From: an uncultured Pseudomonadales bacterium
GTDB taxonomy: Bacteria; Pseudomonadota; Gammaproteobacteria; Pseudomonadales; UBA7434
Direction of reading: 5' to 3'
DNA: 64,000 bases
NCBI GenBank assembly: GCA_943788835.1
Contig: CALSRU010000012.1
Span: forward strand, 62,001 to 126,000
How positions within the stretch are numbered: position 1 is the stretch's first letter; every line of letters starts with the position of its first letter. A program made the position numbers and the translations under genes. Positions 1 through 64,000 of the stretch are shown piece by piece. Below the pieces are notes generated by a model. It saw only the letters and a program-made list of their open reading frames with translations, had not been told where the DNA came from and searched no databases.

Positions 1-2
1 TA

Positions 3-257
3 GAGCAAGTTAAAAGTGAGCTGCAGCTAATAGCCGATGCCGATCAGCGAATTTTGCATGATAAAGGCGTGACGATTGGCGTTGTAGAGCTTGCCGACTC
101 GTCAGTGAATTTAGTGTTTCGCACTTGGGTTAATACGGCTGATTACTGGGGTGTAAGGTTCGATTTAACTGAGCGTGTAAAAAATCGATTTGATGAAGTG
201 GGTATTGAAATACCATTTCCGCAAATGGCTGTTCATACTCATACTTCGACGGCATAA
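3..257 (+). CDS. mscS: MscS-type mechanosensitive channel, C-terminal fragment
   Basis: The reading frame is open from the window edge, so the gene starts outside and only about 84 C-terminal residues are present. The end (VELADSSVNLVFRTWV, then TADYWGVRFDLTE and GIEIPFPQ) is the cytoplasmic C-terminal domain typical of small-conductance MscS channels, inner-membrane proteins that open under hypo-osmotic stress. The ORF track begins at an internal ATG (54), but the in-frame codons before it read as the same domain, so that ATG is not the start. No pore helix is visible in this fragment. Assignment is by family motif recall. Confidence 0.85.
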   Translation, partial: EQVKSELQLIADADQRILHDKGVTIGVVELADSSVNLVFRTWVNTADYWGVRFDLTERVKNRFDEVGIEIPFPQMAVHTHTSTA

Positions 258-385
258 GTGATCTCGATAGCTTGAGCTATGGCTGTGCTTATGCGTGACG
301 TTTATTGTCATCGCCTAGCTTTTATATATAGCCATGTTTCATTTGAAGATTTATTGAAAATCAACGTAAACTGGAGAAAAACTGA

Positions 386-1099
386 ATGTATAAGAAATTA
401 TTAATTGCAAGTTGTGTAGTCGCGGCTTTGCAGGTGAGTGCCGAACCGATCAAAGGCGAAGCTGAATTAGGGTTAGTTGTGACTACCGGTAACTCAGCAA
501 CCGAAAATCTCAATACTAAACTCAAGCTGACCAAGGTCTCTGGTGAATGGTTGCACGAGGCCAATTTAGGTGCGTTGAGTAGCTCTAATGAAGATCAAGC
601 AACTGGCGAAGATGAAACTACAGCAGAAAAATATTTTATCAATTACAAAGCCGATCGCACTCTCGATGAGCACAGTTATCTATATGGTGTTACGACTTAC
701 GAAGATGATCGCTTTAGTGGCTTTGAATATCAGGCTACAGCCGGTGTGGGTTATGGTTATAAAGTGATTGCAGAAGAGGATAAAACACTGTCTGTTGAAT
801 TGGGCCCTGGCTATCGCATCAATAGCATTGAAGGCGCTTCCAACGAGAATGAAGTAACCCTGCGCGTTGGTGAAAAGTTCAGTTGGCAATTCAGTGACAA
901 TGCAGAGCTTAACCAGTACCTCACAGTTGAAGGGGGCGAAGACAACACAATTAGCAATTTGGGAGTGGGCATTAAATCGATGCTCAATGGAACCTTGTCG
1001 TTAAGAGTGGGTATTGATCTTAAGCATACGGAAAACCCAGTCGGTGATAAAGATGACATTGACACAGAAACTTACGCAACGATTGGCTATAGCTTCTAA
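386..1099 (+). CDS. DUF481 (YdiY-like) outer-membrane beta-barrel protein
   Basis: The 237-residue product begins with a short basic N-terminus and hydrophobic stretch ending near ALQVSA, a standard Sec signal peptide. It then begins GEAELGLVVTTGNSATENLN, the usual opening of DUF481 / salt-induced outer membrane proteins. The rest alternates polar and hydrophobic residues as in beta strands, and the chain ends in an aromatic residue (IGYSF), as expected for an outer-membrane barrel inserted by BamA. The start ATG follows an AACTGGAGAAAAACTGA Shine-Dalgarno region. A strong terminator follows 20 bases after the stop, so the gene is likely monocistronic. The transported substrate or role is unknown. 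Confidence 0.82.
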   Translation: MYKKLLIASCVVAALQVSAEPIKGEAELGLVVTTGNSATENLNTKLKLTKVSGEWLHEANLGALSSSNEDQATGEDETTAEKYFINYKADRTLDEHSYLYGVTTYEDDRFSGFEYQATAGVGYGYKVIAEEDKTLSVELGPGYRINSIEGASNENEVTLRVGEKFSWQFSDNAELNQYLTVEGGEDNTISNLGVGIKSMLNGTLSLRVGIDLKHTENPVGDKDDIDTETYATIGYSF

Positions 1100-1120
1100 A
1101 TAGTTATGCTGCACTAAAAA

Positions 1121-1148
1121 AACGCCGCTTAATTGCGGCGTTTTTTTT
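1121..1148 (+). terminator. Rho-independent terminator after the DUF481 gene
   Basis: AACGCCGC, a short AATT-type loop, GCGGCGTT and an uninterrupted T tract form a textbook intrinsic terminator just after the DUF481 stop codon. An A tract precedes the left arm, so it could also work for the leftward cysteine synthase gene that ends at 1195. Confidence 0.92.
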
Positions 1149-1194
1149 GAGAGGTATGTTGCATGCAGTAGTTAAAATATGGAGGGCGACTGCT

Positions 1195-2199
1195 TTATAT
1201 TTGTAGCCACTTAGGCACGGGCAAGCCTTTATTCTCGAGAAAAACAGGGTTGAATAATTTGCTTTGGTAGCGCGTGCCATAATCACACAGGATGGTCACA
1301 ATGGTGTGCCCCGGCCCTAGTTCTTTGGCAAGCGCTACGGCCCCAGCCATATTGATACCTGCTGAGCCGCCAACACAAATACCTTCGTGCGCTAACAAAT
1401 TGAATATAAGCGGTAATGCATCACGGTCGTCAATTTGGCAGGAAAAATCTACTACAGCATCGGCTAAATTAGGCGTGATATGGCTAATACCAATGCCTTC
1501 TGCGATTGAATTGCCTTCAGATTTTAACTGTCCGTGTTGATAGTGATTGTATAGCGCCGAACCCATAGGGTCGGCTAAACCAATCTGGATATTAGAATTA
1601 TATTCTTTAAGTCGCTGTGAAACGCCACCTAAGGTGCCGCCGGTGCCAACGGCGCAAATAAAACCATCTACCTTGCCATCCGTTTGCTGCCAGATCTCAG
1701 CGCCTGTGGTTTCGTAATGAATTTGGCGGTTAGCGGTGTTGCCAAACTGATTGGCCCACATCGCGCCGTTGGGCAGTTTTTTATTGAGCTCAGTGGCCAG
1801 GCGTTCGGCTGTATGCGTGTAGTGCTTGGCATCGTCATAAGAGGTGGCCTGTACCAAATGTAAATCGGCGCCAAACAGCTCAAGTGAATCTATTTTCTCT
1901 TTACTTTGTGTCACAGGCATAACTACAACGCTTTTATAGCCTAAGGCGTTAGCCAGTAGTGTTAGGCCTATACCCGTATTGCCGGCAGTGCCTTCAACAA
2001 TAGTGCCGCCGGGTTGCAGTGCTCCGGATCGCTCGGCATCACGAATGATGCCCAGCGCTGTCCGGTCTTTTACCGAACTGCCCGGATTTAGAAATTCTGC
2101 TTTGCCGTATATGTTGCAGCCGGTTAATTCTGAAATTTGCTGCAGTTTGATCAGTGGCGTGTTGCCTATAAGTTGAGTTATGTCTTTGTTGTAGTTCAA
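1195..2199 (-). CDS. cysK: Cysteine synthase A-type PLP enzyme
   Basis: The 334-residue product is a fold-type II PLP enzyme of the O-acetylserine sulfhydrylase family, which makes cysteine from O-acetylserine and sulfide. It starts ITQLIGNTPLIKL, carries the PLP lysine in GSSVKDRTA, and has the substrate/PLP loop as EGTAGNTGIGL. That loop differs from the TSGNTG of enterobacterial CysK and is the form seen in a second cysteine-synthase group. The phosphate-binding GTGGTLGG loop is intact. Length matches the family (about 310–345). A cystathionine-beta-synthase-like role is possible but less likely without a regulatory domain. The upstream region contains a long inverted repeat (separate entry). 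Confidence 0.85.
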   Translation of the reverse strand: MNYNKDITQLIGNTPLIKLQQISELTGCNIYGKAEFLNPGSSVKDRTALGIIRDAERSGALQPGGTIVEGTAGNTGIGLTLLANALGYKSVVVMPVTQSKEKIDSLELFGADLHLVQATSYDDAKHYTHTAERLATELNKKLPNGAMWANQFGNTANRQIHYETTGAEIWQQTDGKVDGFICAVGTGGTLGGVSQRLKEYNSNIQIGLADPMGSALYNHYQHGQLKSEGNSIAEGIGISHITPNLADAVVDFSCQIDDRDALPLIFNLLAHEGICVGGSAGINMAGAVALAKELGPGHTIVTILCDYGTRYQSKLFNPVFLENKGLPVPKWLQI

Positions 2200-2238
2200 T
2201 ATAAATTACCAGTTGAAGGAGAGGGTCGTTGAGGCACT

Positions 2239-2326
2239 GCGCTAGCTGACTCTATAAGTGTAAGCTATCTGCTTATATCAAAACTACCGATTTGAGTTTT
2301 GTTTGTGGAGTTAGAGCAGCTAGCGC
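2239..2326 (-). promoter_or_regulatory. Long inverted repeat in the cysK upstream region
   Basis: GCGCTAGCTGACTCTA at 2239–2254 is matched by TAGAGCAGCTAGCGC at 2312–2326, complementary except for one bulged base. The 57-base loop holds a second pair of arms (TATAAG … CTTATA). It lies 40–130 bases upstream of the cysteine synthase start, so it could be a folded 5' leader or a paired protein-binding site. No known riboswitch class was recognised. Confidence 0.5.
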
Positions 2327-2401
2327 TATTATCTCTGATAGGTTGCTAGAGATTTTGAGCGTATTAGCACAGGAATATTGGGAAAGAGAGTAAATTTACA
2401 G

Positions 2402-2436
2402 AAAAAAAAACGGCACCTATTGGGCGCCGTTTTTTG
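2402..2436 (-). terminator. Terminator of the SGNH/PEP-CTERM gene
   Basis: AACGGC … GCCGTT arms are flanked by an A run on the left and a T run on the right. Read on the minus strand this is an intrinsic terminator 14 bases beyond the stop of the PEP-CTERM esterase gene; the symmetry also allows rightward function. Confidence 0.8.
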
Positions 2437-2449
2437 TTTATACAGTTAA

Positions 2450-3419
2450 CTAGGCATGCTGAGTTTTTCTAAATCGCTTGAAAAAGCCCAAACCCATCAA
2501 TGCTGAAAGCATGAGTGGAAGTGCTGCAGGAACCGGTACTGCATTAGCAGCGATAGATGGGACTGCCAACACGGCGTCTGCAATCAACTGCTGGCCAGCT
2601 GCAGTAGGGTGCAGGTCATCATAGAATAAGTAATCGTCCGGGTTGGCACATTCAGTCACGTTGTCGGCAGCTAAGCAGCGGTCTGTTACATTGGTGAGCC
2701 CGTAAGACGCCGGGTTTGCTACGATGGCGTTTGTCAATGAGAAGGCATCGAGCAGCGTGATGTCGGCTGTTCCAGTTACTCCTGCCACGGCGCCCGCTAA
2801 AATGCTATTAAAGGTAGTAGTGAAGCTTGTAGCGCCCGCCACTGCCGCTGCGCCTGAAGCTGTAACACCAGGAACCAAGCCCAAGTTGGGCAGGTTATTG
2901 ATCAGGATGTTTTGTGCGCCAGCATCAACAAGTGCTTGGGCAATAGTTCCAACCGTCGTTGCTGCAGTGCCGAAGTTGGCTAAGGGGTCACCGCCAAGCA
3001 CGCCATTGATGTCATTACCACCAGTCCAAATCGTATACAGCGCGTTTGGGTCGGCTACATTACTTGTGCTTGCTAAATAGCCGTTAACTTGATCTTGCGT
3101 GGTGGGTACAAGACCGCCGCCGCCGGTGAAGGTTCGAGCGCCACCGTAAGCGTAGTTTGTTCCGCCGGAGAGGGAAGCCGTTGAAGTAACGCCTAGGGCC
3201 GATGCTACTCGTGCAGTCCATACATCACCGTTTGAAAATTGTCCATTATCGTAAGGTGCTGCCGGGGATGCTCCCGCTTGTTGCTAAAAATACATTGCCT
3301 CTGTCCGAAAGGCTATCACCAAAAGAAATTAATTGAGAGTATGCCGCGTGAGTCAGGTTTGATAACGACGCTGACATTAGCACCACGCACGGGATGCTGA
3401 TGCGAGATAAGATATTCAT
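2450..3419 (-). pseudogene. SGNH/GDSL esterase with PEP-CTERM tail, broken by a +1 frameshift
   Basis: The start ATG (3417–3419) has a strong GGAGG site, followed by a signal peptide and the SGNH block I motif SFGDSLSDRGN. After about 55 codons the frame runs into TAA. Removing one base from the GGGG run at 3264–3267 restores the frame, giving GSIPAAPYDNGQFSNGDVW and then an open reading frame to 2450. That part contains block III (GGNDING) and block V (DDLHPTAAGQQ, catalytic Asp/His). The C-terminus (VPVPAALPLMLSALMG then FKRFRK) is a PEP-CTERM-like exosortase sorting signal. It should be a surface-directed lipase/esterase. Either the gene is inactive or the base is a sequencing error; the track shows only the downstream part, 2450–3001. 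Confidence 0.82.
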
Positions 3420-3913
3420 AATATGCCTCCAGGCTTAAAATATTTATTCAAATTTATTGTGTCTGTTTCATGTAATCTGGAAGAGAATGGTAATCACTGC
3501 TAGATTATTTTTCATTGAGCCAAATGCCAGGGGGGGCATTTAGCTTCCACTTTGGGCTTATCAAATCCTTGAATTTACTCGACTACGTTGGCCGTAGCTT
3601 GAGCTGAATCGTGCTTTTTTATTGCCCAATCGCTGGATAAGCGATCACTTGATGAACAAAATAATACTTCTCTGGGCTCAGGTCAAGTGCTTTGATACTT
3701 CTGTAGGAGCGCACTAGGTGTTTATTTTCAAGACGAGCCATAATGTCGACTAAATGCATATTAAAAAACAATGAGTTATGTCTTTTTATTATTTTTTATT
3801 AATTTGTACTTTAGGTCAATATTCTGCGTGTTTGTCGCGAAAACCGGTAATGCTGTGGCTATTTATCCTGGAGATGGCTTGTTGTATTTTCGGCATCAAC
3901 TAAGCAGAACAAG
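3420..3913. other. Intergenic region without a recognised gene
   Basis: About 490 AT-rich bases between the esterase start and the end of tag. It should hold the leftward esterase promoter. A small hairpin (AAATGCC / GGCATTT, 3522–3541) has no T tract. No convincing ORF, RNA gene or terminator for tag was seen. Confidence 0.6.
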
Positions 3914-4510
3914 CTAATTGCATGATTTGTGACGATAGCAATCGACTAGGTGATCATTCACCATGCCAACCGCCTGCATATAGGCGTAACAAATGGTCGT
4001 GCCAAAAAATTTGAAGCCGCGTTTTTGCATAGCCTTACTAATAATGTCGGAGAGGGGAGTGCTAGCCGGAATTTGCTCATAGCGTTGCCATTGGTTTTGA
4101 ATAGGCACACCGCTCACAAAGCTCCACAAAAATTGGCTGAGCGAGCCTTCCTCGTCGCATAGCTGAAGATAGCAGCGGGCGTTGTTAACGGCCGCGCGAA
4201 TTTTTAGCTCATTGCGTACAATGCCTATGTCACCTTTAAGAGCGACTATTTTTTTTTCAGAATAGCCCGCTATTTTACGCGCATCAAAGCCATCAAAAGC
4301 GCTGCGATAATTTTCGCGTTTCCTTAGTATAGTGACCCAGCTCAAACCAGCCTGTGCCCCTTCTAGTAACAAAAACTCAAACAAGGTTGCATCATCATAG
4401 GTAGGTACTCCCCACTCTTGGTCATGATATTGTTGGTAAAGTGGGTCGTTACCGCACCAGGGGCAGCGTTGCGGTGAAGCGTGCATTTGAGTTGTTGGAT
4501 GAGTTGCCAA
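3914..4510 (-). CDS. tag: DNA-3-methyladenine glycosylase I
   Basis: This monofunctional base-excision enzyme removes 3-methyladenine from alkylated DNA. The N-terminus RCPWCGNDPLYQQYHDQEWG and C-terminal VNDHLVDCYRH carry the Cys and His residues that bind zinc in E. coli Tag. The central QAGLSWVTILRKRENYR and KRGFKFFGTTICYAYMQ are family signatures. Length (198) is slightly above E. coli's 187 because of about 14 extra N-terminal residues. The track start is TTG at 4510; the ATG at codon 9 is an alternative, and neither has a strong ribosome binding site. It is divergent from the HIT gene with about 30 bases between starts, so the two promoters must overlap. Confidence 0.95.
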   Translation of the reverse strand: MATHPTTQMHASPQRCPWCGNDPLYQQYHDQEWGVPTYDDATLFEFLLLEGAQAGLSWVTILRKRENYRSAFDGFDARKIAGYSEKKIVALKGDIGIVRNELKIRAAVNNARCYLQLCDEEGSLSQFLWSFVSGVPIQNQWQRYEQIPASTPLSDIISKAMQKRGFKFFGTTICYAYMQAVGMVNDHLVDCYRHKSCN

Positions 4511-4541
4511 GTTTTTGTCTCAAGAGATTTCGGAGTTGACC

Positions 4542-4967
4542 ATGTTTGTTTTAGATTCGCGCCTACAAAAAGACACGCACCCCGTTGCTAATTTGCCTCT
4601 GTGTGAGCTGCTATTGATGAACGATAGCCAATACCCTTGGTTGATTTTAGTCCCTAGGCGGGTCAATTTGCGAGAGCTGGTCGATCTTGATGAGCACGAC
4701 CAACTGCAACTAACCCGTGAGTCTAATGTTGTTGCGCAGTTGTTACTGGAGCAAGTGGGTGCCGACAAGTTAAATATAGCGGCGCTGGGTAATATAGTGG
4801 CGCAGTTGCATGTGCATCATATTGCACGCTTCGCTCATGACCCTGTTTGGCCTGCGCCGGTTTGGGGAGTGCTTGAGCCTGTAGCTTACACACCCAATGC
4901 GCTGGCAGAGCGGCAAACGCTGCTTTGCGAGGGCTTGCATCGGCTAGCACCGCATTGGCGTCAATAA
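4542..4967 (+). CDS. HIT-family nucleotide-binding protein
   Basis: The product carries the histidine-triad motif QLHVHHIARF, with a preceding GADKLNIAALGN helix typical of HIT hydrolases acting on nucleoside phosphoramidates or dinucleotides. The start was moved from the TTG at 4515 to the ATG at 4542: CGGAG lies seven bases upstream and gammaproteobacterial relatives begin MF.LDSRLQ.DT. That gives 141 residues. The last histidine of the triad is displaced relative to the canonical HxHxHxx, as in the DUF/HIT subgroup of Pseudomonas. It is a soluble cytoplasmic protein; substrate is unknown. Confidence 0.85.
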   Translation: MFVLDSRLQKDTHPVANLPLCELLLMNDSQYPWLILVPRRVNLRELVDLDEHDQLQLTRESNVVAQLLLEQVGADKLNIAALGNIVAQLHVHHIARFAHDPVWPAPVWGVLEPVAYTPNALAERQTLLCEGLHRLAPHWRQ

Positions 4968-5033
4968 ATGAGCGGCTAATAACCCCATTGGGTTGGTAAT
5001 TCCGCATAGGCCAGGGCGCTTTCAGTGCAGGTA

Positions 5034-6053
5034 TTAGCCGCCGGTCATATTCATAAAGCGGACGATATCAGGCTGGCTATTTAAATCAAAATAGTGCCGC
5101 TCGGGTTTAAGCAATAGACCTTGTTTAATGGCTGTAGTTAGCGCTTGTTTGTCGGCTGTTTGATTGCGAAGTATTGTGCGCAAATCAACAGAGTGCTCGT
5201 TACCAAGGCACATCAATAAGCGGCCCTCAACCGTGACGCGCACGCGATTACAGTCGCTACAAAAATTGTTGCTGTGCGGCGAAATAAACCCTACATGGCT
5301 ATTACTGTTGTCTAGCCTAAAGTAGCGTGAGGGGCCGCTGGTGGTTTTCTTACTTGGCAGTAGTTTATGCTGCTGTTCAATACGTTGGCGTACGTCATCA
5401 CTCGAGCAATAGGTTTGCGCGCGATCGTGTTCGTTGATTTCGCCTAGTGGCATCTCTTCAATAAAGGCAATATCAATATTCCTAGCAATGGAAAAATTGA
5501 CTAAGTCGAGAATTTCCTCATCGTTGCGTTGCTTCATGATGACGCTATTGAGTTTTATTTGTTTAAACCCTGCTGTGCGTGCAGCATCAATGCCTTCAAT
5601 CACTTGCTCTAAATTACCTGTGCGGGTGATCTGCTTAAATTTGCTAGGATCTAATGAATCGAGGCTGATATTGATTCTTTGCACGCCCAACCGTGCGAGT
5701 TCCGAAGCATATTTGCTCAGCTGTGAGCCATTGGTGGTCAGCGTCAGTTCCTGCAGGCCTTCCAGCGCACCTAACTTTTCAATCAGCCACAGTATATTCC
5801 TGCGTATGAGTGGCTCACCGCCAGTTAGGCGCAGCTTGTTAATGCCGGCATGTACTAAGCCTTGAGCAATGGCATAAATCTCTTCTAGTGAAAGGATTTC
5901 ACTGCGCGGAAGAAATTCCATATCTTCTGCCATGCAATAGACACAGCGAAAGTCACAGCGGTCGGTGACAGATAGGCGCGCGTAGTTGATATGCCGTCCA
6001 AATGTATCGGTTAACATAGGTTCAGGGAGGTCTGTGATGACTGTTGTGGGCAC
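5034..6053 (-). CDS. moaA: GTP 3',8-cyclase (radical SAM), molybdopterin biosynthesis
   Basis: MoaA performs the first step of molybdenum-cofactor synthesis, converting GTP to 3',8-cyclo-7,8-dihydro-GTP. The radical-SAM cluster motif is RCDFRCVYCM near residue 35. The second 4Fe-4S site is NFCSDCNRVRVTVEGRLLMC, and the chain ends in the conserved GG (MTGG) that is needed in the active site. Length (339) fits the family. The start is GTG at 6053 with GGAATAAAGA upstream. No other moa or mo genes are adjacent, so the pathway must be scattered. Confidence 0.96.
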   Translation of the reverse strand: MPTTVITDLPEPMLTDTFGRHINYARLSVTDRCDFRCVYCMAEDMEFLPRSEILSLEEIYAIAQGLVHAGINKLRLTGGEPLIRRNILWLIEKLGALEGLQELTLTTNGSQLSKYASELARLGVQRINISLDSLDPSKFKQITRTGNLEQVIEGIDAARTAGFKQIKLNSVIMKQRNDEEILDLVNFSIARNIDIAFIEEMPLGEINEHDRAQTYCSSDDVRQRIEQQHKLLPSKKTTSGPSRYFRLDNSNSHVGFISPHSNNFCSDCNRVRVTVEGRLLMCLGNEHSVDLRTILRNQTADKQALTTAIKQGLLLKPERHYFDLNSQPDIVRFMNMTGG

Positions 6054-6201
6054 TCTTTATTCCGTTGCTGTGAAGAAAAGCTAAGCGAGCATTTTACCAC
6101 GTGCAGCGTGTTATCGGCACGGTGTTTAAAAACCGCTTGATGCCCCCCATTGCCTTCGCTTTAATGGCTTTGGTTGCGATCACCTTCTGTGGAGATTAAA
6201 A

Positions 6202-7290
6202 ATGCGAATTTTTCTAGGCATGCTGGCAGCGATAGGGTTGAGTGCTTGCTCCGATGTTCTTACCACCGTTCATACCGAGCAAGACTGTGAGCCGCAGGGC
6301 GATTTGCAAGTTGTTTGTGGTATTCAGGCCCCAGAAGACCTTGCGGCCTTGCCTGATCAATCAGGGCTATTGATTAGTGAGTATGGTCATCAAGGCATTA
6401 TGGGGGGGCGTTTGTCGCTCTATGATATAGCCACTGGGAGCACGCGTATTCTGTATGATCTTGCTAGTATCAATGATCTACGTTTGGGACAGAATCTCTG
6501 GGGCGACGACCATTGTGCAGAACCCGAAGTCTTTTCTCCTCATGGTCTTGACTTGTCACAGCGGCCTAGTGGGCGATGGCAGTTGTTGGTCGTTAATCAT
6601 GGCGGGCGTGACACTATTGAAATGTTTGAGTTGATCAAAAGCCAGCAGAGCGGGTGGGCACTTGAGTGGCGGGGTTGTGTGATGGCCGATGGCAATAGTG
6701 TGCTTAATGATGTTGCAGCCACCGATAATGGTTTTGTTGCTAGCGAAATGGTGCAAGTTGATTCTTTTTTTAATGGTGGGCTGGATTATATCCTAGGTCG
6801 ACAAAATGGTCGGTTATGGCGCTGGACATTGCAGGCAGGTTTGCAGACGGTGCCAAATTTACAAGGGGTAGGCTTTAATGGCGTGGTTAGCGATAATCAG
6901 AATAAGCGGTTTTATGTTAATGCTTATGGTGAAAACAAAATAAAAATATTTGACCGCATTAAAAAATTAACAACAGGCGAAGTGGCCATTGAAAAAGCCG
7001 ATAACACTAACTGGGATTCTACCCGTGATGGTTTTTTACTGGTGGCTTCTCATCGGGCTAATTTATTGCAAATGGCTTGGTGTGTTGGTCACGGTGAAGC
7101 CAGCTGTAAAGCTCCGTTTAGTATATACGAGGTGAATATCGATACCTTGCAGAAAAAAGAAGTCTTTCATAGCGACGGAGAATATTATGGCGGTGGCACA
7201 GCGGCCATTCACATTAACAACCAACTTTTTATTGGCTCCTTTGCTGGTAACCGCTTACTTATTGCACCTATGGGTTACGGTGTAAATTAG
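6202..7290 (+). CDS. Paraoxonase/SMP-30-like beta-propeller lipoprotein
   Basis: The N-terminus ends in the lipobox LSAC (Cys 16), so the protein should be lipidated and anchored in the envelope. The body resembles the six-bladed arylesterase/paraoxonase propeller: VFSPHGLDL, LLVVNHGGRDTIEMFEL and SVLNDVAA match the positions of calcium-ligand and blade-core motifs in PON1-type enzymes, as far as I can recall them. A lactonase or esterase activity is therefore plausible but not shown. The ATG follows TGGAGATTAAAA. It sits alone between moaA and a carboxylate symporter, with about 70 bases to the latter, so co-transcription is possible. Confidence 0.65.
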   Translation: MRIFLGMLAAIGLSACSDVLTTVHTEQDCEPQGDLQVVCGIQAPEDLAALPDQSGLLISEYGHQGIMGGRLSLYDIATGSTRILYDLASINDLRLGQNLWGDDHCAEPEVFSPHGLDLSQRPSGRWQLLVVNHGGRDTIEMFELIKSQQSGWALEWRGCVMADGNSVLNDVAATDNGFVASEMVQVDSFFNGGLDYILGRQNGRLWRWTLQAGLQTVPNLQGVGFNGVVSDNQNKRFYVNAYGENKIKIFDRIKKLTTGEVAIEKADNTNWDSTRDGFLLVASHRANLLQMAWCVGHGEASCKAPFSIYEVNIDTLQKKEVFHSDGEYYGGGTAAIHINNQLFIGSFAGNRLLIAPMGYGVN

Positions 7291-7362
7291 TTTTTGATCG
7301 TTCGAAAAAGCAAACCGTTGATATTGAACTTCGTGTATTAAAAAATAGTTGAGGAAAGCCTT

Positions 7363-8754
7363 TTGTCGCAAACAACTTCGCTGAAAAATTCTGCGTTATT
7401 GATGGGCCCCTGCATAGCGTTTTTGGCAGGCCTTATAGCAGCGGCTTCACTAGATGGTATGGCAGCTATCACTGTCGCGGTAACAGTATGGTGTGTTATT
7501 TGGTGGGTTGCCGAGCCGGTCCCCATACCTGTGACTTCGTTAATTCCTATGGCGGTATTTCCATTAACCGGCGTGTTAAACGGGCAAGAAGTGGCTGCGG
7601 CTTATGGTAGTCCCTTAATTATTTTGATGTTGGGTGGTTTTATTTTGTCTCGCGGAATGGAATCTACGGGGACACATCGCCGACTAGCTGTGACGATGGT
7701 CAATATGTGTGAGCGTATTGCCGGCGGGAGTAGTGAGCGCTCATTGGTAGCAGGTTTTATGCTGGCTGCCGCTACGCTGAGTATGTGGATATCAAATACG
7801 GCGACAACGTTAATGTTGCTGCCTATTGCTTTGGCTATTCTTGAAAAAACCCAAAGCAAAGTATTGCCCATGGCATTGATGCTAGGCATTGCCTATGCGG
7901 CTAATGTGGGCGGTATGGGCACGCCAATTGGCACACCACCCAATCTAGTGTTTATGGAGGTTTTCACTCAAACCACGGGCGAACGTATTGGTTTTGTTCA
8001 GTGGATGAGTTGGGGGTTGCCCGTAGTGATTTGTTTGTTGCCTATTATCATTTGGTGGTTAACAAGAAACTTAAGTGGTGGGCATGATGTTAAATTACCG
8101 GCGGTTGGTGCGTGGACTTCTGCAGAACGGCGGGTGTTGTTTATTTTTTCTATGACGGCGCTTTTGTGGATTACTCGCAGCGACCCATGGGGAGGCTGGA
8201 GCACTTGGTTTGGGCTTGAAACAGCTAACGATGCCGCAGTGGCTTTGCTGGGGGCGATTTGTCTTTTTGTTGTGCCTAATGGCCGTGGTGGCCGTTTGCT
8301 GAATTGGGAGCAGGCCAATCAAATACCTTGGGGGATGTTGTTATTATTTTCTGGTGGAATCTGTATTGCTCGCGCTTTTTTAACTTCAGGGCTCAGCGCT
8401 GAGTTGGGCGAGTTGTTCGGGGTGCTGGCCGGCTGGCCTATCTTCATTATGCTGTTGGTGCTTTGTTTGGGCGTGAGCTTCTTGACCGAAACAACCAGCA
8501 ATACCGCGACCACAACGTTGCTGATGCCGGTGCTCGCCGCTGCAGCAATGGGAGCCTCAATTGCGCCTGAGTTACTAATGGTGCCTGCTGCTTTAAGTGC
8601 GAGTTGCGCATTCATGTTGCCCGTGGCCACGGCCCCTAATGCCGTCGTGTTCAGTAGCGGAAAAATTGTAGCGGCAGCTATGATGCGCACGGGCTTAGTG
8701 CTGAACATTGTTGGGGCATCAATAATTGCGTGCCTCAGCTGGTTGTTGATTTAG
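7363..8754 (+). CDS. DASS (SLC13) sodium-coupled di/tricarboxylate or sulfate symporter
   Basis: The 463-residue protein is strongly hydrophobic with a duplicated architecture. Each half carries an SNT-type motif: SNTATTLMLLPIALA with NVGGMGTPIGTPPNLVF, and TSNTATTTLLMPVLAA with PVATAPNAVVFSSG. These two hairpin motifs bind sodium and carboxylate in VcINDY and are diagnostic of the family. It would import C4-dicarboxylates or citrate into the cytoplasm. The start is TTG at 7363, supported by GAGGAAAG a few bases upstream. Fine substrate specificity cannot be read from the sequence. Confidence 0.88.
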   Translation: MSQTTSLKNSALLMGPCIAFLAGLIAAASLDGMAAITVAVTVWCVIWWVAEPVPIPVTSLIPMAVFPLTGVLNGQEVAAAYGSPLIILMLGGFILSRGMESTGTHRRLAVTMVNMCERIAGGSSERSLVAGFMLAAATLSMWISNTATTLMLLPIALAILEKTQSKVLPMALMLGIAYAANVGGMGTPIGTPPNLVFMEVFTQTTGERIGFVQWMSWGLPVVICLLPIIIWWLTRNLSGGHDVKLPAVGAWTSAERRVLFIFSMTALLWITRSDPWGGWSTWFGLETANDAAVALLGAICLFVVPNGRGGRLLNWEQANQIPWGMLLLFSGGICIARAFLTSGLSAELGELFGVLAGWPIFIMLLVLCLGVSFLTETTSNTATTTLLMPVLAAAAMGASIAPELLMVPAALSASCAFMLPVATAPNAVVFSSGKIVAAAMMRTGLVLNIVGASIIACLSWLLI

Positions 8755-8762
8755 CCTTTAAT

Positions 8763-8818
8763 CTGAAAATTTTCAGCCTGGCTTACTCGCAAGGCGGTTT
8801 TTGTCATCACCAGGCTGA
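8763..8818. promoter_or_regulatory. Palindrome and overlapping inverted repeat upstream of lon
   Basis: CTGAAAATTTTCAG (8763–8776) is a perfect 14-base palindrome just after the symporter stop. Overlapping it, TCAGCCTGG (8773–8781) is complementary to CCAGGCTGA (8810–8818) across a 28-base loop. These could be the symporter's 3' hairpin or an operator for lon. No T tract follows, so a standard terminator is not supported. Confidence 0.4.
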
Positions 8819-8930
8819 TCAATAAATCTATTGAGCCCTTGAAAATCGCTTCAGTGCCCGCAGTTCTATTATGAGGCTTGCGTAAAGTAGGCCGTTATTG
8901 ACCTATGCAGGCTAATTAATAGGTGGAAAT

Positions 8931-11390
8931 ATGATAAAAAAACGTGGTGATGGCCATAGCGGGCCCTACACTAAAGCGATGAAAGACGAGGCGAGCCTAG
9001 ACACTTCGCTTGATAGCTTTGGCACAGAGTCGGTTGGCGATCTTGCTCTGCCGGGCGATATCTTGCCTGAAAAGTTGTATGTCATTCCCGTGGGTAACCG
9101 GCCTTTTTTTCCTGGCCAAATACAACCCGTAGTGGTCAACAAGAAACGCTGGCACGGTACGCTAGAGCAGGTAGCTAAGGCGGGTCACAATTATGTTGGG
9201 CTGGTGTATGTAGATGGCAACGATCCTGAGGCCGCTAACACAGCCGATTGCCCTGCAATCGGCTGTGTTGTGAGGCTGCATAATGTCACAGTCGTTGGCG
9301 AGAATATGCAACTTGTTGCTCAAGGTGTTAAGCGTTTTCGTGTTGAAAGTTGGGTCTCTAGTGAGCGGCCTTTTATGGCTTATGTTAGTTATCCAACTGA
9401 CAAGCAGAAGTTTATTGATGAGCAGCTTGATCTTGCCGAACAAACGAAAGCGCATGCAATGGCCTTGATCAAGGCTATTAAGGAATTATTGCCACTCAAC
9501 CCATTATATTCGGAAGAGCTTAAAGATTATTTAAGTCGCTTTAGCCCCAATGATCCGTCACCGCTAGCTGATTTTTCTGCGGCTATTACTACGGCGCAAG
9601 GAACTGATTTACAGGCTGTTCTTGAAACCTTGCCCCTAGTGGAGCGCATGAAGAAAGTGCTCATTCTCTTGCATAAAGAAATTGAAGTAGGCCAGCTGCA
9701 AACCGAAATTACTGCGCAGGTCAATGAGAAGGTAAGCGATCGTCAGCGAGAGTTTTTTTTAAGAGAGCAGTTAAAAATCATTCAGCAAGAACTCGGTATA
9801 GAAAAAGACGATAAAACGGCCGATTCGGATGAGTTTCGAGATCGGCTTCAGGGTATAGATGTACCTCAATTGGCGCAAAAACGTATTGACGAGGAGCTCA
9901 AAAAGTTGGGTTTTTTGCAATCGGGATCGCCTGAATTTTCGGTTACACGTAATTATCTAGATTGGCTAACGTCATTCCCATGGGGTGTTAACTCTAAGGA
10001 CAACCTCGATCTAAAGATGGCTCGGCAGGTATTGGAAAGTCATCATGACGGCCTTGACGATGTAAAAGAAAGAATTATCGAATTTTTAGCGCTAGGGTCG
10101 TTTAAAGGCGAGATGTCAGGGTCCATCGTTTTGTTGGTGGGGCCGCCCGGTGTAGGTAAAACATCTATTGGGAAATCGATTGCCGATGCTTTGGGGCGCA
10201 AATTTTATCGTTTTAGTTTGGGTGGAATGCGTGACGAGGCAGAAATAAAAGGCCATCGGCGTACTTATATTGGCGCCATGCCGGGTAAGTTTGTTCAGGC
10301 GCTTAAGCAGGTTGAAGTTTCTAACCCTGTGATTATGCTTGATGAAATCGATAAAATTGGCGCTTCTTATCAAGGCGATCCCGCATCGGCTTTATTAGAG
10401 GCTCTTGATCCCGAGCAGAACAGCAGTTTTCGCGATCATTACCTTGATTTGCCGGTCGACTTGTCTAAGGTCCTGTTTGTGTGCACGGCAAACCAGCTCG
10501 ATAGTATTCCGGCGCCATTGCTTGATCGTATGGAAACTATTCGTTTGGCCGGCTACATTACCGAAGAAAAATTACTAATTGCTAAAAACCATCTGTTACC
10601 TAAGGCGTTAAAAAAAGCTGGAGTAAAAGCTAGGCAGCTACGAATTGCCCGGCCTGCGTTACGCAAAATTATCGAGCAGTATGCCCGCGAGGCCGGTGTG
10701 CGTAATCTTGATAAGCAATTACAGCGTATTATTCGCAAAGCTGTGGTTCAGCTGTTAGAAAAACCCAGCGAGCCGGTACGCATAGGTACCACTGATCTCG
10801 AACACTATTTAGGCGCGCCTGTGTTTCGCGATGAGCGTATGATTAATGGCGCGGGGGTAGTCACTGGCTTAGCCTGGACGTCAATGGGCGGCGCAACTTT
10901 GCCTATCGAGGCGACGCGTGTGCATACTAAGCACCGAAGCTTTAAGCTCACAGGCCAGCTGGGGGATGTTATGAAAGAATCCGCCGAAATAGCCTACAGC
11001 TATGTGGTCTCGCACTTGGCGCAGTATGGTTGCCCTAAAGATTTTTTTGATGAATCGTATGTTCATTTGCATGTGCCTGAGGGGGCCACTCCTAAAGATG
11101 GGCCTAGTGCGGGCATCACAATGGCCACGGCGCTACTCTCTTTAGCCCGTAAGCAGAAGATTCGCCAGCCATTGGCCATGACGGGAGAGCTGACGCTTAC
11201 CGGGCAGATTTTGGCTGTAGGCGGCATTCGTGAAAAAGTCATTGCGGCTAGGCGCCGAAAAATAAATCAGCTTATTCTGCCGGAGGCTTGTCGTCGCGAT
11301 TACGACGAGCTGCCCGACTATCTCAAAGCCAATATAAATGTCCATTTCGCAGCGCATTTTCGCGAGGTTTTTGAATTCATTTTCAAGTAG
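8931..11390 (+). CDS. lon: ATP-dependent protease La, AsrA-like Lon
   Basis: This is a 819-residue cytoplasmic AAA+ serine protease. The N-terminal substrate-binding domain begins LPEKLYVIPVGNRPFFPGQ, the wording I recall for the second Pseudomonas Lon-type protease (AsrA) rather than housekeeping Lon. Walker A is GPPGVGKTS near residue 404 and Walker B is VIMLDEIDK. The proteolytic domain has the Ser–Lys dyad: Ser 726 in GPSAG and Lys 769 in GIREKVIAA, 43 residues apart as in E. coli Lon. The ATG follows AGGTGGAAAT. The stretch of about 45 residues before the domain is acidic and variable. Heat-shock regulation is likely by family but no promoter was confirmed. Confidence 0.93.
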   Translation: MIKKRGDGHSGPYTKAMKDEASLDTSLDSFGTESVGDLALPGDILPEKLYVIPVGNRPFFPGQIQPVVVNKKRWHGTLEQVAKAGHNYVGLVYVDGNDPEAANTADCPAIGCVVRLHNVTVVGENMQLVAQGVKRFRVESWVSSERPFMAYVSYPTDKQKFIDEQLDLAEQTKAHAMALIKAIKELLPLNPLYSEELKDYLSRFSPNDPSPLADFSAAITTAQGTDLQAVLETLPLVERMKKVLILLHKEIEVGQLQTEITAQVNEKVSDRQREFFLREQLKIIQQELGIEKDDKTADSDEFRDRLQGIDVPQLAQKRIDEELKKLGFLQSGSPEFSVTRNYLDWLTSFPWGVNSKDNLDLKMARQVLESHHDGLDDVKERIIEFLALGSFKGEMSGSIVLLVGPPGVGKTSIGKSIADALGRKFYRFSLGGMRDEAEIKGHRRTYIGAMPGKFVQALKQVEVSNPVIMLDEIDKIGASYQGDPASALLEALDPEQNSSFRDHYLDLPVDLSKVLFVCTANQLDSIPAPLLDRMETIRLAGYITEEKLLIAKNHLLPKALKKAGVKARQLRIARPALRKIIEQYAREAGVRNLDKQLQRIIRKAVVQLLEKPSEPVRIGTTDLEHYLGAPVFRDERMINGAGVVTGLAWTSMGGATLPIEATRVHTKHRSFKLTGQLGDVMKESAEIAYSYVVSHLAQYGCPKDFFDESYVHLHVPEGATPKDGPSAGITMATALLSLARKQKIRQPLAMTGELTLTGQILAVGGIREKVIAARRRKINQLILPEACRRDYDELPDYLKANINVHFAAHFREVFEFIFK

Positions 11391-11474
11391 AATATGGCGA
11401 TCTAGCGCTCTGTGTATATTATTCAGTAAATATTTTAGTCATTGATCACAATCAAAAGTAAAGGAGAAAAAAGT

Positions 11475-11954
11475 ATGGCCATTCAGACAGGCGATAAAGT
11501 ACCTGCATGCACCTTAAAGGTTATGGGTGCTAACGGCCCAGAAGACATCACCACAGAGGCAATTTTTGCCGGTAAAAAAGTGGTTTTATTTGCCGTGCCG
11601 GGCGCGTTTACGCCAGGTTGTTCACAGGCCCATGTTCCGGGTTTTGTTGTTAATGCCGATAACATCAAGGCAAAGGGTGTCGACACAATCGTATGCTTAT
11701 CTGTCAATGATGCTTTTGTCATGGGTGCATGGGGCGACGCGCAAAATGCTCAAGAGTTGTTGATGCTTGCCGATGGTAACGGCGAACTGACAGGTAAGTT
11801 AGGTTTAGAGCTTGACGGGAGCGGGTTCGGTTTAGGCAAGCGTTCGCAGCGTTACGCAATGATTGTCGAGGACGGTACGATCACTACTTTAAATGTTGAG
11901 CCTGCAGGTGACATTGGCGTGAGTAGTGCCGAAACTATTCTTGAAGCGCTGTAA
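11475..11954 (+). CDS. Prx5-type peroxiredoxin
   Basis: The product reduces hydroperoxides through a peroxidatic cysteine in VPGAFTPGCSQAHVPGF. The long helix after it, and the C-terminal VEPAGDIGVSSAETIL, mark the Prx5 (AhpC/TSA redoxin) subgroup that usually takes electrons from glutathione/glutaredoxin or thioredoxin. The start was moved to ATG 11475, which has AAAGGAGAAAA upstream; this yields 159 residues, the usual length. The track extension to 11442 lies in the ribosome-binding region. It is cytoplasmic. It sits alone downstream of lon with an 84-base gap, so a shared stress response is plausible. Confidence 0.92.
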   Translation: MAIQTGDKVPACTLKVMGANGPEDITTEAIFAGKKVVLFAVPGAFTPGCSQAHVPGFVVNADNIKAKGVDTIVCLSVNDAFVMGAWGDAQNAQELLMLADGNGELTGKLGLELDGSGFGLGKRSQRYAMIVEDGTITTLNVEPAGDIGVSSAETILEAL

Positions 11955-12040
11955 GTACCAGGCTAATTCTCAGTGTAAGAATGAGTAGGCGCACAATGAA
12001 TAGTTATGCGCGTGCTCATTTTTCTTGCTGGCCTGTCGAG

Positions 12041-14890
12041 TTAAGTATTAATAATAATACGTACTGCTTGTAGGTTGGCCGATGCGTTTTTCAAGTGCGC
12101 TAAGGCGCTTGTTTTTTGATTCGCAAAGTAATCTATTTCAGCTGGACGAATAGATTGATTGCGCTTATTTAATTGTTGCAATCGTAATAGTTCAGCATCA
12201 AGTTTTTCGCTCAGCCGCACGCCGGCGGTTTCTATAAGTGGTGTCGCTTCGGCATCTGCTATGCGTTGCGCGCAGGCCACCATTTTTTCTAGTTCTGGTT
12301 TTAATTGTTTTACAATAGCCGGTCGCGATGTGCGCTTTACGTGGCTGCGAATTTTATTCAGCTGGGCGTATTTGATCGCTTTGGTTAAAACATTGCCCTG
12401 CATGTCAATGAGCACGCGCATAGGGGTTGCCGGTAAGTAACGTTGTATTTGCAGATCGCGCGGGGCGCTGCACTCGGTGACGAAAAAACATTCTAACAAT
12501 ACGCTGCCGGCTGGCAGTGATTTTACTTTGATGGCACCAATAGCTGCGTTACCTAATTCTGTACCAGCTATCATTTCCATGGATTCATCGACCATGGGGT
12601 GTTCCCACGTCATGAATTCCATGTCCTCACGGCTTTGTGCTTTGCTGCGGTCGTATGTAACAGTTACGCCTTCTTCTTTCACCCCAGGAAATTGTGCAGT
12701 TAGCATTTGATCGGTCGGCCTCAATACTTGGCAATGTTCGGAGTGGTAGTCTTGTTCAATGCCAAAGGTATCGAAAACTAAAGACATATAGTTGCTAAGC
12801 ACTTCGCTTTGCTCGGCCTCGCCAACGGTTTCTATTATGTTGGTGGCGATTTCTACGTTGCAAGAATTTAACTCTAAAAGCTGGTCTCGTCCTTGGGCCA
12901 GTTCATTGCGCAAGGCGGCGGTATGCGTGATAGTTTTTTCAAGCAGTGCTTCAAACGTTGACTCATCAGTAGGAGTGGTTTCTGCAAGCCACGGCTGTAG
13001 ATTTTTTTCGAAAAAATTATAGACAGCAAGGCCTGCAGAAAAGCTGTGCCTGAATGCATTGAGTCCTTCATGGTACCAGCGGTATAAGTACTCAGACGCG
13101 CCGCCCTGAAGATAAGGGATATGAATTTGAATATCATGTGCTTGGCCAATACGATCAAGACGACCAATGCGCTGTTCAAGTAAGTCAGGGTTGGTAGGCA
13201 AATCAAATAAAACTAAATGGTGAGCGAACTGAAAATTGCGGCCTTCGCTGCCAATCTCCGAACAAATCATTACCTGAGCGCCGGCTTCGGTGTCGGCAAA
13301 ATAGGCCGCAGCTCGATCGCGCTCTATGATCGATAAGTCTTCATAAAAGGCGGTGCTGCGTATGCCGGCATTAAAGTGTAAATGTTTTTCCAGGTCGATT
13401 GCAGTTGATGCGTGGTGACAAATCAATAGAACTTTTTCATTGCGTAATCCTTTGAGTAGACCTTCAAGCCAGGCCACCCTAGGATCTTCGCGTAACCATT
13501 TTCCATTTTGCCCGCTGATTAAATGTTCTGGATATAAGCCGCCGCGCTCACGATAAATATCGGGTTTTTCCAAAGAGTAGCCAACCGGTATGCGAGCTGG
13601 GAAATTCTTTATTGCAGCTCGGGTATTACGAAATAATACGCGACCTGTGCCGTGGCAATCGAGCAGCTGATTCACCAGTTGCTGCGTATCGCTTCCCTGC
13701 TCATCAGGTTGAATATATTGCGCCAGTACGGCTTGTTGAGTTGCGCTCAATGGCTGTTGGTTGAGTAATTGAGTGAGTACTTCGTTCAGGCCAACAAATT
13801 TTTCTTGCTGTGCAATGAACTCATTGAGATCGTGAAAGCGAGCGGGGTCAAGCAGTCGCAAGCGCGCAAAGTGACTGGCAATGCCAACCTGCTCTGGAGT
13901 CGCCGTTAGCAACAATAAACCGGCGCAGCTTTTCGAAAGCTCTTCAATAACGTGATACTCGGTGCTCACGCCGCTGCGGTCACTGGGCGTGGAGGCGGGT
14001 GCGGCATCGGCGCTGCTGATGTTATCAGGCGACCAGTATAAGTGATGAGCCTCATCAACAATTAACAAGTCCCAGTCAGCCCTTTCGGCGTTACTAGCTA
14101 CGGCAGGGTCGCTGCATAATAGGTCGAGACTGCAGAGGACGAGCTGCTCAGATTCAAAAGGATTGATTTCACCGGCTTCTTGCAGTGCGGTATAGCGGGC
14201 TTTATCAAACAGCGAAAAGCGTAAATTGAATTTACGCAGCATCTCTACTAGCCATTGATGTAAAAGGGCGTCGGGCACAACAATAAGCGAGCGTTTGGTC
14301 AGCCCCGTTTGCAGTTGGTAGTGCAAAATCATACCGGCTTCAATTGTTTTTCCTAAGCCAACTTCATCGGCAAGCAAAACTCGGGGGGCAAAGCGGGAAG
14401 CGACTTCGCTGGCAATATACATCTGATGCGCCAACAAATTAGTTCGCGGGCCCAGTAATCCGCGTGCTGCAGATTGCTGTAATTGAGCGCGGTACTGCAA
14501 AGTGGCTACACGTAACTGGAATGTTTTATTTTTATCAAATTGACCACTATACAGACGTTGCGTTGGTGAGCTGAGTTGAATAAGGCCAGATAGTCGGGAC
14601 TCGGGCAAAATTTGCTCTTCGCCGCTGGCATCCTCTGCTAGGTAGTAGTTAAGCCCTTTGAGCTCTTCAACCGCTTTAACAGTGAGTAGCTGTTGTTCTG
14701 CATCGTGCAGCGTATCGCCGGCCTGGAAGGCGATACGAGCTAGTGGCGCACTATATGCTGCATACATGCGCTCCTCTTCACAGGCGGGATAGTGCACTGT
14801 AATATGCCGGCCATCTGTTTCTACTACAATACCAAGTCCTAACTGCGGCTCTGCTTGGCTTACCCAGCGTTGACCTACGACAAAATCCAT
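12041..14890 (-). CDS. rapA: RNA polymerase-associated SNF2-family ATPase
   Basis: RapA binds RNA polymerase and uses ATP to recycle stalled enzyme. The start was set at ATG 14890, giving MDFVVGQRWVSQAEPQLGLG, which matches the RapA N-terminus; the track adds 12 unlikely residues. Two N-terminal beta-barrel (Tudor/KOW-like) domains are followed by Walker A LADEVGLGKTIEAG near residue 170 and a DEAH box (IVDEAHHLYW) near 277. The helicase C lobe ends with RIGRLDRIGQAHDI. A long RapA-specific C-terminal region completes 949 residues (E. coli 968). It is convergent with the peroxiredoxin gene. Confidence 0.95.
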   Translation of the reverse strand: MDFVVGQRWVSQAEPQLGLGIVVETDGRHITVHYPACEEERMYAAYSAPLARIAFQAGDTLHDAEQQLLTVKAVEELKGLNYYLAEDASGEEQILPESRLSGLIQLSSPTQRLYSGQFDKNKTFQLRVATLQYRAQLQQSAARGLLGPRTNLLAHQMYIASEVASRFAPRVLLADEVGLGKTIEAGMILHYQLQTGLTKRSLIVVPDALLHQWLVEMLRKFNLRFSLFDKARYTALQEAGEINPFESEQLVLCSLDLLCSDPAVASNAERADWDLLIVDEAHHLYWSPDNISSADAAPASTPSDRSGVSTEYHVIEELSKSCAGLLLLTATPEQVGIASHFARLRLLDPARFHDLNEFIAQQEKFVGLNEVLTQLLNQQPLSATQQAVLAQYIQPDEQGSDTQQLVNQLLDCHGTGRVLFRNTRAAIKNFPARIPVGYSLEKPDIYRERGGLYPEHLISGQNGKWLREDPRVAWLEGLLKGLRNEKVLLICHHASTAIDLEKHLHFNAGIRSTAFYEDLSIIERDRAAAYFADTEAGAQVMICSEIGSEGRNFQFAHHLVLFDLPTNPDLLEQRIGRLDRIGQAHDIQIHIPYLQGGASEYLYRWYHEGLNAFRHSFSAGLAVYNFFEKNLQPWLAETTPTDESTFEALLEKTITHTAALRNELAQGRDQLLELNSCNVEIATNIIETVGEAEQSEVLSNYMSLVFDTFGIEQDYHSEHCQVLRPTDQMLTAQFPGVKEEGVTVTYDRSKAQSREDMEFMTWEHPMVDESMEMIAGTELGNAAIGAIKVKSLPAGSVLLECFFVTECSAPRDLQIQRYLPATPMRVLIDMQGNVLTKAIKYAQLNKIRSHVKRTSRPAIVKQLKPELEKMVACAQRIADAEATPLIETAGVRLSEKLDAELLRLQQLNKRNQSIRPAEIDYFANQKTSALAHLKNASANLQAVRIIINT

Positions 14891-15063
14891 CAAGTATCTC
14901 TGCCTACAACAATATAAATAAAACACTGTTAACTTAGCGCATTGGCGCGACAGAAGATAACGAGTAGTTGCTGTGTGAGCTCAGCCCTGCACAGGGTTCA
15001 TTTCAATAATTATTTACGCGCTACCTATTTTAAAGCAACATCGGACTTTATTAACCTGCAATA

Positions 15064-15957
15064 TTAAGTCATTGATGCCGCATAAATAGATTTTATAGCC
15101 GCATTAAGGGCCAAATTAAATTCGTCATCAGTTTGTTGAGCGCTCAATCCTTCGGTAAGTGCTCGCGAAAAGCTTGCAATCATTTTTTCGTTTGCGGTTA
15201 GGCGTTGATCGGCCTCTTCGCGCGTATAGCCGCCAGAAAGGGCTACCACCTTGAGGACTTGAGGGTGTTGCATTAGCTCGCGATAAAAATTAGCTTGCTC
15301 GGGCAATGTCAATTTGAGCATGACGCATTGGTGAGCCGGGAGCTGATCTAGGTGAGTGAGTAGTTCGGCCTTGAGTTGCTCTTCGATTGCGGCCTTTTCG
15401 TGGGAGTGGATGTCAACTTCAGGTTCAATAATAGGAACAAGCCCAGCGGCCAAGATTTTTTCGCCCAGCTCAAATTGTTGCGCCACCACCTTCGTGATAC
15501 CGTCTGCGTCATAATGTTTGATCAGTGAGCGCATTTTGGTGCCAAATACACCGCGCTCTTTAGCATTTTTTAGCAATGCCGCTAGGTTGTCGATCGGTTT
15601 CATGAGTTGTACGCCCTGCAACTCGTCAGCTAGACCTTTATCGACTTTCAAAAACGGCACAATTTGTTTGTCTTCCCATAAGAATTGCGCGGCATTTTTA
15701 CCTGCAAAGTCACGGTCGAGGGTATTTTCAAACAAAATAGCACCTAGTATGCGTTGGCCATCGAATACTTCGCTGGTGACAATGCGTTCACGCATTTGAT
15801 GAACAAGCGCGTACATTTCTTCATCGTTGGCGTAGTCTCCTTCGTTAATATCGTATAAGCGCAGTGCTTTTGGCGTGCTGCCACCACTTTGATCAAGTGC
15901 AGCAATGAACCCAGGCTGCTGTTTGATTTTTGCGAGCTGCTGATCGAATGATGGCAT
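15064..15957 (-). CDS. Class I fructose-bisphosphate aldolase
   Basis: The 297-residue enzyme cleaves fructose 1,6-bisphosphate via a Schiff base and needs no metal. FIAALDQSGGSTPKAL at the start, the SEVFDGQRILGAILFENTLDR segment, PIIEPEVDIHS and the Schiff-base lysine in CVMLKLTLPE all match the compact bacterial class I family known from Staphylococcus. It is transcribed away from the tkt–epd–pgk block, in the place where many gammaproteobacteria carry a class II aldolase after pgk. The ATG has no strong Shine-Dalgarno but the length is as expected. Confidence 0.93.
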   Translation of the reverse strand: MPSFDQQLAKIKQQPGFIAALDQSGGSTPKALRLYDINEGDYANDEEMYALVHQMRERIVTSEVFDGQRILGAILFENTLDRDFAGKNAAQFLWEDKQIVPFLKVDKGLADELQGVQLMKPIDNLAALLKNAKERGVFGTKMRSLIKHYDADGITKVVAQQFELGEKILAAGLVPIIEPEVDIHSHEKAAIEEQLKAELLTHLDQLPAHQCVMLKLTLPEQANFYRELMQHPQVLKVVALSGGYTREEADQRLTANEKMIASFSRALTEGLSAQQTDDEFNLALNAAIKSIYAASMT

Positions 15958-16331
15958 GAGAGGCGTTCCTGTGAGGCTGGATAACGTCTATTTCAGTGGC
16001 GGGTGGTTTGTGATTGGCACAGCTATCAAGCTATGTTTTTGCGGAACAAGAGTTTATCACAAGGTACCCAATCCTCTCGACTCGAAGAATGACAAATTAC
16101 ACCTGAAATACTCAAATTTGTGGTTCATATGTGCATCTTGGGACTTCAAGTTACCAAGAATCACGCATATAAGTGGTAAACAAATTGCTCGCGAGGCCCG
16201 CTTGGGCGACAATGTCGCGCCCCGAAAAGGCGCGAGGCTAGATTTTCTGACCTTGATCTCGCGCCGCTAGGCCAATATTGGCGTGGGGGCAATTTTTCGC
16301 TCATCAAACCAATTATCAGGAGTCATGCTTC
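15958..16331. other. Divergent promoter region between the aldolase and transketolase genes
   Basis: About 370 bases separate two divergent glycolysis/pentose-phosphate genes. It contains TCGCGCC / GGCGCGA arms (16215–16235, 7-base loop), which might be a leader hairpin or operator. The track ORF 15956–16270 has no recognisable domain and was not accepted. Confidence 0.5.
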
Positions 16332-18329
16332 ATGCCTACACGTCGTGATTTAGCCAATGCCGTTCGTGCGCTTTCAATGGACGCAGTCCAAGCAGCTAAT
16401 AGTGGCCACCCTGGCGCCCCAATGGGTATGGCAGACATTGCTGAAGTGCTGTGGAATGACTTTATGCGGCATAACCCCAAAAACCCGCAATGGCCTGATC
16501 GCGACCGTTTTGTACTCTCGAATGGTCATGGCTCAATGTTGTTATATTCATTGTTGCATCTCAGTGGTTATGCGCTGCCGATAGAAGAATTGAAAAATTT
16601 TCGCCAGCTTCACTCTAAGACGCCGGGTCATCCTGAATATGGTTATGCACCGGGTGTTGAAACCACCACTGGGCCATTGGGGCAAGGAATTAGTAATGCA
16701 GTAGGTATGGCTCTGGCTGAGAAAACATTGGCTGCGCAATTTAATCGCGACGGGCATTCCATCGTCGATCACTTTACCTATTTATTTTTGGGCGATGGTT
16801 GTTTGATGGAAGGCATATCTCACGAGGCTTGTTCACTTGCCGGCACTCATCAGCTGGGTAAGTTAATTGGCTTTTACGATGACAACGGTATTTCTATTGA
16901 TGGTGAAGTAGAGGGTTGGTTTACCGATGACACGCCCAAGCGCTTTGAAGCCTACGGTTGGCAGGTGATTCCGGCGGTTGATGGCCACGATGCTGACGCT
17001 ATTAAGCGGGCTGTTGAGGCAGCCAGAGCCGACACTACGCGGCCTACGCTCATTTGTTGTAAAACAGTCATCGGCTTTGGTTCGCCTAACAAAGCGGGTA
17101 CCTCGGGTGTGCATGGTGCTGCGTTGGGTGCCGACGAAGTCGAAGCGGCGCGTGCGCAATTGGGTTGGTCTCATCCGGCGTTTGAAATCCCTGAGGATAT
17201 TGGGCGAGGCTGGAATGCGACCGATCGCGGCGCGGCATGCGAAAATGACTGGCAGCAGCAATTTCATGAATATAAAGCCGCTCATCCTGAATTGGCCGCA
17301 GAATTTGAGCGTCGCATGAGCGGTACGCTGCCCGCAGATTTTGCCGAGCATGCTCAGCAGTATATTGATCAATGCCAGCAAAATGCCGAGAGTCCAGCCA
17401 CGCGCAAGGCCTCACAAAATTGTCTTGATGCGTATGGCCCTAAATTACCGGAGTTACTCGGTGGCTCCGCTGATCTAGCAGGCTCCAACAATACTATTTG
17501 GAACGGCAGTGTGCCTATTACTGCAGGCGATGCAGCGGGCAACTACTTCTATTACGGTGTGCGCGAGTTTGGCATGTCAGCCATGATGAATGGCATGACC
17601 TTGCACGGAGGGTTCATCCCTTATGGTGCTACCTTTTTGGTCTTTATGGAGTATGCCCGCAATGCAGTGCGTATGGCGGCCTTAATGCGCCAGCGCGTTA
17701 TTTTTGTTTACACCCATGATTCGATAGGCTTGGGCGAAGATGGGCCTACTCACCAGCCAATTGAGCAGCTTACTAATTTGCGCACTACGCCCAATATGTC
17801 TACTTGGCGACCCTGTGACTCGGTAGAGTCGGCGGTGGCGTGGAAAGCTGCGTTGGAAAAGGCTGATGGCCCAACCTCGTTGATTTTTACGCGCCAAGGT
17901 TTACCTCATCAGGCTCGTGAATCACAGCAAGTGGCGGCCATTGAGCGTGGTGGCTATGTCTTACACGACGTGCCCCAGCCTGATGTCATTCTGATTGCCA
18001 CTGGTTCGGAGGTGGGGTTGGCAATGCAGGCTGCTACGCAGCTAAGTGAAACCGGTATCGCTGCGCGCGTGGTCTCTATGCCTTGTACTGAGGTTTTTGA
18101 TGCGCAAGATGTAGCGTATAAGGAATCTGTGTTGCCATCTAGCGTTACTGCGAGAGTGGCGGTTGAAGCGGCTCATGTAGACTTTTGGTATAAATATGTA
18201 GGTCTGAATGGCAAGGTTGTAGGCATGCATAGCTTTGGTGAGTCGGCGCCCGCAGAGCAGTTATATGATCTGTTTGGTATTACCGTGGCAGCAGTGAGTG
18301 AAGCGGCTAAGTCGGTTATTGCAAATTAA
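16332..18329 (+). CDS. tkt: Transketolase
   Basis: This thiamine-diphosphate enzyme moves two-carbon units between sugars in the non-oxidative pentose-phosphate pathway. ATG 16332 with AGGAGT nine bases upstream gives 665 residues, the usual length; the track start at 16278 adds 18 residues of non-family sequence. The N-terminus ([27 protein letters not shown]) is standard. The cofactor motif is [13 protein letters not shown], with the pyrimidine domain around [20 protein letters not shown]. It leads a probable operon with epd and pgk (gaps of 108 and 122 bases) and complements rpiA at 24.3 kb in the same pathway. Confidence 0.96.
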
Positions 18330-18437
18330 TTAGAGCCAGTGATTAACCAAATCTTAAGGCAGTTTAGTATGGGTTTTAATGACTCATTAGGGTGGTGCAT
18401 TGCAGCGTTTAGCCATGAGTGACTTGGCGGTAGTTTT

Positions 18438-19448
18438 ATGCGTGTAGCAATTAACGGTTATGGCCGCATTGGCCGCTGCGTGCTACGCGCAGCCATAGAG
18501 CGAGACGACTGCGCGGCACTGGAGTTTGTTGCTATCAATGAGTTGGCCTCACCCGAGTCACTACACTACCTTACCCGTTACGATAGTACGCACGGCCGCT
18601 TTCCGGGCACGGTTGAACTTGAGTCTGGCCACCTTGCTTTAAGCTCGGGCAATCGTCATGTTAAACCGGCGTTGTTAGCTCGAGCTGATCCCGCCGCCTT
18701 ACCTTGGCAGCAGTTGCAAATAGATATGGTGCTTGAATGCAGCGGGCAAGTCACTAGTGCTTTGCAGGCGCAAGCTCATTTGGATGCTGGTGCCGATCAC
18801 GTACTGTTGTCTAACCCGGGTGAGTCGGGTATTCCTGTTATTGTTTGCGGCGTTAACCCGGCACTGCTTGATACCTCGCCTCCACTTGCATCGGCTGCCT
18901 CTTGCACGAGTAATGCGTTGATTCCAGTTTTACATGTGCTGCATGAGGCCTTTGGAATTAGTAACGGCATCATTACTACTATTCATGCGTCGATGCATGA
19001 CCAGCCTGTGATTGATGCCTATCACAGCGATGATTTACGTAAAAACCGGGCTGCTTCACAGTCGATTATTCCTGTCGATACAGGGCTTGCGCTGGGCATT
19101 GGTAGGGTGCTACCTGAGCTGGAGGGTAAATTTTCTGCGCATGCTGTGCGCGTTCCGGTCAATAATGTTTCTGCTTTGAATATCACACTCAATCTAAATT
19201 GCCGAACCGACGTTGCAGCGGTGAACGACGTTTTGCAGCAGGCTGCGAAAACTAGTCTTGAGGGTGTGCTCGGTTTTACGCAAGAGCGGCTTGCTTCATG
19301 CGATTTTAATCATGATGCCCGCTCTGGCATAATTGATGCTCAGCAAACTTTAGTGAGCGAAAACACGGTTAATCTATTGGTTTGGTTCGACAATGAGTGG
19401 GCATTCGCTAACCGTATGCTCGATTTATTATTGCGTTATCCTGATTAA
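18438..19448 (+). CDS. epd: Erythrose-4-phosphate dehydrogenase (GAPDH family)
   Basis: The product is a GAPDH-fold dehydrogenase. MRVAINGYGRIGRCVLRA is the NAD-binding Rossmann motif. The catalytic cysteine is in ASCTSNALIPV (usually SCTTN) and the catalytic histidine in TTIHASMHDQPVIDAYH. The latter segment, together with KNRAASQSIIPVDTGLA, is the form found in E. coli Epd, which oxidises erythrose 4-phosphate for pyridoxal-phosphate synthesis. Position between transketolase, which makes erythrose 4-phosphate, and pgk supports this. A true glyceraldehyde-3-phosphate dehydrogenase role remains possible and no other gapA is in the window. Confidence 0.87.
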   Translation: MRVAINGYGRIGRCVLRAAIERDDCAALEFVAINELASPESLHYLTRYDSTHGRFPGTVELESGHLALSSGNRHVKPALLARADPAALPWQQLQIDMVLECSGQVTSALQAQAHLDAGADHVLLSNPGESGIPVIVCGVNPALLDTSPPLASAASCTSNALIPVLHVLHEAFGISNGIITTIHASMHDQPVIDAYHSDDLRKNRAASQSIIPVDTGLALGIGRVLPELEGKFSAHAVRVPVNNVSALNITLNLNCRTDVAAVNDVLQQAAKTSLEGVLGFTQERLASCDFNHDARSGIIDAQQTLVSENTVNLLVWFDNEWAFANRMLDLLLRYPD

Positions 19449-19570
19449 CGTGGGTGCCGGTATTCGAACTGGCTTAAGAGACTAGGTACGGTTGTTATAC
19501 GATCTAACAGCTCCAGTTTTTGGGCTGCCTAAAAACCAAAAAATTATGTAGTAAGCATTTCAGGAACTCT

Positions 19571-20761
19571 ATGTCTGTACTATTGATGCAAGATCAAGCA
19601 CTCAGCGGCAAGCGGGTGCTTATTCGCGAAGATTTAAATGTGCCAATAAAAGAGGGCGCGGTTGTATCCGATGCGCGTATTCGAGCTGCAGTGCCAGGTA
19701 TTGTGCAGGCGATAAGCGCAGGCGCGCAAGTGATCGTGATGTCGCATTTGGGTCGCCCCGTTGAGGGCGGTACGGACGCTGACAACACGGCTTATAGTTT
19801 GGCGCCAGTGGCAAGCCATTTGGCCGAGTTGCTCGGTTGCGACGTTCCATTAGTCACTGAATGGTACGAATCTAAAAATGTTGAGTCGGCTTTGGCCGGC
19901 GCGGGTATCTGCATGCTCGAAAACGTTCGTTTTAATGTCGGTGAGAAAAGTAATGATGATGGCCTAGCTAAGCAATACGCAGGCTTGTGTGACGTTTTTG
20001 TGATGGATGCTTTTGGTACTGCTCACCGTGCCCAAGCGTCAACGCATGGTGTTGCCAAATATGCCCCGGTAGCCTGTGCTGGACCCTTGTTGGCTGCCGA
20101 GCTTGAGGCGCTTGCTCAGGCCATTGCCAGCCCGGCACATCCTGTCGTTGCTATAGTGGGGGGGTCAAAAGTCTCCACTAAGCTCACAGTGCTGGAGTCA
20201 CTGGCAAAAGTGGTCGATCAGCTGGTTGTAGGCGGCGGTATAGCGAACACTTTTTTAGCTGCGGCGGGAAAAAATGTGGGTAAATCGTTGTGTGAGCGTG
20301 AGTTACTAGGCACTGCTCGGGATTTGGCGGCCAAAATCGATATTCCGCTACCTACCGATGTAGTTGTGGGCGCCGAATTTTCGGCGAGTACCGAGGCGTG
20401 CTTAAAGCCCGTTGATGAGGTGCAAGCCGACGACATGATTTTTGATATTGGTCCGCAGGCAAGCGCTCAGTTTGCCAAAATATTACAAGAGGCAAAAACT
20501 ATCATCTGGAATGGTCCGGTGGGCGTATTTGAATTTGAACAGTTTAGTGCGGGCACTCAAGCACTGGCTAAAGCGATTGCTTCAAGCAACGCGTTTTCTA
20601 TTGCCGGCGGAGGCGACACTCTGGCCGCTATCGATCAGTTTGGAGTTGCTGATCAAATATCGTATATCTCCACAGGCGGCGGGGCATTTTTAGAATTTGT
20701 AGAAGGTAAGGTGTTGCCAGCGGTAGCTATATTGGAAGCGCGCGCACAAGGTTTAGAGTAG
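19571..20761 (+). CDS. pgk: Phosphoglycerate kinase
   Basis: Pgk transfers the acyl phosphate of 1,3-bisphosphoglycerate to ADP. ATG 19571 (preceded by CAGGAACT) gives 396 residues beginning [25 protein letters not shown]; the track start at 19520 adds an implausible leader. Substrate-binding motifs are REDLNVP, SHLGRP and [11 protein letters not shown]. The nucleotide-binding end contains GGGDTLAAI and [10 protein letters not shown]. It is third in the tkt–epd–pgk order; the class II aldolase gene that often follows is absent. Confidence 0.96.
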
Positions 20762-20805
20762 TGGCTATTGTCTTTTGATGAGTATCCTGCAATAAAGGTA
20801 ACACG

Positions 20806-21828
20806 ATGACAATCAACAACGGTGGCAGCCAGCGCTCGAGCAACTCCGGCGCGTCAGATGAGCAGCTTATGAATGTCGATGAGCTAAGAAGGCAGCTTAG
20901 GCCGCTTGATTTATCGGGCACGCACGAGCACTCTGATGCAGAGCGCGGTTATTTCGATTTTTACGATATCAATTTCAGTCAAAAGCTTGACCGTGTTAAG
21001 CATCATTTTGGTTACGTAAAAAGTAATGACTCTCGATTGGCTTGCCACTATTTTGAAAATGAAGGTGCAGAAAGCACGTGTTTTATTGTGCATGGCTTCC
21101 TCGATCATGTGGGCTTATTTAATAAAGTCATCGACTATTTGTTACATCGTGGTTGCAACGTGGTGGCGTTTGATTTGCCTGGTCATGGCCTTTCCAGCGG
21201 TAAGCGTGCGCATGTAGAAAGTTTTGGTGACTATGTGCTGGCATTGCGGCAATGCTTGGAGTTTTTTTACAGGAAGACATCCACCCCGTGGCACGTGGTC
21301 GCGCAGAGTATGGGAGGAGCTATTGTTATGGACTACCTTCTAAGCCAGCAGTACGATGAGGCTACAGGGCCATTTGAAAAAGTGTTGTTGCTGGCCCCTT
21401 TGGTGCGTCCCGAAGGTTGGATGTCCATTAAAATTGCGAACAGGTTCTTGCGAGCATGGTTGCCTAGCACGAAACGGAAGTTTACGGTTAATTCGCACGA
21501 TCAGGAATTTTTAGACTTTGTTAGAACGCAAGATCCCCTCACTATAAAAGCTATTCCGCTTAAGTGGCTGTCTGCATTGGTTGTTTGGGAGCGACGTTTT
21601 CGCGAGCTTAGCTGGGGAGACAATGCTTTGTTGGTTGTGCAGGGTGATGATGACGGTACAGTTGACTGGCGTTACAATCAAAAGAAAATTGCTGAAAAAT
21701 TCCCAAAGGCTCGGTTTATGCCGATTAAAAACGCGCGTCATCACCTAGCTCATGAAAGCGATGAGTATTTTTCCCGAGTGACGCAGGCGGCCGATATCTA
21801 TTTCGAGCGACGAACTAAGCCGCGCTAG
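20806..21828 (+). CDS. Alpha/beta hydrolase, lysophospholipase/monoacylglycerol lipase-like
   Basis: An N-terminal polar region of about 70 residues precedes a standard hydrolase fold. The oxyanion motif is VHGFLDHVGLFN and the nucleophile is Ser 168 in AQSMGGA. The acid is likely Asp in VQGDDDGTVDW and the histidine lies in ARHHLAHES. DLPGHGLSSGKRAHVESF is characteristic of the PldB/monoglyceride-lipase group, which cleaves lysophospholipids or monoacylglycerols. There is no signal peptide, so it is probably cytoplasmic. It is 44 bases after pgk and could be read through, but no functional link with glycolysis is apparent. Confidence 0.82.
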   Translation: MTINNGGSQRSSNSGASDEQLMNVDELRRQLRPLDLSGTHEHSDAERGYFDFYDINFSQKLDRVKHHFGYVKSNDSRLACHYFENEGAESTCFIVHGFLDHVGLFNKVIDYLLHRGCNVVAFDLPGHGLSSGKRAHVESFGDYVLALRQCLEFFYRKTSTPWHVVAQSMGGAIVMDYLLSQQYDEATGPFEKVLLLAPLVRPEGWMSIKIANRFLRAWLPSTKRKFTVNSHDQEFLDFVRTQDPLTIKAIPLKWLSALVVWERRFRELSWGDNALLVVQGDDDGTVDWRYNQKKIAEKFPKARFMPIKNARHHLAHESDEYFSRVTQAADIYFERRTKPR

Positions 21829-21927
21829 CCAGATGCTATTTTTTTGGTAGCGGTGCGATAAACAATCAAACTATTTCAGGCAGCACTATCATGCTGCATA
21901 ACGAGTTAATTTATAGGATTCTTTCAG

Positions 21928-22503
21928 ATGGGTAAACAAGCCACTAGTGATGTTTTAGCAACGCATTACAAAAGTATTATTGAGGGTGTCGGTGAAGATG
22001 TTTCGCGCGAGGGTTTGCTAGATACGCCAACTCGGGCAGCGAAGGCTATTTTGTCAATCACTAGCGGTTATGAAAAGTCGTTAGATGATATTGTTAACGG
22101 CGCTGTATTTGAGTCGGGCAGCGACGAAATGGTTTTGGTTAAAAGTATCGAGATGTATTCGGTTTGTGAGCACCATGTTTTGCCTTTCATCGGCACCTGC
22201 CATATTGGCTATATTCCTAATGGTAAGGTGCTGGGGCTGTCAAAGTTTGCGCGCATAGTTGACATGTACTCGCGCCGCTTGCAAATCCAAGAGCGTTTAA
22301 CTCGTGAAATTGCCGATGCCATTTTATCTGTAACCGGAGCAGCCGGGGTTGGTGTCATTGTTGAAGCAAAGCATATGTGCATGATGATGCGCGGTGTTGA
22401 GAAACAGCATTCAACGATGGGCACTTCAGTCATGCTGGGTGAATTCCGTGAATCTTATAATACGCGACAAGAATTTTTGCGTCTGCTAGGCGACATGGGT
22501 TGA
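21928..22503 (+). CDS. folE: GTP cyclohydrolase I
   Basis: FolE opens GTP to 7,8-dihydroneopterin triphosphate at the head of folate synthesis. [22 protein letters not shown] carries zinc-binding Cys and His residues, and [19 protein letters not shown] carries the second zinc Cys and the active-site segment. [23 protein letters not shown] is the family signature. Length (191) is typical of the short bacterial form. Its stop codon overlaps the proposed start of the next lipoprotein gene. Confidence 0.96.
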
Positions 22504-24284
22504 AATTTAAAAGCATGTCGCTCAGCCATTTTTGCAAGCTCACTTTCGGCGCATTGCTGTGCTTGAGTTTGGGCGCCTGCAGTTCTTGCGATAAGGCAAG
22601 CTGTGATGGCAGTGAAAACAATGGTGGCGGCACCGGAGGTGGTGACGATGGCCCATGCCCTGCCTTGGGTGATTTGACGGTTGAATTCGTTCAAGCGTTT
22701 GGCGGCGATACTTTTTGCGAAATAAGCGGCAGCTTGAGCACCAATGCAACACTCAAGGCCGATATAGATTGGCGACTTAATGGCACGGTTAGCGTGGGTG
22801 ATGAGGCGGGCAGTAGCGCCTCTTTGGTCATTGAGCCGGGCGCGACGCTCAAAGGAAATATTGCAGGCACAGTAACTGAGTATGTCTACATTTACCCGGG
22901 TTCTTCATTGCGTGCCGTGGGCACTGCTGATGCGCCGATTATTTTTTCATCTAACGATGATGGATACAGCCTTGAATCGGGTTTAGGTGAGTGGGGCGGT
23001 TTAATTATTGAAGACAGTGTAGCGGTGCAGACTAATGTTCAGCTCGAATACTTCGTGGTTGCCGAGGCGGGCGCGCCGGTCACCGTTGCAGGAAATGACT
23101 ACGCGGCTAACATTTCATTATATGGCGATCACGATACGTCTAAGTTGCGCTATGTGCAGTCACATGTGTCAGGCAGGGACGGTATCAGTATTACCGCTGC
23201 CGACAACGCTAATCTGGCACGACTAGAATGGTTGTTGGTGACTGGCGCGAATCGTGATGGCGTGCATTACACTAATTTTAGTGGCTTGATTAAAGATTTA
23301 TTAGTTATCCATAGTCCAGGGCTTTTCCCACCCGGTGTCGATCAAGGAGTTGGGGGCCGCGCGGGCATTCGAGCTGGCGGTAATCCTACAAAAGCTCCGT
23401 TGATTGTTAATGCCACATTGGTGGGCCGTGACACTTCGCAAGCATTGCCTGGTAACTTCAGTCGTGAATTTGGCTTGGTGTTTGAGGATGGCCTCAAGGC
23501 GGCACGCATAGCCAATATGGCAATTGCCAATTTTAGAAACGGTTGTTATGAAATTGGTTTGAATAATGAATTTGATGAGAATGTTGATTTATCGAGCATG
23601 GCGCTACTGACTCCAGCCGCTAACGATAGCAACTTTGTCGACGGCGTGCATTGCGTGAACGAAACAGAAGTTATCGATGGCTCCGGCGGATCCTTCAAAA
23701 CAGTGAGGTTTGGTGGCGGCGATATTCCTCCCGAGCTGCAGGGTTTAGGTGATGGCGAGGGCATCAGTTTTTACAGTGGTTTTAATAGCATAGATTTTTC
23801 TGGCGAAAGCGTTAGTGCAGGCAATGGCAATACCTTCACCTCGAGTTGGTTTGTTGACAGCATAGCTGGCCTTGCCAATCAAACCATAGATTTAAGGCGC
23901 TATAACGAAGGTGATACGAATGACAATGGTGTGGTCGACACGATTGATGATAATTTTTCACCGCTGTTTGATAGTGACTTAGACCCATTGTTTGGTGGAG
24001 TCTTCAAGCCCGCAGTATTTATTGATTTTGATTCAGAGTCGCCCAATTACTTGAACCCACTCGACCCCCAACCTACCGGCAGTTTTGTATGCGGGTTTGT
24101 GCAAGGCGTCAGTTCAGTCGAGTTTTATTGCGGGCCGGCAGGTTCATCGGGCGCTCTTACCTACGAAGGCTTCAGCCTCACAGTGGTGGGTGCGGTGCGC
24201 TCACCTCTAGATAGTGAAGCGACACAGTTTGACGGCTGGACAATACAAACGGATGAGGATGAAGGCTTTCGCCCATTACGGTAG
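22500..24284 (+). CDS. Large cysteine-rich lipoprotein with a probable beta-helix fold
   Basis: The signal peptide ends in the lipobox LGAC, followed by a Cys/Gly-rich linker with a GGGTGGG run. The body resembles right-handed beta-helix surface lipoproteins: [35 protein letters not shown] and [10 protein letters not shown] are strongly reminiscent of such proteins in Bacteroidetes and marine gammaproteobacteria. The TTG at 22500 overlaps folE by four bases; the ATG at 22515 is an alternative, but neither has a strong Shine-Dalgarno. A calcium-binding-type [14 protein letters not shown] segment appears near residue 480. Function is unknown; surface binding or adhesion is a guess. Confidence 0.7.
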
Positions 24285-24335
24285 AGGCTTGCGTGAAGAA
24301 ATCTAATCCGATTTCTAGGCAAATTCCCCATATTC

Positions 24336-25019
24336 TTAACTAGATTCTTTAACCGTAACGCCATTGGCGCCGCCCACAATTAAAATATCAGCGGCGCGTG
24401 ATGCAAATAAACCATTTGAGACTACGCCCACGATATTGTTAATAGTTTTTTCTAAATCAATAGGGTTAAGAATTTTTAAATTGTGTACGTCCAAAATATG
24501 ATTGCCATTATCGGTGACCACCCCTGCGCGGTACTCTGGCATTCCGCCTAGGCCGGCAAGTTTGCGTGCTACATAGCTGCGCGCCATAGGAATAACTTCA
24601 ACCGGCAGCGCAAAGGCCCCGAGCACACCTACCAGTTTGCTTTCATCCACAATACAAACAAACTTTCTGGCCACCGCAGCAACAATTTTTTCGCGCGTTA
24701 AAGCGGCGCCGCCACCTTTAATCAGTTGCAGATGAGTATTACTTTCATCGGCACCATCCACATAGAATTCAAGCTCATTCACTTCGTTGAGGTCCATCAC
24801 GCTAATGCCGTGATCTTGCAGCCTTTGTGTGCTTTCATCAGAGCTGGATACGGCTGCCCTAAATAAATGCTTTACACTGGCCAATTCGTCAATAAAGTAA
24901 TTCACCGTTGAGCCGGTGCCGACGCCCACAATGCTATTGTTTTCTAGCATCGGTTTAATGTGCGCTAAAGCAGCTTTGGCTGCATCCATTTTTTGTTGGT
25001 TTTGAGCGGTCTGTGACAT
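24336..25019 (-). CDS. rpiA: Ribose-5-phosphate isomerase A
   Basis: RpiA interconverts ribose 5-phosphate and ribulose 5-phosphate. ATG 25019 gives 227 residues starting [18 protein letters not shown], close to E. coli's 219; the track start adds 14 residues. [16 protein letters not shown] binds substrate phosphate, [24 protein letters not shown] holds the catalytic residues, and the chain ends with [14 protein letters not shown]. It is convergent with the lipoprotein gene and lies 89 bases downstream of fau on the same strand. Confidence 0.95.
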
Positions 25020-25107
25020 GGCAAAATCCAATAGCAAAGAGTGAATAAATTGGGTGCCCACTATAAGCGAACTTGTACAGTAATGCTTAGACTGAGAGGG
25101 GTCTTAA

Positions 25108-25710
25108 TTAAAAATATGTTACCGCTTTTTCAGTAGCGATGGCATCTAGCTTGATGTCCCATGGTTGCGCAGCAATAGGGGTTGTTTGTTGGCAGCTGTG
25201 GGCAACGCCCATGATAACCGGCCGGCGCGATTTTTTAGTTGTCTGCATTGCTCCGCCATACTGCGCTAAAAAGCGATCATAGTATCCGCCGCCACGTCCC
25301 AGCCGATTGCCTTCAAGGTCGAATGCCACCAGTGGCGTTAATATAAGATCAAACGCAGGTAGCTTAATAGGGGTTGTTTGCGCTGCGGGCACCTTGACTC
25401 CCCACTGCTTTGTCATCAGCTGATCGCCTTTTTTATAGCGCACAAAATACATTTCCTTGCGTGCATTAAAGGCGGGCGTGTATATGGCTTTACCTTGCTG
25501 CCAGGCCTTGGCAATAATATTTTGCAGTGCTATTTCGCCGTCGTCGGCAATATAAGTAGCGATAACTTTGGCGCGTAAAAAAGAGGGCGTTGCGCATAAT
25601 TGTTTACTCAAGCGCAGTGCGGCTTGCTGCTGCTGCCTGGGTCTGAGCCGACGACGTTGTTGTCGATGCTCTTGGCGTAGTTTGGATCGGGCTGCGTGGG
25701 TCAAATGCAA
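25108..25710 (-). CDS. fau: 5-formyltetrahydrofolate cyclo-ligase
   Basis: This enzyme (YgfA/Fau) converts 5-formyltetrahydrofolate to 5,10-methenyltetrahydrofolate with ATP. The C-terminal LEGNRLGRGGGYYDRFL loop is the phosphate-binding signature and DLILTPLVAFD precedes it. The N-terminus is very basic and glutamine-rich (RQEHRQQRRRLRPRQQQQ). The track start is TTG at 25710; no clear Shine-Dalgarno settles it. The gene lies downstream of 6S RNA on the same strand, the conserved ssrS–fau arrangement of gammaproteobacteria, where readthrough from ssrS can transcribe it. Confidence 0.9.
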   Translation of the reverse strand: MHLTHAARSKLRQEHRQQRRRLRPRQQQQAALRLSKQLCATPSFLRAKVIATYIADDGEIALQNIIAKAWQQGKAIYTPAFNARKEMYFVRYKKGDQLMTKQWGVKVPAAQTTPIKLPAFDLILTPLVAFDLEGNRLGRGGGYYDRFLAQYGGAMQTTKKSRRPVIMGVAHSCQQTTPIAAQPWDIKLDAIATEKAVTYF

Positions 25711-25901
25711 AGTTCACTCAAGATCATTGAAGTGCGCTGGCTCTTCCTGCCTATACGCTTAATGAGGATGATACTGCGTTAGTGCAACCTAGGGCAACGC
25801 AGGGCTTTGATAGCAGGTGATGTTTATGGGTCGATGCGGGAAATGTGTAAAGAAAAGCGTGGTGAAGGTTAGATCGGTTTAGCTAGGTTGAAATTGGCTT
25901 G

Positions 25902-25937
25902 ATTTAAACAAGCTGATTTCAAAAGGTTTGTTTAAAT
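25902..25937. repeat. AT-rich inverted repeat between ssrS and fau
   Basis: ATTTAAACAA (25902–25911) is complementary to TTGTTTAAAT (25928–25937), separated by 16 bases. It lies about 45 bases past the 6S RNA 3' end and could form a hairpin in an ssrS–fau readthrough transcript. No function is established. Confidence 0.4.
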
Positions 25938-25980
25938 TAGCAAGGCAACGCCGATTAATGCAGTGTTAGCTTATGTGAAG

Positions 25981-26161
25981 TGGTGCGCCCCAGGGTACCG
26001 CTGTCGTTGCGGCCTCGAACCGAAAGGTTCAAGGTGGTGGCACTGTTCGCGTCAAAGGCTTCCCGGTAAACCAGGCATGCACACAAACGCGGCGAGTAAC
26101 CCCCAAAGCGGTATTATCGGCTCAAGGACATGCTGACTGGCAAATACCTCAGGGTGCCGAA
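25981..26161 (-). ncRNA. ssrS: 6S RNA
   Basis: On the minus strand the conserved 6S core elements occur in order: CCTTGAGCCGATAATACC, then GGGAAGCCTTTGACGCGAAC, then CCACCACCTTGAACC followed by GGTTCGAGG. The ends pair as the long closing stem (GCACCCTGAGGTA with TACCCTGGGGCGC, allowing G·U). The size of about 181 nucleotides matches E. coli 6S (183). A TATACT -10 element lies immediately upstream (26164–26169). 6S RNA binds sigma-70 RNA polymerase in stationary phase as a promoter mimic. Its location between zapA and fau is the conserved synteny. End positions are estimated to within a few bases. Confidence 0.93.
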
Positions 26162-26303
26162 GCAGTATAAACTAGAAGTTCGCGCACCGATACTAAATAG
26201 TTAGAGCGTTTGAGTTTAAAGTGGAGTGATTTATTTTTATAACGTTATATAGGCGCGCAGTACCGTCATAATTTATGCGCTGAGGCAGGCCGGTTGCTTG
26301 GGG

Positions 26304-26334
26304 AAAGTTAAAAAACTTTACGTTTTTTAACTTT
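26304..26334. terminator. Perfect 13-bp AT-rich hairpin after zapA
   Basis: AAAGTTAAAAAAC and GTTTTTTAACTTT are perfect complements around a 5-base loop, between the zapA stop (26481, minus strand) and the ssrS promoter. It may end zapA transcription or insulate ssrS. The arms are nearly all A/T, which is unusual for an intrinsic terminator. Confidence 0.5.
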
Positions 26335-26480
26335 ATTCTTGTTGGCTTTGACTAGCACTTCAAAGTTTTTCAATTTGACGACGCTGCATCGCTCACTAGA
26401 TTTATTGATAGTAATTACTATTGTGGTATTACAAGCGCGCAAGCTTTTTTGTGCTGACTGCTCGGACGCGCAACCTTTAC

Positions 26481-26837
26481 TTATATTTCCATTTGCTTGG
26501 CGCTTTGTAAGGCGTTGTCGAGCTTGCGGTTGAGCTTTTTCAAAAGGTTGGTGGTTTCTTTGCCCTCTGCGCGATCTTTAGCTTGCAAAAATTCATGCGT
26601 GATATTGAGCCCCGCCATTACAGCTATTCTTTCTAGGCCAATTACTTTACCGGTTTCACGGATTTCTCGCATGCGCTGATCAAGCTGTGTGGCGGCCAAT
26701 ACAAGATCGTCTTGCTCGTCAGCAGGGCAGGTTACCTGATAATCTTTGCCTAAAATTTTTACATCGATAACCGTCGGCTCATCGCCTTCGGGTTTTGTAG
26801 GTTTGGGTGGCACAGTACCGCGCGACAAACTGGTCAT
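26481..26837 (-). CDS. zapA: Cell division protein ZapA
   Basis: ZapA binds FtsZ filaments and promotes Z-ring bundling. The product has the family pattern: beta strand VDVKILGKDYQVTCPADEQDDLVLAATQLDQRM, then a long C-terminal helix (NITHEFLQAKDRAEGKETTNLLKKLNRKLDNAL) that dimerises as a coiled coil. There is a short Pro/Lys-rich N-terminal extension of about 22 residues. Length (118) is near the usual 105–110. Its ATG overlaps the TGA of the upstream coiled-coil gene (ATGA), so the two are translationally coupled. 6S RNA follows on the same strand. Confidence 0.93.
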   Translation of the reverse strand: MTSLSRGTVPPKPTKPEGDEPTVIDVKILGKDYQVTCPADEQDDLVLAATQLDQRMREIRETGKVIGLERIAVMAGLNITHEFLQAKDRAEGKETTNLLKKLNRKLDNALQSAKQMEI

Positions 26838-27040
26838 TCGCCATTCTCCATTGATTTAAGTCGACTAATCATTGCTTCTACTTTTGTGCGAGCGGTTTCA
26901 TTTTTAATGAGCAACTGTCTGCGCTCGCCCAGCCAATCATTTTCACGCGTGCGCAAACTTTTGTTTTCTTTGTCCAGTGCGCTGCATAGCGCAACAAGCT
27001 CATCAACCTTTTCTTCAAGGTTTTCTAAGTAGTCTCTCAT
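26834..27040 (-). CDS. Small coiled-coil protein, ZapB-like (TIGR02449 type)
   Basis: The 68-residue product is almost entirely one heptad-patterned helix (MRDYLENLEEKVDELVALCSAL and onward), with no signal or membrane segment. A small protein of this kind directly before zapA is usual in Pseudomonas and relatives and is annotated there as the TIGR02449 family; it resembles ZapB in size and coiled-coil character. The four-base overlap with zapA supports a shared role in Z-ring organisation. Direct evidence of ZapB function is lacking. Confidence 0.8.
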   Translation of the reverse strand: MRDYLENLEEKVDELVALCSALDKENKSLRTRENDWLGERRQLLIKNETARTKVEAMISRLKSMENGE

Positions 27041-27471
27041 GAACTTTTATCCGAGTTTGACAACCGCTGACGGTTGCGCGCAAGCGCAGCGTTGCATGTG
27101 TGGTTAACTGTGTGACAGCTCGTTATGGCCTAGAGCAGCACTGCATGTGTGGTGCGGCGGTTAATAAGTGCTTGTTGTGGCGCTTAGTTGGCAGCTATTG
27201 AGCCGGTATTTCAGCAACAGTGCGCGTAAGGCCTCGTTTTTACTCCGCTATAACGTCATTGAATGCCATACGGTTTAATCTAGACAGCTAATATAGTGCG
27301 CCTGAGCAAGATGGTCAATCATTGCGCGACAATTCCGAATACACAATATTACTGCCTGTCGATTAGTCAGGATGTCCCCTATAATCGCTCTGTTGAAATG
27401 GCCTATCAAAATTAAGGCACAGCCGGCGGCTATTGAATTGGCGGCAACCTAAAACGAGTAAAGGTGAAAAG
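27041..27471. other. Divergent intergenic region between the zapA operon and ygfB
   Basis: About 430 bases hold both divergent promoters. CAACCG-CTGA-CGGTTG (27061–27076) is a small perfect hairpin in the likely zapA leader. GCATGTGTGGT occurs twice, about 50 bases apart. No ORF of substance was seen. Confidence 0.5.
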
Positions 27472-28242
27472 TTGGATAACGCACAAAGAAGTACTCTCAA
27501 TGCTCCGCAAGATTTTGATGAGCTGGCCGACTGGCTGGTGACTATTGGCAGTCAGTTTTCACCGGCTGAATTACATGGTGCCTTGGTGGGAGCGTTGTCT
27601 GGTGCGATGCGTCTGCCGGCGCGTCAATGGGCGCTGTTTGGGCTGGCGGTCACTGGCGCCGATCAGCGTTTAGATGAGGGTCAGTTTGAAGAAGCTATAG
27701 GCATACTGGGAGGACTGGCGAGTACACAGCTTGAGCAGCTCACCGATATTGAAATGGCTTTTCAGTTGTTTCTACCCGATGATGACCATGAAATTGAGCA
27801 GCGTACTGAGAGTTTGGCTCATTGGTGTAAAGGTTTTTTGGGCGGTTTTGCCGAGGCTCGAGCGCATACGGGTAAAGCGGCCAAAGATCAGTCGAAGCCT
27901 GAGTTAACGCCGTCGGTAGTAGAGGCCTTGCAAGATATGGCGGCTATTGCGCAAGCCAGTGCTCAGGGCGCTGTGGCGTCGCAAGACGATGGCGATCATC
28001 AGCCCGAAGAGGCGGCTGACTGGGACGAAGAGAATGATCTATTCGATCCGCTTGCGGTTGAGGCCCCTCGCGAGAGCACTGGCGACGAGGAAGCCGAGCG
28101 CGATTATGTGGAGGTGATTGAGTACTTGCGCCTTGCCGCATTAACGGTCTTTACCGAACATGGCTGGGTTGAGGCAACACCAGTGAGCAAAACTTCACCG
28201 AAGCCAGCACCGCCTGCGGATAACGAGCGTACATTACATTAG
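27472..28242 (+). CDS. ygfB: UPF0149 family protein YgfB
   Basis: The product shares the helical YgfB/YecA core: FSPAELHGALVGALSGAM near the start, FQLFLPDDDHEIEQRTESLAHWCKGFLGGF in the middle and RDYVEVIEYLRLAALTVF near the end. It closes with the conserved TLH. An acidic insert of roughly 70 residues separates the middle and last parts and makes it longer (256) than E. coli YgfB (about 190). TTG 27472 was chosen because AAAGGTGAAAAG lies directly before it; the track TTG at 27433 has no such site. ygfB–pepP–ubi is conserved synteny. In Pseudomonas a YgfB homologue affects ampDh3 expression, but its role here is unknown. Confidence 0.88.
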   Translation: MDNAQRSTLNAPQDFDELADWLVTIGSQFSPAELHGALVGALSGAMRLPARQWALFGLAVTGADQRLDEGQFEEAIGILGGLASTQLEQLTDIEMAFQLFLPDDDHEIEQRTESLAHWCKGFLGGFAEARAHTGKAAKDQSKPELTPSVVEALQDMAAIAQASAQGAVASQDDGDHQPEEAADWDEENDLFDPLAVEAPRESTGDEEAERDYVEVIEYLRLAALTVFTEHGWVEATPVSKTSPKPAPPADNERTLH

Positions 28243-28319
28243 AGCGCACCGGTAAACGCTTATAGATGCTTACTGTTAATGAGCGCAGCTTTTTGGACAT
28301 ACTCAACTGACCCCATACC

Positions 28320-29966
28320 ATGCCTACATCGAATAACTACAAGCCAAAGATTACTCCCAGTATTTCTCGCCAAGAATTTGCTAGGCGTCGTCGTAATTTA
28401 ATGCAGCAGATGGAAGTTGACAGTATTGCCATTGTGCCTTCAGCCTCAATGGTCATTCGCAACCGTGACGCTGAATTTAAATTTCGCCAAGACAGCGATT
28501 TTCATTATTTGACCGGTTTTAATGAGCCAGAAGCGGTGTTGGTGTTAATACCCGGGCGGGCGCATGGTGAGTGTTTACTATTTTGTCGTGAGCGTGATCC
28601 CGAGCGCGAGCTGTGGGATGGCTATCGGCAGGGGCCGGAGGGCGTTGTTGAAAATTTTGGCGCCGATGATGCCTTCCCTATCAGCGACATTGACGATATT
28701 TTGCCAGGCTTGCTAGAAAGCCGAGAGCGCGTTTATTACGCAATGGGTAAGTGGCCGGATTTTGATCGCCAGGTAATGGATTGGGTTAACGTATTGCGCG
28801 CCAATGCGCGAGCTGGTGCGCATCCGCCAGGTGAGTTTTTGGATTTGGATCACCTCTTACACGACTTGCGGCTTTACAAAAGCGCTGCCGAACTGCGCGT
28901 TATGCGCGCAGCCGCCTGTATATCGGCCGAGGCACACATGCGCGCCATGGCAAAGTGCCGGCCGGGGATGATGGAGTATGAGCTGGAGGCGGAATATCTC
29001 TACGCCTTTGGAACCGCTGGTGCTCAGCATCCGGCGTACAATTCAATCGTAGGCGCTGGTGTTAACGGCTGTATTTTGCACTATGTTGAAAACGACAGCA
29101 TGATTCGAGATGGCGACTTGGTATTGGTGGATGCCGGTTGCGAGCTCAATTGCTATGCATCAGATATTACGCGTACTTTTCCGGCTAACGGCAAGTTCAG
29201 CAAGGCCCAGCAAGCTCTGTATGAGGTGGTTTTGGATGCTCAACTCGAAGCTATTAAAGCAGCCGTGCCGGGTAACCATTGGAACGAGCCGCACGATGTG
29301 ACGGTGAGCGTCATCACGCAAGGCTTGATTGATTTAAAGCTGTTATCGGGTGAGCTCAACGAGTTAGTTGAGACCGAAGCTTACAAGCCTTTTTACATGC
29401 ATCGAGCGGGACATTGGCTGGGTATGGATGTGCATGATGTAGGTGATTATAAAGTTCATAATGAATGGCGGGTGCTCGAGCCGGGTATGGTGATGACCAT
29501 AGAGCCGGGCATTTATGTGGCGGCAGCCAATACTAAAGTAGCAGCCAAGTGGCGAGGTATTGGAATACGTATTGAAGATGACATCGCGTTGACGCAGTCG
29601 GGTAATGACGTTTTGACCCGCGATGTTTGTAAAAGTGTGGCCGATATTGAGGCGCATATGCGTCAGTCGCATGCAATCCCCGCTGTTTCAGGTTCCGCCA
29701 AAGCCAAAATCAAAGCTGCGAGCAAGAAAGCAACTGCTAAGACGGTAGCCACCGCTCGGACTAAAGCCACGGTTGAGAGTAAAGCGAAGCCCAAAGTGAA
29801 ATCTCATGCGTCGTTAAAATCTAAAGCGGCGTCAAAGTCTAAGTTAAAAGCCAAGGCTGCATCCAGCAGCAAGACAAAGCCGACTAAAAAAACATTGCCT
29901 AAGAAAAAATCGGTGTCGGTGGTAAAAAAATCTCCACCTAAGCCTCGTTTGAGAAAGCGTAAATAA
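28320..29966 (+). CDS. pepP: Xaa-Pro aminopeptidase P with a basic, histone H1-like C-terminal tail
   Basis: PepP removes N-terminal residues that precede proline. Residues 1–448 cover the whole family length (E. coli 441), with the creatinase-like N-domain (RQDSDFHYLTGFNEPEAVL) and pita-bread C-domain. Metal ligands lie in LVDAGCELNCYASDITRTF, HWLGMDVHDVGDY, MTIEPGIYV and IGIRIEDDI. After about residue 450 comes a tail of about 98 residues made almost wholly of Lys, Ala, Ser, Thr and Pro (AKIKAASKKATAKT and similar), ending PRLRKRK. This resembles histone H1-like or AlgP-type DNA-binding tails and is not part of normal PepP. The reading frame is continuous, so it is translated unless the protein is processed. 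Confidence 0.92.
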   Translation: MPTSNNYKPKITPSISRQEFARRRRNLMQQMEVDSIAIVPSASMVIRNRDAEFKFRQDSDFHYLTGFNEPEAVLVLIPGRAHGECLLFCRERDPERELWDGYRQGPEGVVENFGADDAFPISDIDDILPGLLESRERVYYAMGKWPDFDRQVMDWVNVLRANARAGAHPPGEFLDLDHLLHDLRLYKSAAELRVMRAAACISAEAHMRAMAKCRPGMMEYELEAEYLYAFGTAGAQHPAYNSIVGAGVNGCILHYVENDSMIRDGDLVLVDAGCELNCYASDITRTFPANGKFSKAQQALYEVVLDAQLEAIKAAVPGNHWNEPHDVTVSVITQGLIDLKLLSGELNELVETEAYKPFYMHRAGHWLGMDVHDVGDYKVHNEWRVLEPGMVMTIEPGIYVAAANTKVAAKWRGIGIRIEDDIALTQSGNDVLTRDVCKSVADIEAHMRQSHAIPAVSGSAKAKIKAASKKATAKTVATARTKATVESKAKPKVKSHASLKSKAASKSKLKAKAASSSKTKPTKKTLPKKKSVSVVKKSPPKPRLRKRK

Positions 29967-30016
29967 ATTGAGCGTGTCCCTCCCTATGTGCTGCAAATCA
30001 TTGAAGGTTCTGTCGA

Positions 30017-31282
30017 ATGCGTCATGACTTTGACGTCATTATTGTCGGCGCTGGTATTGCTGGCAGCGCTCTTGCTTGCAGCCTGAGTTCAGGCTTTTAT
30101 GCCGGCACCAAGGGCTTGCGTATTGCCTTAGTTGAGGCGCATAAAGTTTCCGACAAGTTGCCCGCTCAAGGCGGCGAGGTTAAAGGCTTCGATGCTCGCG
30201 TGAGTGCGTTGACGCGCGCATCGATCGACTATTTTGAAAAGCTTGGAGTATGGTCGGCAATGACGGCCCTGCGCAGCTGCCCGTTTGTGGGCATGCAAGT
30301 TTGGGATGCGCGTGGTACGGGCGAAATCAATTTCGATGCGCAGGCCATGGGTGTAGGTTATTTAGGCCATATTGTTGAAAACCGGGTGATCACCGCGGCC
30401 TTAATGAGTGCTGTGCGTGAGCAGCGAGTTGAAATATTAGATGGCTGTGCCGTATCGTCCATTGTGTTGCCTAAAGCCGGCGAACGCCAGCAGGCTGATG
30501 GTGGTGCTCAGGTGACGCTGAACAACGGCTCTAGGATGACAGCGGATTTGGTTGTGGCGGCCGACGGGGCGCATTCACCTTGTCGCCAAATGCTCGGAAT
30601 GCCAGTGCGTGCCTGGGATTACCAGCAAGATGCCATTGTATGTACGGTCGCTGTTAGTCAGCCCCATCAATATACCGCTTGGCAAACTTTTACTGGCACA
30701 GGGCCATTGGCATATTTGCCGTTGATGACTGAGCCGAAATCAAGTGACCACGCAGGTCCACACTATTGCTCTATCGTTTGGTCGCAGACGCGCGAGCGAG
30801 CAGAGCAGCTGCTGGCTTTGCCCGAAGCTGAGTTTTGTCAGCAGTTGGCGAGTGCGCTGGAATTTCGATTAGGTGATGTTGTGGCGGTGTCTCGGCGTCA
30901 ATCTTTTTCTTTGCAGCAGCAGCATGCCATCGACTACGTACATGAAGGCTTTGCCTTGATTGCTGATGCGGCGCATACGATTCATCCGCTGGCCGGGCAG
31001 GGCATTAACCTGGGTATTGGCGATGTGCAAGAGTTGGCGCAGACTATTGCCATGGCCACTGCTGACGGCGCGCCGCTCGGAGAGCTTGCTCGCCTGCAGC
31101 GATATCAGCGCGCGCGCAAAACTGATAATCTCGCTATGATGGCTGTGGTTGAGGGCTTTAAGCGTTTGTATGAGCCGGTACCGTTGCCAGTCATGTGGTT
31201 GCGCAACTGGGGTATGCAGCAAGTGAATAGCCTGCCATGGCTTAAAAATAAAATCCTTAAATACGCAATGGGGTTGGGCTAG
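30017..31282 (+). CDS. ubiI: FAD-dependent ubiquinone hydroxylase, UbiI-type
   Basis: The 421-residue flavoprotein monooxygenase hydroxylates the ubiquinone ring. The Rossmann motif DVIIVGAGIAGSALACSL, the DG motif VVAADGAHSPCRQ and the FAD motif ALIADAAHTIHPLAGQGINLG are all present. GMQVWDARGTGEINFDA followed by YLGHIVENRVI closely follows E. coli UbiI/VisC (GMEVWD … LGHIVEN) rather than UbiH. In E. coli the order is ygfB–pepP–ubiH–ubiI; here only one enzyme is present and pepP is followed directly by it, so it may cover more than one step or ubiH may be elsewhere. Confidence 0.85.
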   Translation: MRHDFDVIIVGAGIAGSALACSLSSGFYAGTKGLRIALVEAHKVSDKLPAQGGEVKGFDARVSALTRASIDYFEKLGVWSAMTALRSCPFVGMQVWDARGTGEINFDAQAMGVGYLGHIVENRVITAALMSAVREQRVEILDGCAVSSIVLPKAGERQQADGGAQVTLNNGSRMTADLVVAADGAHSPCRQMLGMPVRAWDYQQDAIVCTVAVSQPHQYTAWQTFTGTGPLAYLPLMTEPKSSDHAGPHYCSIVWSQTRERAEQLLALPEAEFCQQLASALEFRLGDVVAVSRRQSFSLQQQHAIDYVHEGFALIADAAHTIHPLAGQGINLGIGDVQELAQTIAMATADGAPLGELARLQRYQRARKTDNLAMMAVVEGFKRLYEPVPLPVMWLRNWGMQQVNSLPWLKNKILKYAMGLG

Positions 31283-31364
31283 ATCAGTGCCGGTGTTTTC
31301 TGTTCAGGCTTTGCTGCCCGCCGCATTATGAATATCGCCGCTACTGGATTTGAGCTGAGACCTT

Positions 31365-31982
31365 ATGAATAACCATTTTTTCGCCTATTTGAGTAAAATG
31401 CGCTGGATTCATCGCTGGGGCATGAAGCGCAATGCTATTCAAGAAAACGTTATGGAGCATTCGTTTGAGGTTGCCGCTATTGCACATTGCTTAGCAATTA
31501 TTGGAAAATCCATTTATGGACGCGATATCGAGCCAGAGAAGATTATGGCGGCAGCGTTATACCATGATGCATCCGAGGTACTAACCGGTGATTTGCCGTC
31601 GCCGATCAAGTACCATAATCGAAAAATTCGTGATGCATATAAAGAGGTGGAGTATGCTGCCGAGCAAGAAATGTTGTCGACGCTGCCTAAAGCGTTGCAA
31701 CCTGTTTACCGTGAGTTTTTATTGCACGATCAGCAGTCAGAATCTACTGCTGCTCTAATTAAGGCGGCCGACTTGATTGCCTCGCTCATTAAGTGCAAGG
31801 CAGAGATTAATGCTGGCAATCGTGAGTTCGCCAAAGCCGTTAGTGATGTAGAGCAGCGCTTAGATACGATGAATTTAAAAGAGGTAGTTTACTTTCGCGA
31901 GCACTTCTTAAATAGTTTTGATCTGACCCTAGATGAGCTGATCACGCATAGCGAGAAACTTTTTCCTGATGCAGGCAAGTAA
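31365..31982 (+). CDS. yfbR: HD-domain 5'-deoxynucleotidase YfbR
   Basis: YfbR dephosphorylates deoxyribonucleoside 5'-monophosphates, especially in dTMP supply. The metal-binding HD residues are visible in VMEHSFEVAAIAH, AALYHDASEVLTGDLPSPIKY and LIKAADLIASLIKCK. MRWIHRWGMKRNAIQENVMEHS is the conserved substrate-side start. Length (205) matches E. coli's 199. It is a soluble cytoplasmic enzyme and lies between ubiI and gcvH with no evident operon partner. Confidence 0.93.
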   Translation: MNNHFFAYLSKMRWIHRWGMKRNAIQENVMEHSFEVAAIAHCLAIIGKSIYGRDIEPEKIMAAALYHDASEVLTGDLPSPIKYHNRKIRDAYKEVEYAAEQEMLSTLPKALQPVYREFLLHDQQSESTAALIKAADLIASLIKCKAEINAGNREFAKAVSDVEQRLDTMNLKEVVYFREHFLNSFDLTLDELITHSEKLFPDAGK

Positions 31983-32048
31983 ATTTCAGGTCGGCTGAAA
32001 TTTTTTGATGCATATTTTTTAGTACAACTACGATAGAGAAATGAAAAC

Positions 32049-32435
32049 ATGAGCAACTTACCAGAAGAACTTCGTTATGCCACCAGCCATGAATGGGCAA
32101 GGCTTGAAGAAGATGGCACCATCACTGTCGGCATTACTGACCATGCGCAGAGCCAGTTGGGCGATGTGGTTTATGTTGAGTTACCTGAAATTGGCGTTTT
32201 GTTGGCTGCTGCCGACGAAGCCGGCGTGGTAGAGTCAGTCAAAGCGGCCTCTGATGTTTATGCGCCATTGTCTGGAGAGGTGATTGCTGTCAATGAGGGC
32301 TTAGAAGATGAGCCTGAAATGGTTAATAGCGAGCCTTATGATGGTGGGTGGTTTTATCGGTTGAAACCTGCCGACGTTGGTGAGCTAGATAGCCTGTTAA
32401 ATGCCGATGATTATTCTGAGGAAATTGCTGAGTAG
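32049..32435 (+). CDS. gcvH: Glycine cleavage system H protein
   Basis: GcvH is the lipoyl carrier that shuttles the aminomethyl group between GcvP and GcvT. The lipoylated lysine is Lys 65 in [14 protein letters not shown]. The fold is complete from [22 protein letters not shown] to the acidic C-terminus; length 128 matches E. coli's 129. gcvT and gcvP are not in the window, so the H protein stands alone with its own terminator. Regulation by GcvA or a glycine riboswitch is not evident. Confidence 0.95.
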
Positions 32436-32478
32436 TTAGGTGGTCTGTTAATGTTGGGCGAGTGTCGCCTTGACGAAT

Positions 32479-32503
32479 AAAAAAGGCCCTGTTGGGCCTT
32501 TTT
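32479..32503 (+). terminator. Rho-independent terminator after gcvH
   Basis: AAAAAGGCCC, a TGTT loop and GGGCCTTTTTT form a compact intrinsic terminator 44 bases after the gcvH stop. Confidence 0.93.
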
Positions 32504-33065
32504 TATTATGCGCAATAAATTCATCGATTGTTTTCGATTAACATTAGCTAACTAAATGTTTTAGTCAATTTTTTGGCCGCCAAACGCAGTTAAATATAAA
32601 AGGCGTTTTATTTGCAGAATATTCCATTACTGGTTGTTGATGAAAAAAATAAAGCTAGGCTTTTTGTAGCGGGAAAAATAATTGAACCCACAGTCGACTC
32701 GATTAGTTTAGCGTTGGCTCTTCAAGACTAAGGTAGTAATGCATAATGCCGTCGTAATTATCTAGGCCCACATTATTTACAAAATAAAAATAACTAAATG
32801 TTTAAGCGGCGGTTGTTTTTTAGGCTGCTTAAGATCAAAAAACGTACACGCAATATCTTTGACTTAACCCCTTTCGTGGTCTTTACTCTAAAACAATAAT
32901 AAAAACATTAACTAATTTTTTTATGGGAGATATTCAGTTTTATCTTCTGTGGCTGATCAAAGTTTGAGCTCGGCGAGGATTGTGCAAAGCTTGATCAGGT
33001 GTGACAAATTTTTAAACGGGTATTTTTTTAAAACCACGATCAGTTCAACTGCATAGTCACTTTGT
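32504..33065. other. AT-rich intergenic region before the HDOD gene
   Basis: About 560 bases with no accepted gene. A 39-codon frame at 32612–32731 (TTG start, no Shine-Dalgarno) was seen but not supported. The region presumably holds the HDOD promoter. Confidence 0.5.
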
Positions 33066-33950
33066 ATGAACAGACAAATTTTAATCGACGCTATTAGCGC
33101 TTCTAGTAAGTTGCCGGTATTGCCGCATAGTGCAACGCAGTTGATTGCTCTTGCGGATGACCCAAACCTGTATGCGGCTCAGCTCGAAGCGGTGATTTCT
33201 GGCGACCCGGTGCTGGCGGCGCGCATTTTACATGTGAGCAATTCGGCGCTGTTTGCCCGACGCAACGAAGTGACCAATTTAGGCGCGGCGATTACCCTGC
33301 TTGGTGTTCGTCTTACGCTAGATCTTGCAACGGGCATTGCGATTGTTGATTCTTTGCGCGATACAGAGAAATATGAGTTCGATTACGATACTTTTTGGCG
33401 AAAAAGTGTTTTGAGTGCGATTGCCGCGAATGAAATGTATGGCGATCTTAATGTGGGGTCGCGCGGAGATTTATTTGTTGCTGCGCTGCTACAAGATATC
33501 GGTATGTTGGTGCTGCTCACGACCATCGGTCCCAAGTATGGGCAGTTGGTTAGCTCGGCACGCAGTCATTTTGACCTGGTAGAGTTAGAATTGCGTGCGT
33601 TCGGGATCGATCATGCCGAGATTGGCGCGATGCTAGCAAAGCGTTGGAATCTACCAGTAGCTCTGCAGGAGGCTATTCAGGCCAGTCACGCGTTATTTGC
33701 TGAACCACCAGCACACGATCTTTCTGACCTTCAATATGGTGTTGCCTTTGCGGGTGTGCTCGCCGAGCTTTGGGTGATAGAGGAGCTTGATCAGGACGTG
33801 TCTAATAGAGCTATCCACGAATATTTGAGTAAAGTGGGCGAGGAACAGTACCAAAATACGATTGAAAGTATTTTGCACGCCATCCCTGGCGCCAATAACT
33901 TATTTAATATGCAGTTACTTTCAGATGAGCAAATGGCTAGCGTAGCTTAA
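33066..33950 (+). CDS. HDOD-domain signalling protein
   Basis: The 294-residue product is a single HDOD domain (an HD-related output domain lacking full catalytic residues). It starts LPVLPHSATQLIALADDPN and continues EAVISGDPVLAARILHVSNSALFARRNEVTNLGAAITLLGVRLTLDLATGIA, the diagnostic helix pair. FVAALLQDIGMLVLLTTIGPKYG and FGIDHAEIGAMLAKRWNLP follow. There is no receiver or GGDEF domain attached. Such proteins take part in stress or c-di-GMP-linked signalling. The partner is not evident from the neighbours. Confidence 0.88.
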   Translation: MNRQILIDAISASSKLPVLPHSATQLIALADDPNLYAAQLEAVISGDPVLAARILHVSNSALFARRNEVTNLGAAITLLGVRLTLDLATGIAIVDSLRDTEKYEFDYDTFWRKSVLSAIAANEMYGDLNVGSRGDLFVAALLQDIGMLVLLTTIGPKYGQLVSSARSHFDLVELELRAFGIDHAEIGAMLAKRWNLPVALQEAIQASHALFAEPPAHDLSDLQYGVAFAGVLAELWVIEELDQDVSNRAIHEYLSKVGEEQYQNTIESILHAIPGANNLFNMQLLSDEQMASVA

Positions 33951-34252
33951 GACTATCGGCATTAGCTTTAAGCCCATACTTCCATAGTTTTAGGTTTTCA
34001 TTGGTTTGCTCATTTCCTTGCCTGTCCTCCTACCCTTGCTGGTACGCCAGCCTCTCTTGATCCGCTCTATTTAGATTGACTCTACTGAGGTGGTTCTTTT
34101 GGTCCCTCAAACTGCCCTATAGTTTTTTGGTCCTCACCCATGTTTCATCTAGGCAGGGCTAACGCAGTATAATATGAGCCCGCCTGGTCATTGGCATTAA
34201 TAGCCATGGCGTTTTGTTAGGTCAATTTTAATCCGTCATAGGATCGTATCAA
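33951..34252. other. Intergenic region upstream of the ATP-grasp gene
   Basis: About 300 bases, pyrimidine-rich in part. TTTTGGTCC occurs twice (34097–34105 and 34125–34133), which could be direct-repeat regulator sites. No gene or terminator was recognised. Confidence 0.4.
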
Positions 34253-35287
34253 GTGCAACACCGCTGGCTAAAGCCTTATGAATTTTGGAATCCTAGGCTT
34301 TTTGAGACGCCTTTTTATGTCTACCTTGCTTGGCAGTGCATGCGCAACGGCATCGCTGTTCGCGACTTGGCTAAGGCTAATTTTTCGCTTGATCATGGTG
34401 AGATTGGCATAGGCTCAAAATTCCACACCCAGCAGCAGTTTTCGCAGGACCTTTTTCTTCCCACGATAGTACTGTCTAGCGATAGCTCTGCGTCCCAACG
34501 GTTACATAATATTGCTGAATTTGCCGAAAAATTTGCTTACCCAGTTATTTTAAAGCCGGACCTTGGTATGGTTGGTAAAGGCATTTTAAAAATAAATAGC
34601 TATGCCGAGGCGCAGTTGCGAGTTGTAGATATTCAGGGTGCTTATTTATTGCAGCAATACTGTCCGTTGCCCGAAGAGTATGGGGTTTTTTATGTGAGGC
34701 AGCAGGGGCAGTCGCGTATAACAGGCATTAATCGAAAACATTTTCCTTTCGTTGTAGGCAATGGCCGCGATTCACTGCTAACGTTAGCCCAAAACCACTA
34801 TCGTTATACCGAACATTGGAGCAGCTTTTTACAGTATTTAGACACCAGCCGAATACCAAGCAATAACGAGAAGGTGCAATTATCTTTTATCGGTTCGCAC
34901 ACGTTGGGCTGTATGTTCACCGATGATAGTCACCTGTTGACGGCCAATCTAGAGAAGGCGGTTTTTGGAGTGTGTGAACCTCAGCAGGGTTTTAATTTTG
35001 GTCGTTTAGATGTGCGTGCGGCATCCCAGGCTGCGATGTTGCGCGGTGAGTTCAAAGTGATTGAAATCAACGGCGTTTCATCGCTACCTACTCATATGTT
35101 TGATCCAAGCAAGTCCGTCTGGCAAGCGTATAAAATTTTCTTTGAGCATGGTCGCTATCTTGCCAGTATTGCGCGCGAGTATCGAGATGTACCAATGCAT
35201 CTACTGCCGTTGAGGCAAGTATTATTGAAGGTGCGCGAAAGCCAAGCCGAACTCGATCGAATTCATAATCAGCTCAGGCAAGGTTAG
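34253..35287 (+). CDS. ATP-grasp-fold protein, function unknown
   Basis: The 344-residue product resembles the D-Ala-D-Ala-ligase-like ATP-grasp fold: FAYPVILKPDLGMVGKGI supplies the phosphate-binding lysine and glycine loop, and FKVIEINGVSSLPTHMFDP resembles the metal-binding E-x-N end of the active site. The N-terminal part (MQHRWLKPYEFWNPRLFETPFYVYLAWQCM) is not a standard domain known to me. The start is GTG with AGGATCG upstream. It is a stand-alone gene with a 102-base gap before the YfaZ-like gene. A ligase joining a carboxylate to an amine or phosphate is the general expectation; substrates are unknown. Confidence 0.68.
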   Translation: MQHRWLKPYEFWNPRLFETPFYVYLAWQCMRNGIAVRDLAKANFSLDHGEIGIGSKFHTQQQFSQDLFLPTIVLSSDSSASQRLHNIAEFAEKFAYPVILKPDLGMVGKGILKINSYAEAQLRVVDIQGAYLLQQYCPLPEEYGVFYVRQQGQSRITGINRKHFPFVVGNGRDSLLTLAQNHYRYTEHWSSFLQYLDTSRIPSNNEKVQLSFIGSHTLGCMFTDDSHLLTANLEKAVFGVCEPQQGFNFGRLDVRAASQAAMLRGEFKVIEINGVSSLPTHMFDPSKSVWQAYKIFFEHGRYLASIAREYRDVPMHLLPLRQVLLKVRESQAELDRIHNQLRQG

Positions 35288-35389
35288 TTTTTGCGATGGT
35301 AGTTATTGGGTAAAATTGGAGGCTGAGAGGCTAGCCGAAATATGCTCTAATAGGAATATATGATAGGTACGATAACGGAGACGGCAACG

Positions 35390-35932
35390 ATGTACAAAAT
35401 GGTTTGGGGTTTAATAGCATTGTGCGGGCTTTCGTTGCATGCGGCCGCTAATGAAATTGAATTATCCATAAGTGATGAGATTATTGATTTAAGGTTTACG
35501 GCCAATTACGAGCAAGATTTTAGTGGCACCTTCGCTTTGCTGCATGCAGATCATAATAATGTAAAAAGTGACCAGGTGAGTTATACCTTTGCTACTCGTG
35601 GAACCATTGACCGGGTTGATATAACCTTGGGTACGCGGCTCTTTCTTTTGGGCGTAGATAGTGACGATGGCTTTGGCGCTGCACTAGGTCTTGGTGCAAG
35701 CACGAATCTTGTGGGCAGGGTCTTCATAACCGGCGAAGTCTTTTACGCACCTGAAATTATTACAGGCGGCGATTTCGATAGCACTCTCGATGCAGAGCTG
35801 CGTTTGTGTTATCAGCTTATTGATAACGGTTTGTTGTATATTGGTTATCGTCAGTTTGAGGTCGATAGCAAGCAGATTGGTAAGCAAGATATTTACGAAG
35901 ACCCATTTATCGGCATTAAATTTACATTCTAA
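35390..35932 (+). CDS. YfaZ-like outer-membrane protein
   Basis: ATG 35390 has GGAG nine bases upstream and gives 180 residues, the length of E. coli YfaZ; the track start at 35360 adds ten residues. A signal peptide ends near LHAAA. The mature chain has the alternating pattern of a small beta barrel (DIIDLRFTANYEQDFSGTFALLH, TLGTRLFLLG, GLGASTNLVGRVFITGEVFYAPE) and ends in aromatic residues (GIKFTF). The role of YfaZ proteins is not established. It is followed by ppk with about 107 bases between. Confidence 0.75.
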   Translation: MYKMVWGLIALCGLSLHAAANEIELSISDEIIDLRFTANYEQDFSGTFALLHADHNNVKSDQVSYTFATRGTIDRVDITLGTRLFLLGVDSDDGFGAALGLGASTNLVGRVFITGEVFYAPEIITGGDFDSTLDAELRLCYQLIDNGLLYIGYRQFEVDSKQIGKQDIYEDPFIGIKFTF

Positions 35933-36039
35933 CTTGGGTTGTCGGTTTCACAGGCGATGGAAGGGTGTAGCAATAAAATCTGCAGCCCTCAGGGTTTTTG
36001 CTTCTGTGCCTTGTGCCTATTGAATGATGCCTAATACCT

Positions 36040-38133
36040 ATGCCCTCCAAAGAAATCCCCTACATAGAAAAAGAGCTTAGCTGGCTCTCTTTTAATCAGC
36101 GCGTCCTACAAGAAGCCGCAGATCAGTCGGTACCCATCATCGAGCGGGTGAGATTTCTTGGTATTTTTTCAAATAACTTAGACGAGTTTTTTCGCGTACG
36201 CGTGGCTGATGTCAAGCGTCGTTTGATTATAAAATCTGAAAGTGGGCAGGCAGCATCTTCCAAGCATTTACTCACTAAAATTCAAGGTAAGGTCTTACAG
36301 CTTCAAGAGCAGTTTGATAAGATTTATCTTGACGTTATTAAAGGCTTGGCCAAGAGCCATATCTTTTTGATTAGCGAGCATCAGCTAACTGATGAGCAGG
36401 GCGAATGGTTGCGCCAATATTTTAGAAATAAATTACTGCGCTATGTAGCCCCAATTATCATCAAGCCAGGTGCTGATTTAACTAAAGTTTTAAAAGACGA
36501 TCTGACCTACCTGATCACCCAAATGGTCAGTCAAGGTTCTACTCTTTACGCAGCTATTGAAGTGCCCACTGACGATACGCCGCGTTTTATCGAACTGCCA
36601 AAGGAAAAGGGTAGCCAGCGAAAAAATTTGATAATGTTAGATAATATTATTAGATTTTGTGCGGATGAGATTTTTCGACCATTTTTCAACTACGATCATT
36701 GTCAGTCTTATTCAATGAAAATAACGTGTGACGCTGAATATGGTGTCACTGATGATATTGATTTATCGCGAGTTGAGCAGATGTCAGAGGGCTTGAAGCA
36801 GCGCCTCACCGCTGCTCCAGTTCGATTTGTTTATGATCGGGAGATGCCTGAGTCCATGGTAGGATTGCTAAAGGCCCGTTTAGGTATTACTGGTCTCGAT
36901 TCAATCGTGCCGGGCGGCCGTTATCATAACTTCAGAGATTTTATTGACTTTCCGAATGTGGGACGTGGCTATCTGGTCTATCCGAAAATTCCTGCCTTAA
37001 CCTCGAGTGCGCTAGATTCTGGGCCAAATATATTTTCAGCGATTCGTCAAAAAGACGTTTTACTTTATTACCCCTACTACCGTTTTAAATACCTTACGGA
37101 CTTTTTGCGTCAGGCGGCACTTGACCCGTTAGTAGAAGAAATAAAAATATCGATCTATCGGCTCGCAAAAAATAGTCGAGTCATAAAATCGCTTATTGAT
37201 GCTGTTGAAAATGGCAAGAGCGTCACTGTTTTTATTGAACTGGCTGCACGCTTCGATGAGGAGGCAAATATAGAGTGGGCTAAGGTGTTGACTGATGCTA
37301 ATGTCAAGGTTGAGTTTGGTATACCATCACTTAAGGGCCATGCAAAAATAATTAGCGTGAAGCGGCGCGAAGAGGGAGGAATTATTCATTATGTCCATGT
37401 TGGCACGGGCAACTTCAATGAGAAAACGGCAAAGATATATACCGATTTTTCTCTATTTACTTGCCGAGAAGAAATTGCCGGCGAAGTGTTGAAGGTTTTT
37501 GATTTTATGGTGCGCGGCTATAAAGATTATCAATTTGAGCATTTAATGGTGTCACCAAAAAATGCGCGTGAAACTATTGTGATGTTAATTGATAACGAAA
37601 TAAAATCAGCATCAATGGGTGAAGATGCATTCATACAAATAAAAGTAAATAATATTGTTGACTACAATATTATAAAAAAATTGTATGAGGCGAGTAACGC
37701 TGGTGTGAAGATTAAAATTATTGTGCGTGGTATCTGCTCATTGGTGCCTGGCTTAAATGGATTTAGTGAAAACATCTCGGTTATCTCAGTGGTTGATCGT
37801 TTTCTTGAGCACCCTCGAGCGTTTATTTTTTGTAATGGCGGTCAAGCGCGGGTATACATTTCTTCGGCTGACTGGATGTCTCGAAATCTCGATCGGCGTG
37901 TTGAAGTGGGCTGCCCTATTTATGAAGAAAGCTTAAAAAGAAAAATAATAGATATTTTTAACTTGCAGTGGTCTGATACCACTAAGGCTCGACTCATAGA
38001 CCAAGAACAAGCGAATCAATATAGATTGCGTGGCAATAAAAAGAAAATTCGCTCGCAAGTGCAAATTTATGAGTATTTAAAGACGATCGAACAGCGTGAG
38101 CGTGTGGCACTCACTAAGCAGCGAGACTTATGA
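36040..38133 (+). CDS. ppk: Polyphosphate kinase 1
   Basis: PPK1 polymerises the gamma-phosphate of ATP into polyphosphate, reversibly. The product opens ELSWLSFNQRVLQEAADQSVPIIERVRFLGIFSNNLDEFFRVR, the invariant N-domain. The autophosphorylated histidine is His 434 in SLKGHAKI, and the second catalytic histidine is His 453 in YVHVGTGNFNEKTAKIYTDFSL. These match E. coli His 435 and 454. Length (697) is typical. The stop codon overlaps the ppx start by four bases (ATGA), so the synthesis and degradation enzymes are coupled. No Pho-box was identified. Confidence 0.96.
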   Translation: MPSKEIPYIEKELSWLSFNQRVLQEAADQSVPIIERVRFLGIFSNNLDEFFRVRVADVKRRLIIKSESGQAASSKHLLTKIQGKVLQLQEQFDKIYLDVIKGLAKSHIFLISEHQLTDEQGEWLRQYFRNKLLRYVAPIIIKPGADLTKVLKDDLTYLITQMVSQGSTLYAAIEVPTDDTPRFIELPKEKGSQRKNLIMLDNIIRFCADEIFRPFFNYDHCQSYSMKITCDAEYGVTDDIDLSRVEQMSEGLKQRLTAAPVRFVYDREMPESMVGLLKARLGITGLDSIVPGGRYHNFRDFIDFPNVGRGYLVYPKIPALTSSALDSGPNIFSAIRQKDVLLYYPYYRFKYLTDFLRQAALDPLVEEIKISIYRLAKNSRVIKSLIDAVENGKSVTVFIELAARFDEEANIEWAKVLTDANVKVEFGIPSLKGHAKIISVKRREEGGIIHYVHVGTGNFNEKTAKIYTDFSLFTCREEIAGEVLKVFDFMVRGYKDYQFEHLMVSPKNARETIVMLIDNEIKSASMGEDAFIQIKVNNIVDYNIIKKLYEASNAGVKIKIIVRGICSLVPGLNGFSENISVISVVDRFLEHPRAFIFCNGGQARVYISSADWMSRNLDRRVEVGCPIYEESLKRKIIDIFNLQWSDTTKARLIDQEQANQYRLRGNKKKIRSQVQIYEYLKTIEQRERVALTKQRDL

Positions 38134-39620
38134 TGTTGCCCGATAATAAAATTTTGGCCGCGGTAGATATTGGATCTAACAGTATCCATATTGTTATTGC
38201 GCGCGTTGTGAAGGGTTCTTTGCAGATCATCAGCAGCCATCGTGAGCGAACGCAGCTTGCTTTGGGTTTAGGCGAAGAGCTTTTGTTAACCGGTGCTGCC
38301 ATGCAGCGAGGCTGGGAGTGTTTGCAGCGCATGTCCAAGTTGCTGAGCGATGCTCAGCCTGATCAAGTGCGAGTGGTGGCGACATATGCATTGCGCGCGG
38401 CACATAATCGAGATCTTTTTTTAGAGCAAGCAGAGACATTGCTAGGCTACCCCATTGAAGTGATTGCCGGCCGCGAAGAGGCGCGCCTTATCTTTCAAGC
38501 GATTGCTCATACAGAGAAAATAGAGCACGAATCTCTAGTGTTTGATATAGGTGGTGGGAGTACCGAGTTGGCGGCGGGTGTGAGCTTTGATCCGCAATTT
38601 CGTGCCAGTTGTGCAATGGGCTGTGTGAACTATCGAGAGCAGTTTTTCAGTAAGGGTTTTACTCGTGAAGATTTCGCACAGGCTAATCGCGCAGCGCTGC
38701 AGTCACTAGAAGCTTACCTGCCTCAGTTAGGACGGCGTAAGTGGCACAGTGTCTATGCCACTTCAGGGTCTGCCAAGGCGTTAGCGCAGGCAGCGAGGCA
38801 GGATGATGACACTGATGCTTCGGTAAGCTTGCAGCAGCTATTGTCTTTGCGAGAAAAAATTATTGCTCATAACGGGGTTGGCTGGTTGGGCGAGTTAGGT
38901 ATAAGTGATAGCCGCACCTTGTTAGTTCCGGGTGGGTTGGCAATTATGATTGCCTGTATGCAGTGCCTAACGATAGACCGTATTTATTATAGAGACGTTG
39001 CGTTGCGTGAAGGGGTGCTGTACGAATTGGTCGAGCAAATGCGCCACCCCGACATTCGGGTTCGCACACGAACCAGTATGCAGTTGCGCTACTGTACAGA
39101 CACAGCCCATGCTGAGCGCGTAACCGATACGGTGGGTGCTATTTTAGAGCGCTTGCCTACTGCTTGGTTGGGTAGCAGGGAAGATGTGCATGAGATTTTG
39201 TATGAGGCCGCGCATTTACATGAAGTTGGGTTGCAAATCAGTGCGGGTGGTTTGCAAAAACATTCAGCCTATATTTTAGCAAGCAGTGATTTACCCGGAT
39301 ATAACGAAGAGCAGCAGTTATTATTGGCGAGTTTGGTAGGCGCGCACCGGAAAAAAATTCGTTTAGATGATTTGCCTAAGTTGCGTATTATTGAGCGTCC
39401 AGCTTTGCTGCGGCTTATTATCGTATTGCGCTTAGCCATCATTTTCAATATCACGCGATGGCCTATCGATTTGACCCATGTTGAGCTTAGCGTCCAGCCG
39501 GATGAGCTGCATATCGTGGTTGATAAACAGTTGATAGAAGCTCGGCAATTACTAGAGGCGGATTTACAGCGTGAAAGTGATCTGCTGGCAGCCGTTAATT
39601 TTAATTTAATTATTCGCTAG
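38130..39620 (+). CDS. ppx: Exopolyphosphatase / pppGpp phosphohydrolase (Ppx/GppA)
   Basis: The ASKHA-fold enzyme removes terminal phosphates from polyphosphate. AAVDIGSNSIHIVIARV is phosphate loop 1, GREEARLIFQAIAH the catalytic Glu segment and LVFDIGGGSTELAAG phosphate loop 2. The C-terminal half is the HD-like helical domain (HEILYEAAHLHEVGLQISAGGLQKHSAYI). Length (496) matches E. coli Ppx (513) and GppA (494). Coupling to ppk by overlap supports the polyphosphatase role over a GppA role. Confidence 0.93.
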   Translation: MMLPDNKILAAVDIGSNSIHIVIARVVKGSLQIISSHRERTQLALGLGEELLLTGAAMQRGWECLQRMSKLLSDAQPDQVRVVATYALRAAHNRDLFLEQAETLLGYPIEVIAGREEARLIFQAIAHTEKIEHESLVFDIGGGSTELAAGVSFDPQFRASCAMGCVNYREQFFSKGFTREDFAQANRAALQSLEAYLPQLGRRKWHSVYATSGSAKALAQAARQDDDTDASVSLQQLLSLREKIIAHNGVGWLGELGISDSRTLLVPGGLAIMIACMQCLTIDRIYYRDVALREGVLYELVEQMRHPDIRVRTRTSMQLRYCTDTAHAERVTDTVGAILERLPTAWLGSREDVHEILYEAAHLHEVGLQISAGGLQKHSAYILASSDLPGYNEEQQLLLASLVGAHRKKIRLDDLPKLRIIERPALLRLIIVLRLAIIFNITRWPIDLTHVELSVQPDELHIVVDKQLIEARQLLEADLQRESDLLAAVNFNLIIR

Positions 39621-39689
39621 TCACTTTCCATTGAGCGCCCGTTTAATAGCGGTCTGGCGCGTAACAATTTTTTAACGTTGATAGGCATT

Positions 39690-40583
39690 ATGAATATACT
39701 CATTACCGGAGGCACTGGTCTCATCGGCTGCCATTTTATGAATACGGTGGGCGGGCATCAATACACGGTATTAACTCGTTCGCCCGAGCAGGCAAAGAAA
39801 AATCTCCCCGTATCGGTTCGCCTAATCAGTAGCTTAACTGAGTTGACCACGCTTGATATTTTCGATGCGGTTATTAATTTGGCTGGCGAGCCTATTATTG
39901 ATAAGCGTTGGACAAAAAAGCAAAAGGCAGTGATCAGTAATAGTCGCTGGGATATTACTCGGCAGTTGGTCGATCTCTTTCGAGCGAGTAGTGAACCTCC
40001 GGCAGTATTTTTAAGTGGTTCAGCGATCGGTGTTTATGGCGATCAGGGGGATGTGATGGTTGATGAGACCTTCTCTTCGCTGCCCGATGATTTTGCTGCG
40101 CAGTTGTGTGCACGTTGGGAGGCTCTTGCGCAAGAAGCTGCTTCTTATACTCGTGTCGTTTGTCTGCGAACAGGTATTGTTTTAGATGCGCAAGCCGGTG
40201 CGCTAGCTAAAATGCTGCTGCCCTTTAAGTTGGGTTTAGGTGGGCCTGTGGCCAAGGGCGAGCAGTTCATGTCATGGATTCATATTGATGATATGGTGCG
40301 GGCAATTGAGTTTTTACTGGTGCAGTCGCAAGCTTGTGGCGCGTATAACTTGGTCGCGCCAGAGCCCGTACGAAATCGTGATTTTACGCAAGCACTAGCA
40401 GCACAGCTAAAAAGATGGGCGATATTGCCTGCACCTAAAAAGCTTTTACAGGCTTTGCTAGGCGAGTCATCGGCTTTACTGCTCGATAGTCAGCGAGTGG
40501 TTCCTAAAAGATTATTGGAGGAGGATTTTATTTTTAGCTTCGCCGAAATAAATTCCGCACTGAACGATTTGCTAAAGAAGTAA
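39690..40583 (+). CDS. TIGR01777-type NAD-dependent epimerase YfcH
   Basis: The product starts MNILITGGTGLIGCHFMN, an extended short-chain dehydrogenase Rossmann motif. The family signatures are present: FDAVINLAGEPIIDKRWTKKQK, SGSAIGVYGDQGD, LRTGIVLDAQAGALAKMLLPFKLGLGGPVAKGEQFMSWIHIDD and the C-terminal DUF1731-like end (PKRLLEEDFIFSF). ATG 39690 gives 297 residues, identical in length to E. coli YfcH; the track TTG at 39678 adds four residues. A division-linked role (SulA-like) has been suggested for some relatives, but the substrate is unknown. Confidence 0.9.
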   Translation: MNILITGGTGLIGCHFMNTVGGHQYTVLTRSPEQAKKNLPVSVRLISSLTELTTLDIFDAVINLAGEPIIDKRWTKKQKAVISNSRWDITRQLVDLFRASSEPPAVFLSGSAIGVYGDQGDVMVDETFSSLPDDFAAQLCARWEALAQEAASYTRVVCLRTGIVLDAQAGALAKMLLPFKLGLGGPVAKGEQFMSWIHIDDMVRAIEFLLVQSQACGAYNLVAPEPVRNRDFTQALAAQLKRWAILPAPKKLLQALLGESSALLLDSQRVVPKRLLEEDFIFSFAEINSALNDLLKK

Positions 40584-40735
40584 TTTATAACATTAAACGA
40601 TGAATATTTTTGTAGTGCGCAGATGTAGTAAATGGCATGTCATAGGCATAGCGATGAGTGGCTATTTAATTGCACCGTTAGAATTTTATCTTCGTGTCTA
40701 GAGTGGTTATAAGAATATGCTTTTGAGCCAAAAAA

Positions 40736-41693
40736 TTAGCGGCCCAGTACAACTAGCACTTTACGCTTTCTGTCGCCAGAAAAGGGCAATCGTCCGTGCA
40801 TGGCTAGGTTGTTGTCGACCACTGCAACATCACCGTCTTGCCAAGGTAAATTGTACGAGTGCTGTTTAGCGATATCGACTATGGTGTCGAGAAGATCTTT
40901 GCTGAAGTCCGTATTATCGCCAAAGCATAACGCGCTGCTAGGATTTTCTTTTACGCCTTTCCAGCCAGAATAGGCCGCAATGATCTGATTAAAAAATACT
41001 TTTCGGCCGTCATCCAGTGACCGTATTGCGGGCAGTGCAGCAGTTTGAGCTTTGAGTGAACCATCGTCCATCCATTGCCACACATAGCCTAAGGTTTTTA
41101 ATTTTTTTTCAGCTTCAGAAACTGAAGTGACACTCAATGTACCTTTCCAGCTTCTGCCTTGCCCTGTTTCAGGATCGTCAGTCAAAGGCATGAGGGTAGT
41201 GTATTTCACCCCTGTCCTGCTCTAGCTTTTCGGTAAGTTCAGGTTCTTTCGAATGGAGTTTTTCGTATATGAGATCGGATCTGCATAGTATGGTTTCACC
41301 GCCTTTTTCCGCTGCACTTTCGCAAAACAAAGAAATAATGTTTGGATAAAATGGCGTCTGTGCCATTTCATTGTGCAGATAGATTTCAATATTTTTGGGC
41401 GCTTCGTTGGCAGTAAAGACGCGTTCAGTATGGTTGATCCGCACGGCATTAGATAAAGATTCTTTATAAGTAAAGTTCTCGTAGCCAAAAGCTGAGAAAA
41501 AATCATCATAACTCATGGCATCGGTAATCGGAAAGCCACGGAACAGTACGGCGCCGGTGTTTGCAAGTTCTTTTTTTATTTGTGCCTTGTTGTCAGCAGC
41601 CCACGCCTCAGCATCAGTCAACGTTTGGACTGAGCCATCGTTTACTATAATGGTAGGGAAGTTCTTAGAGTCAAACTCTAAATCATTAAGCAT
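40736..41693 (-). pseudogene. Clavaminate-synthase-like Fe(II)/2-oxoglutarate dioxygenase, +1 frameshift
   Basis: Two track ORFs (41178–41693 and 40736–41209) are one gene broken by a base in the run of four G (minus strand) at 41209–41212. Deleting one restores …KLEQDRVKYTTLMPL…. The joined protein of about 318 residues has the metal site His 107-x-Glu 109 (YLHNEMAQTPFYPN), the CESAAEKGGETILCRSD segment, and the distal histidine and 2-oxoglutarate arginine in AMHGRLPFSGDRKRK. HxE rather than HxD is the clavaminate synthase/SyrP pattern. It follows the aldo/keto reductase after 29 bases and is probably co-transcribed. The frameshift may be real or a sequence error. The substrate may be a sulfonate, amino acid or sugar derivative. 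Confidence 0.82.
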
Positions 41694-41722
41694 GCTACTT
41701 ATATAGGGAATAACGCTCGCTC

Positions 41723-42682
41723 CTAATCATAAATTGGATTGAATCGATGAAAAGCGGCTTCGCAAAAGTCGCCGGGGTCGTTAAAACGGCGATTTTTATT
41801 CAAGGCAGCAATACTGTCCATCTCGGTGTTACTTAGTTCAAAGTCAAATATATCTCGGTTTTCTTTTAGGCGGCTTACCTGATTGCTTTTACAAATTAGC
41901 GTGCAGCCGCGTTGAATCCCCCATCGCAGGACTATTTGTGCCGGCGTTTTTTGATATTTTTCGGCCATTTCAATTATCTTTGATTGAGCCAGTACAGAGT
42001 CTTTGGCGTCAGCCATATCTAATTCGAGATAGGACATTGCGCCTAGGGGCGAAAACGTGGTGACTGCAATGCCATAGTTTTTGGCCAGTCGTATTAGTCG
42101 CTGTTGCGTTAGGTAGGGATGCGATTCAATTTGTAGATCGGCTGGCTTGATTTTGGCATAGGCCATTAAATCATTGAGCAATCCTGTGTTGTAATTACAG
42201 ACGCCGATAGTTTTGGCTAAGCCGGCCTCCACGAGCGATTCCATCGCTTGCCAAGTTTCATGTAAAGGTACGGCTGCAACCTCCATTTTCGGTTCGCTTG
42301 CGTCAGGATCGAAAATCCACTCGGGGGGGTATCGAGTTTCAAAAGGAATGAATGGTTGCGCGATAGGGAAGTGAATTAAATAGGAATCTATGTAATCAAT
42401 ATTCAAGTCCCTTAGGGTTCTCTCAAGTGCCGGCTTTACATGTTCTTTACCATGGTACGTGTTCCATAGCTTGGATACGATGAATAGCTCGCTCCTTGAG
42501 CAGACGCCGTCAGCGATCGCTCGGGTAATACCCTGGCCAACTTCTGCCTCGTTGCCGTAGTCGCATGCACTATCTAAATGGCGATAGCCCACTGAAATTG
42601 CGTTATATACGACGTCAGCACACGCGTCTTTTGGAATCTTCCATAGACCTAGGCCTATATCTGCAGGTCTTTGTCCTGACAT
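41723..42682 (-). CDS. Aldo/keto reductase, xylose/aldose reductase-like
   Basis: The TIM-barrel NAD(P)H-dependent reductase has the complete catalytic tetrad: Asp 37 and Tyr 42 (DSACDYGNE), Lys 71 (VSKLWN) and His 104 (YLIHFP). CKSNQVSRLKENRDIFDFEL is the cofactor 2'-phosphate region. Overall it resembles yeast/bacterial xylose reductases and aldose reductases, so an aldehyde of a sugar is the likely substrate. A GntR-type dyad lies 34 bases upstream of its start and AAGAGGAAAAA is the ribosome-binding site. It is first in the minus-strand pair with the dioxygenase. A reductase and an oxygenase together could convert an oxidised sugar intermediate to an ordinary sugar. Confidence 0.87.
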   Translation of the reverse strand: MSGQRPADIGLGLWKIPKDACADVVYNAISVGYRHLDSACDYGNEAEVGQGITRAIADGVCSRSELFIVSKLWNTYHGKEHVKPALERTLRDLNIDYIDSYLIHFPIAQPFIPFETRYPPEWIFDPDASEPKMEVAAVPLHETWQAMESLVEAGLAKTIGVCNYNTGLLNDLMAYAKIKPADLQIESHPYLTQQRLIRLAKNYGIAVTTFSPLGAMSYLELDMADAKDSVLAQSKIIEMAEKYQKTPAQIVLRWGIQRGCTLICKSNQVSRLKENRDIFDFELSNTEMDSIAALNKNRRFNDPGDFCEAAFHRFNPIYD

Positions 42683-42715
42683 TTTTTCCTCTTAGAAGGT
42701 TGACTAATAATGTTT

Positions 42716-42743
42716 AACATGTATCTTATATAAGACATATGTT
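42716..42743. promoter_or_regulatory. Palindromic operator, site 1 (divergent AKR / SulP promoter region)
   Basis: The core TCTTATATAAGA is a perfect 12-base palindrome. It extends to a nearly symmetric 28-base dyad with AACAT at one end and ATGTT at the other. The 18 bases GTATCTTATATAAGACAT recur exactly at 50326, upstream of the TonB receptor gene. This matches the spacing style of GntR/HutC operators, so the GntR regulator at 53 kb is the likely binder. That assignment is inference. Confidence 0.75.
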
Positions 42744-42885
42744 TTGTCAATCCCCTATGATTGGGCAATAGTGCGTTCCAGTAAAAGTTTAGGCAATTCT
42801 TTTGCGTTGTCGGCGGTGCCCGTCGACTTGGAGCTCAATGCCCGAGCCAAGCCATTTTTAAGGCGATAAACAATGTGAGGCCTTT

Positions 42886-44631
42886 GTGGCTGATCTTCGG
42901 AATACCTCCATGTTATATAAGTTGCTCCCGGGTCTGCTGTGGCTGCAAGGCTATCGTCGCGATATGTTTAAAAGCGATATTGTTGCCGGCGTTACGATTG
43001 CCTTTATGCTGATTCCTCAGGGTATGGCTTACGCTGTAGTGGCGGGTTTGCCTCCGGAGTACGGCCTTTACGCCTGCGTTGTTCCACCGATCATTTACTC
43101 TTTACTCGGCACATCAAACAAAATTTCTATGGGCCCAGTGGCTTTGGACTCAATTCTGATTTTAACCGGTTTGAGCGTCTTGGCAGAGCCCGGTTCTGAT
43201 CAATATTTAGAGCTTGCTATCGCACTTACATTCCTAGTGGGTGTGATCCAAAGTTGTTTGGGATTTCTTCGTTTCGGTTTTATCGCTAATTTCTTATCGC
43301 ATCCTGTTATTGTTGGTTATACCTCAGCCGCTGCGTTAATTATTATGGGTAGCCAGCTGGAAAATCTGCTCGGAGTGAAAGTGCAAGGCGGCAACATCTT
43401 TCAGCTGGTCTATCAACTCTTACAGCAATTCACGCATTGGAGCTGGGCGACTGTCGGTGTCGGTGTTTTTGGGCTTCTTTTCATGATTTTACCGAAGCAA
43501 ATCTTCCCTGCATTGCCAGCAGCACTCCTACTAATGATGTTGGGAATGTTGGCAGCGGGATTCGGCGACGCACGCAGCTATGGTGTAGATGTCATTGATT
43601 ATGTGCCGCAGGGTATGCCGTCGCTTAATATGCCCACATTATCGGTGAGTGAATACAGCCGTTTATTCCCGGTTGCTCTAACCGTAGCATTAATGGGCTA
43701 TGTAGGAACTATGTCGATCTGCAAGTCCCAAGAAAAACTCACAGATAAAATTAGCCCCCAGCCTAATCAGGAGCTCGTGGCCGTTGGGCTTGCTAATTTT
43801 GTTGGTGCGCTGTTCAAGGCTTTCCCAGTTTCCGCTAGTTTCTCTCGCAGCGCTGCTTTTCGTGCGGCAGGCTCACTCACGCAAGTTTCTGCGGTTACGT
43901 CATCGTTGTTTATCATTATAGTCATTCTTTATTTGACTCCCCTTTTTCAGCAGTTCCCATTACCGAAAGCGTTGTTGTCAGCCATCATCATTGTTTCAGT
44001 AGCAGGCCTTTTTAAGTACGCATTAATGAAACAACTATGTCAACAAAATAAGCTTGAGTTTATCCTCCTGATGGTTACGTTTTGGATGACATTGCTGCTG
44101 GGTGTTCAGCAGGGGCTCCTCATTGGCGTCGCCTTGTCCATCTTGATCCTGATTTATAATACGGCCAACCCCCACATGACTGAATTAGGTGCAGTTGGCG
44201 ACGGTATTTATCGAAACACCAGCCGATTCTCGCAAGCGGTAATTCGCAACGATATTTTGATCTTCCGTTTTGATGCCCCTTTGTATTTTGCCAACAAAGA
44301 CTTTTTTGTACAAAAGGTTTATCACTGGATTCAAGACAGGAATTCGAATGTTTTACGCTATGTGGTGTTCGATGCGGAGGCCGTCAATAGTATTGATAGC
44401 ACTGCTATTATCATGCTGCAGCGCATGATCGAAAATTTGGGCGAGCAGCATATTAAATTCATTATTACCAACCCTATCGGCCCAGTCAGAGACGCTATTA
44501 AAGAGTCTCCTTTGCATGCCTACATGTGCGAAGAGTCGATTTTTTCAACTATCAATGATGCGATTGTTTTTATTGATGAGGGTATTAACCGCCATCCGCA
44601 GCACGCTTTGCAAACAAATAGTCAGCTATGA
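42886..44631 (+). CDS. SulP-family anion transporter with STAS domain
   Basis: The 581-residue protein has the SulP signature (DIVAGVTIAFMLIPQGMAYAVVAGLPPEYGLYA) and about 12 hydrophobic segments through residue 430. A C-terminal STAS domain follows (LIFRFDAPLYFANKDFF … VVFDAEAVNSIDSTAIIML). SulP proteins move sulfate, bicarbonate or other anions across the inner membrane. The start is GTG at 42886, supported by TGAGG upstream; the ATG at 42910 is an alternative. Its stop overlaps the GlpD-like start by four bases. A sulfate-type transporter heading a glycoside operon is unusual. Import or export of sulfate or sulfite is plausible if the substrate carries a sulfonate. Confidence 0.9.
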   Translation: MADLRNTSMLYKLLPGLLWLQGYRRDMFKSDIVAGVTIAFMLIPQGMAYAVVAGLPPEYGLYACVVPPIIYSLLGTSNKISMGPVALDSILILTGLSVLAEPGSDQYLELAIALTFLVGVIQSCLGFLRFGFIANFLSHPVIVGYTSAAALIIMGSQLENLLGVKVQGGNIFQLVYQLLQQFTHWSWATVGVGVFGLLFMILPKQIFPALPAALLLMMLGMLAAGFGDARSYGVDVIDYVPQGMPSLNMPTLSVSEYSRLFPVALTVALMGYVGTMSICKSQEKLTDKISPQPNQELVAVGLANFVGALFKAFPVSASFSRSAAFRAAGSLTQVSAVTSSLFIIIVILYLTPLFQQFPLPKALLSAIIIVSVAGLFKYALMKQLCQQNKLEFILLMVTFWMTLLLGVQQGLLIGVALSILILIYNTANPHMTELGAVGDGIYRNTSRFSQAVIRNDILIFRFDAPLYFANKDFFVQKVYHWIQDRNSNVLRYVVFDAEAVNSIDSTAIIMLQRMIENLGEQHIKFIITNPIGPVRDAIKESPLHAYMCEESIFSTINDAIVFIDEGINRHPQHALQTNSQL

Positions 44632-46253
44632 ATATACGAGAAAACAATCTCAATAAGCTAAGTGAAGACGAGATCTATGACGTCTTGATACTCGGCGGAG
44701 GCATTAATGGCGCGGTGGCAGCCGCCTCTTTAGCGGCCAAAGGTGTTAGGGTTGCGTTAATCGAAAAAGGCGACTTTGCGGGTGAAACCAGTTCTAACTC
44801 TTCCAATTTGGCGTGGGGGGGTATCAAATATTTAGAAAGTTATGAATTACTCTTAGTCAATAATTTGTGCAAAAGTAGAAATCGTCTGATGCGCAGCTAT
44901 CCGTCGACCGTCAAGGAAGTCCGTTTTTTGACAACCGTTGCAAAAGGTTTTCGTTACCCACCTTTTTTAATTTACCTTGGTGCGATCTTATATTGGTTTA
45001 TCGGTCGTTGCTTTACTAAAAAGCCAACATTCCTAAGCTGCCGGCAGCTCATTAAGAAAGACCCCAGTATAAATGTTATTGATGTTGCAGGTGGTCTTGA
45101 GTATTCAGATTGCTTTCTCTATGACAACGATGCGCGATTCGTTTTTAACTTTATTCGTAGTGCTTTGGATTACGGTTGCATAGCAGTAAACTATGTCGAA
45201 TCACAGGGCGCTGCACGAGAGGGTGATGTCTGGGTTACACAGGCAAGAGATAATATTACCGGTAATCAATTCAGAATTAGGTCCAAAGTTTTGATTAATG
45301 CCTGCGGCCCACATGTTGACTTACACAATGAATTAACTAGTCAGCTAACAGTGCATCGACACCTCTTTTCAAAAGGTGTCCACCTGATTGTTGACAGGCT
45401 TACTGCTAGCGATAAAGTTCTAGCTTTTTTTGCGAGTGATGGGCGTTTATTTTTTGTAATTCCTATGGGCCCAAAGACTTGTATTGGCACGACTGACTCC
45501 CAAGTTGATACCCCTAACGTGTCTGTGGAGCCGGATGATCGAACGTTTATTTTGGACAATGCCAATAGACTGTTAAATTTGTCGAGGCCACTGACAGTTG
45601 AGGATATCATCGCAGAAAGGTGCGGTGTCAGACCGCTAGCAGTAAAGGGGAGTGATGGGGTTGCTGATTGGATTAAGCTCTCGAGGAAACATGCCATTGA
45701 TGTCAATGAGCGTGATCGTCATGTCAGTATTTTTGGCGGTAAGCTTACCGACTGCATTAATGTTGGCGATGAAGTGGCAAAGATTATTGCCCAGCTAGGC
45801 GTGGATATTCCATTCGCCAATAAGATTTGGTTCGGCGAGTCGTCCAGAGCAATTAAAAAAGATTTTTTTCATCAGGCTGCTCTTATGAATCTCGATAATT
45901 TCACGGATCCGGCATCATCTGAGCCGTTGACGCAGAGGTTGTGGCGTCGTTACGGCGCAGAAGCGCTGCAAATGCTGGAGGATATTCGTAATGATCCAGA
46001 AAATTCTAAGGTTCTTATTGAGAACGCAGAGTATTTGCGCTGCGAGCTACGTCATGCTGCTCAGAGTGAAATGGTCACCAAGCTCGAAGATTTTTTGCGA
46101 AGGCGGTCGAAAATCGAATTAGTTGTTAGAAGAAGCGATATTATTAATGGAGAGGGGATAGTCGAGGCATGTGACATTTTGTTTGGCGACCAAGCCGAGA
46201 AAAAGTTGCAGGAGTACCTCGAATCATTTGAGCAAAGTCCGCGCGCTCATTAG
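44628..46253 (+). CDS. GlpD-like FAD-dependent oxidoreductase
   Basis: The product has the FAD Rossmann motif VLILGGGINGAVAAASLAAKG and follows the respiratory glycerol-3-phosphate dehydrogenase pattern (GLEYSDCFLYDNDARFV, GPKTCIGTTDS, AERCGVRPLAV, SIFGGKLTDC). It is 541 residues against 501 in E. coli GlpD. The substrate-pocket segment reads SSNLAWGGIKYLES, with Trp 63 and Lys 67 where E. coli GlpD has His 50 and Arg 54 (IHGGLRYLE); the tyrosine is kept. That makes glycerol 3-phosphate only one candidate substrate. It is a peripheral inner-membrane quinone reductase by family. It overlaps the SulP gene and is 61 bases before the glycosidase. Confidence 0.8.
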   Translation: MNIRENNLNKLSEDEIYDVLILGGGINGAVAAASLAAKGVRVALIEKGDFAGETSSNSSNLAWGGIKYLESYELLLVNNLCKSRNRLMRSYPSTVKEVRFLTTVAKGFRYPPFLIYLGAILYWFIGRCFTKKPTFLSCRQLIKKDPSINVIDVAGGLEYSDCFLYDNDARFVFNFIRSALDYGCIAVNYVESQGAAREGDVWVTQARDNITGNQFRIRSKVLINACGPHVDLHNELTSQLTVHRHLFSKGVHLIVDRLTASDKVLAFFASDGRLFFVIPMGPKTCIGTTDSQVDTPNVSVEPDDRTFILDNANRLLNLSRPLTVEDIIAERCGVRPLAVKGSDGVADWIKLSRKHAIDVNERDRHVSIFGGKLTDCINVGDEVAKIIAQLGVDIPFANKIWFGESSRAIKKDFFHQAALMNLDNFTDPASSEPLTQRLWRRYGAEALQMLEDIRNDPENSKVLIENAEYLRCELRHAAQSEMVTKLEDFLRRRSKIELVVRRSDIINGEGIVEACDILFGDQAEKKLQEYLESFEQSPRAH

Positions 46254-46314
46254 ATCGCGAGCGTCCATATGTGAAGGGCGTTTATTTCAGTGTTGATTTT
46301 AATTGGAGAATATT

Positions 46315-48396
46315 TTGACCGACGATTTAAGTTTGAGCGTACCTGATTGGAATGTAGTTCCACAGTTATCAGTCAACGGGCCTCTAGAGCATTCCTCGTC
46401 GCGATGCGTCGTTATTCCAACTACGCAAGGCAGTTTAAAGATTAGTCTGCATCAGTTCGGCGCACGCCTGCATTTTGGCGTCTGCAGCTTTGGCGGTGGC
46501 ATCGAGAATGCCTATGGCATGTTGCTTGACGACGCCTTTGTGCACGCTCCGCCATTCGACTTGATTGTGGATAGTAGTCAAGCGGCGGTGAGCAAAATCG
46601 GTGGAGGAGAGTTTATCTTAACCATCAATCACTCACCTCTCTCGTTTGAGTTAAGGAAGGGCGAGCGTCTCATTCAACAGTCGCCCACTGATGGGCATTT
46701 TGTGCGTCAATTTCGGTTGCCGCCTGTAGCTCGGATGGATAAAGGTTGGCTAGTTACCTTAGACCTGCGTGCCAGCGAATCAGTTTATGGCTTAGGAGAG
46801 AAATGGGGTAAGCTTGATAAGCGTGGACAGTTGATTCGCTCATTTAACCATGATGCGCTTGGTGTGAATGCTGAAATATCCTATAAAAACACGCCTTTTG
46901 CATGGAGCAATAGTGGGTGGGGTGCTTTTGTGCATACCGCAGCCCCCGTTCTTCATAGTGTTGGCTACGCGCCTTGGTCTCAGCGCGCTTATGGCATCTT
47001 GGTTGAGGATAGTGCTTTAGATCTTTTCCTTTTAGCCGGCAAGGATGGTGGCGATATTATTGGCCATTACACAGCATTGACGGGCCGCGCTCCGGTGCCG
47101 CCACGCTGGAGTACAGGGGTCATTCTGTCTAAAGCCTATTACCAAGATGCCGATGAGCTATTAGCAACAGCGCGAGAAGTTAGAGCGCGTAAAATGCCGT
47201 GTGATGTTATTACCATCGATGGTCGAGCTTGGCAGGACACAGAAACGCGTTTTACCTTCGACTGGGATCCTAAGCGCTACACTGATCCTGGCGCTGTTAT
47301 TGATGAATTAAAAACTTTAAATTTTAAAGTTTGCTTGTGGGAGTATCCGCTGGTTTCTGTTAAGCACACTCTGTTTTCTATGATGGAGAAAAAGGGGTGG
47401 TTGTTAAAAGATCGCAGAACGGGTGAGGCGTACCGTTATAATTGGGATACCAGTTGTTTTGGTGATGTGCTTACCGAGCTGCCCGAGTCAGGTATAGTCG
47501 ATTTCACACACCCTGAGGCCTATAATTTCTGGCGCGACTCACATAAATCGTTATTCGACCTGGGTGTCGATATGATCAAAGCTGATTTTGGTGAGCAGAT
47601 TGAATCCAATATGGTTGCATACAATGGTGATGCGGGCGATGTACTGCACAGCGTATATAGCTTGTTGTATAACCGTTGTGTTTATGAAGCAGCCGAGATG
47701 TATTGTCAGTCGGGCGCCTTTCTATTTAGCCGGTCATCGTGGATCGGGTCGCAGCGCTATCCGTCCCAGTGGGGTGGAGATCCGCAAGCCGACTGGGGTG
47801 GATTAGCGGGCAGTATCCGTGGCGGCTTGAGCTGGGGCATGACAGGTGCACCTTTTTATGCCACCGACGTGGGCGGTTTTTATGGTGATCAGCGTGATGC
47901 CGAATTATATGTGCGCTGGATTCAATTTGCGATTTTTTCAGCGCACATACGGCTGCATGGTATTGGGCAGCGTGAACCGTGGTCATACGAGGGAGAGCCT
48001 CTAGGTGAAGAGGCTAATGCTGCAGCTACACAGGCGCTAAAGCTGCGTTATCGCTTGTTACCATATATACAGCAGGCTATGCAGGTGGCGAGTGATTCTG
48101 GCTTGCCCGTGCAAAGAGCGATGGCTTTAGCATTTCCTAACGATCGAGCCGCATGGGCTTTTGAAGAGCAATTTATGTTGGGTGACGATCTTCTTGTTGC
48201 GCCGTGTCTGCAAGCAGGCGGGTGCACCGAGTTTTATCTGCCTGCCGGCCGATGGCAGCGGTTGTTGCATGACGAGGTGTTAGAGGGCGGCCGATGCCAT
48301 CAGTTACAATTACCTCTCGATGAGATGGCAGTTTTTTTCCCAGAAGGCGCAGTGATTCCGCTAGGGCCGGTTGTTGAAAGTACATCCGAATTATAA
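46315..48396 (+). CDS. GH31 alpha-glycosidase, YicI (alpha-xylosidase)-like
   Basis: The enzyme has the GH31 barrel with nucleophile Asp 424 in IKADFGEQIE and likely acid/base Asp 489 in WGGDPQADW, followed by RGGLSWGMTGAPFYATDVGGFYG. These segments resemble E. coli YicI (KTDFGE, HWGGD) more than the sulfoquinovosidase YihQ, whose WAGDQNVDW and GLHHSDIGG do not appear. The N-terminal beta domain contains ASESVYGLGEKWGKLDKRG. TTG 46315 was chosen because GGAGAATAT precedes it; the track TTG at 46303 lies over that site. No signal peptide is visible, so it acts in the cytoplasm on an imported alpha-glycoside. Confidence 0.86.
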   Translation: MTDDLSLSVPDWNVVPQLSVNGPLEHSSSRCVVIPTTQGSLKISLHQFGARLHFGVCSFGGGIENAYGMLLDDAFVHAPPFDLIVDSSQAAVSKIGGGEFILTINHSPLSFELRKGERLIQQSPTDGHFVRQFRLPPVARMDKGWLVTLDLRASESVYGLGEKWGKLDKRGQLIRSFNHDALGVNAEISYKNTPFAWSNSGWGAFVHTAAPVLHSVGYAPWSQRAYGILVEDSALDLFLLAGKDGGDIIGHYTALTGRAPVPPRWSTGVILSKAYYQDADELLATAREVRARKMPCDVITIDGRAWQDTETRFTFDWDPKRYTDPGAVIDELKTLNFKVCLWEYPLVSVKHTLFSMMEKKGWLLKDRRTGEAYRYNWDTSCFGDVLTELPESGIVDFTHPEAYNFWRDSHKSLFDLGVDMIKADFGEQIESNMVAYNGDAGDVLHSVYSLLYNRCVYEAAEMYCQSGAFLFSRSSWIGSQRYPSQWGGDPQADWGGLAGSIRGGLSWGMTGAPFYATDVGGFYGDQRDAELYVRWIQFAIFSAHIRLHGIGQREPWSYEGEPLGEEANAAATQALKLRYRLLPYIQQAMQVASDSGLPVQRAMALAFPNDRAAWAFEEQFMLGDDLLVAPCLQAGGCTEFYLPAGRWQRLLHDEVLEGGRCHQLQLPLDEMAVFFPEGAVIPLGPVVESTSEL

Positions 48397-48443
48397 AAAT
48401 CGTTAAGTAATATAGGCTCAATAGTATTGGGAGTAATAATAAG

Positions 48444-50174
48444 ATGGCATTGAACGACCTGTTATTGACCTTTGGTTCATGCGCCTTTTTTATGGCCGTC
48501 GTGGCATTGATCTCGTATCAAAAAACGAAGGGAGACGTAGGTACAAAAGATGGATATTTTTTAGCCGGGCGTGGCTTAACCGGGGTTTTTATTGCCGGTT
48601 CTATGTTGCTGACTAATTTATCGGCTGAGCAACTTATAGGTTTAAATGGTTCGGCCTATGGCTACAACATGAGCAGTATGGCGTGGGAGGTCACGGCTGC
48701 ATTTAGCACGATCTGCATGGCGCTAATTTTTCTACCTAGATATTTGAGCGGAGCTTTTACTACTTTGCCTGAATTTTTAAGTAGTCGTTTTGATGATGAT
48801 GTAAGACGTCTAACGGTTATTTTGTTTATGGTGGGCTATAGTCTGGTCACTATTCCTTCGGTTTTATATTCAGGCTCTATTGCAGTGATGCGACTTTTTG
48901 ATGTGCCAGGTCTACTGGAGGTTAGTTACAGTCAAGGTTTGATGGTGACCATTCTTGCGGTGGGTATTATAGGCGGTCTTTACGCCGTGTTTGGTGGTCT
49001 AAAGGCGGTGGCCATTTCCGATACGATTAATGGTTTGGGTTTGCTGATAATCGGTATACTCGTTCCGGTACTTGGGTTCGCGGCTTTAGGCAACGGAAGT
49101 TTCTTAGATGGCGTTACGGCAGTAACAACCACGCATACTGAAAAGTTAAATGCCATTGGCACCAGCACTGATCCGACGCCATTTGGAACCATTTTTACAG
49201 GAATGATCTTTGCTAACCTAGCGTATTGGTGCACCAATCAATATGTCATTCAGCGAACGCTCGGAGCTAAAAATCTAGCCGAAGGTCAGAAGGGTGTCAT
49301 TTTTTCTGGCTTTTTTAAAGTGATGGTTCCTTTCATGATGATGATGCCGGGAATTGTCGCTTTCCATCTTTATGGAGGTGGGTTGCAATCAATTGACCTG
49401 GCTTTTCCACAACTGATCAAAGATGTTCTTCCGGTTTATATGTCGGGATTTTTCCTTGCCGTTTTGCTGGGTGCGGTGTTTAGTTCATTTAATTCCTTAT
49501 TAAATAGCGCTGCAACTTTGTTTTGCTTAGATGTCTATGAGCCTCTAAAAAAGGGCAAAGTGAGCGACAAGGAAATGATCAAGGTGGCCAAGATTGCGAG
49601 TGTAGTGATTGCAATCTTTTCGTTTATTGTAGCGCCTCTATTGCAGTATGCACCCGAAGGCCTGTGGCAGGTTATCCGAATTTTTACGGGTTTTTATAAT
49701 ATCCCTATTGTCGCTGTCGTTTTAATCGGCCTCTTCACTAAGCGCGTCCCTGGGCTGGGTGCCAAGGTGGCCATTATCTTTCATGTTATCGCCTATGGTT
49801 TATTAAAGTTTGTTTTTGATGAACAAGTCGATATTCATTTCTTGCACTTGTATGCGATTTTGTTCTTTATTGAAATTGCCATTATGTTGGTGATTGGTTA
49901 CCTCAAGCCTCTAGATGAGCCTTGGCAGTTTGAGCGTAAGAACAAGGTCGATATGGTTCCGTGGGCCTATGCCATACCGGTTTCTATTACTCTCTTCTCT
50001 TGCGTTGCAGCTTTATATGTTCTTTTTTCGCCTTTAGGCGTTGTTGGCGGCTTTGGTTCTCTTTTTTGGCCTGCTTTGTTCTGCATCATTGCAGCTAACA
50101 TGTTTGCTTGGTTTTACAGCTTAAAGTACTGGCGCCATCGCTATGCGAATTATATTGCAGTCAATGTTGGCTAG
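48444..50174 (+). CDS. SSS-family sodium:solute symporter (sugar type)
   Basis: This 576-residue membrane protein follows the SLC5/SSS pattern: DGYFLAGRGLTGVFIAGSMLLTNLSAEQLIGLNGSAYGYNMS, TTLPEFLSSRFDDDVRRLT, and VLLGAVFSSFNSLLNSAATLFCLDVYEP in the sodium-site helix. About 14 transmembrane segments are evident. It should bring the periplasmic glycoside or sugar across the inner membrane with sodium. It begins 47 bases after the GH31 stop with GGGAGTAATAATAAG before the ATG, so it ends the operon. A GC hairpin (GGTGCG-GCGT-CGCACC) follows the stop but lacks a T tract. Confidence 0.88.
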   Translation: MALNDLLLTFGSCAFFMAVVALISYQKTKGDVGTKDGYFLAGRGLTGVFIAGSMLLTNLSAEQLIGLNGSAYGYNMSSMAWEVTAAFSTICMALIFLPRYLSGAFTTLPEFLSSRFDDDVRRLTVILFMVGYSLVTIPSVLYSGSIAVMRLFDVPGLLEVSYSQGLMVTILAVGIIGGLYAVFGGLKAVAISDTINGLGLLIIGILVPVLGFAALGNGSFLDGVTAVTTTHTEKLNAIGTSTDPTPFGTIFTGMIFANLAYWCTNQYVIQRTLGAKNLAEGQKGVIFSGFFKVMVPFMMMMPGIVAFHLYGGGLQSIDLAFPQLIKDVLPVYMSGFFLAVLLGAVFSSFNSLLNSAATLFCLDVYEPLKKGKVSDKEMIKVAKIASVVIAIFSFIVAPLLQYAPEGLWQVIRIFTGFYNIPIVAVVLIGLFTKRVPGLGAKVAIIFHVIAYGLLKFVFDEQVDIHFLHLYAILFFIEIAIMLVIGYLKPLDEPWQFERKNKVDMVPWAYAIPVSITLFSCVAALYVLFSPLGVVGGFGSLFWPALFCIIAANMFAWFYSLKYWRHRYANYIAVNVG

Positions 50175-50208
50175 ACTCGGTTGGCGACTGCTTAGCGCGG
50201 GCCAATCC

Positions 50209-50224
50209 GGTGCGGCGTCGCACC
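50209..50224 (+). other. Short GC-rich hairpin after the symporter gene
   Basis: GGTGCG-GCGT-CGCACC is a perfect six-base-pair stem 35 bases after the symporter stop. The following bases are A-rich, not T-rich, so it is at most a partial terminator or a 3'-end-stabilising structure. Confidence 0.4.
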
Positions 50225-50325
50225 AATAAAATCAAAAAAAAATAAAAAAGCGGCAGATTTGGTTAAATTGCAACCGTTTAGGTTTTTATTTAATCGTTAT
50301 TGGCCTCCATCGTATATTAATTACG

Positions 50326-50343
50326 GTATCTTATATAAGACAT
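50326..50343. promoter_or_regulatory. Palindromic operator, site 2 (upstream of the TonB receptor gene)
   Basis: GTATCTTATATAAGACAT is identical to site 1 at 42721–42738, while the flanking bases differ. It lies 131 bases before the receptor ATG, where an operator overlapping a promoter would be expected. The exact 18-base repeat in two promoter regions of one locus supports a shared regulator. Confidence 0.75.
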
Positions 50344-50473
50344 CAGATGTATGCTTTTGCGTGACTGATAGTACATCAGTTAACGATCTGGGCCCTAAGA
50401 CCTAGACGAGTGACAAGATAAAAATTTAGTAAGCATATAAATCAAAACGTAAAACCAATGGGAGAGTTGACTT

Positions 50474-52744
50474 ATGTTCAATAAAAAAATGGTTTGTCGG
50501 GCTTTAGCCCTGGCAATACCTGCGGGCTTGGTGTTTCAAGTTCCTGTTGCAGGGGCTGCCGACCTTGAAGAGGTGGTCGTGACAGCGCAAAAGCGCGAGC
50601 AAAAACTCAGTGATGTGCCAATTGCTGTGTCGGTTCTGGGAGCCGACCAAATTGATGCGGCTTTTGCCAATAATATCGAGTCGTTGCAGGCCTATGTTCC
50701 TTCAGTGAGCTTTCGAACGGGTAATACAACGCGAAACTCAGCCTTAACCGTGCGCGGAATTGGCACCATTTCTTTCAGTGTGGCTGCCGAGCCTAGCGTT
50801 TCAACCGTGGTTGATAATGTCGTGCTGGGCCGTTCTGGCCAAGCGTTCGGCGATTTGTATGATTTGGAGCGCGTCGAAGTGTTGCGTGGTCCTCAAGGTA
50901 CGCTATTTGGTAAAAATGCCTCGGCTGGCGTGGTTAATATGGTTACCAAAAAGCCAACAGAAGAATTTGAAGGCTACCTTGATTTATCGTTTTTTCAAGA
51001 TGATGAATATCGCGCTAAAGCACGCGTTTCAGGTAAGTTAACCGACCGAATTAACGCCAGCTTAACAGTCCTTGATGCTGAGTTTGATGGTTACATCGAT
51101 AACGTTTACAACAACGAAAAAATCAATGGTTACGATAAGCAGGGTGTTCGCGCCATGTTTGATATTGAGCTGAGCGACGATACGCAAGCGTTGGTGATTT
51201 ATGAAGACTACAGTGCCGATAACGACTGTTGTGCCGATTTAGTAGCACGCACAACGAATGACTCACGACCACTAGACCCCGAGGTATTCGTCAGTGGTGC
51301 GGGCTTGGATCTAGACCAGCGCAAAGCGGATAATGACTTTACGACGCGCACTTTAGATTCAACGACTGCGCTCTCGGTACAGTTAACGAAGCAAATTGGC
51401 GATATGACATTAACATCCATCACTGCGCGCAGAACTTGGGAGAATACTGAGTTTCGTGAAGGTGATTTCACCTCGGAAAATGGTGACTTAGCATCGCCCG
51501 TTGACTTTAGCACCGTAGGCTTTCAGCTGCACGATGTAGGTCCTCAAGAGTGGCGCCAATTCTCGCAAGAAGTTCGTTTGGCCTCGAATGGCGACGAATT
51601 TTTTGATTGGCAAGTGGGTGCCTTCTATTGGGATATCGACTCGGCTCGTAATTTTACGCGTGATGCAAGTTGCCAAGTAACAGCCGACAATACTGCGATT
51701 GTTGATGCCGCGAATGCCGCAGACCCCAATCTAGGCTTAACCTGTTTGCAAAACGACATTGTCTCTGCCACGGCTTACATGAGCACTGAGTTTAGTAACT
51801 ATGCGGTGTTTGGTGATGGTAGCCTGGATTTGACGGATGCCTTAACGGTACTGTTTGGTTTGCGTTACACCGACGATGAAGTGAGCTTTAAGCACAACCG
51901 TGTTAATAACGACGAATTTGGCCGTCGCGGTGTAGGCGTGAGAGAAGCTGCGTTAAATACTGATTTTGAAGGCTCGACTGATGACACGAATCTATCAGGA
52001 AAAATTGGCGCGCAATTGCGTCTGAGCCCGCAAAATATGGTCTATGCGACTTACTCTACTGGCTATAAAGGCCCTGCATTCAATGTTTTTTATAACATGA
52101 GCGCGAATGATATCAATCCAATTGACGCTGAAGAATCCAAGTCAGCTGAGCTGGGTTATAAATTCACGGGTGATAGCGTATTCTTGAGTGTAGCGCTTTA
52201 TCAAACTGATATTGATGACTTCCAGGCTAATGATTTCGATGCATCCGATGGCACCACGACGACCGGCTTCACTAACGGTGGCGATGTTGAGACACAAGGT
52301 GTTGAAGTGGACTTTCAGTGGCGCGCAACCGAGCAACTGAGTCTGATGGGTGGCTTGGCTGTATCTGACGCTGAGACTACGCTGGGCGATGATCTGCCTT
52401 TTGCCCCCGACACCAAGTACACGTTAGCGGGTGTTTATGACATTCCATTAGATAGTGGTGCGGCGTTCGTTGTGAATGCGTCATACGTTTTCACCGATGA
52501 GCAGTTGTCGGGTAATATCGGTCAAAACGGGCAAACCAACCCCGAGGTATTGCTACCTGATTATGAAATCGTTAATGCCAGCGTGACGTACCACGCTCCG
52601 AATGATCAATATCGGGTGTCTTTGATCGGTAAGAACTTAACCGATGACTCTTATGCCACTACTTACAGCGGTGATGGCTTCAGATATCAAATTCCACGTG
52701 ATGCAGACCGATATTTTGGTGCGAACTTCCGCTTTAACTTCTAA
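50474..52744 (+). CDS. TonB-dependent outer-membrane receptor
   Basis: The 756-residue protein has a signal peptide ending near GAADA/ADL, a TonB box (LEEVVVTAQKR), and a plug domain (DVPIAVSVLGADQIDAAF … YDLERVEVLRGPQGTLFGKNASAGVVNMVTKKP). A beta barrel follows, ending in aromatic residues (YFGANFRFNF). SNPLVEVLRGPQGTLFGKN-type segments mark the marine carbohydrate/iron receptor group. Its placement beside a GH31 enzyme and a sugar symporter suggests active import of an oligo- or lipid-derived glycoside across the outer membrane. Operator site 2 lies upstream and a strong terminator follows. Confidence 0.92.
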   Translation: MFNKKMVCRALALAIPAGLVFQVPVAGAADLEEVVVTAQKREQKLSDVPIAVSVLGADQIDAAFANNIESLQAYVPSVSFRTGNTTRNSALTVRGIGTISFSVAAEPSVSTVVDNVVLGRSGQAFGDLYDLERVEVLRGPQGTLFGKNASAGVVNMVTKKPTEEFEGYLDLSFFQDDEYRAKARVSGKLTDRINASLTVLDAEFDGYIDNVYNNEKINGYDKQGVRAMFDIELSDDTQALVIYEDYSADNDCCADLVARTTNDSRPLDPEVFVSGAGLDLDQRKADNDFTTRTLDSTTALSVQLTKQIGDMTLTSITARRTWENTEFREGDFTSENGDLASPVDFSTVGFQLHDVGPQEWRQFSQEVRLASNGDEFFDWQVGAFYWDIDSARNFTRDASCQVTADNTAIVDAANAADPNLGLTCLQNDIVSATAYMSTEFSNYAVFGDGSLDLTDALTVLFGLRYTDDEVSFKHNRVNNDEFGRRGVGVREAALNTDFEGSTDDTNLSGKIGAQLRLSPQNMVYATYSTGYKGPAFNVFYNMSANDINPIDAEESKSAELGYKFTGDSVFLSVALYQTDIDDFQANDFDASDGTTTTGFTNGGDVETQGVEVDFQWRATEQLSLMGGLAVSDAETTLGDDLPFAPDTKYTLAGVYDIPLDSGAAFVVNASYVFTDEQLSGNIGQNGQTNPEVLLPDYEIVNASVTYHAPNDQYRVSLIGKNLTDDSYATTYSGDGFRYQIPRDADRYFGANFRFNF

Positions 52745-52780
52745 ATAGTTCAGCGCAAATTCGGCGCAAAGTAGTCGAGT

Positions 52781-52809
52781 AAAAGGGGGCGGAATTTCTG
52801 CCCCTTTTT
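52781..52809 (+). terminator. Rho-independent terminator after the TonB receptor gene
   Basis: AAAAGGGGGCGGA, a three-base loop, and TTCTGCCCCTTTTT pair over about 13 positions with a terminal T tract, 37 bases after the receptor stop. Confidence 0.92.
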
Positions 52810-52947
52810 CTTGCACGAAAGAATTTTGGTGCTTCTTTTTAGCGGCGATTAGCCGTAACATGGAAAATATTGAAGTGGTTTTTTAGTTTAAAAATCGATG
52901 TTGTCAGTGCAGGTACGCCGAGCAGTTAGCGTGGTTTGTTGTGATGG

Positions 52948-52966
52948 TTTGGTCGATATAACCAAA
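52948..52966. promoter_or_regulatory. Palindrome upstream of the GntR regulator gene
   Basis: TTTGGT (52948–52953) and ACCAAA (52961–52966) are perfect arms around a 7-base centre, 30 bases before the GntR start. It could be an autoregulatory or second-regulator site; it does not match the TCTTATATAAGA operator. Confidence 0.45.
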
Positions 52967-52995
52967 AGCTTGAAGGGTATTCTTAGGGTCGCATT

Positions 52996-53715
52996 ATGTC
53001 TTCAATGGCAAATTTCCAGCCTCTGTATAAGCAAGTGTATGAGTTGCTGACTGCGCGTTTAGTGTCAGGGCAGTGGAAGGCTTCCGCCCCTATTCCAAGT
53101 GAAATGGCGCTCGCAAAAGAGTTGGGCGTCAGTCAGGGCACTGTGCGCAAGGCACTCAACCAAATGGTGGCTGAACAATTGCTCGAGCGCCAGCAGGGCA
53201 AAGGCACTTTTGTTGCGGAGCATACGCAGGAAAGCTCATTGTTCCGTTTTTTCAGATTGCGTGAGCCGCATGGCGAAAGCCTTATCCCTCGAACTCAAGT
53301 GCTTTCTTCTTTGCGTCGCGCGGCCAAGAAAAACGAGCGTGAGATTTTTTCTTTAGATTCCAATGAGCAGGTCGTAGAGTTACGACGTCTGCGTTTTTTA
53401 AAAGACACTCCAATTATTTGCGAGAAAGTGATTCAGCCGTTGTCGATTTTCCCCGACATTGATAAAGAACCACAGTTGCCTAATTCTCTTTATACACTGT
53501 ACCAAGAAAAATACGGGATTAGTATTGTTTCGGTAAACGATGAGTTGCGTGCGCATACATTGCCTTCCGAGTTTGCCGAACTTTTGGAGCTGCCCGTGGG
53601 CGCGCCGGTTTTGGCCGTAGAGCGAGCAAGCAAGCATATTGATGGTCGAGTGGTAGAGTTAAGTTATGCTTATTGCAACACCGAGCGTTTTGTTTACTCG
53701 GTTCAGCATAAGTAG
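52996..53715 (+). CDS. GntR-family regulator, HutC/UTRA subfamily
   Basis: An N-terminal winged helix-turn-helix (IPSEMALAKELGVSQGTVRKALNQM with LERQQGKGTFVAE) is joined to a C-terminal UTRA ligand-binding domain (VVELRRLRFLKDTPIICEKVIQ … LPVGAPVLAVERASKHIDGRVVELSYAYC). UTRA proteins usually sense sugars, sugar phosphates or small organic acids and act as repressors. Length (239) is standard; AGGG lies upstream of ATG 52996, and ATG 53005 is a second choice. It is the only regulator in the locus and the probable reader of the two identical dyads. Confidence 0.9.
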   Translation: MSSMANFQPLYKQVYELLTARLVSGQWKASAPIPSEMALAKELGVSQGTVRKALNQMVAEQLLERQQGKGTFVAEHTQESSLFRFFRLREPHGESLIPRTQVLSSLRRAAKKNEREIFSLDSNEQVVELRRLRFLKDTPIICEKVIQPLSIFPDIDKEPQLPNSLYTLYQEKYGISIVSVNDELRAHTLPSEFAELLELPVGAPVLAVERASKHIDGRVVELSYAYCNTERFVYSVQHK

Positions 53716-54071
53716 AGCATATTGGTCGCTGTACTTGTCTAGTATTGGTATTAACTAGCCCCTTCCTTGTTTTCCGCAGAGGTGACTACAGTTACCGTAT
53801 GACCTTTTTTATTCTGGTACGCTAGAAAAGTCGAATGTAAAGCACCAGCCTTTTAATAGTGGGCGATTCTGGTAATCAGCCATAGCATTTTTAGTTTGTC
53901 GTCGAATGACTAACCGATTAGGGCGTTACTTATTTGCTTTTTCTACAGCGTGATTTTTTAACGTTAGGCAACGCCTTATGATTTTTTAAAACAGGCAGCT
54001 TACAGTTGACTTAAGAGATGATATTGGTCAAGTACAATTTTTTCTGCTGGTAAGTCCTTAGAGGATGAGAA
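53716..54071. other. Intergenic region after the GntR gene
   Basis: About 355 AT-rich bases with no accepted ORF, terminator or RNA. It probably contains the promoter of the flavin-reductase-like gene and marks the right boundary of the glycoside locus. Confidence 0.5.
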
Positions 54072-54674
54072 ATGAATTTTGATGTTGCAGAATTAGAACC
54101 ACAACAAAAATATCGTCTGCTCAATGGCGGTGTCACGCCAAGGCCTATTGCATGGGTCAGTACCACCTCTAAAAAAGGAGTAGCCAACTTGGCGCCATAT
54201 TCTTTCTTTACAGTGGCAAGCTGTAATCCGCCTGTGCTCCTCTACACACAGGTAGCGCAAAGAAATGGCATAGATAAAGATACCTTGCAAAACTTGAGAG
54301 AGACTGGCGAGTGCGTGGTTAATATTGTTAATGCAGATATGTTAGAGAAAATGAATATGACTAGCGCAGCCCTTCAGCTCGATGAAAGTGAGTTTGAATT
54401 TGCCCAAGTAGAGCAGAGCAGTAGTTGCAAAGTGGCTCCCTTTTCTGTGAGGCAGGCGCCTATTCGTTATGAGTGTACGTTGCGAGAGATAATGCTGTTG
54501 AGTGAATTGCCTGCAGGTGGCACCGTTGTGTTGTTAGATGTGAAATCGATCTATGTTCAAGATGAGCTGTATGATGATGGGCTGATTAATCAAAATTTGA
54601 TTGATTCGGTAGGGCGTATGGGTGGCGATGCCTACAGCTTTACGTCAAGCCTCGAGGAGCTTAAGCGCCCTTGA
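54072..54674 (+). CDS. Flavin-reductase-like FMN-binding split-barrel protein
   Basis: The 200-residue protein fits the DIM6/NTAB flavin reductase family: GGVTPRPIAWVSTTSKKGVANLAPYSFFTVASCNPPVLLYT is the FMN-binding signature and GECVVNIVNADMLEKMNMTSA follows. Members either reduce flavin for a partner monooxygenase or use FMN directly. No flavin-dependent monooxygenase is adjacent. Position 356 bases downstream of the GntR gene makes membership in the glycoside locus uncertain. TAGAGGATGAGAA precedes the ATG. Confidence 0.85.
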   Translation: MNFDVAELEPQQKYRLLNGGVTPRPIAWVSTTSKKGVANLAPYSFFTVASCNPPVLLYTQVAQRNGIDKDTLQNLRETGECVVNIVNADMLEKMNMTSAALQLDESEFEFAQVEQSSSCKVAPFSVRQAPIRYECTLREIMLLSELPAGGTVVLLDVKSIYVQDELYDDGLINQNLIDSVGRMGGDAYSFTSSLEELKRP

Positions 54675-54844
54675 TCAGCTGGTGTAGTTGTGAATAACGA
54701 TAGGCACTCCTGCGCCGCGATTTTTCTGTAAAGTTTAAATCCTTCGTCAATTGGCTGTTCGTCTTATTTTTATTCGTTTGTGCTGGATGGCGAGTCGCGG
54801 CCAGCAGTAGTTGCCTTATAGGTGTCCGCTTCGCTGTGCTAGGA

Positions 54845-55507
54845 TTAGGCCGCTATTTTTTTTCGAGTAACCATACATCCCACTAATCCGCAAGCCATCA
54901 GGCTGAGTATGCCGGGCTCAGGGACGTTAGCCGTTACGCTTACTGAGTCTATAAAGTTGCCTACCGTGCCGGATTTAGGCTTCATTGAAGTGAATTGCAA
55001 GGTGGTTTTATCGCCTGTACCGACGAAAGTGTTTGAAAATAAACTCCAGCTACCTTTTACGTGATCCTTCTGTACCGTATTAAAAATCGTACTGTCCGCG
55101 GTAAAGAGTTCAAATCGAAATTTTTCTTTATTATTCTTGCGTGCGCGATAGGCAAAGCTAACCGTGTATTCTTGATTTTCTACCGTCTCAAACTCTTGGA
55201 AGATAGAAAAAGGGCCGCCGTGGTTAGGATGGGAATTAAGCTCACCATGCTGAACGCCGCTGTGTGACCCGACGCCGTTAAAGCCTGTCCTCCAAATTTC
55301 TATATTATCTCCGCCCCAGCTGTGACCTTGTTCGGCGGCAAAGTAGTTCCAGCGCGACGAGCATGAGCGGCCGCCGTTGTTCGATGTAACATCGCCGCAA
55401 TTACTGATGTCGGGAGACTCGAAGCCACCCCCAATAATTAGGTTGGCTTGAGCGTTACTTGAAATTGCTAGTAAGGCGATCAATAGACCGATTGACTGTT
55501 TACTCAT
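54845..55507 (-). CDS. DUF642-like secreted protein with PEP-CTERM anchor
   Basis: Start ATG 55507 gives a clean signal peptide (MSKQSIGLLIALLAISSNAQA); the track start at 55582 adds 25 residues. The mature protein starts NLIIGGGFESPDIS and has GDNIEIWRTGFNGVGSHSG and YTVSFAYRARKN, resembling DUF642/galactose-binding-like domains that bind polysaccharide. The tail VPEPGILSLMACGLVGC followed by TRKK is a PEP-CTERM signal for exosortase processing, so the protein is sorted to the surface or matrix. The exosortase gene is not in this window. It is transcribed leftward, alone. Confidence 0.8.
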   Translation of the reverse strand: MSKQSIGLLIALLAISSNAQANLIIGGGFESPDISNCGDVTSNNGGRSCSSRWNYFAAEQGHSWGGDNIEIWRTGFNGVGSHSGVQHGELNSHPNHGGPFSIFQEFETVENQEYTVSFAYRARKNNKEKFRFELFTADSTIFNTVQKDHVKGSWSLFSNTFVGTGDKTTLQFTSMKPKSGTVGNFIDSVSVTANVPEPGILSLMACGLVGCMVTRKKIAA

Positions 55508-55881
55508 GACTGTGTGAGATCTCTGCTGTCTAAGTTTGAGGCCATTTTGGCTGCGCGAAATTATAGACGAAATAATAATCAATTACTATGCCATAATTGA
55601 TACACACTTGTTTTTAAATAGCTTTTGCTGCGGCTGAGCAGTTCCTTCGATCGCCAACTGTAATTTTTTTCGACACTTGTCCGTAAGGAAGGGTCGGACG
55701 CATGGTTCTTGCCGATTAAGCGGCTGCACCAGCGTTGCAGTCACGGCCTATATTTTTATCGCTTTTAACGGACTTCTTGCCCCATTATAATTGTCCGGCA
55801 GTCATGGATGGGTCTAGTCTATCCTGTCGTCCAATGGTCATTCTAGTTCCTTATAACAAATAAGATAGGTGTTCTCTCGAC
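55508..55881. other. Divergent intergenic region between the DUF642-like and multidomain genes
   Basis: About 370 bases that must contain both outward promoters. No clear -10/-35 pair, RNA gene or repeat was recognised. Confidence 0.45.
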
Positions 55882-58800
55882 ATGTCATCTAGTCACTCAG
55901 CGCCGCGCTATCCTCACTACACCAACTCTGTTTTGCGTTTTGCAGGCTGGGCGCGCCTCAGTGTGCTGGCTGCAATTCTTGCCGTTAGTGGCTTGTTTGC
56001 AGTGAATGCTCAGGCTTATGACGTTGAACAGGGTAGCATCGGCAATCAGGTTTTTATTCTGCTGATGAATGAAAACCCATCGGCTTCTTTTGAGTCCATT
56101 AGCTTATCTAGTGATGCAACGGGCATGGTTGACACGGCAGTGGCTAGCATTGTGCCCAGCTCCGTGGCAATCGGTGGAAGTGCGCTAGCCGCCATTGATT
56201 TCGACATCAGTCAATATGCGCCGGTTGGCACACAGGATGACTTAGTGATTACCGCTTCGGGCTTGGCAGGGGGGCTGCCCGTTGATGTGGTGGTGACGAT
56301 CCCATTAACTCTGGTCTCAAGCGCAGCCTCGGCGCAAGGGTTTTTTGGTGCTACGGTGCCGAGTCCTGATCCGGGTGGCGTGGATACCGATGGCGACGGC
56401 GTGAGTGACGCGCTCGAAATTTCCTATGGCTCTAACCCCAACAATGCGCAGTGGCTGCCGGGTTTAGTGGTTGAAGAGAACGTGCCCTTACTGGGTGTGA
56501 TGGGCGCCATTGTGTTGGCGGCCCTATTTTTAGGTGCGGGATCATCGGCTGCACGACGTCACAGGATGAGCGTATTGGCATTGGCAGTTGTAATGCTGTT
56601 GCCGCTCAACATGTTGGCAGGCTCGGCTACGCGCATCCAAGTGGTTGCGTCTATTCCCATTCCGCCACCTCCGCCACCACCTCCGCCAGAGCCTGAGTTG
56701 CTTTCGGCTACGGCCACGTCAAGTACCAATGAAACGCCTGCTACATTAGCCTCCTATGCCGTGGACAGCAACATGGCCACACGTTGGAGCTCACAATTCA
56801 GTGATGCTCAGTGGCTCACGCTTGATTTAGGCACGGCATACTCATTGTCAGAAGTCATTATTCATTGGGAGGCAGCCAACGCTGCCACTTACGAAATGCA
56901 GGGTTCAAACGACAATAGCAGCTGGACCACAATGGCCAGTGAATCGGGCGGCACCTTTGGGAATCGAACCGACACAGTCGCATTAGCGGGTAGCTATCGT
57001 TACGTGCGCATGCAAGGACTAACGCGCTCTAGTGTTTATGGTTATTCTATTTTTGAAATAGAGGTCTGGGGCGTACCTGCGGCCGATGAAGATGGCGACG
57101 GTGTTGATGATTTGGTTGATCAATGTGCAGGCACTCCAGCCGGCACGGCGGTAGCGGCTAATGGCTGTCCCGATTCGGATGGCGATGGCGTGAATGATGG
57201 CATTGATCAATGCCCCAGCACGCCGTTTGGTACGCTGGTGGATGCAACGGGTTGCGTGATTGTAGATAGTGACAATGACGGTGTGCCCGATAACACGCCC
57301 GACTTATGCCCGAATACGCCGCCAGGCGCTAACGTGAACGGTTTTGGTTGTACCATCGTGATTCCCGTGAACGAAGTAGCTTCTATTAACGACATTTTGG
57401 TCGGTGGCTCGGGCTCATCGCAGCCAGGCTTTACGCTTTATGTTTGGGATAATGATCCAACGAACGGTGGCGTTAGCAACTGTAATGGAGGTTGCGCAAC
57501 AAGCTGGCCGCCGCTGCTAGTGACCGACGGCGTTGCCTCTGGCGTGGCCGACTTGGCAATTATTACGCGCAGTGATGGCACCGAGCAGGTTACTTATGCG
57601 GGGCGTCCGTTATATTTCTTTATTAACGATAATGCGGTGGGCGATACGAATGGTGATTCCCCAACGGGCACGTGGCATAAAGTGGATTATTCGCAGCTCT
57701 ACGCACCGCTGTTTGATAACACCTCGGTACTTGAGCCCGATACTCAGTTTGAAACCGCTGACGCGCTAGTCACGCGCTGGTCCGATCGCCCGCGCACGCG
57801 TCATGCGCGTGAAGACCAATTCCAGTCTTACGATCATTATGTGAAGTTCTATTTTGAAGACCGCTCGACCAATATTGAAATTGTTGATTATGTTGCAAAA
57901 GGCGGCACTAGCATAGAAATGAACGTTCGAACTATTTGGCCACTTAACTCCATTGAAGCGGAAAATCGCTGGTGGTATGCAGGCCCGAGCGCTACCTATC
58001 ACTGGAATAGCATTATGGATTACATGGGTAGTGAGGTTATTGATGGCACTACTTACTATCACTACCAAAAAACCGGTGACTTTTACCGCAATGCGAACAA
58101 CCGCGGTATTCAAATGGGTGACCGTTTAGAATTTGAAGTGAGTCAGTTCAGTGCGCCGGGTATTCCAAACGGTCAGCTCAATTATTATGGCACCGTCTTC
58201 CTTTATATAGTGGGTGAAGGTATCGTGCCTTGGTATGCTAAAACGGGGGACGAGGCCAGCGAGAAAATTCCTGAAGAGTATTGGCTGGGTGGCAAGACCA
58301 GTACTCACTACCAGTACTCCGATGAGCCTAACGACCATTTTCTGCAGATGGCCACGAATTTGGGTTACGATAACGGACAAACGTTCTTGTTAGGCCGTCG
58401 TGTGCACCATTCCTCTTTTGTTAGTGGTGCTCATGATGAAGATCCGGACAATGGTGTCCTCCCATCAAATGCAGGCTTAACAGGGCCGCGTTACATTAAC
58501 GAGCGATGTTCGGATTGTCATGAGCGCAACGGAGGCGCTTCAGTGGTGGGTAATGGCGAGTTACTCGATCGCTGGGTCTTTAAGGTAGGTGATGCCAACG
58601 GCAACCCACATCCCGATTTGGGTAGTGTGCTGCAGCCTAAAGGCAGTGCCAGTGAGGGCAGTGTTTCAATCGCGTCCTGGACCGAGAGCAATGGGCTGCG
58701 GTCACCTAACTATCAGTTTGGTGGTGTTACGCCTGATACCTTCTCGGCACGCATTGCACCGCGGTTGGTGGGTTTAGGTTTGTTAGAGGCAATTGTTGAA

Positions 58801-59589
58801 GCTGATATTGAAGCCTTGGCCGACCCTGCAGATCTTAACGGCGACGGTATTTCTGGTCGCGTGAATGTGGTAACTGATGCACTCACCGGTGAAAATCGCA
58901 TCGGTCGATTTGGCTGGAAAGCAGCTCAGCCTAATGTAAGACATCAAGCAGCATCAGCGCTTAATACAGACATCGGCGTGCGCACTTCTATGTTCCCTAG
59001 TTTAGATTGTGGTTCTGCACAAACTAACTGTAATGGTAGTGCTCCACTCATGCCCGAGGAGAATTTAGATACGCTTACTTTGTATCTCTCTGCACTGGGT
59101 GTTCGTCCGCAGCGTGTTTGGAAAGATGGCGTAGAAGATCAAGATGTACTGCAAGGGAGAGAGTTATTTAGAAATATTGGCTGTGTTGGTTGTCACACTG
59201 AAACCTTCCAAACAAGTGAATTTCATCCTTTGGCTGAAGTGCGTGACCAAACAATACACCCCTATAGTGACATGTTATTGCATGACATGGGTCCCGGGCT
59301 TGCTGATACTTTAAGCGAAGGCACAGCCACGGGTTCTGAATGGCGTACCACACCATTGTGGGGATTGGGTTTAGCGGCCTGTGTGACAGGTGGTGTGGTT
59401 AATCCATCGGGAGCCGAGGGCGGCGAGATCTGCACGCCTCATCATGCTTATCTACACGATGGAAGAGCGCGCTCTATTGAAGAAGCTATTTTGTGGCACG
59501 GTGGGGAAGGGCAGGCAGCCAATAATGCTTACCAAGGTTTGCCAACGTCCGATCAGCAATTAGTCTTGCGCTTCTTAGAATCTTTGTAA
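55882..59589 (+). CDS. Giant secreted multidomain di-heme oxidoreductase with discoidin and calcium-repeat domains
   Basis: A signal peptide (to about residue 46) leads to a beta-rich domain. At residues 201–226 comes VPLLGVMGAIVLAALFLG then ARRHR, a sorting-signal-like segment, followed by a second hydrophobic stretch and a proline run (261–273). An F5/8 discoidin domain follows (about 275–395), then thrombospondin type 3 calcium repeats (DEDGDGVDD and DSDGDGVND, about 400–490). Next is a COG4315-type repeat (ASINDILVGGSG … GCATSWPPLLV, about 499–610), and a DHOR-type domain with heme motifs CSDCH (876–880) and CVGCH (1101–1105). The last domain resembles di-heme cytochrome c peroxidase-like proteins. 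It likely moves electrons at the cell surface; substrate unknown. Confidence 0.82.
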   Translation: MSSSHSAPRYPHYTNSVLRFAGWARLSVLAAILAVSGLFAVNAQAYDVEQGSIGNQVFILLMNENPSASFESISLSSDATGMVDTAVASIVPSSVAIGGSALAAIDFDISQYAPVGTQDDLVITASGLAGGLPVDVVVTIPLTLVSSAASAQGFFGATVPSPDPGGVDTDGDGVSDALEISYGSNPNNAQWLPGLVVEENVPLLGVMGAIVLAALFLGAGSSAARRHRMSVLALAVVMLLPLNMLAGSATRIQVVASIPIPPPPPPPPPEPELLSATATSSTNETPATLASYAVDSNMATRWSSQFSDAQWLTLDLGTAYSLSEVIIHWEAANAATYEMQGSNDNSSWTTMASESGGTFGNRTDTVALAGSYRYVRMQGLTRSSVYGYSIFEIEVWGVPAADEDGDGVDDLVDQCAGTPAGTAVAANGCPDSDGDGVNDGIDQCPSTPFGTLVDATGCVIVDSDNDGVPDNTPDLCPNTPPGANVNGFGCTIVIPVNEVASINDILVGGSGSSQPGFTLYVWDNDPTNGGVSNCNGGCATSWPPLLVTDGVASGVADLAIITRSDGTEQVTYAGRPLYFFINDNAVGDTNGDSPTGTWHKVDYSQLYAPLFDNTSVLEPDTQFETADALVTRWSDRPRTRHAREDQFQSYDHYVKFYFEDRSTNIEIVDYVAKGGTSIEMNVRTIWPLNSIEAENRWWYAGPSATYHWNSIMDYMGSEVIDGTTYYHYQKTGDFYRNANNRGIQMGDRLEFEVSQFSAPGIPNGQLNYYGTVFLYIVGEGIVPWYAKTGDEASEKIPEEYWLGGKTSTHYQYSDEPNDHFLQMATNLGYDNGQTFLLGRRVHHSSFVSGAHDEDPDNGVLPSNAGLTGPRYINERCSDCHERNGGASVVGNGELLDRWVFKVGDANGNPHPDLGSVLQPKGSASEGSVSIASWTESNGLRSPNYQFGGVTPDTFSARIAPRLVGLGLLEAIVEADIEALADPADLNGDGISGRVNVVTDALTGENRIGRFGWKAAQPNVRHQAASALNTDIGVRTSMFPSLDCGSAQTNCNGSAPLMPEENLDTLTLYLSALGVRPQRVWKDGVEDQDVLQGRELFRNIGCVGCHTETFQTSEFHPLAEVRDQTIHPYSDMLLHDMGPGLADTLSEGTATGSEWRTTPLWGLGLAACVTGGVVNPSGAEGGEICTPHHAYLHDGRARSIEEAILWHGGEGQAANNAYQGLPTSDQQLVLRFLESL

Positions 59590-59613
59590 GTTAAGGCGCG
59601 GCATGTAAAAACT

Positions 59614-59643
59614 AAAAAGCCCCGACTTCAATCGGGGCTTTTT
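59614..59643 (+). terminator. Rho-independent terminator after the multidomain gene
   Basis: AAAAAGCCCCGA, a CTTCAA loop, and TCGGGGCTTTTT form a strong stem with T tract, 25 bases after the stop. The A-rich left side lets it serve the leftward hydrolase gene ending at 59689 as well. Confidence 0.93.
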
Positions 59644-59688
59644 AGTTTGATCTGCAGCTCAATGGTTATGAAAAGTAGTCAGGCAGCA

Positions 59689-60759
59689 TTAAAGTCCATT
59701 GCTAGTGCGAATAATTTCATTTGTGCCGGCTGGTAAAGAGAAAGCTACGCCGTCTTCACCTATGGTGTAGTCTGGAAAAATATCTTCAGCCCCATTTAAA
59801 AAGAGTGCCTTTTGTCCCGGTATGACTAACGGAGGCACAATGTGGTAGTACAGAAGATGTCCTACGCCGGCGTCTCGAGCAGTTTCGGCAGCGTCAATCG
59901 GGCTGGCATGATAGTCAAGAATGTCATGTGATATCTTAGCCAAAATTTTATTGCCACTTTTGCTTGCCGCTTCCCCCATCATCATCACAAGATTTGGCGC
60001 CAGCGCTTCATGAACTAACAAGTCGATGCCAGTGGCAAAGCGCTGAATGTTCTCCATTTTGGTTGTGTCGCCAGTAATCAGCAGCGATCGGCCCTTGTAG
60101 CTGAAGCGATAACCGACGGCAGGTTCAACAGGTGCATGATTGACGGCCAGCGCCTCCACTATTAGGCCGCCGCTGTCATAAACTGTCGTTAGCTCACCGA
60201 TAGCCGGTTCCGCAAAAGGCATGGCTAACATACCCGCGCCTGACAACGGTGCTACCATGTCGCCGTGATGGTCATTACGATAAGTGAAGTCTTGTGCATA
60301 CGCGCTATTGAGCCCATCAACAAGCCGCTCAACACCTTGTGGGCCGTACACCGGCAAAGGGCTAGGATTGTCACCGCCTGCCCAGCGAATCGTCGCCATC
60401 TCACCAAGGCCATCAATATGATCGGAGTGAAAGTGGGTCAGAAACACCCCTTGAATCGTGCCGGGCTGGTAGCCCATGCGGCCAAGATTGCGAACGCCAT
60501 CAGTCCCTGCATCGATTATAAATAGTCGCTTGCCCGCTACCACAGCTACGCATGGCCCGGAGGCGTTAGGTGCAGGCATGGGGCCGCCGGCACCACACAG
60601 AGCTAAGTGCAAACCATCTTCTAAACCAGCTACATAGTCAGCATTGATTCGTACTTCCAGCCCCCTCTCCATCAGGCGACTGACGATATTACTGCGTTGG
60701 CTGACAGCGATTATTCCAACGATCACGATAAACATAACCACAGCAAGTTTCTTATTCAT
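59689..60759 (-). CDS. Membrane-anchored metallo-beta-lactamase-fold hydrolase
   Basis: One N-terminal hydrophobic segment (LAVVMFIVIVGIIAV) is an uncleaved anchor or signal. The MBL core carries GAGGPMPAPNASGPCVAV, the zinc motif THFHSDHIDG, the second-histidine region VNHAPVEPAVGYRF, LLITGDTTKMENI and the last histidine in LLYYHIVPPL. These resemble ribonuclease Z-like or arylsulfatase (AtsA)-type MBL proteins; the exported location makes tRNA processing unlikely. A surface or periplasmic phosphodiesterase, lactonase or sulfatase is possible. The ATG is followed by basic NKK residues and no operon partner is visible. Confidence 0.82.
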   Translation of the reverse strand: MNKKLAVVMFIVIVGIIAVSQRSNIVSRLMERGLEVRINADYVAGLEDGLHLALCGAGGPMPAPNASGPCVAVVAGKRLFIIDAGTDGVRNLGRMGYQPGTIQGVFLTHFHSDHIDGLGEMATIRWAGGDNPSPLPVYGPQGVERLVDGLNSAYAQDFTYRNDHHGDMVAPLSGAGMLAMPFAEPAIGELTTVYDSGGLIVEALAVNHAPVEPAVGYRFSYKGRSLLITGDTTKMENIQRFATGIDLLVHEALAPNLVMMMGEAASKSGNKILAKISHDILDYHASPIDAAETARDAGVGHLLYYHIVPPLVIPGQKALFLNGAEDIFPDYTIGEDGVAFSLPAGTNEIIRTSNGL

Positions 60760-61100
60760 CTCAAATTCCTAGTTATATTTCGCCCCAATAAATCAATTAA
60801 GCGGAATATTATATTATGTCATTAGTTGTGTCATGGTTTTTTTCTAGAGGGCAGCGAGGGTAGTTGAAGCTTGATTGTTGTGCGCTGTTCTAAATCCTTC
60901 GAGAGCCGATGAGCTTGTTTTTCTTATCGGTAGCAATGTACACACTGGCTACCAGATCTGTTACGTGCTGTATCGAATGGGTAAGTCGCGCACCGGCCCA
61001 CAAAGTTTTAGGTAGGCTCTATCGTTATATCAGGATTTAAACGCGGTGTTACAGGAGGGAAAATTTTCTGATTTAACCAAGTATGTAATCTTTGAGAGAA
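60760..61100. other. Intergenic region between the MBL hydrolase and GGDEF/EAL genes
   Basis: About 340 bases, with the 3' end of the leftward GGDEF/EAL gene on its right and the promoter of the leftward MBL gene on its left. No terminator or ORF was identified. Confidence 0.45.
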
Positions 61101-63131
61101 TTATTTGCGGACGAACCTTGTTACATTTGCCTTTGGTGTGAGGGCTTTTTCTGCGTCGTCCGGATGCAAAGGTTTACTAAAATAATAACCTTGAATAGTG
61201 TCGCATTCCATTGCTCTGAGGATGTCGAGCTGTTCTGCAGTTTCCACACATTCCGCAACTATAGACATATTCAAACTTTTGCCCAGTGTGATAATTGATT
61301 GCACTATGCCTTGGTTGGCCATACTGCCTCCCAATTTATTTACAAAGCTACCGTCTATTTTGAGTGTGTTGACCGGTAACTCCTGTAAATAGCTCATGCA
61401 AGAATAGCCTGTTCCAAAGTCATCAATCGCAACACAAACACCTAGATCGTTTAGCGATTGTAATGTCCTTCTCGCTGTTGTGCTTGATCCCAAGAAAGTC
61501 TTCTCCGTAAGCTCTATTTCCAAGTATTTAGGTGCTAAGCCAGTATTTTGGAGCGCTGACTGGATATCCATTAAGCACTGGGGCTGCAAAATGAATGAGG
61601 CCGGCAAGTTTACTGCAATCTTCGCCCTTGGGAGGTCTGCTCTTTGCCACTTCATATTCTGCATACACGCTTGTTTTAGTATCCATAACGACAAGCGATG
61701 CATGAGTCCTACTTCCTCTATTATCGGAAGGAATTCATTTGGGGGTATAAGCTTTCCATCAAGCTCCCAGCGTATTAACGCTTCAAAACCCACAATTAGT
61801 TGGCTGTCGCTTGTATATTGCGGTTGATAGACCAGAAAAAACTCTTCGTTTTCGATTGCACGATGTAAATTCGTTTCCATTTCCAAGCGGCGGACTGATT
61901 TGTTCAGCATATTTGGATTGAAGTAAGAAAATTGTCCTACCCCTTCGGCCTTAGCTTGATACATACTTATATCGGCATGTTTGAGTAAGCTAACGCTATC
62001 GGCCCCATCTTGAGGGAAGCGAGCAATACCTATACTGGTTGTCACGTGTAAGAGGTGGCCACCTACCACTGTGGGTTTGGCTAGCTCGAATAGGATTTTG
62101 CTGACAACGGTGTCTATCTCTTGATCTTTTTGGATATTCTCAAGCAGTATGACAAATTCGTCGCCACCCCAGCGACTGATGGAATCAGATTTACGTACGA
62201 CATTGCCGAGTTTAGCCGCTACCTCTAAAAGTAACTCATCACCAATGCGATGCCCTAAGCTGTCGTTGACAACCTTAAACCTATCTAAGTCTAAAAAAAG
62301 TAGAGCTATTTTAGAGTTGTTTCTTTCGGCAACATCAATAGCGTGATCCAGACGCTCCATTAGCAAATGGCGATTAGGCAGTTGAGTTAACTCATCGAAG
62401 TGGGCGCGGTTGTATAGCTCGCGCTCATGATTCTGTATTGTGTCTAACATTGTGTTAACGCCCACAATAAGATTTCCTATTTCGTCATATCGTCCATTGT
62501 CGAGCCGTTTGTTATATAGTTTGTTCTCGGCGACGTATCCTACTAAACCAATTAAGTCACTAATGGGTTTAGTGAAACGCTTTTGTAACTTCCAATTGAG
62601 TAAATAAGCCAATAACAGGCTGCCAGCTAAAGCTAGCCCTATAATTGATATGTATCGCTGCTTTTGAAAGTTTATCGAGTTTGTGTCAGCTGATATTACA
62701 GCCGTACCAAGATACTCGTCGTTCATCATGATTTTTTTTGATAAATAAATGCTGCCACCCTTGAGGAGGGTCTCCTCGTCTAGAGTGTTGATGTCCATGT
62801 CGATACTCTGTCCAGAGCGCTTGTACTCTGCAAATAAATCCATATTGGCATCATAAATTTGCGCATAGCGAGTGGACTTATAGGCTTTGAGAGATTCTAA
62901 TAAAGCTGTTGCAGCTTCTACGTCGTCAAAGAGTAATGCGGACTTACTGGTGCCTACCAATACATTTATCTCGCTGTCCATTGTCTCCATAAGACCGCTT
63001 TTATAATCGCTCATGAAGTTGGTGTAGAGAAGCCAAGACATAATAAACAGCGGCAGAATATTGATTGTGACTACAGCAATCAATTGCTTATAAAAAAAAC
63101 TTACTCTATCTTTTTTCTGATTTTCGATCAT
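61101..63131 (-). CDS. Bifunctional GGDEF/EAL cyclic-di-GMP protein with periplasmic sensor
   Basis: Domains in order: an N-terminal membrane helix, a periplasmic CHASE8-like sensor (about 40–155), a second membrane helix (ISIIGLALAGSLLLAYLL), a HAMP-like linker, a GGDEF domain with an intact site (RWGGDEFVILL), and an EAL domain with an intact EAL (VGFEALIRWEL), DDFGTGYS and KIDGSF motifs. Both synthesis and hydrolysis of c-di-GMP are therefore possible. It overlaps the YfiR-like gene by four bases (ATGA), so the two are coupled. In E. coli YfiN the sensor–HAMP–GGDEF protein lacks EAL; this is a longer variant. The YfiR partner in the periplasm probably inhibits it. Confidence 0.93.
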   Translation of the reverse strand: MIENQKKDRVSFFYKQLIAVVTINILPLFIMSWLLYTNFMSDYKSGLMETMDSEINVLVGTSKSALLFDDVEAATALLESLKAYKSTRYAQIYDANMDLFAEYKRSGQSIDMDINTLDEETLLKGGSIYLSKKIMMNDEYLGTAVISADTNSINFQKQRYISIIGLALAGSLLLAYLLNWKLQKRFTKPISDLIGLVGYVAENKLYNKRLDNGRYDEIGNLIVGVNTMLDTIQNHERELYNRAHFDELTQLPNRHLLMERLDHAIDVAERNNSKIALLFLDLDRFKVVNDSLGHRIGDELLLEVAAKLGNVVRKSDSISRWGGDEFVILLENIQKDQEIDTVVSKILFELAKPTVVGGHLLHVTTSIGIARFPQDGADSVSLLKHADISMYQAKAEGVGQFSYFNPNMLNKSVRRLEMETNLHRAIENEEFFLVYQPQYTSDSQLIVGFEALIRWELDGKLIPPNEFLPIIEEVGLMHRLSLWILKQACMQNMKWQRADLPRAKIAVNLPASFILQPQCLMDIQSALQNTGLAPKYLEIELTEKTFLGSSTTARRTLQSLNDLGVCVAIDDFGTGYSCMSYLQELPVNTLKIDGSFVNKLGGSMANQGIVQSIITLGKSLNMSIVAECVETAEQLDILRAMECDTIQGYYFSKPLHPDDAEKALTPKANVTRFVRK

Positions 63132-63673
63132 TTAACCCTAGCTATTTTTAGTAATTCGGAGCTCACAGTAACTCGTGTTTGCGAAATACTTTTCTGATTT
63201 ATTTCAAAGCGGAGCTTTTTTCTTTTTTCAAAAAATAACACGGAAATATTTGGATATGATATTTCATTCCGATCAGCTACCACGACAACATGCTTTCCAA
63301 CTTGTCGATATGGCGAATTAATTTTTGTCACATAAATCAATTCGCAGTTCCTGGCCGCGTCGAGCGATAACGCGAGCGCATTTTTTTTCATCTTTCCAAT
63401 TTTTACATTGGCCGCCATTTTATTAAAGAAGACAATAAAATCAGCAGAGCTATCTGTGCAAATTCGAATGTCAGAGGCTGCTTCGCCCACTTCTGGCACC
63501 GGCCACTCCATGAATTTGGTAAAGTTTAAAATATAAGCTGCCTTGAGCTTCTCTTCTTTACTTAAAGTAGTGTTGGCGACAACCACACTGCAAAGAAATA
63601 AGCATGTCAGACTAGCAAGCCAGCGCATCAACATTTTCGCGCGCGGCCGTCTTTGTCCACCAAAGAAGAACAT
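63128..63673 (-). CDS. YfiR/DUF4154 periplasmic regulator
   Basis: The product has a signal peptide (MRWLASLTCLFLCSVVVA) and a YfiR-type body: EEKLKAAYILNFTKFMEWP at the start, then IRICTDSSADFIVFFNKMA and a C-terminal VLFFEKRKKLRFEINQKSISQTRVTVSSELLKIARV. YfiR-type proteins sense envelope redox or stress and repress a partner diguanylate cyclase. The track ATG at 63673 puts 13 basic residues before the signal peptide; ATG 63634 is the alternative. It lies nine bases after the truncated outer-membrane gene and overlaps the GGDEF/EAL gene. Confidence 0.88.
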   Translation of the reverse strand: MFFFGGQRRPRAKMLMRWLASLTCLFLCSVVVANTTLSKEEKLKAAYILNFTKFMEWPVPEVGEAASDIRICTDSSADFIVFFNKMAANVKIGKMKKNALALSLDAARNCELIYVTKINSPYRQVGKHVVVVADRNEISYPNISVLFFEKRKKLRFEINQKSISQTRVTVSSELLKIARVK

Positions 63674-63682
63674 GACGGCTTG

Positions 63683-64000
63683 CTAGTATGATTTTGAAAC
63701 AGAGAGGGCACTACGCCACTGCTCTTTGGGTTGGGGCCCATTGAGACTTTGATAAATGGGCTTGCCGAATTCCGCGTTCAGGCGGTACTCGTCTGAGATT
63801 TTCCACAAAAAACCCACCCTGCCACTGATTTTTTCACCTCCATAAAGATTGGGGTTAGTAATACTGGCGGGGTAAATAGTCGGCGGCTCACCGAGCAACA
63901 AGGAATCATCTTGCCCATTTATAGAGTCGCGGTAGTGAAATGTTAGCCCTGCATAGCTTTTCCAGCGCTCAGATAGGTCAAATTTGTACCGCGCTTTAAC
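63683..64000 (-). CDS. C-terminal fragment of an outer-membrane beta-barrel protein
   Basis: The frame is open to the window edge, so the gene's start is outside. The visible 105 residues (ARYKFDLSERWKSYAGLTFHYRDS, KISGRVGFLWKISDEYRLNAEF, GPQPKEQWRSALSVSKSY) alternate as beta strands and end in an aromatic residue, as expected of an outer-membrane protein. LNGPQPKEQW is a phrase seen in several transporter-like barrel families, so a specific family is not claimed. It precedes the YfiR-type gene by nine bases. A TonB-receptor-like protein next to YfiR and a GGDEF protein is common in marine gammaproteobacteria. Confidence 0.6.
   Translation of the reverse strand, partial: VKARYKFDLSERWKSYAGLTFHYRDSINGQDDSLLLGEPPTIYPASITNPNLYGGEKISGRVGFLWKISDEYRLNAEFGKPIYQSLNGPQPKEQWRSALSVSKSY

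Follow-up and report, generated by a model that had tools for sequence, protein, structure and literature searches.

A Lys-rich, predicted disordered C-terminal tail on aminopeptidase P in a genus of Pseudomonadales

Aminopeptidase P (PepP, family M24B) is a widespread bacterial enzyme that trims Xaa-Pro N-termini and whose cellular role is poorly defined; in E. coli it is a homotetramer. An aminopeptidase that binds DNA is known in PepA, the M17 leucyl aminopeptidase, which differs from the protein described here in its unrelated fold and family, in its folded DNA-binding surface and in the lack of a polycationic tail. In eukaryotes, MetAP2 and Ebp1/Arx1 join the catalytic pita-bread fold to a disordered, Lys-rich extension of low conservation and varying length, and that of MAP2, which shares the catalytic fold of PepP, is basic, variable and N-terminal, and contacts rRNA ES27L (PMC10808355). 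Among bacterial proteins, Lys repeats stabilise the enzyme-DNA complex of Streptomyces TopA (PMC7398561), the KPAA repeats of AlgP bind DNA while AlgP in the cell associates with polyphosphate granules (PMC9239181), and in a prokaryote-wide survey Lys-rich regions of low complexity were associated with proteins that bind DNA (PMC6821194).

Here we analyse a PepP with an extension of this kind, encoded in a 64,000-nt stretch of DNA (the window) from an uncultured Pseudomonadales bacterium. It shares with MetAP2, Ebp1 and Arx1 the combination of fold and variable basic extension, and differs from them in being a bacterial X-Pro aminopeptidase with a C-terminal tail, for which ribosome binding is a possibility. 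An ordinary PepP core is joined here to a tail of a familiar type; the unexpected part is such a module on PepP, and our literature search for a PepP with a Lys-rich extension found no paper.

An ordinary PepP core continued by a basic tail

The protein is encoded by a single unbroken frame of 548 codons with an ATG start (28320..29966, forward strand; 548 aa), present in one copy in the whole 2.76-Mb genome. The features of the locus are as follows.

27433..28242, + strand: UPF0149 (YgfB-like) gene, upstream neighbour (PF03695, E = 5.6e-23)
28320..29660, + strand: PepP (Xaa-Pro aminopeptidase) core, residues 1-447 (Pfam, NCBIfam equivalog, PDB alignments)
29661..29963, + strand: C-terminal Lys/Ala/Ser/Thr/Pro-rich tail, residues 448-548 (ORF, comparison, AlphaFold2)
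29964..29966, + strand: stop codon TAA of the fused ORF
30017..31282, + strand: UbiH-like FAD-dependent monooxygenase gene, downstream neighbour (PF01494, E = 3.6e-26)

The core consists of a short N-terminal extension (residues 1-13), an AMP_N domain (20-139) and the M24 catalytic domain (195-425), with Pfam matches above the curated cut-off (PF05195, 140 bits; PF00557, 216 bits) and a score of 506.6 against the NCBIfam equivalog NF008131 'Xaa-Pro aminopeptidase' (cut-off 465). Alignment to solved aminopeptidases P (PDB 5wze, E = 2.9e-205; E. coli PepP 1a16, E = 7.4e-129) stops at about residue 447-452 and places all five metal ligands, D271, D282, H365, E395 and E419, at positions that are invariant across the core alignment (A1); their E. 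coli counterparts are D260, D271, H354, E383 and E406. By these domains and ligands the protein is an aminopeptidase P (PepP, M24B), which is probably active as a peptidase and presumably tetrameric. Domain order, metal ligands and the ygfB-pepP-ubiH neighbourhood, the conventional one for pepP, are all those of bacterial PepP. However, solved PepPs end at a helix near residue 440, whereas the window protein adds 101 residues predicted to be disordered, and the UbiH-like gene begins 50 bp 3' of this tail. The UPF0149 protein encoded directly 5' of the basic-tailed PepP (27433-28242, +) itself carries a long acidic C-terminal extension past its Pfam domain.

The tail (about 96-101 aa depending on where it is taken to begin) is 29% Lys, has a net charge of +33, is devoid of aromatic residues and Cys, and runs in the frame of the core to a C-terminal PRLRKRK followed by the stop. 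The original prediction of a full-length PepP with exactly this in-frame tail was confirmed by the ORF, by the core alignment and by all 12 genomes of the genus. Neither a stop nor a frameshift lies at the junction, and a frameshift or misassembly there is ruled out by the single frame seen in 12 species. Likewise, a separate tail gene or distinct tail protein from an internal start, named beforehand as an alternative, can be dismissed: the in-frame candidates for a start within the tail are just GTG or TTG codons lacking a clear Shine-Dalgarno sequence, and a search of the genome for another copy of the tail was negative.

AlphaFold2 predicts the tail to be disordered, with pLDDT of about 25-36 and no secondary structure over residues 454-548, in a model of the whole protein that is reliable for the catalytic domain only because the alignment is shallow. 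Its repeats are loose, Tandem Repeats Finder recovering one array only (18 bp, 2.4 copies). As for the proposed histone H1 likeness, the tail does have the Lys/Ala/Pro/Ser/Thr-rich, highly basic and predicted disordered character of H1-like proteins; a recognised H1 domain it has not, since searches of Pfam and NCBIfam returned no significant family match, whether to HC2 or to any other nucleic-acid-binding family, while the same genus's own H1-like protein matches PF07382. On these profile searches, the tail resembles H1 in composition only. With the tails of AlgP, PhaF and HC2-type proteins it shares low complexity in the same five residues, length variation and predicted disorder, and it differs from them in the missing HC2 match and in its carrier, a metabolic enzyme instead of a nucleoid or granule protein.

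Distribution and evolution of the tail

A Lys-rich PepP tail is present in 12/12 congeneric genomes, with lengths of 48, 90, 101 (window), 107, 123, 127, 143, 149, 159, 179, 210 and 223 aa, the 90-aa figure coming from a gene split over two contigs (G009) and the 127-aa figure from one cut by a contig end (G005). The longest belongs to G004, the shortest to G003, and G002 carries 179 aa. The suspected length variation is thus real, with in-frame indels even in the closest pair, whose tails measure 101 and 107 aa. Accordingly, PepP frames measure 516-673 aa in the genus vs about 434-500 aa in almost all other families among 58 relatives searched. The nearest sister families have no tail: their PepP ends at the usual helix, and ubiH starts almost at once in three of the four checked. 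Because sister pepP genes end at the same point with ubiH usually a few bases on, the tail represents an insertion, not an old spacer that came to be read through. Of the scenario in which relatives lack the tail and a frameshift created it here, the first half holds for distant relatives and the second does not. The genus is monophyletic (support 100/100), so one gain on its stem suffices.

Between core and tail, G010 and the clade above it, eight species in all, carry a conserved linker, DPAQ[IVM]DFI, and then an acidic or mixed stretch ahead of the Lys repeats; the linker, possibly a short binding motif, is missing from the basal lineages, the window's PepP included. The closest named records are uncultured Pseudomonadales/Cellvibrionales MAGs. 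Basic extensions also occur at the other end of the protein, in G003 (N-terminal extension MVKSKVGKKSKMAIKKTSK...), which has the shortest C-terminal tail, and in a PepP of another family (G027) with no C-terminal tail. Two sets of candidates were discarded: hits that tblastn gave for the tail in Woeseiaceae, Steroidobacter and other taxa lie outside the PepP frame, and PepPs there end normally; long PepP open frames in other genomes of the class reflect upstream read-through of the frame. Nor is the tail a general feature of M24 enzymes in the genus, given that MAP, its other M24 enzyme, ends normally and is tail-less in all nine copies read.

The tail evolves quickly in sequence and slowly in charge. 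Between close species dN/dS is 0.03-0.04 in the core and about 0.11-0.57 in the tail, where in-frame indels are frequent, and Lys columns are conserved at 78-96% vs 38-75% for other residues. We compared this with simulations that apply the observed synonymous divergence without selection and that omit repeat slippage, which can add Lys. In the same pairs, Lys retention was 23-56% under neutrality vs 80-96% observed, an alignment-based comparison that favours Lys-Lys matches; net charge, which is independent of alignment, averaged 18-32 in the simulations vs 35, 50, 46, 46 and 88 in the observed partners. A stop-free tail survived in just 0-9% of neutral runs per pair. In terms of sequence evolution, then, the conserved feature of the tail is charge and not sequence, and the tail looks like a disordered polycationic appendage under selection.

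These data also bear on whether the tail is a tolerated, functionless ornament, arisen by stop loss or insertion and then extended by slippage in AAG/AAA-rich repeats. Large length changes, low sequence conservation and in-frame indels between close relatives are what such an origin would leave, and part of the length may indeed be slippage given how poorly the sequence is conserved. However, neutral drift would add stops and lose charge, whereas all 12 congeners retain a stop-free tail with Lys and net charge above the neutral expectation, which argues that the tail is not there by chance; together with its repeated gain, described below, this makes the ornament unlikely.

We surveyed 392 genomes from the order and 369 from the class with a query made of the PepP core end plus the Lys-repeat tail. 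Among the matches listed, at least four other gammaproteobacterial families have Lys-rich PepP tails, 18-57 aa long: f143 (57, 41 and 18 aa; tailed in 3/3 genomes read), f93 (37 and 27 aa), f16 (31 aa, vs just 8 aa in a congener) and f173 (21 aa). In 75 GTDB PepP loci, no tail above 24 aa was found outside the genus among the matches listed. On the core tree, the tailed PepPs outside the genus need five state changes, and AU tests rejected both holding all tailed rows together (p-AU 3e-68) and uniting the f16 case with the window genus (p-AU 0.00075). On these trees the Lys-rich PepP tail has at least three independent gains. Genus-wide fixation and this repeated origin raise the interest of the tail somewhat.

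Lys-rich modules in the genus and candidate partners of the tail

Similar modules sit elsewhere in these genomes. In 12/12 genus genomes TopA has Lys-rich repeats at its C-terminus, most of them AKKK-type (L130-L142; TopA of G000 at G000:C4:279128), an architecture known mainly from actinobacterial TopA. At least seven genomes encode a Lys-repeat protein with a C-terminal SutA RNA-polymerase-binding domain (L143-L149), whose representative in the window genome (L146, G000:C4:474409-475149) matches Pfam HC2 (PF07382). Such modules thus sit here on nucleoid and transcription proteins, in a list that comes from similarity searches alone and is a lower bound for the Lys-tailed proteins of the genome. 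The Lys-repeat/SutA-domain protein is strongly length-variable in the genus, with a much reduced repeat region in G010; an H1-like SutA is unusual. Both Streptomyces TopA and the genus TopA resemble the tailed PepP in bearing C-terminal AKKK-type repeats on an enzyme, with the difference that the substrate of TopA is DNA and the known substrates of PepP are peptides. Capture of the tail from topA was rejected: DNA similarity between the two tails is short and weak, reaching at best 78% over 99 bp for tails from different genomes, as shared Lys codons could produce, and therefore leaves a common origin of the modules unsupported.

Polyphosphate was considered as the partner of the tail, as proposed for AlgP, whose H1-like KPAA tail associates with polyphosphate granules (PMC9239181). 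The synthetic enzyme PPK1 is encoded in four of the 12 genus genomes (G000, G007, G009 and G010) and PPK2 in one of those four. Neither was found in the other eight, four of which are at least 91% complete, including G004 and G002, so that polyphosphate synthesis in the same organisms fails as a genus-wide rule and a general role for polyphosphate is most improbable. That the tail is anchored electrostatically to the inner membrane or the acidic Ubi complex is also very unlikely: polybasic tails can bind anionic lipids and other polyanions, and pepP-ubiH adjacency is kept, but tail-less families have that adjacency too and the window tail, with no aromatic residue, offers no hydrophobic anchor.

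Retention of Lys and charge, the parallels with other repeat tails and the weakened case for polyphosphate together favour nucleic acid. We consider it fairly probable that the selected, disordered polycationic tail tethers tetrameric PepP to nucleic acid, be it nucleoid DNA or rRNA/polysomes, and so localises X-Pro trimming; nucleic-acid binding and the localising effect are plausible by analogy with the repeat-tailed proteins above. A full-length, probably active PepP has gained a long, predicted disordered polycationic C-terminal tail that could act as a multivalent electrostatic tether, multivalent since PepP forms tetramers, with four tails and about +130 charges per homotetramer of the window protein. 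These tails would then keep PepP on a nucleic-acid polyanion of the cytoplasm, nucleoid or rRNA/polysomes, and tethering would localise its activity.

Nucleoid and ribosome are inseparable as targets in these data. In the ribosomal version of the tether, PepP would be held on rRNA near nascent chains and trim X-Pro N-termini soon after MetAP. In MAP2 and its relatives, of the same pita-bread fold, charged extensions or inserts mediate docking at the tunnel exit and the hold on ES27L (PMC10808355), the positively charged loops of E. coli MetAP are believed to face the ribosome (PMC11300795), and the substrates of PepP are N-termini. However, the PepP tail varies and sits at the C-terminus, MAP in this genus is tail-less, and the other carriers of Lys modules in the genus are DNA or RNA-polymerase proteins. 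Bacteria are not known to have ES27L, which also counts against this version. The charged N-terminal extension and insert domain of MAP2/Ebp1 are likewise absent, the basic region being C-terminal and the core aligning end-to-end with PepP with no large insert. On balance we regard ribosome tethering as a doubtful candidate.

Going further, in several bacterial lineages a Lys-rich C-terminal tail may have made PepP, each time independently, an N-terminal processing enzyme bound to nucleic acid or to the ribosome, a conjecture that we hold to be rather less likely still. If true, bacteria would have arrived by convergence at an equivalent of the charged extension of eukaryotic MetAP2, and X-Pro trimming would be implied as a co-translational step following deformylase and MetAP. 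More broadly, this case shows bacterial H1-like low-complexity tails to be portable, occurring beyond nucleoid proteins and preserving charge over sequence. A lineage tying PepP to a polyanion, together with the recurrence of that step in other lineages, would offer a natural experiment on where PepP acts.

Other observations concern further proteins of the genome. A large protein, FimV-like by eye, has long (AEAQAK)n repeats in G000; in its near relative G007 these are very different in both sequence and length (L168, G000:C4:494452-494994, and L169). Within the window, positions 22500-24284 (+) hold a 594-aa ORF that resembles a lipoprotein, is rich in Cys, Gly and Asp at its N-terminus and matches no Pfam family, and a match to the middle domain of PPK1 (polyphosphate kinase) lies at 36394-36951 (+), about 7 kb downstream of pepP.
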